Virus record (IMG/VR): IMGVR_UViG_3300036781_000145
Location: 1-36,780 of that record
Reading direction: 5' to 3' (one strand)
From: a virus
Length of the DNA stretch: 36,780 nt
Position numbers and translations under genes: made by a program
Part shown: positions 1-36,780 of the stretch, in pieces
Position numbering within the stretch: position 1 is the first letter of the stretch
How the letters are laid out: each line of letters opens with the position of its first letter
The notes under the pieces: generated by a model
Seen by the model: the letters and a program-made list of their open reading frames with translations, nothing else
Database searches by the model: none
Told to the model about the DNA's origin: nothing

Positions 1-33
1 GCTCCCTCGCCGAGTCCCCGTTCGGGTATTAGA

Positions 34-68
34 AAAGCCCCGCACCTGGCGAGAGGTTGCGGGGCTTT
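34..68. terminator. Bidirectional hairpin terminator at left edge
   Basis: A perfect 11-bp inverted repeat (34-44 with 58-68) encloses a 13-nt loop. The minus-strand copy ends in a run of four T, and the plus-strand copy ends in three. It sits directly 3' of the minus-strand tRNA-like fragment at 71-113, as expected for the terminator of a host tRNA gene. Bases 1-33 show nothing I can name. Confidence 0.7.
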
Positions 69-70
69 CG

Positions 71-113
71 TACACCCCCCGGGACTTGAACCCGGAACCC
101 ACTGGATATGGGT
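71..113 (-). other. tRNA 3'-end-like fragment, probable attachment (att) site
   Basis: On the minus strand, 95-79 form a perfect T arm (5-bp stem, loop TTCAAGT). It is followed by a 7-nt acceptor-like strand and a discriminator A at 71. Upstream, 113-97 form a 5-bp stem with a 7-nt loop, possibly a variable arm or a degraded anticodon arm. No matching 5' acceptor strand or anticodon arm follows toward the integrase, so the tRNA is incomplete. Tyrosine-integrase phages commonly integrate at tRNA 3' ends beside int, so this is probably the att core. The tRNA species cannot be named. Confidence 0.5.
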
Positions 114-184
114 CCGTAGCGGTGCTGCGGCCCCGAAATCGTGCCGACCGATCCGGGCCTCGTTCACGGGCAGCGTGACCAAAA

Positions 185-1051
185 GTGGGGGCAGAACGGC
201 CGTTACGCCTGGTGCCAGATTGGGCAGGGATGGACACCCGCATCCATCCCCCGGCAGCGTGGCTGAGGGAACTTGACGACTATTACGCATGGCTTCGCAG
301 CGCACACACGTCTCCAGGCACGATCAAGCTGCACTCCTATCACCTCCGCCGATTCGCGACCCTGCACCCGCACCCGTACGCGGTGAAACGCGACGACCTG
401 ATCGACTACCTCGGATCTGGCGACTGGTCCGCCGGCTACCAGCGATCCATCCGCACGACCCTGAAAGCCTTCTACGGATGGGCGCGCGAAGAGAAACGGA
501 TCAGGAAGAACCCGACGAAGAAGCTCCATAAGATCGCCGTGCCCCCGGGTGTGCCGCGGCCTGCGTCCGAGGAAGATGTCGCCGCAGGGCTGGAGATTGC
601 TGACGAGCGCGTGCGACTGATGATCCGGCTTGCAGCACAAGCTGGACTCCGGTGCTGCGAAATCGCTGTCGTCCACACTGACGACCTCATCCGCGACCTC
701 GTGGGATGGTCGCTTGCCGCACACGGCAAAGGAGACAAGACTCGCATCGTCCCACTGAACCCTGGACTTGCCGCCGACCTACTCGGCATGCCAGAAGGTT
801 ACGTGTTCGTCGGCCAAATCGATGGGCATCTGTCAGCCGCCTACGTCTCGAAGCTGATCTCCCGAGCCCTCCCGGAAGGTGTGACAGCTCACCCCATGCG
901 GCATCGATTCGCGTCGGTGGCGTATGAAGGGACTGGAGGCGATATCCGTGCGGTTCAGGAACTGCTCGGCCACGCCTCGGTAGCCACGACCCAGATATAT
1001 ACCAAAGTCCCAGATGGAGCGAAACGTCGCGGAGTTCTCGCCGCGGCCTAG
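185..1051 (+). CDS. int: Tyrosine recombinase / phage integrase
   Basis: This 288-aa site-specific recombinase would integrate and, with an excisionase, excise the phage. An N-terminal SAM-like core-binding domain covers about residues 25-115, with the catalytic domain at about 125-288. Visible catalytic residues are R156 (in AGLRCCE), K182 in the beta-hairpin, H236 and R239 (in HPMRHRF), H263 (in LLGH) and Y272 (in TQIYTKV), so the set is complete. The GTG at 185 is the longest start; ATG at 230 is an alternative that loses no domain. It is the first of two plus-strand genes and lies beside the tRNA-like att fragment, against the direction of all other phage genes. Confidence 0.95.
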   Translation: MGAERPLRLVPDWAGMDTRIHPPAAWLRELDDYYAWLRSAHTSPGTIKLHSYHLRRFATLHPHPYAVKRDDLIDYLGSGDWSAGYQRSIRTTLKAFYGWAREEKRIRKNPTKKLHKIAVPPGVPRPASEEDVAAGLEIADERVRLMIRLAAQAGLRCCEIAVVHTDDLIRDLVGWSLAAHGKGDKTRIVPLNPGLAADLLGMPEGYVFVGQIDGHLSAAYVSKLISRALPEGVTAHPMRHRFASVAYEGTGGDIRAVQELLGHASVATTQIYTKVPDGAKRRGVLAAA

Positions 1052-1082
1052 CACCATACCCCTGAAGAAATGGACCCGTGAA

Positions 1083-1364
1083 ATGCGCCCTCTTGGTATC
1101 ACTTCTATCCTTGCTCTCGTTGCAGGCGTCATCATCGTTGCGGCCGCTCAGTCGAGCGTCCAAGGCATCATTGACGACACGAACGTCCTCGCCACCCCAG
1201 ACCTCACCGGGCCGACCATCTGGTCATGGATCGGCGGCGCCCTGATCGGCGTAGCTGTCACCACATTCGTTCTCGAACTCCTGATGGTGGAGATTCGTCA
1301 GGCGATCCGCATGAATGGCGCGCTGGGTGTGGAGCGGGTGCCGGAAACAACCGCGGACAAGTAG
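1083..1364 (+). CDS. Small membrane protein, two predicted TM helices
   Basis: The ATG at 1083 gives 93 aa with a hydrophobic helix at about residues 5-22 and a second at about 47-68, then a short charged C-terminus. An ATG at 1014 in the same frame would extend into the integrase and add a non-hydrophobic leader, so 1083 is preferred. It follows int by 31 nt and is probably co-transcribed with it. Function is not recognised. In a lysogen it could act at the membrane, for example in superinfection exclusion, but that rests only on its position next to int. Confidence 0.65.
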   Translation: MRPLGITSILALVAGVIIVAAAQSSVQGIIDDTNVLATPDLTGPTIWSWIGGALIGVAVTTFVLELLMVEIRQAIRMNGALGVERVPETTADK

Positions 1365-1374
1365 GCGGGAATGC

Positions 1375-1426
1375 CGAAAAGCGCCCCGATGCCACCTCGA
1401 GATGAGGGGCGCCGGGGCGCTTTTCG
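1375..1426. terminator. Bidirectional terminator between convergent operons
   Basis: A perfect 14-bp inverted repeat (1375-1388 with 1413-1426) has a 24-nt loop that contains a smaller cctc/gagg pairing. A run of four T ends the plus-strand copy and the minus-strand copy likewise. It lies exactly between the plus-strand int operon (ending 1364) and the last minus-strand gene (ending 1433), so it should stop transcription from both sides. Confidence 0.85.
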
Positions 1427-1432
1427 TGTTGC

Positions 1433-1579
1433 TCAGCGGAGCCGAGTGCTAGCCGAGTCGATCCGCTGCTGAAGAGTGCGATTGGCCTGCGAGAGCATCC
1501 CGCAGAACTGGCAGATGATCATGCCATTCGAGTTGATGAAGCGATGCTGGCAGGGCGGGAAGTCGCCGAGATACTCCAT
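1433..1579 (-). CDS. Small Cys-rich protein, putative zinc ribbon (48 aa)
   Basis: This 48-aa frame starts at ATG 1579, sharing one base (TGATG) with the stop of the 194-aa gene upstream. It ends next to the bidirectional terminator, so it is the last gene of the minus-strand transcript. Residues C10 and H12 followed by a CQFC knuckle around residues 23-26 suggest a single metal site. The C-terminus is polar and Arg/Gln-rich. Function is unknown. The exact overlap and the Cys pattern support it as a real gene. Confidence 0.6.
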   Translation of the reverse strand: MEYLGDFPPCQHRFINSNGMIICQFCGMLSQANRTLQQRIDSASTRLR

Positions 1580-2163
1580 CAGGCGATCACCTGCCAGTGC
1601 CCGCGCGTGTCGGGCTCCCAGTCGGACGAGTTGCGCTTGTCGGGCGTCTCGTCCTCTGCGAAGTCCCGAACCCAGCGCCCGTGCTGCATGGGATCGAACT
1701 GCGATCGGCTGGTCGCCCAGTAGTCGTCATGGCCGTCGAGCATGACCCGGAGGTTCACGGAGGCCTGGAGCGCCTGAACGATCCACGACGCCTGGATCTT
1801 CTCGATCTCGGCCGCCTTGTGGCGCTGGAACTCGGCCTCGGTCATGTTCGCGTACTCGCTGGGGTAGCCAGGCTCGGCGAGCGCCTCGGCATCGGCCTTG
1901 CCCTGGCTCTTGCGGTATCGAGCTGTCAGCGTGCGGTTCAGCTGCCGGGTGCGCTCCTCCTGCGCAGCGGGTGACCCGCTGAGGCCGAAGTCGCGAACGA
2001 TGAGCGCCGGGTAGGTGTCGCCTTCGCGTACGTCGTTCCCGCCGGCGATCGCTTGGCCGAGCTGCTGGCGGCGCTGCATGATGCCGCGCGCATCTTCCTC
2101 GGTCAGCGTGTAGAGCACGGTCTTGCCGACACGCTCGGTGATGTTGGTGCTGCCTGTCTTCAT
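1579..2163 (-). CDS. Hypothetical protein, 194 aa
   Basis: A soluble, charged protein with no signal peptide or membrane helix. The middle (about residues 70-125) is rich in Arg, Lys, Glu and Ala and probably helical. The C-terminal third has several Trp and Asp residues. No catalytic motif is recognised. The start is ATG 2163, preceded by a strong AGGAGG at good spacing. It lies downstream of the holin-like genes and upstream of the 48-aa zinc-ribbon gene. A lysis or late function is possible only from position. Confidence 0.7.
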   Translation of the reverse strand: MKTGSTNITERVGKTVLYTLTEEDARGIMQRRQQLGQAIAGGNDVREGDTYPALIVRDFGLSGSPAAQEERTRQLNRTLTARYRKSQGKADAEALAEPGYPSEYANMTEAEFQRHKAAEIEKIQASWIVQALQASVNLRVMLDGHDDYWATSRSQFDPMQHGRWVRDFAEDETPDKRNSSDWEPDTRGHWQVIA

Positions 2164-2249
2164 GGTGTCCTCCTCGGACGGATCGGTGTTGAGCGGCGCT
2201 GGTGCGCCAGATCGCTATTCGGTTGTGGGGTGTTGCGGTCGACCTTCAT
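2160..2249 (-). CDS. Possible 29-aa micro-ORF
   Basis: A 29-residue basic, Pro-rich frame starts with ATG overlapping the stop of the 46-aa membrane protein gene by 4 nt. It ends in a TGA that overlaps the ATG of the 194-aa gene by 4 nt. Double ATGA linkage is the pattern used throughout this phage. However, it contains the ribosome binding site of the next gene and has no recognisable content, so it may be a coupling leader rather than a functional protein. Confidence 0.3.
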   Translation of the reverse strand: MKVDRNTPQPNSDLAHQRRSTPIRPRRTP

Positions 2250-2386
2250 GGGTCGAACGGGTGTCGCTGGTGTACGTGCTGCTGTTCCACGAGGCCCTGA
2301 TTGCGGCCTGGTGCCCTCCACCACAGCCAGGTCACACCGGCCAGGGTCAAGATGCCGAGGATCAGGCCGCCGAGTGGCGGGAGCAT
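2246..2386 (-). CDS. Small single-pass membrane protein (46 aa)
   Basis: The ATG at 2386 lies 3 nt past the stop of the holin-like gene. Residues about 3-23 are strongly hydrophobic and end in Trp-rich WLWW at the membrane interface, followed by a short polar, His/Gln-rich tail. Size, topology and position directly after a multi-pass membrane protein in the lysis region fit a second small holin or a spanin-like accessory. No family is recognised. Confidence 0.55.
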   Translation of the reverse strand: MLPPLGGLILGILTLAGVTWLWWRAPGRNQGLVEQQHVHQRHPFDP

Positions 2387-2389
2387 CGG

Positions 2390-2767
2390 TCAGGCGGCGA
2401 GTGCTTTCGGGGTGGCTGCACCCCAGTCGGTGCGCACCTGCACGCCGAACTCGGTGGCGATCGCCTTCACGAAGCCGATGATCATCAGAACGACGGCATC
2501 CTTCGTCACAGGGGTCGCGGTGATCCAGAGCGCGATGAAGGGAATGGCGACGACGATCGCGGCACCGAACAGGTCGAGGCTGGTCTTCAACGCGCCCGCC
2601 CACGTCACCTTCAACAGGGGCACAATGATGACCACGATCGACGACGCGATCAGGGCCGCCAACTGCAGGTCGCTGATGAGACCGAAGTCCTTCAGACCTT
2701 GCACCGCCGTGAGCACGACGATGATGAACGACAGCAGGCCGGTGAGGTTCTCTTTGATCCAGTTCAT
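2390..2767 (-). CDS. Holin-like membrane protein
   Basis: This 125-aa, almost entirely hydrophobic protein has predicted helices at about residues 8-23, 34-54, 60-83 and 87-105 and a polar C-terminus. It resembles small actinophage holins in length and topology, which make holes in the cytoplasmic membrane at lysis. It starts at ATG 2767, overlapping the upstream stop by 4 nt. It is one of four membrane proteins in a row, so which is the true holin cannot be settled from sequence alone. Confidence 0.65.
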   Translation of the reverse strand: MNWIKENLTGLLSFIIVVLTAVQGLKDFGLISDLQLAALIASSIVVIIVPLLKVTWAGALKTSLDLFGAAIVVAIPFIALWITATPVTKDAVVLMIIGFVKAIATEFGVQVRTDWGAATPKALAA

Positions 2768-3051
2768 GATTCCTTCTTTCGTGTGATGCGGGGGGCGCGG
2801 CCGAGTTCGGCCGGCCAGGGGGAAGGTTCGATACCGTTCGCGAGGAGCTGACGCATCAGCTCAGAGGCGTACTCGAGTGCCATGCGCCGCTCGCGGTCGG
2901 CTTGGTCGATGGTGCGGTTGCGGACCTCGCGCCGGTGATCCCGACCTGTCCACCGCTGCCACACGGTCCGCACGAGCAGGGCGACGGTGGTAGGGCCGCC
3001 TACGAGCGCGACGATGGCTCCGGCGACACGGAGGACGTCATCTGCGCTCAA
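2764..3051 (-). CDS. Membrane-anchored protein with N-terminal TM helix (95 aa)
   Basis: A hydrophobic helix at about residues 6-26 is followed by a highly charged region rich in Arg, Glu and Asp that could be a helix or coiled coil. The frame is open for 294 codons upstream, but that part is antisense-like noise under the neighbouring membrane gene. The best start is TTG 3051, which overlaps the upstream TGA as TTGA, in line with this phage's coupling habit. No Shine-Dalgarno is seen. Function is unknown; a spanin-like or accessory lysis role is possible. Confidence 0.55.
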   Translation of the reverse strand: MSADDVLRVAGAIVALVGGPTTVALLVRTVWQRWTGRDHRREVRNRTIDQADRERRMALEYASELMRQLLANGIEPSPWPAELGRAPRITRKKES

Positions 3052-3467
3052 GGTGCAGCCCGCACGTGTCGGTCGGCTTCCGACAGCCAACGGTTCACGA
3101 GCAGCAAGGCGAACGCGAGTGCGATCGCGACCGTCGCTGTCGATGCTCCCAACCCGATCGCGACGATCAGGAACTCCGCGAGCGCCGTCCAGAGGAGGAC
3201 GATGCCGAGGCGTTCCAGCCACCACATGGCGGGAAGTACGGCGATGAGGCCTGTGGCTCCGCCGGCGACGAGGCATCCGCCGAAGATGACCGCGACCACG
3301 GTGCCTAGGACGCCTTCGAATGAGGGTGGGAGGTTGAGGAGGTAGAAGGTGCCGAGGACGGCGAAGCAGCAGTAGGCGGTGAACATCACCAGGCGGATCA
3401 CGCGAGGTTCTGCGATGAGCAGGAACAAACGCAGCCAGAACCGGCCCACGGGCCCGAGGATGCTCAT
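3048..3467 (-). CDS. Integral membrane protein, about four TM helices
   Basis: The ATG at 3467 overlaps the stop of the M23-like gene by 4 nt and gives 139 aa. Hydrophobic stretches lie at about residues 24-44, 53-78, 84-105 and 107-127. The short N- and C-terminal ends carry Arg residues. Its place directly after the cell-wall-related gene makes it a holin candidate or lysis partner. No sequence family is recognised. An in-frame ATG at 3488 would lose the exact overlap and is less likely. Confidence 0.65.
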   Translation of the reverse strand: MSILGPVGRFWLRLFLLIAEPRVIRLVMFTAYCCFAVLGTFYLLNLPPSFEGVLGTVVAVIFGGCLVAGGATGLIAVLPAMWWLERLGIVLLWTALAEFLIVAIGLGASTATVAIALAFALLLVNRWLSEADRHVRAAP

Positions 3468-4378
3468 TTGCCCCACCCGCTGATCCACCCGAGCAGACCG
3501 ATCGCGGCGGCAGCGATGATCCCGATGATGGTCGCGACCCAGCCGATGGTGCTGACGGGCTTTGCTGGCGGGGGCGGTGAGGTGGTGGGTGTGTCGTCAG
3601 CAGCTGGCGGTAGCTCGGCAGGCGGCTGGTCCTGCTGACCTTGATCATGGTCGGCTGGCGGTGCCTGTATTGGAGGCGCTTCGACGGGCGGGGCAGGTTC
3701 GGCCGGGGGTGCAGGGCTCAGGTCCGCCAGGTCGTGGATTCCCGCATCGGTGAAGGTCTTCGAGTGCGACCAGAGGCCGTCAACGTCGAACCAGACCGTG
3801 CTGCCCTCGTAAGCGTCGCCGTCCTTCCACCCCATGACGGTGTGGACGGATCCGGCGTTCAGCGGGACGGCACCGATTGGCGCATTGAGCTTGGCGTCCG
3901 TGCGGCGGCGGGAGTTCTCGATGCCGACACGTCGCTCAGTCGGCTTCAGCGGAGGCGGCGTCAGGGCGGCATGCGCGGCCGCCTTGGTCATCGTCACCAT
4001 CGGCAGGAACGGGATCCGGACACCCTTCGAGTTGATGCCGTTGATGTGGGTGGCTTTGTACTCGCCCTCACGGAACAGTGTGCCTTCTGCGATGACGTCG
4101 AAGACCTTGACGTGCTGGCCCTTCTTGACGTGCACGTTGGCGTTCTCGCACAGTCGCACTGATCGGCCGGCCGGGTCGCCGTCGATCTTGATGATGATCG
4201 AGTTGAAGGTGTCGCCGCCGGCCTGCGTCACGACGCCTGAGGCGGGCGCGACGAGGATGTGGTCGCGGGCCACCTTGAAGTCGTCTCCGCCTCCGGACGC
4301 GCCGGCTGCCTTCACGTGAGCCGCCCAGTTGTTGATATCAGCGGCGCCCTCGCATGGGTTGATGATGATCTCAGCCAT
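3464..4378 (-). CDS. M23-like lysin-type protein with degenerate active site and C-terminal TM anchor
   Basis: This 304-aa protein begins with an INPCEG segment that I recall from actinophage lysins. About residues 30-110 resemble the M23 peptidase / lipoyl-type beta fold (APASGVV, VHVKKGQHVKVFDVIAEG). The metal ligands look lost: no H-x-G-x-D histidine, and THING stands where the HLHFE-type motif is expected. About residues 170-215 form a small Trp-containing domain. A Pro-rich linker (220-275) leads to a C-terminal TM helix (278-300). An AAGGAG lies just before ATG 4378. It is the only endolysin candidate in the window. It could instead be a pseudo-enzyme that binds the cell wall. Confidence 0.5.
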   Translation of the reverse strand: MAEIIINPCEGAADINNWAAHVKAAGASGGGDDFKVARDHILVAPASGVVTQAGGDTFNSIIIKIDGDPAGRSVRLCENANVHVKKGQHVKVFDVIAEGTLFREGEYKATHINGINSKGVRIPFLPMVTMTKAAAHAALTPPPLKPTERRVGIENSRRRTDAKLNAPIGAVPLNAGSVHTVMGWKDGDAYEGSTVWFDVDGLWSHSKTFTDAGIHDLADLSPAPPAEPAPPVEAPPIQAPPADHDQGQQDQPPAELPPAADDTPTTSPPPPAKPVSTIGWVATIIGIIAAAAIGLLGWISGWGK

Positions 4379-4406
4379 GTGATTGCTCCTTGCATGGAAG
4401 AGGGAA

Positions 4407-4429
4407 GGCCCCGCGCGGTGTGCGGGGCC
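4407..4429. terminator. Hairpin between tail and lysis modules
   Basis: A perfect 8-bp GC-rich inverted repeat (4407-4414 with 4422-4429) has a 7-nt loop and sits in the 74-nt gap between the last tail gene and the lysin-like gene. There is no strong T run on the minus strand, so it may be a weak terminator or attenuator that lowers readthrough into lysis genes. Confidence 0.5.
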
Positions 4430-4452
4430 AGGAAAGTAGGGCAGGTCGGGAT

Positions 4453-4701
4453 CTAGCGGATGCGACCCGTGGATGTCGGCGTCGAACCACCGTTTCCGGC
4501 AGCCGGTTTCGCCGCACCAGTGATGATGGATGCCTCGTCTTCGGTCAGCGGCGCGCCGGCCATGAGCTTCTGCATCGCCGAGGCGCGGAGCGTCTCCTGT
4601 GAGCCGATGTCGGGTGCATCGTTCACGGGGGTGAGCGGGGCCGGGTCGTGGAACACGGGAGCGAGTGAGCCCTCTGGCGTGATGTCCTCTAGAGCGGTCA
4701 T
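4453..4701 (-). CDS. Hypothetical protein after tail-tip genes (82 aa)
   Basis: The start at ATG 4701 overlaps the upstream stop by 4 nt. The protein is acidic, Pro/Ala-rich and probably partly disordered, with a short helical stretch at about residues 36-58 and a Gly/Ser/Thr-rich tail. It has no cysteines, membrane segment or known motif. It is the last gene of the tail module before a hairpin, so a small virion or tail-fibre accessory role is plausible but unproven. Confidence 0.65.
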   Translation of the reverse strand: MTALEDITPEGSLAPVFHDPAPLTPVNDAPDIGSQETLRASAMQKLMAGAPLTEDEASIITGAAKPAAGNGGSTPTSTGRIR

Positions 4702-5555
4702 GCGATCTTCACCACCTTGATCCAACCGGTCATCGTGACACCAGCCTGTGCACACAGCAGAGTGAGGCCATCAGCCACACTCGCGGCTGCCACCGACGCC
4801 TCGCGCCAGTTGTAAAGATCAGCGGTTGCGTCTGTTACAGCCTCGGTCACGGCGAACGTCTTGACGTTAACGGCGGGTCGGAACAGCTTGACGGTGCCTT
4901 GGAAAATAGCGCTACTGCCGCCATTGGTGGGGTCGAGGTAGGTCAGGATATTCGAGCTCGTCGCACTCGATCGTGTTGGCCCTGAAGCGAGCAAGGTATA
5001 CACGGCCGTGCGGTTGTAGACGGTCCCCGACACATCCGTGCCGGCCGCCCTAAGCCGGTATCCGACGACAGAGCCGTTCGAGGTCACTCCGCATGCGATG
5101 GCCTGGTAGGCGTCCCCGCCCAGGCCGTCGAACAAGCCATTGAGCGACACGCTCGACGCTCCCGTAAAGGAGACCAGTCCACCGGCCGCGACCGACGCCG
5201 AGCCGGAGCCGACCACCACTGACGAGGGGGTCACTCCGGGGGGGCTATGAAACAGTGCGTCGATCTCGGACTCGGTGTAATAGCGCGTATCGAGTTGGCC
5301 GCCGTCCAACTCGGCCTGGGTGTAGTACGGAAACACCAGACCGGTCGCGCGACCATGGACAATCACCCGGCGACCCGACAGCTCACACCGCACACGGTCC
5401 ATCACGGCCAGGAGAGACACGTCAATGAGAGAGTCCGCAGCGACTTCCGCCGCACCATCGAGCTGCACAAGAAGCGGGTCGAGCGACGTCACGTACGCGT
5501 CAGCGAAGGTAGAGCCCGGCGCGGGCGCGGGCGTCACGCTTGGCAGTGCATCCAT
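4698..5555 (-). CDS. Tail-tip / tail-fibre-like minor tail protein
   Basis: A 285-aa Ser/Gly/Ala/Thr/Val-rich protein. About residues 80-105 carry a linker-like segment with YYTQAELDGG and YYTESEIDALF, a style common in actinophage minor tail proteins. The C-terminal 180 residues are beta-rich like receptor-binding or fibre domains. ATG 5555 is preceded by GGGGAGGA and overlaps the upstream glycosyltransferase gene by 22 nt; the longer in-frame ORF upstream is noise. It would sit at the distal tail and may contact the host. Confidence 0.7.
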   Translation of the reverse strand: MDALPSVTPAPAPGSTFADAYVTSLDPLLVQLDGAAEVAADSLIDVSLLAVMDRVRCELSGRRVIVHGRATGLVFPYYTQAELDGGQLDTRYYTESEIDALFHSPPGVTPSSVVVGSGSASVAAGGLVSFTGASSVSLNGLFDGLGGDAYQAIACGVTSNGSVVGYRLRAAGTDVSGTVYNRTAVYTLLASGPTRSSATSSNILTYLDPTNGGSSAIFQGTVKLFRPAVNVKTFAVTEAVTDATADLYNWREASVAAASVADGLTLLCAQAGVTMTGWIKVVKIA

Positions 5556-6121
5556 GCCGTCCTCCCCGACTTTCCATGCGATGTCATCGACGGCAGCGTG
5601 TCGTCGTGATCCACGGGCGACGGGAACGGGTACGACAGTCTGCCCTGGCCTGCATGCCATGCCCCGAGCCGGGTATCGGTCCCGAGCCAGGCGTGCTGGC
5701 CACCGTGGGCCAGATGATCAAGCACCGCGGGAATGTCGACGGTCGGCATCACATAGCTGACCGCCCACCGCAGCCGATCGGTGAGGCGGGCGTCGTCCAG
5801 CCAGCCCGGCGCGGCTACTTCCTCGATCACCGGCTGAATCAGTCTCGGGTGCGTCCTGCCCACATACAGGCCCAGCAGATGATCGGGACGCTCGACGACC
5901 AGACGGTCCACATGCTCGAGGAAGTCGCCGCACACCATCGCGTCGTCCTCGACAACCACCACATGCGTCGCCGAACCGGCTGAAGCGATGGCCCGCACAT
6001 GATTCGGGAACGCCCCATCACGGCCAGCGTCCATGACGATCTGGCCGCCGATCGTCGCCTGCAACCCGGCGGCCCGGTCTGCCCGGTCCGGGACGGCGAC
6101 GATCCTCACCGCAATGGTCAC
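5534..6121 (-). CDS. GT25-like glycosyltransferase in the tail operon
   Basis: A 195-aa soluble protein with a GT-A-like core. An N-terminal beta strand is followed by VVVVEDDAMV at about residues 53-62, matching the EDD motif of family 25 (LPS-type) glycosyltransferases. The C-terminus has a SHGKSGRTAW segment also in GT25 style. It starts at GTG 6121, overlapping the previous gene by 4 nt, and lies between two minor tail genes. It therefore probably adds sugar to a tail protein; modification of host surface glycans is the alternative. Its acceptor and sugar donor cannot be read from sequence. Confidence 0.65.
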   Translation of the reverse strand: MTIAVRIVAVPDRADRAAGLQATIGGQIVMDAGRDGAFPNHVRAIASAGSATHVVVVEDDAMVCGDFLEHVDRLVVERPDHLLGLYVGRTHPRLIQPVIEEVAAPGWLDDARLTDRLRWAVSYVMPTVDIPAVLDHLAHGGQHAWLGTDTRLGAWHAGQGRLSYPFPSPVDHDDTLPSMTSHGKSGRTAWMHCQA

Positions 6122-7218
6122 GCGACGGTCTCATCCTGCACAGCAGTCACCGCCGTCAACGTGGTTGCGGAGGTACCTGTCGGGCTCGTGTCCACGGTCA
6201 TGGAGTCCACGGTCGCGAACATCGGATCGCCTGCACGAGGGGTGTTGAACCGCACCACCTGATTCAATGCCAACCCCGGCAGATGCAGCAGCTTCACCTC
6301 CGCCTTGCGGCCGTCCTTCGACAGGTTCAGCAACTGCTGGTGCGCGTACGCCTGCACCGCATCCTGCGACAGCGCTGACACGTTCGAGTAGATCTTCTCC
6401 ACCACGAAGCCGCGCGACGCGACCGAGTACGGCGACGACGGATCGTTGTTCACCGACACCGCCGTCTGGCCAGGCAACCAGCCCACCGGCTGCCCGACCG
6501 CACGAACTTGGTTCGGCACGTTGGGCGCGTTGTCCGTGAAGTCGAACGCCGTCAGAAACCTGGGGTTCCCATCGACGTCGAACGGGCGCCGACCCGTAAA
6601 GGATTCGGGCCGATCCTGCGGCAGCACGTAAGGGTCGCAGCGCAGCGTCCCGCTCATGTCGGAATAGATCGACGAATACCCGAGCGAGTCCTGCAGAACC
6701 GAGTTCAGCACCTGCAGGGCAGTCTCACCCTGGGTCCACGACAGCGGCGCGTCGTTCGTCGTCGACGATGCCTGAACGGCGAACTGGGTGAACCCCATCC
6801 GGGTCAGGAACGCGGTGATCCAATCGGTCAGCACCGTGCCGGCATCGATCGTGACCGTGATGCTATCGTCCGTGTTCACCACTGACGCAGCGCTCGTGTA
6901 GGAGAGCAGCGCCTCCATGCTCACCAGATCAACGGTGCCAGTCCAGCCGGACGACACGAACGACTTCTTCGGGAACGACGGCACCCACAGCCCGAAGGGG
7001 CTGTCGACGCCATCCAGCGTCAGCACGGGACGGATGAGCACGTTCAGCAGGTCACCGTCGTCGGTCTGCTTCACGTTCAGGGACCCTTGCCCCTTGATGG
7101 CCTGATTCTTCTGCCACCCCAGGGACCCGCCGATCGCGCCGGTGAGATTCTTGCCCGTGTAGCCGGTGGTGCGGTCCCAGAGCTCGTACCGCCACGCCTG
7201 CTCGACCGAGAGCGTCAC
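6118..7218 (-). CDS. Minor tail protein, baseplate/hub-like
   Basis: This 366-aa protein begins with a Trp-rich strand-forming region (about residues 8-36), consistent with an actinophage tail-tip hub protein. Its middle has alternating hydrophobic residues and conserved-looking DG and NP turns. It follows the FN3-bearing tail gene, the usual order after tape measure and distal-tail proteins. GTG 7218 overlaps the upstream stop by 4 nt. No enzymatic motif is seen. Assignment rests on gene order and length. Confidence 0.7.
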   Translation of the reverse strand: MTLSVEQAWRYELWDRTTGYTGKNLTGAIGGSLGWQKNQAIKGQGSLNVKQTDDGDLLNVLIRPVLTLDGVDSPFGLWVPSFPKKSFVSSGWTGTVDLVSMEALLSYTSAASVVNTDDSITVTIDAGTVLTDWITAFLTRMGFTQFAVQASSTTNDAPLSWTQGETALQVLNSVLQDSLGYSSIYSDMSGTLRCDPYVLPQDRPESFTGRRPFDVDGNPRFLTAFDFTDNAPNVPNQVRAVGQPVGWLPGQTAVSVNNDPSSPYSVASRGFVVEKIYSNVSALSQDAVQAYAHQQLLNLSKDGRKAEVKLLHLPGLALNQVVRFNTPRAGDPMFATVDSMTVDTSPTGTSATTLTAVTAVQDETVA

Positions 7219-9506
7219 GCTGTCACCCGCTCAACCGTGAACGATACCCCCGCCTGATCCGGCTGCCCAGACTGAGCCATCTTCGGGGTCACCTTCATGT
7301 CGGTGATTCGGCAGTTCCAGTACTCCCCATCGCCGGCACGGAACAGGCACACCCCGGCGGTCTTCGCCAAGGTGCGCAGATCCACATCGGTTGATGTGGC
7401 CAGCGCGTCGCTGACGCGTCCAGCCCCCGGCGAGCGCTTATAGAGCAGCTTCCCGACCACGGCGAACCGTTCCGACTGCTGATCACCGAACACCGACGCC
7501 GGAAAGTCCTGCCCCTCGACCTCGTACACGTCGGACGAGCGACCCGAGCTGATCTCGACGGTCTGCGACCATCCGAGGCGGACCTGGTTGCTGAGATCGT
7601 CACCGTAGGCGACCCACGCCCACTTCGAGACCACATCAGCTTGCTCGACCAGGTAGATGGTCTGATCGCCGGCCACGCCCAAGCTGGTGTAGCCGGTGGT
7701 GCGGTACCACGAATCGGCACCCACCCGAACCTGCGGGTCTGGGACCGGATCGTCGCCGTCATAGGTGCCGACCACCGTCCAGGTCGTTTCGTCGATCGAC
7801 CGCTCAAGCATCCACGACACCGTGTCGTCGAGTGCGGAGGAGGTCTCCTGGTCGAACGTCGGCGTGAACACCAGCTGACCCAGGTCGTCGTCGTACACCC
7901 AATCTAGGCCGACCGTCGCGGGCGCGAGGAAGTCGGTGCTGATCGTGGTGGAATCCGGCAACGACGTCAGTCCGTAGTTGTCGGTGACCGTGACGGTGAT
8001 CGTGTAGTCGGTCAGGTTCCGTTGCGCGGCCGCAGGGACCGTGCCAGCAGCGGCGGTGCTTGTGATGGTGCCGGAGTCGAACGCGACGCCGTCGTCGGAG
8101 GTCATGACGATCCGGTACGCGACCTGCGATGCAGATCCCCACGACTCGGTGGCGGACCATGCGACCGCGATGTCGCCACCGTCCCAGGTTCCGGATGGGT
8201 CGGTCACTGACACGGTGAGAGAGCTCCGCAACGTGATCGTCTGCCAGGCCGACCAGGCTCCGTAGGTTCCCGCCTGCGATCCAGCCGTACGCACCCGCCA
8301 TTGGATCGTCTGCCCGGCGGTGAACGAACCGGTCGACACCGTCCAGTCGTAGGTGCTTGTCGTCGAGTCGCCGGCGACGATATCGGTCTGGGTGGCGCCG
8401 GAATCGGTCGAGTACTGAATCTGGCGAGAGGACTGCGCTGCACCATCAGATGACGGGGTGTGCTCCCACGCCAACGTCACCGGAGAGGCGACGTCGACCA
8501 GGCCCGAGGGGCTCAGGTTCGTCGGTGCAAGCGGAGGCGTGTTCAGCACCAGTGCATTCGAGAGAGTCGCCGCCGCCGATAGGGTGCCTTGCGTGCCACC
8601 GTTGGTCTTCACCGTGGCGCGGTATTGCACCGTCCCGCTGGTGGGCGCCCCGGTGTCAGTCCAGTCGGTCGTGGTGGTCGTCGACAGGTCGACGGCGTCG
8701 AACGTGTGAACCGTCGACCAGGTGCTGCCACCGTCCGCCGTGCGTTCCAGAAGGATCTGCGCCTCGGTGTACGGGGCGGTGAGTTTCGCGAACGTCAGCT
8801 TGATGCCGGCCGACACCTTCGCGCCAGTCAGAGATGTCAGAGCGGCTGGCGTCGTGAGGAGGACGCTCGAGGCAACCGAATCGGTCTGCCCGGCGGTGTT
8901 CCTCGCCTGGATGGTGAACGTGTACTTCTTGTTCGCCACCGTCGCGATAGTGTACGACGACGCCGACCCCGACAGAGCGGCGGTGTCGATCGCCGCGCCA
9001 CCGTTCTCCGACCGGTACACCTCCTGCGATGTGTACGGGGCATCCGTGGTCGCGTGCGTCGTCCACGCGAGGGTCGCGGAGGCGTCACTCACCCGCGTCG
9101 CCGCGACGCTCGTCGGAGCGGCCGGCGCGTCGTAGACCGGCGTGATGGAGATCGTCTCGGTGTGATTCTGGTTGATCCACCCGTCCGATGCCGGCTGCGA
9201 CCACACCACATTCACGCTGACCGTCGACACCCCGAGAGGCAGCGTGAACGCCCAGTTGACGACATCGGTGTTCACCCACGTACCCACGGCCATGCCGCTC
9301 GGGAAGGACTGATCCGTCGACGAGCTCGTGGTCTCCGGGCTGCTGCCGGTGACAATGACCTCAAGGGTGCGGGCGAAGTTGTTGAACGTCGCCGTCGACT
9401 CACGCCACCGCTGCACCGTCACATAGAGGGTGCCGCCCGACTGCGACCAGCTCAGCCCGAACTTCGCCGTGTTCGTCGACCGGAGTGACCATGAGCGGGT
9501 GGGCAT
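7215..9506 (-). CDS. Large minor tail protein with fibronectin type III domains
   Basis: The 763-aa product has an N-terminal beta-rich domain (about 1-125). Four Ig/fibronectin-III-like modules follow at about 128-222, 223-325, 326-430 and 431-540, rich in Thr/Ser with WTT, YTSQEVYR and NTAGQ-type strands. A distinct C-terminal region covers about 540-763. FN3 modules are common on phage tails, where they are thought to bind cell-surface polysaccharides weakly. It starts at ATG 9506, sharing one base with the tape-measure stop, and precedes the hub-like protein. It could combine distal-tail and adhesin roles. Confidence 0.8.
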   Translation of the reverse strand: MPTRSWSLRSTNTAKFGLSWSQSGGTLYVTVQRWRESTATFNNFARTLEVIVTGSSPETTSSSTDQSFPSGMAVGTWVNTDVVNWAFTLPLGVSTVSVNVVWSQPASDGWINQNHTETISITPVYDAPAAPTSVAATRVSDASATLAWTTHATTDAPYTSQEVYRSENGGAAIDTAALSGSASSYTIATVANKKYTFTIQARNTAGQTDSVASSVLLTTPAALTSLTGAKVSAGIKLTFAKLTAPYTEAQILLERTADGGSTWSTVHTFDAVDLSTTTTTDWTDTGAPTSGTVQYRATVKTNGGTQGTLSAAATLSNALVLNTPPLAPTNLSPSGLVDVASPVTLAWEHTPSSDGAAQSSRQIQYSTDSGATQTDIVAGDSTTSTYDWTVSTGSFTAGQTIQWRVRTAGSQAGTYGAWSAWQTITLRSSLTVSVTDPSGTWDGGDIAVAWSATESWGSASQVAYRIVMTSDDGVAFDSGTITSTAAAGTVPAAAQRNLTDYTITVTVTDNYGLTSLPDSTTISTDFLAPATVGLDWVYDDDLGQLVFTPTFDQETSSALDDTVSWMLERSIDETTWTVVGTYDGDDPVPDPQVRVGADSWYRTTGYTSLGVAGDQTIYLVEQADVVSKWAWVAYGDDLSNQVRLGWSQTVEISSGRSSDVYEVEGQDFPASVFGDQQSERFAVVGKLLYKRSPGAGRVSDALATSTDVDLRTLAKTAGVCLFRAGDGEYWNCRITDMKVTPKMAQSGQPDQAGVSFTVERVTA

Positions 9507-12500
9507 CAGTCAGTCACCGTCCCTGCCTGGTTCACCAACTGCGTCGTCGGAGATGACTCGAGCATCGCAATGAAGTCCTGGATCGTCTGGATGTCACCGA
9601 AGTCGGCCGCGTTCACGTTCAGCGCCACCTGGTAGGTGTTCGCGGTCTGTGTCGGGGTGCTCGAGATCGGCGTCAGACCAGTAGTCCCGCGCGTGATCGC
9701 CGTTCCGGCCTGCGTGAGGATGTTGTTGCCGATCGTGACCAGCTGCGCATCCAGGGCAGCCTGCTGCGAGTTCAGGCCGTCGATGTAGGCCCGCATCGCG
9801 TCGGCGCCCTGCTGGTACATCGACTGCGACACCAGGGTGCCCATCGAGTCCGCAGCATCGACGAGACCGCCCGACAGAGAGTTGAGCTGGTCAACCCCGG
9901 TCTGCCCCTGCGCGAGGATCGACTGCGCCAATCCGAGCGACTGAGGGCCACCCTGCGCGAGCTGGTCCCACAAATCTGCGGACAGACCCTCGGCCTTCAA
10001 CTGAGTAAGGATGTCCTGGTATTGGGTGGCCGCATCGGTCGTGGAAGACAGCAGATAGGTCAGCTGGCCGAACGACTGCGCATCCGTGACCTTCCCGAGG
10101 CCGCTGATCAGATCCACCGTCGAGGTGTACTGGTCATGCATCTTCGAGGTCAGCGACGACTCCGCGTCAGTGGCGGCCTTGATCTTGTTCGTCAACGCCG
10201 CGTAGTCCAGCGCGGCCTGGTCGAGCACAGGCGACAGCTTCGTCAACGCGTCGGCAGCCTTCTTATACCCGTCACGGGTCAACGAGGTGATCTCGTCCGT
10301 CAGCTTCGACCGGTACTGGTCGAAGTCACCCTCGAGGGCGGACTGCATGATCGTGCCGAACGCATCCGAAAACTGCTGCTGCGCCTGCCGGTCCTGCTTC
10401 AGCTTCTGCGCCGCAGCCTCAGCCGCAGCCTTCGCCGCCAAAGCCGCCGCATTCGCCGCCGCCGAGCCGCCGCCACCACCACCGGACGGCGACCTGACAT
10501 GCGCCACCGACACCGGAGAGGTCAGCACGGACCGCAGTTGCTTCTCCAGAGCATTGATCTCAGCGATGTACGCCGCCTGCCGACCCTCAGCATGCACATC
10601 GTTCGGGCTGATCGCCGAGATCGCACCCTGGAGGGCATAGATCTTCTGCAGCACATCGGTCGCATTCGTGGAGAAGTTGATCGGCGTGTTCACTGGCAGA
10701 CCGGTCAACGAGTTCAGCAGATACCCGACGAGCCCTGCAGCACCCTCAGCGGCAATACCCGTCTGTTCGAGCGGGCTCGGGATCGTCCCGATTGCCAGCG
10801 CCGCCTGATAGGCGGCCAGTGACTGCTGCCCGTACGCACCCGTAGCGGCGTTCGCTGCTTCCGTTGCGTTGAATTGCGAATATGCCGCCTCAGCCGCGAC
10901 GCCGTTGAGCGCCCGCAGGGCTGCTGCATAGCCTTCCGCAGCCTTCTTGTCGTCGTCGTAGATCGATGTGTCATAGACCGACCCGTGAAGCACGGCGTAG
11001 TCTGCCGCCTCCTTGTCAGCGGCGACCACCTCATCTTGCGCAGCTTTCGCGGCGCGGAGCTTGACGACCAGAGCATCATAGGCCGCACCGCCGTTCTGGA
11101 TGGCATTCACGACCGCCTGAGAGCCGCCGAGTTGGTCCAGCTGCGCGTTCGTGAGATGCGAGAGGAACTTCGCTGCAGTGTCGGCCGAGACGCCGATGTG
11201 GGTGAGAGCGTCCTCCGTGCCAGCGGTGTCCTTGTTCGAGGCGTCCTGCGCAGCCTGGAGATTAATCAGGGCCGACGTCAGCCCGACGACGCCGCCGATC
11301 GCTGCACCCGCCGCGGTGCCGATGAGAGGAATGGAAGTGCCGAACGCTGCCCCTGCGAGCGCGGCGCCCCCGGTGGCTTCCGCGACGCCGAGTACTGCCT
11401 GCCCCGCATCGTTCGCGTTCGTTGTCACACGGTTTAGGCCATCTGCTGCAATCGCGAGGCCGGCGATCTGGCCAACGCTGCCTAGGATGCCTTTCAGTCC
11501 GGTCAGCGCCTTCGCCTTGATCGACTGCGCTTCCGCGTTCGCTGTCGCCGCGGCCGCGGCTGCGTCATCGGCGGCGGCGAGTTGGCGTGCTGAGAGGGCA
11601 GCATCCAGGTCGGTAGCGATGATTCCGGCCTCAGCGAGGCGGAGCCTCTCGAGAGCGGCAGCACGTGCGACCGTCGCGGCCTCGACACGCTCGTCCGTGG
11701 TGATCTCTGTGGCACCGGACGCTACGAAGTTGCCCTGTGCGAGAGCGAACTCACGTTCCGCAGCGGCAGCGGCAGCCTGCGCCGAAGCACGTTCGATCAG
11801 CGCAGCATTCGACCGCGCATTCGCTTGCTCCGATGCGAGCAGAGTCGCTTCGTACTCGGCCTGTGCGACTGTTGCTGCCTGCGCCGCATTGGAGGCCCCG
11901 GTGAAGGCGGGACGGAGCGCGGCAACCTCGGTGCGGAATGTCTTGACCCGCTCCGAGTTCCACAGCGCCCGCGACGCCATAATGACCCCGAGAGCGAGGA
12001 ACGCGTCGCGGCCGTTCCACGCCCACCCGACCAGACCCTGCAAGTCCTTCGCACCGGTCGCAGCGAACTGGCCGAACGCGTCGAGGTCCTTCTGCACCTC
12101 CGGGCTGTTCAACGCCGCCAACGCCGAGGTGGCTTCCTTCGACAACTCGTCGAACAGCGGCTTACCGGCGGCAGCCAACTGCTGCTGCAAGGTGTCCTGG
12201 ATGTTCGACCACACACCCGCGAGAGTCGCGGAGTCCTGCTGCAGCAGACCGGCGTATTGCTGTTCGATGCCCTTGATCAGGATCGGCAAGTACGTCGCCG
12301 AATCGAGGATGCCCTGCTGCATCCGATCCTGGATGTCAGCGGTCGACGTGCCGAGCTGATCGGCGAGTATCTTCACCCCGTTGATGCCGACCTGGGCCAA
12401 CTGCAGCACCAACTCCTGCGACTGCAGCTTCCCCTTCGTCGCGATCTGCCCCAAGGCAAGAGCGATCGATGCGACGCCCTCAGTTCCGCGACCCAGACCC

Positions 12501-13066
12501 GCCGCAGCGTCGCCGGCAGCCTGCAGAGCGTCGTGGGCCTCCTTCGAGTCCCCGATCATCGCCTGCAACTGCTGGTCGTACTTCAGGACGTCCTGGAAGT
12601 TGAACGGGGTCTCTTTGGCGAAGTCCTTCACCCATGCCAGCTCGGTCTTCGCCGCCTGCGACGAACCGAGGATCTGGGTGAACCCGATATCGGCCTGCTG
12701 CAGCTCCGAGTTGAAGCCGACCATCGAGTCGAACATGGACTGGACGCCCTGCTTGACCAGCTGAATGCCCGCGTACATCGACCCGTACAGGGCGACGTTC
12801 TTCACCGCGACTGTCGCGGATTCGGTCAACCAGTTCTGCGACTGCTTCCCTGCCTCCGTGACCGCGGCGTTGATCGACGCGACCGCTGGCAGTGCAGCCT
12901 TCGACGCCGCCCCGCCCAGGGCCCCACCGAGGGCTGTGCCGGACTGGTTGCCCAGCTTCTCCGATGCGGCCCGAATCTGCGGACCACCCTGGGCGACGAT
13001 CTGCGAACCAAAGCCCTGCAGGCTGGGAAGAAGCGCGATGTACGCGGCGGCGATCTCACCAGCCAT
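9506..13066 (-). CDS. Tape measure protein
   Basis: This 1186-aa protein is by far the longest gene and lies directly after the frameshifted tail chaperones, the standard siphovirus order. It is Ala/Gln-rich and mostly helical. A phage tape-measure N-terminal domain lies within about residues 110-290 (FNSELQQADIGFTQILG). A hydrophobic Gly/Ala segment is near 560-640 and a coiled coil near 900-935. It sets tail length and is ejected with DNA. At about 0.15 nm per residue, tail length would be near 180 nm. ATG 13066 lies 4 nt past the chaperone stop. Confidence 0.95.
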   Translation of the reverse strand: MAGEIAAAYIALLPSLQGFGSQIVAQGGPQIRAASEKLGNQSGTALGGALGGAASKAALPAVASINAAVTEAGKQSQNWLTESATVAVKNVALYGSMYAGIQLVKQGVQSMFDSMVGFNSELQQADIGFTQILGSSQAAKTELAWVKDFAKETPFNFQDVLKYDQQLQAMIGDSKEAHDALQAAGDAAAGLGRGTEGVASIALALGQIATKGKLQSQELVLQLAQVGINGVKILADQLGTSTADIQDRMQQGILDSATYLPILIKGIEQQYAGLLQQDSATLAGVWSNIQDTLQQQLAAAGKPLFDELSKEATSALAALNSPEVQKDLDAFGQFAATGAKDLQGLVGWAWNGRDAFLALGVIMASRALWNSERVKTFRTEVAALRPAFTGASNAAQAATVAQAEYEATLLASEQANARSNAALIERASAQAAAAAAEREFALAQGNFVASGATEITTDERVEAATVARAAALERLRLAEAGIIATDLDAALSARQLAAADDAAAAAATANAEAQSIKAKALTGLKGILGSVGQIAGLAIAADGLNRVTTNANDAGQAVLGVAEATGGAALAGAAFGTSIPLIGTAAGAAIGGVVGLTSALINLQAAQDASNKDTAGTEDALTHIGVSADTAAKFLSHLTNAQLDQLGGSQAVVNAIQNGGAAYDALVVKLRAAKAAQDEVVAADKEAADYAVLHGSVYDTSIYDDDKKAAEGYAAALRALNGVAAEAAYSQFNATEAANAATGAYGQQSLAAYQAALAIGTIPSPLEQTGIAAEGAAGLVGYLLNSLTGLPVNTPINFSTNATDVLQKIYALQGAISAISPNDVHAEGRQAAYIAEINALEKQLRSVLTSPVSVAHVRSPSGGGGGGSAAANAAALAAKAAAEAAAQKLKQDRQAQQQFSDAFGTIMQSALEGDFDQYRSKLTDEITSLTRDGYKKAADALTKLSPVLDQAALDYAALTNKIKAATDAESSLTSKMHDQYTSTVDLISGLGKVTDAQSFGQLTYLLSSTTDAATQYQDILTQLKAEGLSADLWDQLAQGGPQSLGLAQSILAQGQTGVDQLNSLSGGLVDAADSMGTLVSQSMYQQGADAMRAYIDGLNSQQAALDAQLVTIGNNILTQAGTAITRGTTGLTPISSTPTQTANTYQVALNVNAADFGDIQTIQDFIAMLESSPTTQLVNQAGTVTD

Positions 13067-13070
13067 CAGG

Positions 13071-13801
13071 TCACCTCCGGTTCATTGCCTCGAGAGTCAT
13101 GTCGGCCAGACGGATGTCAACGTCGGACAGAGAACGCTCAGCGACGTCAGGCAGCAGCGGGTGTCGTTCGCCCACCCACGCCGTGTACAGGGATGCGAGC
13201 ATGAACGCCTCGATCGACACCGGCCGATCCCACCCAGCGACAGCGGCGAAGATCTGCGAATCGGGACGGGTGAGGAGGATTCTCAGTAGCCGCCACATCT
13301 CGGCAGCGTCTGCCTTCATCACCTCGGTCAGCGAACTGTGGAGGGTGGTGCGGAAGTCGAACTCGATCTCGCCCCGGTGCTTCACCAGCACTCGGGCGAG
13401 AGTCAGTCTTCCCCCGGCACGTCCTCGACCTTCTCGCCAGCGGACGCCGCCCACTCGTTGAAGACCTTGAAGATGAATGCGAAGTCGCGGGCGTTGACGT
13501 TCGCGATGATCGCAGCCTTCGCCGGGGTGTCTTCCGGGAGGTGGTTGTCGAGCGTTTTCAGCACCGACATGGTGCGCAGCAGAGACAGGCGGCGCTGGGA
13601 TGCGTCGATCGCTGCTTCCTGCTGATCCGGGCTCATCGTTGTGAACATCGTCCACGCGTCCGGCAGCTCCGGGATGGTGTCGGCGAACTCTTCGATCTTG
13701 TCGGCGTACAGAGCCTGCTGATACGGCGGAAGGGTGTACTTCTCACCGTCGAGAGGGTTGAGGAACTCGAAGAAGTCCACGGCCTTCTGCTGCTGTGTCA
13801 T
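13071..13801 (-). CDS. Tail assembly chaperone, -1 frameshift fusion product
   Basis: This is the gpG-T-type product. Translation starts at 13801, slips back one base at the G5AA tract (13415-13409) and continues in the -1 frame to the stop at 13071, giving about 243 aa instead of 132. The extension (residues 131-243) has HRGEIEFDF, EMWRLLRILL and a helical C-terminus, as seen in T-domain extensions. Such chaperones bind the tape measure during tail assembly. No independent start or ribosome site for the downstream frame is evident, which favours frameshifting. Confidence 0.8.
13403..13801 (-). CDS. Tail assembly chaperone, short (gpG-like) form
   Basis: 132 aa, starting at ATG 13801 with GAAAGG upstream and ending at TGA 13405-13403, just past the slippery tract. 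It contains FFEFLNPLDG at about residues 10-19, a segment typical of actinophage tail chaperones, and is otherwise helical. It sits between the major tail protein and the tape measure gene. The protein acts in the cytoplasm and is normally absent from finished virions. An in-frame ATG at 13906 runs back into the major tail gene and is rejected. Confidence 0.9.
   Translation of the reverse strand: MTQQQKAVDFFEFLNPLDGEKYTLPPYQQALYADKIEEFADTIPELPDAWTMFTTMSPDQQEAAIDASQRRLSLLRTMSVLKTLDNHLPEDTPAKAAIIANVNARDFAFIFKVFNEWAASAGEKVEDVPGED
13409..13415 (-). promoter_or_regulatory. Programmed -1 ribosomal frameshift site
   Basis: Read on the minus strand, the tract is GGGGGAA, in zero frame CCG-GGG-GAA, followed by GAC and a TGA stop. 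Slipping back one base lets the GGG-decoding tRNA re-pair with GGG and moves ribosomes into the open -1 frame. The A-site codon does not re-pair perfectly, so this is a G-run slip rather than the ideal X-XXY-YYZ heptamer. The stop two codons later probably aids slippage. Confidence 0.7.
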
Positions 13802-13834
13802 TGATGTGCCTTTCGTTCTGCGCCGGAAGGAGGA

Positions 13835-13870
13835 GGGCGGGGATCGTCGGCACAGGAACGATCCCCGCCC
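13835..13870. other. Perfect hairpin 3' of major tail protein gene
   Basis: A perfect 13-bp inverted repeat (13835-13847 with 13858-13870) with a 10-nt loop begins 6 nt after the major tail stop. No T run follows, so it is more likely an mRNA 3'-end stabiliser or partial terminator than a full stop. Downstream chaperones are needed in smaller amount. Confidence 0.65.
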
Positions 13871-13875
13871 AGCTG

Positions 13876-14448
13876 TTACGACGCGTCGGCCAGCCAGGAT
13901 GACCACATGGCGAACATGCCGCCTTCGAGGTCGGACGACGGGTAGGCGGTGAACCGCAGCGGGGTCTTCTGCAGCTTCGCCGACCCGTTCGGGTTGATGT
14001 TGCCGTTGATCGCGACCGACGCATCGGCGATGAGGAACCGCTGCGACTTCGGCGATGAGGCCGTGTCCGCGAGGTCCAGCACCATCACCTTGTGCGGGGG
14101 GATGCCGCCGAGGTAGACGAGCTTGCCGTCCTCGTCGACCGACACGCCGAACGCGTTCTCGACGACGACGATGTTCGACTCGTTGAAGGTGATGTCCCAG
14201 TACGGGAGGTCATCCGAGGGCGACTCGGACACGAAGAACACCTGGTCGTCGTAGAACTCGCGCTCCACGGTCCGGGTCGGGGCGCCGGCCGGGGAGAACG
14301 CGTACCCGGACTTCAGGTCGATGGCGCCGTTGTCCTCGAACGCCATCGGGAGCGAGCTTGAGGCGGTGATGCCGGAGAGGGAGGTGCCGAGGGATGCGGT
14401 GTAGAGCTTCGCTCGCACGGGAGCGAAAGCCTGGGAGACGTCAGACAT
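13876..14448 (-). CDS. Major tail protein
   Basis: A 190-aa protein that would form the tail tube. It lies just before the frameshifted chaperones and tape measure, the canonical position. The N-terminal half carries phrases usual in actinophage tube proteins (GAIDLKSGYAFSPAG, FNESNIVVVENAFG), and the protein is beta-strand rich throughout. ATG 14448 has a GAAAGGAAAG ribosome site. It is followed by a strong hairpin, in keeping with high mRNA demand. No Ig-like C-terminal extension is present. Confidence 0.85.
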   Translation of the reverse strand: MSDVSQAFAPVRAKLYTASLGTSLSGITASSSLPMAFEDNGAIDLKSGYAFSPAGAPTRTVEREFYDDQVFFVSESPSDDLPYWDITFNESNIVVVENAFGVSVDEDGKLVYLGGIPPHKVMVLDLADTASSPKSQRFLIADASVAINGNINPNGSAKLQKTPLRFTAYPSSDLEGGMFAMWSSWLADAS

Positions 14449-14478
14449 GACGTGTCTTTCCTTTCGGTTGGGTTTCGC

Positions 14479-14661
14479 TCACCCGCGAGTCGGGGTGGAC
14501 GTATCGGGGCGGCTGGTCAGGTGCCAGCCGTGGCAGTCGGGGCACCGGTAGGCCCGTTGCTCGGTCTTGGGTCGACGGGAACCGTCTTTGCGCTGCACCG
14601 ACGCGAGCGCGAGCAGCGCAGCTATCCGGTCCCGGTACCGACGTTTCGAGCAACGGGCCAT
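14479..14661 (-). CDS. Small zinc-binding protein (60 aa)
   Basis: A 60-aa basic protein. The N-terminal half is Arg/Lys-rich and helical, and the C-terminal half carries CPDCHGWHLTS, giving Cys and His ligands for one metal ion. Similar short proteins are common near actinophage tail genes and in Streptomyces/Microbacterium phages. It starts 4 nt after the preceding stop (ATG 14661). Function is unknown. The basic part suggests nucleic-acid binding. Confidence 0.7.
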   Translation of the reverse strand: MARCSKRRYRDRIAALLALASVQRKDGSRRPKTEQRAYRCPDCHGWHLTSRPDTSTPTRG

Positions 14662-14665
14662 GTGA

Positions 14666-14992
14666 TTACTCGTCTACGCCGTAGGCGGCATCTCGGGCGT
14701 TTCGCAGCACACGGATCAGACGGTTGATCTGGGTCCGATCGAGATCGATGCTGATCGGTCCCACCGAGTTGCCCGGTTTGAGCCCGAACGACTCCGGGTG
14801 CTCAGGCGTGAACATGAACGAACCCGCCCCATTCGGGGTGTCTTGGGCGATGATGAACAGGTCGACCAGAAGACCTTCGGCACCTTGCATGTTCTGCCGA
14901 ATCGCGGCCTCTGCTGAACCTTCTTTGCTCCACCTGACCATGACGTCGGCGTAGCTGTTTCGTCCGCTGGCGCGGACTCGTTCTTTGGGCAT
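14666..14992 (-). CDS. Hypothetical protein between tail terminator and tail tube (108 aa)
   Basis: A soluble mixed alpha/beta protein with no Cys residues or TM segment. It contains an SVGPISIDLDRTQINRLIR-type strand/helix region near residues 78-96. It sits between the tail terminator-like gene and the small zinc protein. Phages often have a regulatory or assembly-related small gene here, but no family is recognised. ATG 14992 has AAGGGG nearby. The 79-nt gap upstream holds only short weak hairpins. Confidence 0.7.
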   Translation of the reverse strand: MPKERVRASGRNSYADVMVRWSKEGSAEAAIRQNMQGAEGLLVDLFIIAQDTPNGAGSFMFTPEHPESFGLKPGNSVGPISIDLDRTQINRLIRVLRNARDAAYGVDE

Positions 14993-15071
14993 TGTTGCCC
15001 CTTTCGCTCAGCCGCATCACGCGGCCTCCCCGCATCGCGCGAGGGAGCAATGGTCGCCAGGAGAGGCGAAG

Positions 15072-15479
15072 TCAGATATCGGTCTGGGCGCGCAGGGTCA
15101 CGGTGGCGACGAAGTACCGCTGGAACGGCGGCTGCTGACCGGGTACCGTCAGGGCACCGCCGGCGGGCACCTGGATGGTCTCGACCCGGTCATCGCTGAT
15201 CGTTGACAGGGCATCCTGCACAGCGACCGCGAGGGCACGGCATGCAGTGTCGGTGGGTGCGTATACCCGGACGCCGATGTTCGCGCTGGCTTCACCCCAG
15301 TCGCGGCCGCCGCCGCCCGCGTAGGCGACGGAGACGAATTTCGCTGGGATCGGTGATGGGGTCTCGTTCGATGTGATCGTGGAATGCAGCGGAGAGTTCG
15401 AACCCGCGGCAGTGATCATCGTCTGCAACGCCGGTACTACCGCGGCTTCCACGTCGGAGAACGTCGTCGACTCGATCAT
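15072..15479 (-). CDS. Tail terminator-like protein
   Basis: 135 aa, with an N-terminal helix (SDVEAAVVPALQTM) followed by alternating strands and a C-terminal FVATVTLRAQ strand. This matches the gpU / tail-terminator type alpha-beta fold in length and pattern. Such proteins cap the tail tube at the head-proximal end. It is fourth of four connector genes after the capsid. ATG 15479 overlaps the stop upstream by 4 nt. The assignment leans on gene order. Confidence 0.65.
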   Translation of the reverse strand: MIESTTFSDVEAAVVPALQTMITAAGSNSPLHSTITSNETPSPIPAKFVSVAYAGGGGRDWGEASANIGVRVYAPTDTACRALAVAVQDALSTISDDRVETIQVPAGGALTVPGQQPPFQRYFVATVTLRAQTDI

Positions 15480-15880
15480 CGGATGTCCTCCCCCACCCCA
15501 CCGACCGTGAAACCAGGAACCGAAGTCAAGGCGTGATGCTCCGCCTCGATCAGCATCGGCGGCTTCGCCCCGGGATCCGCGCCGCGGCCGCCGCGGACAC
15601 CAACCACCGACACTGGGCGGTCGCCCAGCGAGAACGGGCCATCGAAGTCGAACCCGTACTCATCGCTGCTCGCGCTGTCGGTGAACATCGAGGCGACGTA
15701 GTTCTGCGCGTTCCGGGAATCCGCGGTCGCCTCGATGCTCGCGACGACGGCCATCTGCGCTTCCTCTGCCCTGGCAGCCACTGCAGCGCGCACTTCGCTG
15801 CTGTTCAGCAGCGCCCGCAGCGCGGCGTCGTTCAGCTCGAGATGGAACCCATACCGCTCGGCGGAAGGAACGGAAGTCAT
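15476..15880 (-). CDS. HK97 gp10-like head-tail connector / tail completion protein
   Basis: A 134-aa protein. The first 60 residues form an amphipathic helix region (ELNDAALRALLNSSEVRAAV), followed by a central disordered segment (SASSDEYGFDF) and a Gly-rich C-terminus with GGRGADPG. This helix-then-loop arrangement and the position between stopper and terminator are typical of HK97 gp10-like / minor connector proteins. ATG 15880 shares one base with the upstream stop. Confidence 0.65.
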   Translation of the reverse strand: MTSVPSAERYGFHLELNDAALRALLNSSEVRAAVAARAEEAQMAVVASIEATADSRNAQNYVASMFTDSASSDEYGFDFDGPFSLGDRPVSVVGVRGGRGADPGAKPPMLIEAEHHALTSVPGFTVGGVGEDIR

Positions 15881-16227
15881 CAGCCCACCGTCCGGCGCAG
15901 TTCGATCACGAGAGGTGCCTCGTGGCCGTTGAACGGGTTGGTGTACGCGGCAGGGTCACCGTCGACTTCCCACCCATCAACACCATCCACGACAACCGGG
16001 TCCTTCGAGATCACATCCGGCCGGCCGATCGCATACAGCGTCGGCTTGGTGACCGTCGTCTCGCGCAGGACCCCGTCGATGATCTGAGAGCCGACCGCGG
16101 TCCCGGGCGGGACGAATACGGCCTGGAATGACGCTTCGGCTCGCGCAGCGCCTTGGACGTTGCCGAAGTCATCGGCCCAAACGGCGACCGCGGGACGGGA
16201 ACAGGCCACCGTGTACTTGAGTTTCAC
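15880..16227 (-). CDS. Head-tail stopper-like protein
   Basis: 115 aa, predominantly beta, with TPLYAIG-like and VVDGVDGWEVDGDP segments. Head-closure proteins (SPP1 gp16 type) have a similar size and a beta-barrel with a DG turn. It is encoded between the adaptor and the gp10-like gene. GTG 16227 overlaps the adaptor stop by 4 nt. Cys9 is the only cysteine. Its role would be to plug the connector after packaging. Confidence 0.6.
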   Translation of the reverse strand: MKLKYTVACSRPAVAVWADDFGNVQGAARAEASFQAVFVPPGTAVGSQIIDGVLRETTVTKPTLYAIGRPDVISKDPVVVDGVDGWEVDGDPAAYTNPFNGHEAPLVIELRRTVG

Positions 16228-16700
16228 AGGTAGTCCGGATCCGGCCAGGGGAACGGCTTCCCGCCATCCGAGGTTTCCAGGTATCGCACTTCCGGGATCG
16301 GGACTGGCCTGTAGGTGCTGATGGTGCTGATCCCGGATCGGCGAATCTTGTAGTTCGACAGGTCGTCCTTCTCCGATGCTCGCAAGGCCATCGGGACCGA
16401 GGACGTCGCCATCGGAGCACCGAACGTGGTCGTCTCACCGAACGGGCCAGTCGTCTCACTCGTCGACTGGGCGCCGGCCGGATTCAGCCACCCACGGGCC
16501 GCGACAGCAGCGCACACGGAGGTGATGATCAGGGGTACGTCGTCGCCTTCCGTGGTGGGGAAGGTCTGACCGCAGTACTCGTCGATCTTCGCCGATGCGA
16601 ACTCGATCAGCCGCAAAGCCCGAGCATCATCGGGGGCGATCGTGTCGTCGCCGCTGGCGGCTTTCAGGTCGGCGATCGTCGCGTATGCGGACGCGGTCAT
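16224..16700 (-). CDS. Head-tail adaptor-like protein
   Basis: 158 aa. The N-terminal about 85 residues are helical (YATIADLKAASG, ARALRLIEFASAKIDEYCG, ICAAVAARGWLNP-like), the pattern of gp6/gp15 connector adaptors that attach below the portal. A Gly/Thr/Ser loop and C-terminal arm follow. It is the first gene after the capsid. Start ATG 16700, with GGAG upstream. Family assignment is by pattern and order. Confidence 0.7.
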   Translation of the reverse strand: MTASAYATIADLKAASGDDTIAPDDARALRLIEFASAKIDEYCGQTFPTTEGDDVPLIITSVCAAVAARGWLNPAGAQSTSETTGPFGETTTFGAPMATSSVPMALRASEKDDLSNYKIRRSGISTISTYRPVPIPEVRYLETSDGGKPFPWPDPDYL

Positions 16701-16734
16701 GGTGGGCTCCGTTCGTCAGGAGATAACCCGGTGC

Positions 16735-16764
16735 CCCCACCCAGACCGGAAAGCCTGGGTGGGG
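16735..16764. other. Perfect hairpin 3' of major capsid gene
   Basis: A perfect 10-bp GC-rich inverted repeat (16735-16744 with 16755-16764) with a 10-nt loop starts 12 nt after the capsid stop. No T run is visible on the minus strand. It resembles the hairpin after the major tail gene and may stabilise capsid mRNA or partly reduce downstream transcription. Confidence 0.65.
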
Positions 16765-16776
16765 TGATCGGGTGAC

Positions 16777-17673
16777 CTACGAGAAGTCGCCGATGCGGAC
16801 CAGGAACGGGTTCACACCGTCGACCTCGACCGACGTCGCACCGACGTAGGTCTGCACCGAGAGGCGGTCGGACCGCTTCACCGGGTCGTAGTCCTGGATG
16901 ATGGAGAACCCGATGCCGCTGGTCTCGCCGTGGGCACCGTCAACCGCACCGGCCGGGATGTCCGGGCCGAAGCCGATGAACGCGATCGCGTACGGGGCGA
17001 ACGCGTAGATCGCATCATCTTCGACGGCGTTCGACGAGACGACGTTGAACCCGAGCTGACGGCCGATGGTCGCCTCGCCGAGCGCGTCGTCGACAGTCGA
17101 ACCGTTGAGCGATGCGTTGATCGAGGTCAGCCATTCGAGGATCTCCGCCTCGGCGTCCGCACCCACCAGGAGCGTGCGGTTCGTCTTGGAGACGTTGCCC
17201 TGGTTGAGGATCTTGCGCGCCTGGATGATGGCGGACTTGATCGTGTCGGCGCTGCCGTTCCACGACACCGTGTCGCGGGGCTCGGCGTTGTCGAACGCCG
17301 CGGCGATGACATCCTCCACGCCGATGGCCTGAGCCTTCGTCGCGGGAACGATGAACCGCTGCGAGAACGGGAGCAGGTCGAGGGTCTGCTCCACGAGGGA
17401 CGACTTCAGGTCGACCGACACGTCCTTGTCGAGCGTCACATCGACCGGGGTCTCGGTGAGCTCGTTGAAGGTGACGTCCGCGGTCGACCGCAGCGCGCGG
17501 ACGGTGGCGGTGGCGACGCCGGGCAGGCGAAGGGTGACGGTGTCGTCCTTCGCTCCGACGAAGTTCTCACGGGTGAGGTCCGTCCAGCAGAGCCGGGGCA
17601 GGACCACCTCCCGGGAGAGGGACAGTTCGGCGGCGTCGATGACCTCTTCCGCCTTGATCGTGACGTTAGCCAT
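16777..17673 (-). CDS. Major capsid protein
   Basis: 298 aa, following the scaffold gene. The N-terminal MANVTIKAEEVIDAA and strand-rich core with DVTLDKDVSVDLKSSLVEQ, together with the RKILNQGNV / NRTLLVGADAEAEIL region, resemble P22-coat-like capsid proteins of actinophages, an HK97 fold. There is no long delta domain, in keeping with a separate scaffold. ATG 17673 has GGAAG upstream inside a hairpin. It is the most abundant head protein. Confidence 0.9.
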   Translation of the reverse strand: MANVTIKAEEVIDAAELSLSREVVLPRLCWTDLTRENFVGAKDDTVTLRLPGVATATVRALRSTADVTFNELTETPVDVTLDKDVSVDLKSSLVEQTLDLLPFSQRFIVPATKAQAIGVEDVIAAAFDNAEPRDTVSWNGSADTIKSAIIQARKILNQGNVSKTNRTLLVGADAEAEILEWLTSINASLNGSTVDDALGEATIGRQLGFNVVSSNAVEDDAIYAFAPYAIAFIGFGPDIPAGAVDGAHGETSGIGFSIIQDYDPVKRSDRLSVQTYVGATSVEVDGVNPFLVRIGDFS

Positions 17674-17713
17674 GATCGGCTTCCTTTCTTTTCTGTGGAC
17701 CCGGAAGCCGATC
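17674..17713 (-). promoter_or_regulatory. Inverted repeat covering the major capsid ribosome binding site
   Basis: A perfect 11-bp inverted repeat (17703-17713 with 17674-17684) lies in the 51-nt gap before the capsid gene, with an A-rich 18-nt loop. The 3' arm begins with GGAAG, part of the AAAGGAAG ribosome site, and ends directly before the ATG at 17673. Folded mRNA would hide the site. It may time capsid translation or mark an mRNA processing point. Confidence 0.65.
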
Positions 17714-17724
17714 GGCTGGCGGGA

Positions 17725-18243
17725 CTATCTCTTGAGGGCCTCGAGGCGCTTGCGGCGGTCCTCGCGGCTCTCTTGCGTTTCCTGCACCGGGGCGACCGGG
17801 CCAGCAGGCTGCTGGTTGCCGCCGAGCGGTGAACCGGGGGTGCCCTTGAACGTGATCAGCGCATCCGCGGACGCCTCGAGGTCGGCCTGAGTGCTGCCGG
17901 ACAGCAGGGCAACGGGGACGCCCTTGGCCGCTGCGACCTCGGCGCGGAGCTTGTCGGCGGCGAGGGTCTTCAGTTCGGCGTCGAGCTTGTCGATGCGGTC
18001 CTGCTGCTTCTGGGCTTCGGTCTTCTGGTTGTTGCCGAGGTCGTCGAGGGCCTTCTTGGCGTCGTCGCGCTCCTGCTTGAGGGCTGCGAGTTCGGTTTTC
18101 TGCTTGGCCAGTGCCGTGACCAGGGGGTGATCGTCCGGCAGTTTCACCGGCTCGGCAGGCGGAGCAGCGGGGGCCGGGACCGGCGCTGGTGCGGGCGGGT
18201 TCTCGGCGAATCGAAGACGCGGACGGTAGTTGAGGTTGAACAT
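17725..18243 (-). CDS. Scaffolding protein
   Basis: 172 aa: a Pro/Ala-rich N-terminus (residues 15-33), a strongly charged coiled coil (about 42-105, with AALKQERDDAKKAL), a Gly/Pro/Gln linker and a basic C-terminal helix (RREDRRKRLEALKR-type) that usually contacts capsid protein. Order MuF, scaffold, capsid is standard. It would guide procapsid assembly and leave or be cut out. ATG 18243 follows GGAGC. No protease is fused to it. Confidence 0.85.
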   Translation of the reverse strand: MFNLNYRPRLRFAENPPAPAPVPAPAAPPAEPVKLPDDHPLVTALAKQKTELAALKQERDDAKKALDDLGNNQKTEAQKQQDRIDKLDAELKTLAADKLRAEVAAAKGVPVALLSGSTQADLEASADALITFKGTPGSPLGGNQQPAGPVAPVQETQESREDRRKRLEALKR

Positions 18244-18266
18244 TGATTGCTCCAGTTCGGAGACGT

Positions 18267-18288
18267 CGGTCAGCGGTTCCGCTGACCG
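18267..18288. other. Perfect hairpin upstream of scaffold gene
   Basis: A 10-bp perfect inverted repeat with an effective 2-4 nt loop lies between the MuF-like gene and the scaffold, about 24 nt upstream of the ATG at 18243. It leaves the ribosome site free. Like the other gaps around capsid and tail genes, it may act in mRNA processing or stability. Confidence 0.55.
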
Positions 18289-18337
18289 CTTCCACTCACC
18301 GGTCCGGGACGTTCTCCCGCGATGGTGAGGTGGGAAG

Positions 18338-19069
18338 TCAGGAGATCAGACCCAACCGGGTGCGGTTGTCCGCTATCCAGTTCGAGGCCTGACTGTTCTG
18401 CCGGGCACGCTGCTTGTCGGTCAGCTGCCGGCGGGTCGCGATGGTGTCTTCACGGGACCGCATCGCCTCACCGGTCGGGTCGGTCTGCCATAGCGGGACC
18501 GCCTGGCAGCGGCAGTCGGTGTGGGGGCAGAACGTTGCCGTGAACTTCGTCCGGTACACGGCACCGCGGCCGGCGAGGAGAGCGCAGAATGCGCAACATC
18601 CCACTGAGGCGACACGCGCCCACCCGATCGCCTGCTTGTCGCGGATGACACTGTCCATGACGGTGCCTTGCGCGGCCTGGCGTACCCGCAGATCCATGCC
18701 CGCCTGAATGCCGGTGAGGATCGACTCGGCGGTGACGAAATCGATGATGCTGCCGCCGACGAGCGGGCCGGTGTCCACGTTCGGGTCCTGCACCGTCGCG
18801 CCGCCCCAGACCCCGCCGACCTGCAGCAGTTCCCGGTTGAGGTCGTACCAGTCCGCGGCGAGCGCCCCCGTCGCCAATCCGTATTGGTCGATCATCGGTG
18901 CGACCACGGTGCGGCCGAACAACTGCAGCTGCGCCACAGCTGCCCGGTCACCGCGGAGGACCGCCGGCATCAGCTCGGTCAGTTGTGGGGTGAAGGTGCT
19001 GAACTGTCGCTCCATGTCGGCGATGACGAGGTCGATGCGTTCCCGCAGCAGATCAGCGGTGACGGTCAC
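18338..19069 (-). CDS. MuF-like minor capsid protein / putative capsid maturation protein
   Basis: 243 aa. The first 130 residues are helical, and the C-terminal part has a Cys/His cluster (CCAFCALLAG, then FCPHTDCRCQ) typical of actinophage MuF-like proteins annotated as capsid maturation proteases. The catalytic mechanism is not evident from sequence, so protease activity is only inferred. It starts at GTG 19069, overlapping the portal stop by 4 nt, and precedes the scaffold. Such proteins sit inside the head near the portal. Confidence 0.75.
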   Translation of the reverse strand: MTVTADLLRERIDLVIADMERQFSTFTPQLTELMPAVLRGDRAAVAQLQLFGRTVVAPMIDQYGLATGALAADWYDLNRELLQVGGVWGGATVQDPNVDTGPLVGGSIIDFVTAESILTGIQAGMDLRVRQAAQGTVMDSVIRDKQAIGWARVASVGCCAFCALLAGRGAVYRTKFTATFCPHTDCRCQAVPLWQTDPTGEAMRSREDTIATRRQLTDKQRARQNSQASNWIADNRTRLGLIS

Positions 19070-20484
19070 GGAGCGACCTGCGGGGGCTGAGCGGGCGGCT
19101 GCGGCTGAGCGGGTTGCGGTGCAGGCGGCTGGAAGATGCTGTTCACCAGGTCACGTCCCTGCTGCTTCTTCGCGTAGTTCGCCCATTGCTCGACCTCGCC
19201 CTGCGTTACGCCGGGCAGCTTCGACCACACCATCTCGGCCGGCACTTTCATCTGCGCGACAACCTGCGACCATGCTGCCGACGCCTGAGCGAGCGACCGC
19301 ACGGACCGGTCCTGCCACTGGATTCGGGCCTGGGTCTCGGGGTCGGTCGGCTGCCCGGCCTGCAATGCGAGCGCGCGGATCAGCCATCCGAACGCCTCGC
19401 CGAGGACTTCTTTGTGGTCCGAGACGCGGTTCTCGAACCCGTTGCGGAGTTCGGCGATCGCGTCGGCTGAGATGTTGGAGATGTTGCCGGGCATGACCGC
19501 TGACGGTGGGATCGGGGAGATCGCGCACAGCTCGTACACGTCCGACTCTTTCGCCTTGATCAGGTCCCCGAGCGGCGACTCATCCAGGGTCCCGAATTTC
19601 GCGTTGGCGTCTGACGAGACGAGGATGTCGTCGACCGACAGCCGCAGCTTCATCGCGTCGCGCTGCTCGTCCGTGAGCGGTTCTCCGTCCGGGGTCTCGT
19701 CCTGAAGACCCGAGATGGTGCGGACCTTCCACGACGACTTGTGCTGGATGAGCACCCGGTCGTAGGTGTCCTTCTTGATCCGCTCGAGCAGCGGAAGGAT
19801 GCGTTCGATCTTGCCCGTCGCGTTGCCCTGAGAGTCGATCTCATCAATGAACCGGACCACCGGGGTGTCCACCGACTTGTGCTTCCACGCGTTGACGACG
19901 GTGGCGCTGCTCGCCTCGAGGCCATCGGGGAAGGTGATGTTGTAAACCCATTCGGCTGCGTAGACCGTCCCGGCGATCGCGCGACCCGTCTTCCGGTCAG
20001 CGGTGGTCACCAGCACAGCCCGCGGCCACACGTCTACGACAGGATCGTCGAACAACGCGACCGTGTGATGCGGCGGCAAAGGCTTCGCGATCGCCGACCC
20101 CTCACGCGACGAGGACAGCGCCGCGACGAAAGACTCTCCGTACTGGAACGCTTCACGGATCGTGATGTCGGACACCAGAGGCATCCGCGCCTTGTCCCAC
20201 ATCGCCCAAGCCGGATCGTTGTCCCCCGGCTGAGATGATGCGGTCAGGTAGCCGGACACGGACAGTTCCTGCGCGAATGTGGTCGCGACCTTCGACCCCC
20301 ACGGGGTGTGCGTCAACCCCTCGAGGTACCGGTGCTCACGGGTCAGGCCGCGCGGCGCCCACACCTTCGACTCTGCACGCAACTGCTCGATGACACCCTT
20401 CAGGCGTCGCCTTTTCGCCTGCAGTTCCGGGATGAGCTCAGCGAGCAGCGCCTTCACACCAGCAACATCGAGCTGATCGGTCAC
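19066..20484 (-). CDS. Portal protein
   Basis: 472 aa, the DNA-entry vertex dodecamer subunit. It follows the large terminase and precedes MuF. An N-terminal helical region (ALLAELIPELQAKRRRLK) is followed by a strand-rich stem/wing and a long C-terminal helical crown with a Pro/Gln-rich tail. Gene order, length and the ISPIPPSAVMPG and GFENRVSDHKEVLG segments fit SPP1/HK97-type portals. GTG 20484 overlaps the terminase stop by 4 nt and has AGGAGG upstream. The longer ORF upstream is an overlap artefact. Confidence 0.9.
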   Translation of the reverse strand: MTDQLDVAGVKALLAELIPELQAKRRRLKGVIEQLRAESKVWAPRGLTREHRYLEGLTHTPWGSKVATTFAQELSVSGYLTASSQPGDNDPAWAMWDKARMPLVSDITIREAFQYGESFVAALSSSREGSAIAKPLPPHHTVALFDDPVVDVWPRAVLVTTADRKTGRAIAGTVYAAEWVYNITFPDGLEASSATVVNAWKHKSVDTPVVRFIDEIDSQGNATGKIERILPLLERIKKDTYDRVLIQHKSSWKVRTISGLQDETPDGEPLTDEQRDAMKLRLSVDDILVSSDANAKFGTLDESPLGDLIKAKESDVYELCAISPIPPSAVMPGNISNISADAIAELRNGFENRVSDHKEVLGEAFGWLIRALALQAGQPTDPETQARIQWQDRSVRSLAQASAAWSQVVAQMKVPAEMVWSKLPGVTQGEVEQWANYAKKQQGRDLVNSIFQPPAPQPAQPQPPAQPPQVAP

Positions 20485-21974
20485 CACACACCTCCTCGTC
20501 TCGGCCTTGTGCCGCTTTGCTGGAATGCCAAGGCAGCCACAACGAGAGGGCCGACCGGGACCGGGGTCTTCGACAGGTTGAACGCCCACCCGCCCTGGGT
20601 GCCGTACTGGCGGGCTGTGGATGTTGCCACAGCAGCGTCGAGCATGTCCTGCCCGCGCAAATGAGTCACACGCCGATCGCGCACTGCAGCCTGGAAAGCT
20701 GCGGATGCTGCCGCCCACCCGTTGGGGTTGACGTCGACAACGTTCATGCCGGCCCGGCGCAGACCCTCGGCGAGGGGGGCATTGTTCGAGTTGCCGGACA
20801 ACATCGCGATCGGGCGGCGGCGGGCTCGCGTTCGCAACCACTCGACGACACCGTCAACCTGGAACGCGTAGTCGGCCTGGGCGAGTTCGACATGCACGCG
20901 GCCATCAGGGTGCTTGGTCGCTACACCGATAACTACAAGACGGTCGAACGAGACGTCTACCGAGTAGCCGAGCACATCACCGGGGATGTCGTCGCTGCCT
21001 GGGACCAGTTCGCCGTTCTTGTCGAGCGATGGAACCGTGCCAGATTCCCACGCCTCGAGATCGATAGCGGAGTCTACGAGGTCGGAGTCCCAGATGCCCA
21101 TGCCTTCACGGCGGTAGGACTCCTCGCCGAGGTCGGATCTGAGCGAGTCGATTGCGTCCTGCGGAACTCGCCCGAGTGCGTAGGCGGGGTTCGCGATCCT
21201 GGTGGCGGCGTCATCCCGCCAGTCGGAGTCGGCCGGCGCAGCGAGTTCAATGTACGAACCGCGGAACGGAACACCTACGACAGGATGCAGCGCGTTCTGC
21301 CGTTTGCGGCGGAACACCTGTGATCTGTCGAAAGGTCGCGGCGGGGTGCCGACGAATATCTTGATCCCGATCGGGGAGATGTTCGTCGCGGCCGTCATGT
21401 TCTCGACTGCTGCTTGAGAAAGAATCTGGCCCTCGTCGAACATGATCACGTCGACGCCGGCCTTGCCGCGACCGAAGCCACGTTCGCGAGCTGCGAACCG
21501 GATGCGTGATCCGTTCTTGAAGAAGATGGACCAGGTCGGCTTCGCGCGGTAGATGCGTTTGATGTGCGGCCGCACCAGCGCCTCGGCCGCCATCTCGACC
21601 ATGTTCTCGAAGGTCTCGATTGTGGTGTCTTCGTGGTGGGCTGTCCACACCATGTTCAGCCCGGGGAATGTGATAGCGAGGGCGAAGAAGAGCCAGCCGA
21701 AGGTGTAGGTTTTGCCGACCTGGCGGCATGTCGAGAGAGTGACGCCATCGACGCGGCACAGGTATGAACCGTCGAGTGCTTGCGCGAGGGTCAGCTGCTG
21801 GATGCCGCTTTGCCAGCGGTCCATCGGCACCGACAGGTCTTCGAGTGTGGCCGCGACTTGCGGGTAGACCGACTGCGCAATCGCGACGACCTCGCCGGCG
21901 GCGTTTCTGGGCCGTTCGAGTCGGGCGGCAACCTCGGAGAGGGAAGGCTGCTTGGCGCGCCTAGATGTCCCCAT
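20481..21974 (-). CDS. Terminase large subunit
   Basis: 497 aa, the ATP-driven packaging motor and nuclease. The ATPase P-loop-like segment is STCRQVGKTY (residues 81-90), where RQ-VGKT fits the terminase type. Walker B VIMFDE is at 176-181. The C-terminal RNase-H-like nuclease begins around 334-350 with SVDVSFDR (D340, D344 as metal ligands). Both domains are intact. ATG 21974 overlaps the small subunit by 14 nt. Headful versus cos packaging is not decided by this sequence alone. Confidence 0.95.
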   Translation of the reverse strand: MGTSRRAKQPSLSEVAARLERPRNAAGEVVAIAQSVYPQVAATLEDLSVPMDRWQSGIQQLTLAQALDGSYLCRVDGVTLSTCRQVGKTYTFGWLFFALAITFPGLNMVWTAHHEDTTIETFENMVEMAAEALVRPHIKRIYRAKPTWSIFFKNGSRIRFAARERGFGRGKAGVDVIMFDEGQILSQAAVENMTAATNISPIGIKIFVGTPPRPFDRSQVFRRKRQNALHPVVGVPFRGSYIELAAPADSDWRDDAATRIANPAYALGRVPQDAIDSLRSDLGEESYRREGMGIWDSDLVDSAIDLEAWESGTVPSLDKNGELVPGSDDIPGDVLGYSVDVSFDRLVVIGVATKHPDGRVHVELAQADYAFQVDGVVEWLRTRARRRPIAMLSGNSNNAPLAEGLRRAGMNVVDVNPNGWAAASAAFQAAVRDRRVTHLRGQDMLDAAVATSTARQYGTQGGWAFNLSKTPVPVGPLVVAALAFQQSGTRPRRGGVW

Positions 21975-22281
21975 CGATGGACCGTCCGCCGACCACTCGT
22001 CGCCGGCCGCGGCCTAGTCTCGATGCGGCCGCCAGATCTTTGGCTTCCTTCAGGTCCAGCATCGCCTGCCGGTAAGTGCGGGCGAGAGCCGCGTAGTCGC
22101 GCTCGGACACATCGGCTCGGGCCATCTTCTGTGCGGTGAGTCGCACGAGGGCGTCGAGGGCGACGAGGTCATCGTCGGAGACGAGCTCGTCAGCGGTCAC
22201 GGTCGCGTTGGCGCCGGCGTTCTTCCTAGGCCGGCCCCGCGGGCGAGTGGCTGGCTTCAGGTCGATGACGTTGTCGGTCAT
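21961..22281 (-). CDS. Terminase small subunit
   Basis: 106 aa. About residues 10-22 hold an AT-hook-like RPRGRPRK segment, followed by a helical stretch (about 38-85) and a basic C-terminus. This small basic DNA-binding protein directly precedes the large subunit and fits a TerS that recognises the packaging site. The longer in-frame ORF begins within the HNH gene; ATG 22281 is the natural start, just past the HNH stop. Confidence 0.75.
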   Translation of the reverse strand: MTDNVIDLKPATRPRGRPRKNAGANATVTADELVSDDDLVALDALVRLTAQKMARADVSERDYAALARTYRQAMLDLKEAKDLAAASRLGRGRRRVVGGRSIDGDI

Positions 22282-22331
22282 GGGGGCTCCGCTCCAGCCC
22301 GGAGTTCCCGGACGAGGATGGGCCTGGTCGT

Positions 22332-22646
22332 TCACCAGGCATGGCTTGTGACGAGTCCCTCCACCTGGAGGTATCGACGATGGAACTCCGCGACGGTCAT
22401 GTTGCCGCGGCGCGCGTTGCACGACTTGTGGGCCAATCTGCAGTTGGACCGTTGCAGCGGGTCACCGCCGAGTGAGACGGGGATGATCTCGTCAACCTCG
22501 GGCGATGCCGGCATGCCTGCTCGGAGATGCTTATCGACCGGCTTCAGGCAGAGGTGGCAGTGGGTCTCCTCCGCGAAGACCGCAGCCGTAACCGAGTCGC
22601 GCGCGCGCTGGTCGACGCGGCGCAGATCCAGACCAAGGGACGGCAT
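22332..22646 (-). CDS. HNH endonuclease-type protein
   Basis: 104 aa from ATG 22646, which has AGGGGG upstream. It contains a CHLC knuckle, DEIIPVSLGGD and NCRLAHKSCNARRG, the three landmarks of HNH nucleases; the first catalytic His is replaced by Glu (DEI), as seen in some actinophage members. HNH proteins next to terminase genes are often needed for cos cleavage. ATG alternatives upstream run into the noncoding gap. Catalytic activity should be treated as likely but not certain. Confidence 0.85.
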   Translation of the reverse strand: MPSLGLDLRRVDQRARDSVTAAVFAEETHCHLCLKPVDKHLRAGMPASPEVDEIIPVSLGGDPLQRSNCRLAHKSCNARRGNMTVAEFHRRYLQVEGLVTSHAW

Positions 22647-22725
22647 GGTGGGCCCCCTGCCAATTTGTGGAAACTCACCGACATACCGACCCCTTTGCCC
22701 CTGGGCGGGAGCGTTTCGGGTCCGA

Positions 22726-22741
22726 GGGGGTCCCCCGGGGG
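22726..22741. other. G5-T-C5-G5 tract, weak candidate cos/packaging site
   Basis: The 106-nt noncoding gap between a glycosyltransferase and the HNH gene contains G5-T-C5-G5, a strongly palindromic GC tract. Actinophage cos sites often lie just upstream of HNH/terminase genes and have GC-rich overhangs. No other signal supports this. Confidence 0.25.
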
Positions 22742-22752
22742 TGGTGGGTGTC

Positions 22753-23514
22753 TCATGTCCGGGAGATCGCCGAGGTGGCCGCACGTTCTAGGCGGCGATC
22801 GGTGATCGCGAAGCGTTTGATCCAGGATTCGACGATCCCTGGCTGATCACGGACAGCCAGCCATTCCCGTACCAATTCAGGATGCTCGGCGACGTGCCTG
22901 CAGACGAACTCTCGCTGCAGCGTCTGAAGCCAGCCCTCTGCTTGCCGCCATCGTGGCTGTGCATGCTCGGCCTTCACCGCGGCGAGGTGGTCGTATTCGG
23001 TGACACCGCCGAGGGCTGAGAACAGGTACATGAAGGACTCGTCCTCGCCGCCCCATGAGGTGAAGTTCTCGTCCATCCCGCCGGCACGCCACCAGGATGA
23101 TGGGCGGACGATCCACGCAGCGCCGGGGTCGTTGAATCTGGCGTGCGGCCACTGATTCAGGTTGCAGTCAGCGAGCAGCTGCAATCCGTCGAGCGGGACG
23201 TTCACGCCACGGAGGAACGGCTTGCCCAGGTAGAAGCCCTGCTCGCCCGCCGCGGCAACCTTGCTGGTGATCGCGGATGGCCACAGCAGAGTGTCCGCGT
23301 CGACCAGGACCACGACGTCGAAGCCGTCCGCCATCTGCACGAGCTCGTTGCGGGTCCTTGCCCGAAGGAATGGCTCACCGATCGCGGTGGCTGAGTGGAC
23401 GAGCTGAGGGATGTCGGGGAAGTGGTGAGCGTAGAAGCCGCGGACGATCTCGAATGCTTCAGCTCGAACTGGCTCGTTCGGGCAGTAGGGGAACGCGAGG
23501 CACCACGATGTCAT
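22753..23514 (-). CDS. GT-A glycosyltransferase, Glyco_transf_7C-like C-terminus
   Basis: 253 aa. It carries a VLVDADTLLW donor-binding DxD motif at about residues 70-79 and a GGMDENFTSWGGEDESF segment at about 140-157, the D-E-x-F...W-G-G-E-D-E pattern of galactosyltransferase-type (GT7-C) domains. It lacks a signal peptide, so it acts in the cytoplasm. ATG 23514 overlaps the epimerase gene by 56 nt. With the neighbouring epimerase and second transferase it forms a sugar-modification cassette. Whether the acceptor is a virion protein, DNA or host glycan is unknown. Confidence 0.75.
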   Translation of the reverse strand: MTSWCLAFPYCPNEPVRAEAFEIVRGFYAHHFPDIPQLVHSATAIGEPFLRARTRNELVQMADGFDVVVLVDADTLLWPSAITSKVAAAGEQGFYLGKPFLRGVNVPLDGLQLLADCNLNQWPHARFNDPGAAWIVRPSSWWRAGGMDENFTSWGGEDESFMYLFSALGGVTEYDHLAAVKAEHAQPRWRQAEGWLQTLQREFVCRHVAEHPELVREWLAVRDQPGIVESWIKRFAITDRRLERAATSAISRT

Positions 23515-24559
23515 CGGTCAGCCATTCCGGATTCGCCAGCATCCATTCCACCGTGTCGCGCACATCCTCGGCGAGCGATGTTGGCGGTTCCCATCCGAGG
23601 GCACGCAGCTTCGAGTCATCAAGGGCGAACACCTTCTCGTGACCCGGCCGGGCGTGGTCGGCCTGCAGCGGCACCCACTTCAGCGGCAGACCGGAAACGT
23701 CCGAGATCATGTGCGCGAGCGCCACGTTCCCAATCTGGGTGCCGGCCACGTTGAAGCGGGCAGGGAACGGGTCGCCGTTGAAAGGTCGCGCTTCGGGGAT
23801 CGCCGCCAGGATCGCCGAGGCGAGCACCCGAGGGTGCATGTACTGCCGGAGGGACTCTTCGCCCGATCCTGACTGCGGTTCGTACCAGTCCACGACCAGA
23901 GGCACTGGTTCGCTGCCCAGCAGCTTCCGCAGCACGGTCGGGATCAGCTTCGACGGCGCCTGCGTCGGCCCGATCAGGTTCATCGAGTTCAGGATCACCA
24001 GCGGCAGCCCGTGCGACCGCCACGAGGCGATCAGGTACGACTCCTGCGCTGCCTTCGACGCTGAGTAGTGCGTCGAAGGCCTGATCGGCTCCCACTCCTG
24101 ATGGGGTTCATCTGGTGCCGGGCCGTAGACCTCCTCGGTGGAGATCTGAACGAACGCCTCGAGGTCACGCAGTCGCGCCCACTCGGCCAGGTTCGCGATC
24201 GCCGCCAGGTTCGGCAGGAACACCCTGCGGGGGTCGGCGATGCTGCCAGCGATGTCGGTCGACGAAGCTGCCGAGATCACCACATCCACGTGCCCAATCA
24301 GCGACTCCGGGATCGGATTCAGGAGGTCATGCTGAACGATCGTGACCCGGGAGCTGTCATGCCCGGCCAGGATCAGCGGAAGCCGCCGCGGGGTGGACCG
24401 CACCATGCAGATCACATGAGCGGTGGTGACGGTCAGCAGGTGGTCGAGGATGTGGGCGCCGACGAACCCGTCAGCACCGGTGAGCAGGAATGTCAGGGCA
24501 CGTGCAGGACTCGCGCTTTCGGCGCGTCGATCTCCCAGTGACATTTCGCCCCAATCCAT
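23459..24559 (-). CDS. NAD(P)-dependent NDP-sugar epimerase/dehydratase
   Basis: 366 aa, extended short-chain dehydrogenase fold. The Rossmann GADGFVGAHILDHL motif is at about residues 28-41, STEEVYG near 143 and the catalytic YSASK near 165. C-terminal LSM-type substrate domain continues to about 340. This family converts nucleotide sugars (epimerase or dehydratase). The exact substrate cannot be read. The first ATG (24559) overlaps the previous gene by 67 nt; ATG 24544 has a better ribosome site and leaves the fold intact. It sits between two glycosyltransferases. Confidence 0.8.
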   Translation of the reverse strand: MDWGEMSLGDRRAESASPARALTFLLTGADGFVGAHILDHLLTVTTAHVICMVRSTPRRLPLILAGHDSSRVTIVQHDLLNPIPESLIGHVDVVISAASSTDIAGSIADPRRVFLPNLAAIANLAEWARLRDLEAFVQISTEEVYGPAPDEPHQEWEPIRPSTHYSASKAAQESYLIASWRSHGLPLVILNSMNLIGPTQAPSKLIPTVLRKLLGSEPVPLVVDWYEPQSGSGEESLRQYMHPRVLASAILAAIPEARPFNGDPFPARFNVAGTQIGNVALAHMISDVSGLPLKWVPLQADHARPGHEKVFALDDSKLRALGWEPPTSLAEDVRDTVEWMLANPEWLTDDIVVPRVPLLPERASSS

Positions 24560-25266
24560 TCTTCCGAGCCGACCACGTTGAATTCGAGATATGCGAGCCA
24601 GTTGAACAGCGCCATGTCGGTGTAGTCGCCCTGGACGTGTTCCGACAGGCGATGCGTGGCCATATGCTCGGCCAGGCGGAGCATCGTCTTCCGGTCAGCG
24701 GCTACCACGCCAGCGTTCAACGCAACCCGGTTTGGGTTGCGGCGAATCCACTTCTGAATCGTCGGCGATGAGTGGTAGCGGGTGTCGTTGATGAATCCGG
24801 ACACGCCCATGGGCTGTCCCCGCCATCGACGCAACCCAGGCAGCATTGTCGGCTCGGTACAGGTGTAGAGCGTTCCGGGCTGAATGTAGTCCCAGGGGTC
24901 CCTGACCACGATCACGTCGCGACCGTCAGCGACGTACACGAGATCGAGGTCGGTGCGTTCGAGCAGGACGTCACGAATGACATCCCAACGCTCGAAGAAG
25001 AAGTTGCCGGCCAATGACGGTGTCTCGCGCAAGGTGACCGTGGACCGCAGTTCGCGGGGGATGTCAGTTCGACGGAGAGAGTCGGTGCAGACGATCAGTT
25101 CCCCATGCGGCTTCACCGACCGGGCCAGGCGGCCGAGTTGTGGCTTCTGCGGCATCTGCTCGGTGGGTTGCTCCCACACTCGCGCATCAGCGGGGTAGTC
25201 CGAGACAGGGTGACGATCCATCTTCATCCCGCCAGTCATGTAGACGGTGATGAACGCGTTCGCCAT
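24493..25266 (-). CDS. Nucleotide-sugar glycosyltransferase-like protein
   Basis: 257 aa from ATG 25266, with GAGAGG upstream. It has LDLVYVADGRDVIVV at about residues 100-115, giving a D-G-R-D metal-binding loop, and ALNAGVVAADRKTM at about 188-201, typical of GT-A/GT8-like transferases. It is soluble and lacks a TM anchor. The ORF upstream of the ATG reads through the tRNA and is not coding. It is the first protein gene after the tRNA and probably leads the glycosylation cassette. Confidence 0.7.
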   Translation of the reverse strand: MANAFITVYMTGGMKMDRHPVSDYPADARVWEQPTEQMPQKPQLGRLARSVKPHGELIVCTDSLRRTDIPRELRSTVTLRETPSLAGNFFFERWDVIRDVLLERTDLDLVYVADGRDVIVVRDPWDYIQPGTLYTCTEPTMLPGLRRWRGQPMGVSGFINDTRYHSSPTIQKWIRRNPNRVALNAGVVAADRKTMLRLAEHMATHRLSEHVQGDYTDMALFNWLAYLEFNVVGSEEWIGAKCHWEIDAPKARVLHVP

Positions 25267-25320
25267 TCGAGCCTCTCGACATCGTTGCTGCTGCGAGCGC
25301 CGCTCGAGCCTGAAAAGAGT

Positions 25321-25392
25321 TGCGGAGGTCGGACTTGAACCGACGACCTCCGGGTTATGAGCCCGGCGGGCTACCAACTGCCCTACCCCGCA
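25321..25392 (-). tRNA. tRNA-Met (CAT), initiator-like anticodon stem
   Basis: 72 nt, with all arms formed: acceptor TGCGGGG/CTCCGCA (one G-T), D stem GGGC/GCCC, anticodon arm CCGGG-CTCATAA-CCCGG, and T arm GTCGG-TTCAAGT-CCGAC. The anticodon is CAT. Three consecutive G-C pairs flank the anticodon loop, as in bacterial initiator tRNAs. Unlike the classical 1:72 mismatch, T1-A72 can pair weakly, and the D stem has G11-C24. CCA is not encoded. It could serve elongation, initiation or both. Confidence 0.95.
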
Positions 25393-25404
25393 CCAGAAAC
25401 GGCA

Positions 25405-25436
25405 GAAGCCCCGAGCGAGATTCGCTGCGGGGCTTC
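25405..25436. terminator. Hairpin upstream of tRNA
   Basis: An 8-bp perfect stem (25405-25412 with 25429-25436) has a second inner 4-bp pairing (25414-25417 with 25423-25426). No long T run follows on the minus strand. It may trim the tRNA leader or attenuate transcription from the early genes. Confidence 0.5.
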
Positions 25437-25443
25437 AACATCT

Positions 25444-25457
25444 GGACATACCTGTCC
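25444..25457. promoter_or_regulatory. Operator-like palindrome GGACA-N4-TGTCC
   Basis: A perfect 5-bp inverted repeat with a 4-nt spacer lies just downstream of the candidate -10 element at 25469-25474. A repressor binding here would block the proposed late promoter. A single copy of a short palindrome can occur by chance. Confidence 0.35.
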
Positions 25458-25468
25458 GAGATGGCTTC

Positions 25469-25498
25469 ACTCTAGCCGAAAAATCACACCGTTGTCAT
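25469..25498 (-). promoter_or_regulatory. Candidate sigma70-type promoter for tRNA/late operon
   Basis: On the minus strand ATGACA (25498-25493) matches TTGACA in 5 of 6 positions. After 18 nt comes TAGAGT (25474-25469), 4 of 6 to TATAAT. It lies at the boundary between early genes and the tRNA/glycosylation/virion block. Sequence alone; not proven. Confidence 0.4.
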
Positions 25499-25818
25499 TC
25501 GCTGCTGCTAGGCGTGTCGGCTGCCTCGTCGCGAGTGATGTAATCGAACAGCTCGGCCTCTTCCGCGTCGAGGTCGCCCACCGCGAGCGCGAACGCTTCG
25601 AACGCCTCGGTGGCGGCGATGGTTGCCTGATCGAGTTCGTACATGGCGATCCCGATGATGGCCTCACCATGAGTCATCATCTCGCGGAACGCGGCATGAA
25701 CCAGCCACCTGAAGTAGGCGACCGAGACCAGGTAGCCGACGGTGTACAGACCCTGCGCGCTCGGGTCCCTATCGGGCACGCGACGACCCGATCGGTTCGC
25801 GTTCGCGCGTGTGCGCAT
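25495..25818 (-). CDS. Hypothetical protein, 107 aa
   Basis: A helical, acidic protein with a cluster of aromatic and Ala residues at about 28-60 (YLVSVAYFRWLVHAAFREMM) and a Glu/Asp-rich C-terminus. No catalytic motif. The ATG at 25818 overlaps the 58-aa gene by 50 nt; GTG 25779 would shorten this to 11 nt and leave 94 aa, equally credible. It is the last early gene before the promoter and tRNA. Function unknown. Confidence 0.6.
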   Translation of the reverse strand: MRTRANANRSGRRVPDRDPSAQGLYTVGYLVSVAYFRWLVHAAFREMMTHGEAIIGIAMYELDQATIAATEAFEAFALAVGDLDAEEAELFDYITRDEAADTPSSSE

Positions 25819-25945
25819 ACATGGGATCGGACTCGCCGTGCCACGGGCACGGTTCCGGGTAGGAAACCCGGCCAGCGCGGCAGCACGCGAGCCGGGTCGC
25901 GTACTCCTGGTCGACGAGGGACTCGATCATCTCGGCGGCGTCCAT
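25769..25945 (-). CDS. Small Cys/His protein, putative zinc binder (58 aa)
   Basis: ATG 25945 follows the preceding stop by 4 nt. Acidic N-terminus (MDAAEMIESLVDQEY), then CC at residues 21-22 and CPWH at 33-36, with YPEPCPWHGESDP forming a likely metal site. The rest is basic. The stop lies inside the next gene. Function unknown; it belongs with the other small Cys-rich early proteins. Confidence 0.55.
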   Translation of the reverse strand: MDAAEMIESLVDQEYATRLACCRAGRVSYPEPCPWHGESDPMYAHTREREPIGSSRAR

Positions 25946-25949
25946 GCGG

Positions 25950-26426
25950 TCAACCTACTCCGTCGGATTCGCGTCTGCGCAGTCGCATCCGCTGGGTGGC
26001 GCGGTAGATGCCGTCTTCTCTTTCGAGCATCTCCACGGGGTCGCACTTGATCTCGTAGTCCTGGGCAAGTTCCTCGACCGTCACGCCCACAGCGGCCGCT
26101 TGCGCTCGAATCCACGTATCCTGCTGATCGACGATCGAATGCAGGGCAGTGGTCGATACCTCGGCGAGCGCCGTTGAGAGGTCATCGGCAGCGTGGCGCA
26201 GGTTCAGTTGCTTCACGTCATCGAGGGTTACGCCGACCCCCGAACCGACGAGAGCGGCCTGCGCCCAGCCGAGCCAGCGGCCGAGCTTTGCCTCCGAGAA
26301 CCCAGGCATGATGCGCGCCTGCATCTCGAACATGTGATCGAGGCCGAGTGGGTTTCCCGGATTCAGCGGCATCCCGCTGTCCTGTGCAAGACGCACGGTC
26401 TCGTCGAACGCGGCGCGCTGGTTCAT
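25950..26426 (-). CDS. Hypothetical protein, 158 aa
   Basis: Helix-rich, soluble. About residues 30-60 include FSEAKLGRWLGWAQAALV, and about 105-135 carry a charged helical region (AAAVGVTVEELAQDYEIKC) that could be a helix-turn-helix, followed by a basic RMRLRRRES end. The pattern may indicate DNA binding but no family is recognised. ATG 26426 overlaps the upstream stop by 4 nt. It is translationally coupled to the 290-aa zinc-knuckle protein. Confidence 0.65.
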   Translation of the reverse strand: MNQRAAFDETVRLAQDSGMPLNPGNPLGLDHMFEMQARIMPGFSEAKLGRWLGWAQAALVGSGVGVTLDDVKQLNLRHAADDLSTALAEVSTTALHSIVDQQDTWIRAQAAAVGVTVEELAQDYEIKCDPVEMLEREDGIYRATQRMRLRRRESDGVG

Positions 26427-27295
26427 TTCGTCGTCGGGGTTTCGGTCGAGTGGATGGCGAATGCGGGCTTGCCGTTGATGGTGCCGTTCATCTTCTGCCG
26501 CAGGCGCAGCGGATCGTTGTCGCGGGCGAGCACCTCACCGCAGGCCTTGCACAGACCGTACGAGCCCTCCATCCGGTACGTCGGCCGCAGGAACGCCCAC
26601 AGCGCCACCGCATCGCCGTCACCATCAGTGCCCGGAGCGCTCGTCTGACCGCACAGAGGACACGCCTGACCCATGTAGGGGATCTGAGTCGGCGGATCAA
26701 GGATGTCGCGCACCGCAGTCTCCCAGAGCGCGACCTTCGACCGGAACTGCTCGTCCTCGCCCACCGGATGCGTGCCGGCCAGACGCAGCGTGTACCAGGA
26801 CCGCAGCAACTGAGCGAGCGTGATGCTCTTGCCCGGTCGGGCGCCGAGATCGGCCATCCACCCGCGCACCGTCGAATCGATCGACTGCCACAGCCCGTAC
26901 GCCGACAGGTTGATCGGGCTCCCTCCCGACTGAGCGCCCTTCGCCCTGTTATCTCCGAGCGAGCCGCGAATGAGCTGCTCAAGCTGATCGAGCAACGGAG
27001 CGTCGTCGTGGCGGTCGATCTGCTCAGGGATGACCGCGCCAGGCCTCTCCGAGACCGTCACCTCGCACCACGGACACCACAACTCGCCGGTCTTCACCGA
27101 CTTCGGAATCGGCCGGCGTTCAGCACGCGGACGCGACGCGTTGAACTCCCGCATCGCCAACCGCTCCTCAGGCGTCGTCGACCGCCACAGCTCGAGCCAG
27201 TCGTGGTCGTGATCCGTACCCGTGAAGCGGGTCAGGACGTCCGGTTTCGTCAACGCATCGACGGCAGCCAGCAGATCAGGGTTCGTGTCGTTCAC
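26423..27295 (-). CDS. Hypothetical protein with multiple CxxC zinc knuckles (290 aa)
   Basis: Contains CPWC near residue 74, CPLC near residue 217 and CKAC near residue 248, so at least one zinc ribbon is likely near the C-terminus and an additional half-site lies near the middle. The first 70 residues are helical. About 130-195 form a further helical region with GWMADLGARPGKS. GTG 27295 is the start; no family name is safe. It is the largest of the Cys-rich early proteins and could bind nucleic acid. Confidence 0.65.
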   Translation of the reverse strand: MNDTNPDLLAAVDALTKPDVLTRFTGTDHDHDWLELWRSTTPEERLAMREFNASRPRAERRPIPKSVKTGELWCPWCEVTVSERPGAVIPEQIDRHDDAPLLDQLEQLIRGSLGDNRAKGAQSGGSPINLSAYGLWQSIDSTVRGWMADLGARPGKSITLAQLLRSWYTLRLAGTHPVGEDEQFRSKVALWETAVRDILDPPTQIPYMGQACPLCGQTSAPGTDGDGDAVALWAFLRPTYRMEGSYGLCKACGEVLARDNDPLRLRQKMNGTINGKPAFAIHSTETPTTK

Positions 27296-27296
27296 T

Positions 27297-27536
27297 TCAT
27301 GCTCCTTGGGTGAGGTCTGCGGCGAGCGCCGAAGCCTCGTCAGGGTTGAGGTATTCGAGGCTGTCGCAGCACTTCTTGCAGGACGCGACGATGTAGCCGG
27401 ACAGCCAGTACTCGCGGTGCTTCCACGAGCACGGCTTCACCACGCGTTCGGGCGCGTCCTTCGTGGGGCGGAAGATGATCGGCGATCCAACTCGCGGCCG
27501 CGGTGCTCTCGCAGGGGTGGGCGCCGGACTCGTCAC
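27297..27536 (-). CDS. Small Cys-rich protein (79 aa)
   Basis: Pro/Arg-rich N-terminus (about residues 1-22), then C-x3-H and C-x2-C-C motifs (KPCSWKHREYW, ASCKKCCDS) that could bind one zinc, and a short acidic/Ala C-terminus. GTG 27536 overlaps the stop of the HD gene by 4 nt; the longer ORF start at 27563 lies inside that gene. Function unknown. Confidence 0.6.
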   Translation of the reverse strand: MTSPAPTPARAPRPRVGSPIIFRPTKDAPERVVKPCSWKHREYWLSGYIVASCKKCCDSLEYLNPDEASALAADLTQGA

Positions 27537-28243
27537 GGTTCGCTCCTGTTCGCGACGATCCACGCCGCGCAGCCGTAGAGGATCTGGATCGTCTGCTCCT
27601 GAGCGACCAGCAGCTCGCCGCCGTTGATGTCGCGCTCCGGGTCATCGCCGACCATGAAGCCGTAGGTGTCCTGGAACGAGGAACGCACCCGCTCGACAGC
27701 ACGCTCTAGCAGAGGCCCCGAATCGGGATGCAGCGGCCGTTCCACCGCGGCGATGAAGTCCGGCAGCCACTCGTCGATGCACTCCGCGAGCGCCGCGTCG
27801 TCGATCCATGACTGTTCGACCGGGATCCGCGGAATCGGTTGGATCGCTCCCCACCATCGCCGGCGGGTGGGCAGGCCGAACCGCTGCCATACAGCGAGTT
27901 GCACGCGGCCCTCGGCTCGGCGGTAGTCGGGCAGCTGCACCTTCAGGGGGCGAGGAACGTCGACGACGTAGGCCTCCGTGGCGTCGTGCAGCAGCGCTTC
28001 GAGCGCCGCGCCCGTGTCTCCGGTGACGGCCTCGACCCACTCTGAGACCTTCACGCAGTGCTCGGCCACGGAGTAGAACCGGTCGACGTGTCCGGCGTAG
28101 CGGCACAGGTGGCTGAGGGCATGCGCAATGTCGACGATGTCGATGTCGTCGGCGAGCGGTGCCGTCGGGTAGAACTTGCGGCCCGTGAACGTCTGCATCC
28201 AGTCGCCACGGTGCCAACCGGGATCGGTCGTGTCGGCGGTCAC
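27533..28243 (-). CDS. HD-domain phosphohydrolase
   Basis: 236 aa. His and Asp ligands lie in RYAGHVDRFYSVAEHC (about residues 48-63) and LLHDATEAY (H86, D87), in the order expected for HD hydrolases of the YfbR/nucleotidase type, which cleave phosphate from nucleotides. A metal-dependent role in altering the host nucleotide pool is likely but substrate is not defined. GTG 28243 overlaps the upstream stop by 4 nt and is preferred over ATG 28255. Confidence 0.8.
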   Translation of the reverse strand: MTADTTDPGWHRGDWMQTFTGRKFYPTAPLADDIDIVDIAHALSHLCRYAGHVDRFYSVAEHCVKVSEWVEAVTGDTGAALEALLHDATEAYVVDVPRPLKVQLPDYRRAEGRVQLAVWQRFGLPTRRRWWGAIQPIPRIPVEQSWIDDAALAECIDEWLPDFIAAVERPLHPDSGPLLERAVERVRSSFQDTYGFMVGDDPERDINGGELLVAQEQTIQILYGCAAWIVANRSEP

Positions 28244-28632
28244 AGCGACACCCATGTCCCCGCGAACGCGACCGGGACCGGAACGTCCTCGCCTTTGCGG
28301 AGCACGTAATCTGCGTCACGATTCGCGGGGCAGTACCACCAGTCCGTTCGGTGCTCTGCGGTAGCCCGAGTGAGTTGATCTTCGAGTTCGACCATCTCGG
28401 CGACGCTGCGATTTCCGGCGGCGCGCTCGTATTCCAGCACGGCGGCGAGCGCTCCTGGCGTGTCGTTCGCGTGGGTGACCATCCATGACTCGCCGTCCTC
28501 GCCGAGCTCGGTGACCTCGGCCGGCATGTCGTACTCCTCGGTCCACGTGCAGGCTGGGCAGTACCGGTGGGTTTGATGCCAATACGGCTCGGGGCAGTTC
28601 TCGGGCGTGGGCATCACAGTCGTGTCGGGCAC
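28240..28632 (-). CDS. Zinc-binding protein, hypothetical (130 aa)
   Basis: Start GTG 28632 has an excellent AAGGAG six bases upstream. Near residues 10-30 there is C-x5-H-x3-H-x2-C-x2-C spacing (PYWHQTHRYCPACTW), a probable zinc site. Acidic helical middle and a C-terminal strand region with CPANRDADYVL. No family recognised. The preceding longer frame is rejected. Confidence 0.65.
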   Translation of the reverse strand: MPDTTVMPTPENCPEPYWHQTHRYCPACTWTEEYDMPAEVTELGEDGESWMVTHANDTPGALAAVLEYERAAGNRSVAEMVELEDQLTRATAEHRTDWWYCPANRDADYVLRKGEDVPVPVAFAGTWVSL

Positions 28633-28642
28633 AGCTTCTCCT

Positions 28643-28765
28643 TCATCGGTTCTTGTGGCAGGCGCAGTCGCAGGTGACGCGGTGGTCGGACGGGTGCACA
28701 CCAGGGCAATCCGAATGCTTCGCGTTCGACGAGAGGCGGATCGGCAGACCATCAGATCCGGGCAT
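28643..28765 (-). CDS. Tiny Cys/His zinc-binding protein (40 aa)
   Basis: A 40-aa frame from ATG 28765 with GAGGAGG at ideal spacing. Residues around 17-38 include HSDCPGVH and CDCACHKNR, giving ample Cys/His for a single metal site. Similar tiny proteins occur in actinophage early regions. It overlaps the 63-aa gene upstream by 14 nt. Too short to show a fold other than a zinc knuckle. Confidence 0.65.
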   Translation of the reverse strand: MPGSDGLPIRLSSNAKHSDCPGVHPSDHRVTCDCACHKNR

Positions 28766-28943
28766 CGTCGACCTCCTCGTCGAAGATGCCGAACCGGTCC
28801 ACGGTCACCTGCTCGAGCACGCTCAGATCAGCAGCGGGCGGCTGCTGGCGACCCGGCTGCTTGGTGGCTCCGCATCCCGGGAAGGTGCACCGGTACTCCC
28901 CGCCCAGGGTGAGCCAGAAGTCGTGCTCGTGCGGTTCAACCAT
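28752..28943 (-). CDS. Small Cys/His protein (63 aa)
   Basis: N-terminal HEHDFW and YRCTFPGCGATK suggest a H/H/C/C metal site, followed by a Pro/Gln linker and an acidic C-terminus (DEEVDDARI). ATG 28943 overlaps the upstream stop by 8 nt. No family known. Part of a run of similar proteins. Confidence 0.6.
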   Translation of the reverse strand: MVEPHEHDFWLTLGGEYRCTFPGCGATKQPGRQQPPAADLSVLEQVTVDRFGIFDEEVDDARI

Positions 28944-29439
28944 GCGCAGTCACCGCCTTCACCTCGGGCATCGGACTCGCGCCGAAGCGGGAACGCAACT
29001 CCTGCTCGGCGAGCTTCTTGGACCGGGCGACAACCTTCGCCGTCACCTCGATGCCGTCGGTGATCGCGAGTTTGATCGTGAAGGTCCGCTCCCGACCAGG
29101 TGCTCCGAGTTGCTCGGCGATCTGCTCGTACACGCGGCAGTAGCCGAACCGGTCAGCGAGTCGGCCGGCGTCCTCGAATATCCACTGGATGCGCGGATCG
29201 TCGATTTCGATGCCGCCCGCGGGCACCTCCCCGATGCGACGAGTCGGCTTGTCGACGGACGACCACGGGACATGGAACACCGCACCACCGCTGGCATGCC
29301 GGACGTTCAGGGCATGCGGCCGCACGCTGGTCACGAGCAGTTCGTCGCCGCGGTTGTAGGCCCGGTAGCCATACCCGCGAGCGAGGCCACCGTTGCCGGA
29401 CACCTTGGCGATCACGAAGTCGCCCTTCTCGATGGTCAC
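28936..29439 (-). CDS. Hypothetical protein with SH3-like N-terminal region (167 aa)
   Basis: GTG 29439 overlaps the upstream stop by 4 nt. Residues 1-60 are strand-rich with KGDFVIAKVSGNGG and YNRGDELLVTSVRPHALNVRH, as in SH3-like barrels. About 85-160 are helical/strand with EVTAKVVARSKKLAEQEL. No metal site. It may bind nucleic acid or protein; function not known. Confidence 0.6.
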   Translation of the reverse strand: MTIEKGDFVIAKVSGNGGLARGYGYRAYNRGDELLVTSVRPHALNVRHASGGAVFHVPWSSVDKPTRRIGEVPAGGIEIDDPRIQWIFEDAGRLADRFGYCRVYEQIAEQLGAPGRERTFTIKLAITDGIEVTAKVVARSKKLAEQELRSRFGASPMPEVKAVTAHG

Positions 29440-29906
29440 GCTGCGTTCCCTTCCGCCCAGAGGGCGATCTCGTCGTCGCTGAGGACGTATCTGCAGTCGG
29501 CGCACAGCGACCCGCGTCCGACGCGGACCTTGCGCAAGAGGCCGCAGCGGACGCACGGCGAAGTCGGTGTCGGCGAGTGGGCGCCGTGGATACGCCGCCC
29601 AGGTGCGATGTCCGTGAGGCCGAGCGCGAGCCAGTGGCGGCGCCAGGCGAGTTGCTCGTCGGGCGACCGGTGCGACAGCAACCAGTCGGCACGGTCAGCG
29701 AATGACAAGATCCCGGTCAACTCGAGCTCAGCGTGCAGACGCTCCTGGTCGCCTTGGAGACCGGCCAGCACGACACGTGTTCGGGCGAGATCGATCTGAT
29801 GACATTCGCACCAGCAGTTCGTCGCGCGGTCGTTCTGGACGTCCCACGCATCGCCGCGGCAGGCGCGATGCTTCCCGTCCCGGCAGTCCGGGTTCAGCCA
29901 CGTCAC
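29436..29906 (-). CDS. Cys-rich zinc protein, two metal sites (156 aa)
   Basis: N-terminal C-x7-C and CWCECH form one probable site (about residues 8-36, with GKHRACRGDAWD). C-terminal CVRCGLL and CADCRYVL form a second zinc ribbon at about 120-140. A helical middle joins them (AGLQGDQERLHAELEL). GTG 29906 overlaps the replication-gene stop by 4 nt. The N-terminal motif recurs in actinophage early proteins. Function unknown; nucleic acid binding is plausible. Confidence 0.65.
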   Translation of the reverse strand: MTWLNPDCRDGKHRACRGDAWDVQNDRATNCWCECHQIDLARTRVVLAGLQGDQERLHAELELTGILSFADRADWLLSHRSPDEQLAWRRHWLALGLTDIAPGRRIHGAHSPTPTSPCVRCGLLRKVRVGRGSLCADCRYVLSDDEIALWAEGNAA

Positions 29907-30757
29907 GAGTTCACCGCCGGGGCATTCTCGGCGACGCGCTTCCACTCGTCGCGGATCACATCCGGCGACTGGCGCGCCGCCTGCTCGAGATATCGCTCCG
30001 GGTAACGGACGTGCCGAGTCGCGAGGTCGAGAACAGCGCCGGCGACGTCGACCGCGAACGCGAGCCGCATCGGTGAGTCGATGGCTCCGACGATCGGGGC
30101 GAACGCGTTCACCACCCGGTTCAGGCGCTTGATGCCGAGCTTGCCTGCTGACGTGACAAGGAACTCCTCATCGGTTTGATCGGCTCGCGCGGGTATCTCG
30201 TGAGATTCCTCTACGGGGGTCTCTACGGTCTGTCTGTCTTTATCCGGGATCGGGGACGGGGACGGGGGATTCCGAAGCGACTCCGAAGCGACTCCCTTAG
30301 TGACTCGCTTACCTGTCGCTTCACTGATCACACAGAGTGAGCAGGTAGCGACCGAAATACCCCCCTTGACGTGCCAACGGTTGTGGTTGGCCAGAAGGGC
30401 ACCCGCGCGCTTTGCGTCGTTCCCAGCGGCAACGGTGGCCGAATCAGGGTTATATACGAGGAAGTCATGGATCACGATTGATCCCTCGGGCGGCTGGATG
30501 CACCTGGCGCAGTCGTGACCGGCCAAATGCCACCGATCCACGGCCACGAGAGCGTCGATCAGTTCCGGCATCGCCATCAGTTCGTCGAGCTCGGTCATGT
30601 CGATGACGCCGTCGGTGTGATGCCGCACCGAGTAGTTCATCGCCAGATGGTCGAGTCCGACTGCCGCGAGTCGAGTCGGAACCTCGATCGGCTTGCGACT
30701 GATCCTGGTCACCTTCCGTGACACCCCGTACTGGTCGTCGGTTCGTTGCCACACCAT
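29903..30757 (-). CDS. Replication initiator-like helix-turn-helix protein
   Basis: 284 aa. N-terminal W-x-R-x-D-D start with K-x-x-R-I-S-R, then RLAAVGLDHLAMNYS and HTDGVIDM, a pattern used by actinophage replication initiators (winged helix). GSIVIHDFLVYNP at about 90-102 completes the domain. A Pro/Ser-rich linker (about 145-190) precedes a helical C-terminal part (about 195-280), which may recruit helicase. ATG 30757 shares one base with the stop upstream. DNA repeats lie inside the linker, as in lambda O. Confidence 0.7.
   Translation of the reverse strand: MVWQRTDDQYGVSRKVTRISRKPIEVPTRLAAVGLDHLAMNYSVRHHTDGVIDMTELDELMAMPELIDALVAVDRWHLAGHDCARCIQPPEGSIVIHDFLVYNPDSATVAAGNDAKRAGALLANHNRWHVKGGISVATCSLCVISEATGKRVTKGVASESLRNPPSPSPIPDKDRQTVETPVEESHEIPARADQTDEEFLVTSAGKLGIKRLNRVVNAFAPIVGAIDSPMRLAFAVDVAGAVLDLATRHVRYPERYLEQAARQSPDVIRDEWKRVAENAPAVNS
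30271..30346. repeat. Iteron-like repeats and dyad in the replication gene linker
   Basis: TCCGAAGCGAC occurs twice in tandem (30271-30281, 30282-30292), with an inverted GTCGCTTC at 30315-30322. A dyad with arms ACCTG/CAGGT and TCACT/AGTGA covers 30311-30346. GGGGAC repeats precede it. This may be a replication origin within the gene for its own initiator. Confidence 0.4.
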
Positions 30758-30966
30758 CAGGACACCTCGCAGGAGCAGGGCTTCACGAGGAAGCAGACGT
30801 CACACACGACCTCGCCGGGCTTCAGTTCGAAGTCGTAGTCGGGTGGTGCCTCAGGGCAGACCTCGTGGACGTATCGTCCGTTCGGCTTCTGCTCGATCAC
30901 GTCGCCGATTGCGATCGCTTCTCGGCAGTCGTCGCACTGGCCCTCGTACTTCGCCATGAACGACAT
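30757..30966 (-). CDS. Small zinc-ribbon protein (69 aa)
   Basis: ATG 30966 shares one base with the upstream stop. CDDCREAIAIGD at about residue 11 with a HEVC partner near 36 makes one site, and CDVCFLVKPCSC at about 55-66 another. Single-domain zinc ribbon; such proteins often bind nucleic acid or protein. Followed directly by the replication gene, also with a one-base overlap. Confidence 0.65.
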   Translation of the reverse strand: MSFMAKYEGQCDDCREAIAIGDVIEQKPNGRYVHEVCPEAPPDYDFELKPGEVVCDVCFLVKPCSCEVS

Positions 30967-31403
30967 CAGCGCACCACCTGCCCATAGAAGGTGTTGCGCC
31001 ATTCGACGACATCGGCGGGCACCATCAGCTCACGCTGGAAGTCGTTCGTCAGCCGGTAGTCGCGGCCGTCGGGATAGCGGACCGGAACGTACTCGGGATC
31101 GATGTCGATGCGGATGCGCGGCAGCGACCACCCGAAGAGGCGAGCCGCCATCGCGAAGTCAGCATCGGCCTCCGCGAGAGTGTTGTGCACCCAGCAGAAC
31201 GTCCGCAGCAGTTCGGGCCGGTCGAACTGCGCCGAACCGCCCATGCCCTTCCCGATGGCGTGCTGGATGGTGAGTCCACCCGCGCACGGGAACTTGGCGG
31301 CCCATGCCGATCCGGCGACGAGGCACCGGTAGTCGTCACGGAGGTAGATGGCATCGCGGACCCTCTCCACTTGCGAACGCGATCGCTTCGCGAGGGGGCT
31401 CAC
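30966..31403 (-). CDS. HNH-type nuclease-like protein
   Basis: 145 aa. About residues 18-75 have YLRDDYRCLVAG, GGLTIQHAIGKGMGG and FCWVHNTLAEADA, giving the H-N-H arrangement (TIQH, WVHN). Structural Cys ligands are partial. C-terminal region (about 90-140) is a separate strand/helix part. Start GTG 31403 overlaps the XF1762-like gene by 4 nt. It lies in the DNA-metabolism block. May be a nuclease for recombination or a homing-type remnant. Confidence 0.65.
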   Translation of the reverse strand: MSPLAKRSRSQVERVRDAIYLRDDYRCLVAGSAWAAKFPCAGGLTIQHAIGKGMGGSAQFDRPELLRTFCWVHNTLAEADADFAMAARLFGWSLPRIRIDIDPEYVPVRYPDGRDYRLTNDFQRELMVPADVVEWRNTFYGQVVR

Positions 31404-31855
31404 GAGTCACGCTCCCAGAGAGTGCGGGCGACGCCGCCGGTTCCGCGGTCGCGTCGGGGGCGGGAGGGCATGTCCCATCCGCCGCGGGCTGGTCGTTCGC
31501 CGAGGACCCGGAAGCCTGAGGCGCGGAGTGAGGCGCCGGTCTCACCTTCCTGGGTGTAGGTAATCAGGCGTTCGAATCCGAGTGCTCGGGTTGCGCGCCA
31601 GGCTGCTCCGTAGAGGGCGCTGTTGGCGTTGCGAGTGCCGTCGGTTGCGGTGCGCAGCACTTCGAGCGTCCAGGGGCGTTCGGCGGCGATCACGCGTGAG
31701 ATCGGCCGGCCGACGATCGCGACGCCGACGAGGATCTGATCGGTGGCGACGCCGAGGGAGAACTTGTGGCCGCGTGGTGCACCGTGGTGACGATGGTGCG
31801 CTTCGACGAAGGCCTGCGCCTCTCTCAGCGACACCGGCACGATCCGCAGGTTCAT
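31400..31855 (-). CDS. XF1762-like GNAT-fold protein
   Basis: 151 aa. HHRHHGAPRGHKFSLGVA at about 20-37, EVLRTATDGTRNANSALYG at about 65-83 and YTQEGETGASLRASGF at about 99-114 match the XF1762 family, which has a GNAT acetyltransferase-like fold. ATG 31855 overlaps the methyltransferase gene by 4 nt. Reaction unknown. Position between HNH and methyltransferases hints at DNA or nucleotide modification but this is inference. Confidence 0.7.
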   Translation of the reverse strand: MNLRIVPVSLREAQAFVEAHHRHHGAPRGHKFSLGVATDQILVGVAIVGRPISRVIAAERPWTLEVLRTATDGTRNANSALYGAAWRATRALGFERLITYTQEGETGASLRASGFRVLGERPARGGWDMPSRPRRDRGTGGVARTLWERDS

Positions 31856-32757
31856 GCGGGGTCCGGCAAGGTCGGGTGCGCGAGCTGCCGCTCGAGCGCC
31901 TGCAGATTGTCGACGGCCGTGCGGTAGTACGACGGCTTCAACTCGATCGCGAACCCACGCCGGCCAAGCCGAACCGCTGTGTACGGCTCCGACCCGATCC
32001 CCCCGAATGGCGAGAACACAGTCTCGCCCGGCTGGGAGTACAACCGCACCACGCGTTCGATGAACTCCAACTGCAATGGGGCGATGTGGCGCTCGTCAGC
32101 GTCGTCCTTCGCGACCCGCACGTTCAGGGTGTTGCCCTGCTTGATGTCCGTCCACACCGGTGACGCCCATTTGATCCAGTCCTCCTGCGTCACTTCGTTG
32201 TCACGAGTCGGCAGGGGCACCTCCGCCTCGCCCGGCTTCTTGAACAGCAGCAGGTAGTCAGCGAGACCCGGGCGCACCTCGAGGCGGTTCCGCTTCAAGG
32301 TGACGAACAACAACGTGGAAGCCTTCGTGCGGATCGCCTGTTCCTGAGGGTCTTTCCACACGGTGGTCTCGCCCCAGAAGATCCAGCCGGCGTCCTCGTA
32401 CTCACGGATCACCTGACCGCGAAAGTCGGTCAGCCCGACGTAGCCGTGCATCACTTTCTGCAGGGTGATCTGCTGCACATGTACTGCGGCGATCCGCCCG
32501 GGCTTCGTGACGCGCAGCTGCTGGTCGATGATGAACCGGTAGTGCTTGAAGAACTCGGCCCGATCCGCGCTGTTGCTCAGGTCGCGCGGGCTCGGCGAGT
32601 AGTTGTAGAGCTGCGCGAACGGAGGCGAGCACACGCTCAGGTCGATCGAGCAGTCGGGGATCTCGGCCATCCGCTCGCACGAGTCGCCGAGCCACATCTC
32701 CCACGCATCCCCGCGAGTCTCCTCGGTCACGTACGCATCCGTCGGGGTCTGCATCAT
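31852..32757 (-). CDS. Site-specific DNA methyltransferase (N4-cytosine/N6-adenine)
   Basis: 301 aa. Catalytic motif IV SPPF at residues 44-47 and SAM-binding FSPFGGIGSE at about 248-257; order IV before I gives the beta class. YYRTAVDNL closes the fold. Target base not decidable. ATG 32757 overlaps the helicase stop as ATGA; ATG 32754 is alternative. No partner restriction enzyme is adjacent, so anti-restriction protection of phage DNA is likely. Confidence 0.85.
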   Translation of the reverse strand: MMQTPTDAYVTEETRGDAWEMWLGDSCERMAEIPDCSIDLSVCSPPFAQLYNYSPSPRDLSNSADRAEFFKHYRFIIDQQLRVTKPGRIAAVHVQQITLQKVMHGYVGLTDFRGQVIREYEDAGWIFWGETTVWKDPQEQAIRTKASTLLFVTLKRNRLEVRPGLADYLLLFKKPGEAEVPLPTRDNEVTQEDWIKWASPVWTDIKQGNTLNVRVAKDDADERHIAPLQLEFIERVVRLYSQPGETVFSPFGGIGSEPYTAVRLGRRGFAIELKPSYYRTAVDNLQALERQLAHPTLPDPA

Positions 32758-34058
32758 GCAGCCTTCCAATAGGCAAGCTGCCGCATCCCAGCGATCAGCT
32801 CATCGGTCATCGAGCGGTGGTCACGCTCCTTGCGGCGCACGTTCTCGGGGATCTGCGCCTCCACCTCGGACACGACAATGTGCGCCATGACCTCGCGGGT
32901 CTGCCCGTACCGCCAGCAGCGGCGGATCGCCTGGTAGTACCCCTCGTAGCTGTCCGACAGGCCCACGAACGCCATCCGGGCACAGTGCTGCCAGTTGAGG
33001 CCCATCGCGGCGATCGACGGCTTCGTGATCAGCGTCCGGATCTCACCGTCAGCGAAGGCGAGCAGCAGCTCGGCCTTCTCCTCAGGTGCCAGCGACCCGT
33101 GCACGTTGACGGCACCAGGCAGGGCCCGCGCGAGGGAGTCTGCCTCGTCGTTCAGTCCACACCACAGCAGCCACGGCTCATCAGGCTCAGAGGTCACCAG
33201 CCCGGCGGCACGCTCCACCCGCGCACTGAGGGTCTCGCGCCGGATTTTCGCTCGACCAGAAACTCCGCCCAGATCGAACGCGAACAACTGATCAGCCGGC
33301 GCCTCGATGGCCGCGTCGACAACCTGGTCGACGATCGTCAACGGAGGCAGGTCGTAACCCTCATCCGAGAACCCCAGATCGGATGGTCGGCGTAGCGCGG
33401 TCGCCCACCCGGCCATCCACCGGTACATGGGCCCGCGCGCATGACCCTTCACCCGATACCCGACAGCGTCATGAACGAAGTAGGTCGCGAGCATCTCGCG
33501 CCTGGTCGCGACGCCGAGGAACTCTGCATGGTTCGCGAGTTCGACCACGTCGTTGGGTGACGGGGTCGCGGTGCAGTCCAGGCGCCGCGGCGTGGGGCGG
33601 AACTCCGAGATCATCCGATCGCGGGTCTTGCTCGTCACGTCCTTCAAGATCGACGCCTCATCGAGCGCCACGGCGTGGAGCGTGGTCGCGTCGAATCGGT
33701 CGGTCATCTCGTAGTTCGTGATCGACAACCCGTCCCAGTCGCCGTCCTCACGTCGGTACGTGACGTCGACGCCGAGCTTGGCGGCCTCACGGATCGTCTG
33801 CTGACACACGGCCAGCGGCGCGACGATCAGGCCGCGGCCACCGTCGGGCACAGAGAGGCGCGCCCACTCGACCTGCATGAAGGTCTTGCCCAGGCCCGTG
33901 TCAGCCCAGATCGCCTCCCGCTCACCACCGACGGCCTTTGCGACGATCCGCTTCTGCCAGTCGTGCAGGATCGGGTTAACGGATCCGGTATCGATCGCCT
34001 CGCCGCCGAGGTGAGTGCGGGCCAGCTTCTCAGCCAGGAAGTCGTCGTAGGTGGTCAC
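32754..34058 (-). CDS. SF2 DEAD/DEAH-type helicase
   Basis: 434 aa. Walker A ADTGLGKT (52-59), DEAS (133-136), TATP (163-166) and a C-terminal AIRRCWRYGQ motif VI are all present, so it is an intact ATP-dependent superfamily 2 helicase/translocase. N-terminal LHDWQ is a Q-like motif. GTG 34058 overlaps the C5-methyltransferase stop by 4 nt; the much longer ORF running to 35612 is noise. Position between two methyltransferases suggests DNA processing. Confidence 0.9.
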   Translation of the reverse strand: MTTYDDFLAEKLARTHLGGEAIDTGSVNPILHDWQKRIVAKAVGGEREAIWADTGLGKTFMQVEWARLSVPDGGRGLIVAPLAVCQQTIREAAKLGVDVTYRREDGDWDGLSITNYEMTDRFDATTLHAVALDEASILKDVTSKTRDRMISEFRPTPRRLDCTATPSPNDVVELANHAEFLGVATRREMLATYFVHDAVGYRVKGHARGPMYRWMAGWATALRRPSDLGFSDEGYDLPPLTIVDQVVDAAIEAPADQLFAFDLGGVSGRAKIRRETLSARVERAAGLVTSEPDEPWLLWCGLNDEADSLARALPGAVNVHGSLAPEEKAELLLAFADGEIRTLITKPSIAAMGLNWQHCARMAFVGLSDSYEGYYQAIRRCWRYGQTREVMAHIVVSEVEAQIPENVRRKERDHRSMTDELIAGMRQLAYWKAA

Positions 34059-36031
34059 GCGGCGCGCTCCGATCGTGCGACCTGGCCGCTGAGCGCGACG
34101 ACGACCTGGCGGCCGATCCAGTGAGCGACATTCGACGCAACGGCGTTGCCGAAGCCTCGGGTTCGAGCACCCTTGTTCCCCTTCACGGCGTAGCCGTCGG
34201 GGAACCTCTGAGCACGGCCATGCTCGAGCGGGCCGAGAGGACGGAACCGGGAGTTGAGAATCGCGTCCTGCAGCTCGGCGTCGGGGATCTCGATCAGCGG
34301 GGGACGCCGAGCGCCGCGGGCGGGCGGGACGACGAGGGCGTGGTGCTCGCGGGTGGTGACGGTGCCGAGGGGGCGTTCGATGCTGCGTGCTGTGCTCTGG
34401 CCGTAGTACTCGGTGAGGTACGCGCCCTCGGGGACGACGAGGTTGTGGTTGGCGCCGGTGGCAGCGGTGATCGGGTGGGTGGGTTCGAGCGGTGATGTGC
34501 TGAGGTGCTCGTCGTTGCCGCGTGAGCCGAAGGAGCGGGTGAGGTAGGCGTCGGCGGGGATCGTGAGGCCGTGGTGGTTGCCGCCAGCGGTGACGGCGCC
34601 CAGGGGTTCGGCGGATCCGCGAGCGGTGCTGGTGCCTCGCTGCTCCACGACGAAGGGAGGCACGACGAGCTGGTGGTGCCCGCGGCCGTTCGCGACGACC
34701 GTGCCGAGAGGGGTGTCGTCGGTTGCCTTCACGCGGCGTGCGTCGCCGCCCTTGTGGTCGTAGCCGGCGACGATCATCGGCGGAACGACGAGGCCGTCGC
34801 CGATCTTCGTCTGCGCGGTCGGGAGCGGCTGCTCGGAAGGAAGGTAGTCGCGGCCGTGGTCGTCCTTGCCGTGGCGCATGTTCGTGACGAACGGCGGGAC
34901 GGCGAGTGCATCCTGACCCGTTGCGACGCGGGACTGCAGCGGGGTCTGTTCGGGGTCGGCGACGCGGTAGTAGTTGCCGCCCTTCCCGGATGCCGAGTCG
35001 AAGGTGTTGCCGGCGGTCGCAGCGACGACGGGACGACCGAACATCCGGTAGCCGATGCCGACGCGGCGCAGGGTGGCCGGCGCGAGGTGGTGCCATCCCA
35101 GCGACTGGGTGCGGGCCTTGTCGGAGAAGAACTCCTTCAGCGGGCGATCGCCGATCCGGGTGCCGAGGTCTGACCAGTCGATCGCGGCGGCAGCGGGCAG
35201 CACGAAGGGTTCGACGACGTGGGACGCGTGCTGGCCGGCGGCGCACACGTACAGGTATTGCGGGCCATACTTCCCCACACGGTGCTTGCGATCCGTGCGC
35301 TTCCAGGACTGCCGCGACTCGACGACCGCCTCGCACTGCGAGCACCACGCCAGCGGGCGAGGCTCGATGATCGGAAACGGGATCGACTTCTTGTAGAAGA
35401 CAAAGTAGATCCGGTCGCGCCACTGGGGAGCGCGCGGGTTCAACTCGTCGCCGACGTGCGCGGCCGACACGCAGATGATCTGACGGCTGTAGCCGAGGTT
35501 CTCCATCGCCATCAGCCAGGTGTCGAACAGCGGCCATGTGGTCACCTCGACGACGTTCTCGACCACGACGACCTTGAAGGCCTTCGCCTCGGCTGCCCGG
35601 ATGACGTCCCACATAGTCGCCCGCGAGCGCTCACCGGCTGCGGAGGGTACGTATTCGTCTGGGTAGAGGGCGTCGAGCTCGGCGCGCACCCGCTTGCGTC
35701 CACCGGCAGGCGAGTGCCAGGTGCATTCCGGGCTCAGCCAGGCGACGTCGGCGGACGGCACGCGGCGCATGTCGTATCCCGAGATGTCGCCGAGGAAGTG
35801 GTCGGCGAGGCGGAACGCGTTGGCGTGGTTCTCGATCGCGAGGTCCCAGTGGTTGGCCGCCCAGACGAGCTGCAGACCGGCCTCGGTGAAACCGATTGAG
35901 GATCCGCCGAAGCCGCAGAAGAAGTCGGTGAAGGTGATCCCGCTCGGCGGGTACGGGGCGGCCCAAGACTGCTCGAGCAGCCACATCTCGTAGGCGGAGA
36001 CCGGCGGTTCCGCGATCGCGACGTTGGTCAT
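34055..36031 (-). CDS. C5-cytosine DNA methyltransferase with internal repeats
   Basis: 658 aa. Motif I TFTDFFCGFGGSSIGF (33-48), catalytic Cys103 in LSPEC (usual PC changed to PEC), motif VI VVVVENV (154-160), motif VIII RDRIYFVF (205-212) and a C-terminal GNAVASNV motif X. CSQC (230-233) and later C/H suggest a zinc site. About 350-590 holds repeated PLGTV...VVPP units in the target-recognition region. ATG 36031 overlaps RusA by 4 nt. Could form 5-methylcytosine to evade restriction. Confidence 0.85.
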   Translation of the reverse strand: MTNVAIAEPPVSAYEMWLLEQSWAAPYPPSGITFTDFFCGFGGSSIGFTEAGLQLVWAANHWDLAIENHANAFRLADHFLGDISGYDMRRVPSADVAWLSPECTWHSPAGGRKRVRAELDALYPDEYVPSAAGERSRATMWDVIRAAEAKAFKVVVVENVVEVTTWPLFDTWLMAMENLGYSRQIICVSAAHVGDELNPRAPQWRDRIYFVFYKKSIPFPIIEPRPLAWCSQCEAVVESRQSWKRTDRKHRVGKYGPQYLYVCAAGQHASHVVEPFVLPAAAAIDWSDLGTRIGDRPLKEFFSDKARTQSLGWHHLAPATLRRVGIGYRMFGRPVVAATAGNTFDSASGKGGNYYRVADPEQTPLQSRVATGQDALAVPPFVTNMRHGKDDHGRDYLPSEQPLPTAQTKIGDGLVVPPMIVAGYDHKGGDARRVKATDDTPLGTVVANGRGHHQLVVPPFVVEQRGTSTARGSAEPLGAVTAGGNHHGLTIPADAYLTRSFGSRGNDEHLSTSPLEPTHPITAATGANHNLVVPEGAYLTEYYGQSTARSIERPLGTVTTREHHALVVPPARGARRPPLIEIPDAELQDAILNSRFRPLGPLEHGRAQRFPDGYAVKGNKGARTRGFGNAVASNVAHWIGRQVVVALSGQVARSERAA

Positions 36032-36438
36032 GCGGCGAGCGCTCCGAGTCTTGTGATTCGGAGGCGGATGGCTGCGGTGTCGCCGTGGATGATGATCGGC
36101 ATGTGCTTGACCATCAGGTCGGGCGTGTCGTCGGTGGTGATGCCGGCGTCGACGAGGCCGTCGCAGATTGCTTTCAGGGTGGGGACGAGGTTGTCGGAGT
36201 CGCGGCGGCGGTGGTCGGTGACTGTCCAGGTGAGGGTGACTTCGCAGCGTCCGAGGTTGGGGATGTGGCGGGCTAGCCAGGATGTGGCTCGCCGGGTGTT
36301 TCTTGTGATTTCGGCCCGGCGGAGGTGGTGGAGTCGTTGGTTCGCGGTGAGCGGTGGTCGGGTCCAGGGGAAGTCGATGTCGTAGACGTCAGGGCCGGGC
36401 CCGTCAGTCTGCACCTGTTCTGGTCGAATGTCGCTCAC
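36028..36438 (-). CDS. RusA-like Holliday junction resolvase
   Basis: 136 aa. The RusA signature RRDSDNLVPTLKAICDGL (about 78-95) and GITTDDTPD give the acidic residues D80, D82 and D103/D104 that bind metal. It resolves Holliday junctions in recombination or packaging. ATG 36438. The 40-nt gap upstream shows nothing notable. Usual length for the family. Confidence 0.85.
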   Translation of the reverse strand: MSDIRPEQVQTDGPGPDVYDIDFPWTRPPLTANQRLHHLRRAEITRNTRRATSWLARHIPNLGRCEVTLTWTVTDHRRRDSDNLVPTLKAICDGLVDAGITTDDTPDLMVKHMPIIIHGDTAAIRLRITRLGALAA

Positions 36439-36478
36439 GGCGTGCTCACCGCCGCGAGCGCCGTGAAAGTGCGGGTGG

Positions 36479-36780
36479 TCACGCCGTCACGACCTTCCCG
36501 TCGCGCAGCGTGTACCAGGTGTCGGCCTTGATCTTCTTGCCGTCGACGATCACCGCGGCGACGTTGATGATTTTCCAGTCGGCGTCGCGCTCGGTGAGGA
36601 ACAGGGCATTGCCGACCCCACCCCGTGCACGGCTGTCCTTCCCAGAGGCGGTGGCCGCACCGGAGTACCCAGAGGCGGTGGCCGCACCGGAGCGCCCAGA
36701 GGCGGTGGCCGCACCGGAGTACCCAGAGGCGGTGGCCGCACCGGAGTACCCAGAGGCGGTGGCCGCACCGTAGTCCCCAG
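36479..36780 (-). CDS. Repeat protein with DUF7666-like C-terminus, cut by window edge
   Basis: No start in window. The minus frame open from the edge to 36479 encodes nine-residue GYSGAATAS repeats (five-plus copies), then KDSRARGGVGNALFLTE and a C-terminal IKADTWYTLRDGKVVTA. Such repeats followed by this end are common in phage/prophage proteins (DUF7666-type), possibly a beta-solenoid. The other two minus frames and the plus frame are shadows. Function unknown. Confidence 0.7.
   Translation of the reverse strand, partial: GDYGAATASGYSGAATASGYSGAATASGRSGAATASGYSGAATASGKDSRARGGVGNALFLTERDADWKIINVAAVIVDGKKIKADTWYTLRDGKVVTA
36641..36775. repeat. 27-bp tandem repeat, five copies plus a partial
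   Basis: Five 27-bp units start at 36641, 36668, 36695, 36722 and 36749, with only a few base differences, and a sixth begins at 36776. The array continues beyond the window. It encodes the nine-residue repeats of the overlapping gene and has no spacer, so it is not a CRISPR. Confidence 0.95.

Follow-up and report, generated by a model that had tools for sequence, protein, structure and literature searches.

Our analysis indicates that the DNA-modification block described here most probably consists of three independent modification modules, stacked so as to provide layered protection from host restriction; we estimate the probability of this reading at about 0.7. The block lies at positions 30966-36031 of the window, which is the whole analysed stretch of 36,780 nt of IMG/VR record IMGVR_UViG_3300036781_000145. 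Within the block, an SNF2-family ATPase and an N-methyltransferase (N-MTase) form the only conserved unit. Phage Mom enzymes and methylase-helicase dyads have been described before; what is new in the window is the way in which such known parts are combined.

Layout of the block and its flanks

The five genes of the block are all present on the minus strand, in the order C5-cytosine MTase, SNF2 ATPase, N-MTase, Mom-family XF1762 protein and HNH gene. A first-pass annotation had described them as DNA-modification genes that include two different methyltransferases, and the family matches agree with this (PF00145 for the C5 MTase and PF01555 for the N-MTase). The series of five genes joined by 4-nt overlaps was also found as described, with ATGA and GTGA junctions. 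However, these overlaps extend past the block, to the RusA-like/C5 MTase junction at 36028-36031 and to the replication initiator and following genes at 29903 and 29436, and they occur phage-wide in about 16 of the 49 adjacent minus-strand gene pairs (15 with a gene caller that mis-starts the HNH gene). When the junction with the RusA-like gene is included, all five junctions of the block have such an overlap, against 11 of 44 elsewhere in the phage (post hoc Fisher p 0.002). Thus, the block is tightly packed, but it is not unusual in kind.

Upstream, the C5 MTase gene is flanked by a gene for a RusA-like Holliday-junction resolvase (36028-36438, minus strand; phrog_34, E 2.9e-19), with which it shares a 4-nt overlap and which we place outside the modification set. 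Downstream, a TGATG stop/start overlap connects the HNH gene with that of a small cysteine-rich protein with no assigned function (30757-30966, minus strand; phrog_1581, E 9e-11), followed by the gene for a replication initiation protein (29903-30757, minus strand; phrog_2447, E 1.6e-16). The block is located between RusA-like and replication-initiation genes, in the replication region of the phage, a temperate actinophage. A scan for promoters and terminators gave no signal above chance, and PADLOC yielded no more than generic matches to MTases and weak ones to helicases.

The three modules and their predicted activities

The SNF2-family ATPase (32754-34058, minus strand; about 433-434 aa; phrog_62, E 5e-57) contains a Walker A motif DTGLGKT, a DEAS box and a motif VI with the sequence QAIRRCWRYGQ. 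It had been annotated as an SF2 helicase; the gene and its phrog_62 match stand, but the fold of a fused relative argues for an SNF2-family ATPase, which probably moves along duplex DNA instead of unwinding it as a helicase would. In the predicted structure of this relative, the ATPase part matches the INO80 and ISW1 ATPases (Z 33) and the MTase part is of the TTHA0409 type (Z 26.9). The two known domains cover nearly all of the 723-813 aa of the fused relatives.

The N-MTase (31852-32757, minus strand; 301 aa) is a beta-class DNA methyltransferase, with matches to PF01555 (E 1.1e-13), TTHA0409 (2zie; E 3e-18) and M.PvuII (E 1e-5). It has been reported that most N4-cytosine MTases carry an SPPY motif, whereas adenine MTases carry DPPY (PMC8885841), and we took the beta motif order with an SPP-aromatic motif IV as indicative of N4-cytosine methylation (PMC8885841, PMC2890505). 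Inspection of the N-MTase shows that motif IV, SPPF, comes first and is followed by motif I, FGGIGS; the SPPF motif is kept in 75 of 80 relatives. Judging from this four-residue motif and from the homologues, the methyl mark of the module is probably placed on cytosine N4 rather than on adenine.

The ATPase and the N-MTase, which in hundreds of phages have been given no more specific names than "helicase" and "methylase", travel as one module. The ATPase is present in 306 phage records, and its viral relatives group into 27 clusters when a 60% identity level is applied, with fusions in 10 of these. Among 80 viral ATPase loci, the MTase gene is adjacent in 48, fused in 25, and within a few genes or split in five, so that the two are coupled by fusion or neighbourhood in 78; the remaining two loci stop at a contig edge. 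A search of viral contigs with the N-MTase alone returned no match, as the peptide patterns used were probably too specific.

The XF1762 protein (31400-31855, minus strand; 151 aa; NF045478, E 5e-57) had been annotated as XF1762-like and compared with Mom on the basis of a GNAT fold. The homology with Mom holds, and several lines of evidence provide good support for the more specific view that the protein is a true member of the Mom family. Firstly, it scores 32.4 bits against PF25680 (Mom), above the cut-off of 27.1, and matches phrog_1384 with an E value of 8.5e-39. Secondly, phage Mu Mom (8bv8, the inactive mutant S124A) is the best PDB match of its predicted structure (pLDDT 90), with a Foldseek E value of 1e-9, a Z score of 15.7 and an rmsd of 3.2 over 149 residues. 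This entry ranked first in both Foldseek and VIA-align, with a small Z lead over other GNATs (15.7 versus 15.1). Mu Mom was recovered by fold, whereas searching the PDB sequences with the Mom profile yielded no true match. Thirdly, residues S79, R68, H21, E65 and N76 correspond to S124, R111, H58, E108 and N121 of Mu Mom in three alignments. The equivalence of S79 and S124, which the title of PDB entry 8bv8 identifies as an inactivating site, was obtained with hhalign and with three MAFFT modes, and 40 of 41 relatives keep the serine. The XF1762 family, which is poorly characterised, thus appears firmly tied to phage Mu Mom, including a residue linked to activity, which makes this enzyme of about 150 aa, present in many phages, directly testable for the predicted modification of adenine.

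The C5-cytosine MTase (34055-36031, minus strand; 658 aa) matches PF00145 (E 1.5e-23), phrog_116 (E 1.3e-55) and M.HhaI (E 2.6e-9). All its motifs were found: I (DFFCGFGG), IV (SPECTWHS, with the catalytic cysteine), VI (ENV), VIII (QWRDRIY) and X (GNAV). Since motif IV reads SPEC, a glutamate and not a proline precedes the catalytic cysteine. The target-recognition region contains about six repeats of ~40 aa. Relatives occur in 201 phage records, in some of which the SNF2/N-MTase pair is present too, and the closest viral contig (L165) encodes a protein with 68% identity.

Assortment of the modules and alternative readings

The first-pass annotation suggested a single unit of five genes for anti-restriction or hypermodification and proposed to look for the set in other phages. 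The full set was absent from every relative examined. Mom was found near the SNF2/N-MTase pair at none of the 80 viral ATPase loci, and Mom relatives almost never carry the pair. Because the modules assort independently, and the HNH gene does not regularly adjoin Mom, a single five-gene unit is unsupported. The XF1762 gene proved to be unlinked in relatives, which is one of the outcomes that the first-pass annotation had named as speaking against its reading. A C5 MTase gene immediately upstream of Mom is frequent only inside one 80%-identity Mom cluster, and in a close relative (L080) a C5 MTase, a different N-MTase and Mom are linked by short overlaps. Furthermore, the C5 MTase and the SNF2/MTase pair are found together in several phage groups (L165, the Dante type and Arthrobacter Zucker). 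The arrangement in L080 and these co-occurrences suggest that some cooperation is possible.

In the reading that we prefer, the orphan C5 MTase would generate 5-methylcytosine. The SNF2 ATPase and the beta-class MTase, which many other phages encode as a fusion, would act as one machine, in which the ATPase travels on duplex DNA and brings along the MTase, with methylation probably occurring at cytosine N4, and the Mom-family enzyme, with its acyltransferase fold, is predicted to put an acyl-derived group on adenine N6. As each module would mark another position, together they would make the DNA of the phage resistant to host restriction enzymes of several kinds. Protection from host restriction is the most likely purpose of these genes, although orphan phage MTases may instead serve gene or replication control.

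It is in this respect that an alternative has to be considered, namely that the SNF2/N-MTase pair functions in replication, recombination or gene control, and that the RusA, HNH and replication genes constitute its true context. The pair adjoins RusA-like, ssDNA-binding/annealing, primase or replication genes in the window, L182, Guppsters and prophiFSQJ01-1. However, the best-known examples of SNF2-methylase coupling come from anti-restriction (DarB) and restriction-modification systems (PMC5512222), and the slot of the pair can also hold a C5 MTase cassette. Thus, in the mycobacteriophages Dante and Guppsters, DNA that is 90-95% identical runs up to a common slot with different cassettes: one phage has a C5 MTase together with a 1180-aa SNF2/MTase fusion, the other an SNF2/MTase pair. 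We consider such a role, in place of anti-restriction, unlikely.

The independent assortment of the modules would also fit a chance neighbourhood of cargo genes under no common selection. Linkage between Mom and MTases could not be upheld as a general rule, since the difference in MTase frequency between positions near Mom (9 of 150) and distant ones (3 of 122) is not significant (Fisher p 0.24). Yet three different modification modules lie within 5 kb, and the C5 and SNF2/MTase modules recur together in other phages, which makes mere chance rather improbable.

The adjoining HNH gene (30966-31403, minus strand; 145 aa) encodes a weak HNH endonuclease-like protein (phrog_740, E 7e-10). It could indicate phage-borne restriction-modification, in which Mom or an MTase shields the phage while the HNH protein cuts unmodified host or rival DNA. 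Mom is also followed by an HNH gene in M. abscessus prophages, and the two adjoin directly in L009, L017, L073 and L077; moreover, Mom domains of jumbo phages are fused to REase-fold nucleases (PMC7824862), and "endonuclease-like" proteins with a Mom-like fold are among the viral fold matches. The phrog_740 HNH protein, however, accounts for only 3 of 87 immediate Mom-neighbour proteins and is present at any distance in 12 of 42 Mom records, so that Mom-HNH is not supported as a conserved pair. In addition, HNH genes are widespread in actinophages, and that of the window has neither Pfam nor PADLOC matches. Restriction-modification therefore seems improbable. We regard as very improbable its extension to a phage-borne multi-base modification-restriction system, in which co-translated enzymes would apply a coordinated coat of SNF2-driven N4-cytosine, C5 and Mom-type adenine marks during replication and the HNH protein would attack unmodified host or rival DNA. 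Finally, a single hypermodification pathway, with the enzymes acting in series on one base, is hardly credible: although the five genes are tightly packed, the order C5 MTase, N-MTase, Mom recurs in L080 and sugar-related genes are present elsewhere in the phage, the enzymes are predicted to modify different positions (C5 of cytosine for the C5 MTase, N4 of cytosine or N6 of adenine for the N-MTase, and N6 of adenine for Mom), the modules are unlinked in relatives, Pfam scans of unknown genes nearby revealed no oxygenase, and a search for a TET/JBP oxygenase (PF12851) gave no match in the record, nor in any control genome.

Comparison with known systems

Phage Mom enzymes have been published (PMC7824862). 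The XF1762 protein shares with phage Mu Mom (8bv8; PF25680) the GNAT fold, the alignable H, E, R, N and S residues, including the serine mutated in the crystal, and the location on a phage. However, Mu Mom has 241 aa, against 151 aa in the XF1762 family, and the identity is about 18%. Furthermore, Mu Mom is encoded with Com at the right end of a Mu-like genome, whereas the XF1762 gene of the window lies beside replication genes, and no Com-like regulator was identified.

The orphan C5 MTases of Gordonia, Mycobacterium and Arthrobacter phages (phrog_116) have the core motifs and long target region in common with that of the window, which is only about 30-36% identical to its named phage relatives over most of its length. 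Its variant SPEC motif IV is also present in L165, L080 and L166.

SNF2-methylase dyads and DarB anti-restriction have likewise been described (PMC5512222). As in the P1 DarB dyad, an SNF2-type ATPase of a phage is coupled to a DNA MTase, either fused or neighbouring. In virion-borne DarB, however, a gamma-class NPP(Y/F) adenine MTase precedes the helicase and an LPD36 domain is present (PMC5512222), whereas in the window the ATPase precedes an MTase of the beta class with an SPPF motif. Type I, III and ISP restriction-modification enzymes also combine an ATP-driven SF2 motor with an MTase, but the pair of the window has no visible nuclease domain and its motor is SNF2-like by fold. The pair also has counterparts in the "DNA helicase / DNA methylase" pairs of Mycobacterium cluster F phages, Gordonia phage GMA1 and Arthrobacter phage Zucker, which are orthologous (up to about 61% identity) and have the same order and a short overlap, but which adjoin a Mom gene in none of the phages examined.

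Genomic setting and packing of the block

The window is the whole record of 36,780 bases and lacks end repeats. It carries an integrase gene (185-1051, plus strand) and genes for terminase, portal and head protease, and its replication genes lie on the minus strand; judged by this gene content, it is a temperate tailed phage. The nearest protein relatives, found in Microbacterium, Gordonia, Mycobacterium and Arthrobacter phages and in actinobacterial genomes, suggest an actinobacterial host. Between the terminase and the replication genes lie genes for a glycosyltransferase, a nucleotide-sugar epimerase and a second glycosyltransferase (22753-25377); a tRNA-Met (cat) gene (25319-25392, minus strand) overlaps the longest-reading-frame start of a glycosyltransferase gene. 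A second HNH gene (PF01844; 22332-22784) immediately precedes the terminase, which we take to be the usual position of a packaging HNH. At the extreme end of the record (36641-36780), there are 5.2 copies of a 27-bp tandem repeat, which could be repetitive coding sequence or an artefact of assembly at the contig end.

All five genes of the block that the first-pass annotation had placed at 30966-36031 are present there. The order on the minus strand is RusA-like resolvase, C5 methyltransferase (MTase), SNF2-type ATPase, N-MTase, the GNAT-fold protein XF1762, HNH-like protein, a small cysteine-rich protein and the replication initiator, and every junction from RusA through HNH is a 4-nt overlap. 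These overlaps, which that annotation had noted, are real and, in a post hoc comparison, denser in the block plus RusA (5/5) than elsewhere in the phage (11/44). However, since about 16 of the 49 neighbouring minus-strand gene pairs share such an overlap, close packing is not in itself enough to mark out a functional unit. The small protein after HNH (30757-30966) has CxxC and HxxC pairs and is zinc-ribbon-like; Mu Mom is regulated by Com, a zinc-finger protein. A 16-nt inverted repeat without mismatches has one arm where the RusA-like gene begins (36423-36438) and the other at the C5 MTase gene's 3' end (34121-34136).

Three types of modification enzyme

The parallel drawn between the GNAT-fold protein and phage Mu Mom was borne out, and we conclude that XF1762 is a Mom-family member. 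Its score against the Pfam Mom profile lies above the cut-off, and its PHROG match is the family annotated 'Mom-like DNA modification protein'. Moreover, a confident structure model built from 36 relatives (mean pLDDT 90) has phage Mu Mom (8bv8) as its best match PDB-wide by both Foldseek and VIA-align (Z 15.7, rmsd 3.2, 149 residues, 18% identity), with other GNAT enzymes close behind (Z 15.1). According to its PDB title, 8bv8 is the inactive mutant S124A, and Mu S124 aligns with XF1762 S79 in hhalign and three MAFFT modes. In the MAFFT alignments, Mu H58, E108, R111 and N121 correspond to H21, E65, R68 and N76. Within the family, H, E and R are conserved in 41/41 members, and N and S in 40/41. 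Mom enzymes put an acyl-derived group onto adenine N6 (PMC7824862), and by analogy XF1762 would do the same.

The SNF2 ATPase and the N-MTase form one module. Of the 80 viral contigs that carry an ATPase relative, 48 have the MTase as the very next gene and 25 have it fused; in the remaining seven it is a few genes away or split (5) or lies past the contig end (2). Clustering at 60% identity reduces these loci to 27 groups, and fusions occur in 10 of them. The ATPase occurs in at least 306 phage records, including phages of Mycobacterium, Flavobacterium, Arthrobacter, Pseudomonas and Synechococcus; in Pseudomonas phi297, ATPase and MTase are encoded by one 876-aa gene. In the model of a fused relative, an SNF2 ATPase similar to INO80 and ISW1 (Z about 33) comes first and an MTase similar to TTHA0409 (Z 26.9) second. 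At the relative loci L120, L121, L149 and L151, one or more small genes, possibly mobile endonuclease genes, separate the two. The N-MTase has its motif IV, SPPF, ahead of motif I, an arrangement present in 75 of the 80 relatives and one that marks the enzyme as beta-class. SPPY-type motifs are a mark of N4-cytosine enzymes (PMC8885841, PMC2890505), and with the SPPF motif IV this makes N4-methylcytosine the best prediction for its product.

The C5 MTase (34055-36031) has the expected motifs, with a SPEC variant of motif IV. Where the target-recognition domain is expected (residues about 340-570), it contains about six tandem repeats of ~40 residues each, with the pattern P-L-G-x-V-T ... H-H-x-L-V-V-P-P, which could constitute a multi-specificity array. 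Relatives occur in 201 phage records, the closest being at the fetched loci L165 (68%) and L080 (59%).

Linkage between the modules

The suggestion that the five genes form one unit was not supported: across the Mom and ATPase loci, the modules are largely unlinked. Mom relatives were collected from viral contigs, phage records and bacterial genomes; many of the Mom-bearing contigs are fragments, gene prediction in the fetched loci was simple, and related contigs are counted separately unless clustering is stated. The window-type ATPase is absent from the fetched flanks of all other Mom loci, and Mom from all 80 ATPase loci. Among 47 whole Mom-bearing records, only one (G013) has the SNF2/MTase pair, ~9 kb from Mom. 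DNA MTases are slightly, not significantly, commoner near Mom (9/150) than farther off (3/122), and a C5 gene immediately upstream of Mom is mostly confined to one cluster of close relatives. The nearest likeness to the block is L080, an actinomycete MAG contig, in which C5, an N-MTase unlike that of the window and a frameshifted Mom gene are joined end to end; the frameshift, which appears to break the reading frame (L080:5847-6303), reflects either decay or an assembly error.

C5 and the SNF2/MTase pair do occur together, in L165, Dante-type mycobacteriophages and Arthrobacter Zucker. Dante and Guppsters are 90-95% identical in DNA up to an HNH gene, past which Dante has C5 and an 1180-aa SNF2/MTase fusion, whereas Guppsters has an SNF2/MTase gene pair; thus, the slot after the HNH gene takes different modification cassettes. 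The Dante fusion is annotated as an anaerobic ribonucleoside reductase, probably a misannotation.

Proposed layered protection and comparison with DarB

Our best reading is that the block contains three independent base-modification modules providing layered protection against host restriction. The C5 MTase, the SNF2/MTase pair and the Mom-family enzyme would each separately modify bases of the phage DNA, and the stacked modifications would shield it in layers. It could alternatively be argued that Mom and HNH constitute a phage-borne modification-restriction pair, for which Mom-nuclease fusions of jumbo phages are a precedent (PMC7824862), but this linkage is not conserved among relatives, HNH lying immediately beside Mom in few cases. 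A serial hypermodification route through the block enzymes is unlikely. A search for TET/JBP found no match, although this negative had no positive control behind it.

As regards the three-module reading, it has already been noted that the coupling of SNF2 ATPases with MTases is widespread in phages beyond the polyvalent proteins, and P1 DarB provides an anti-restriction precedent for the SNF2/MTase dyad (PMC5512222). The window pair shares this dyad with DarB, but its order is reversed and its MTase belongs to a different class. On these sequence features we place the pair outside DarB membership, although by analogy it may work like DarB.
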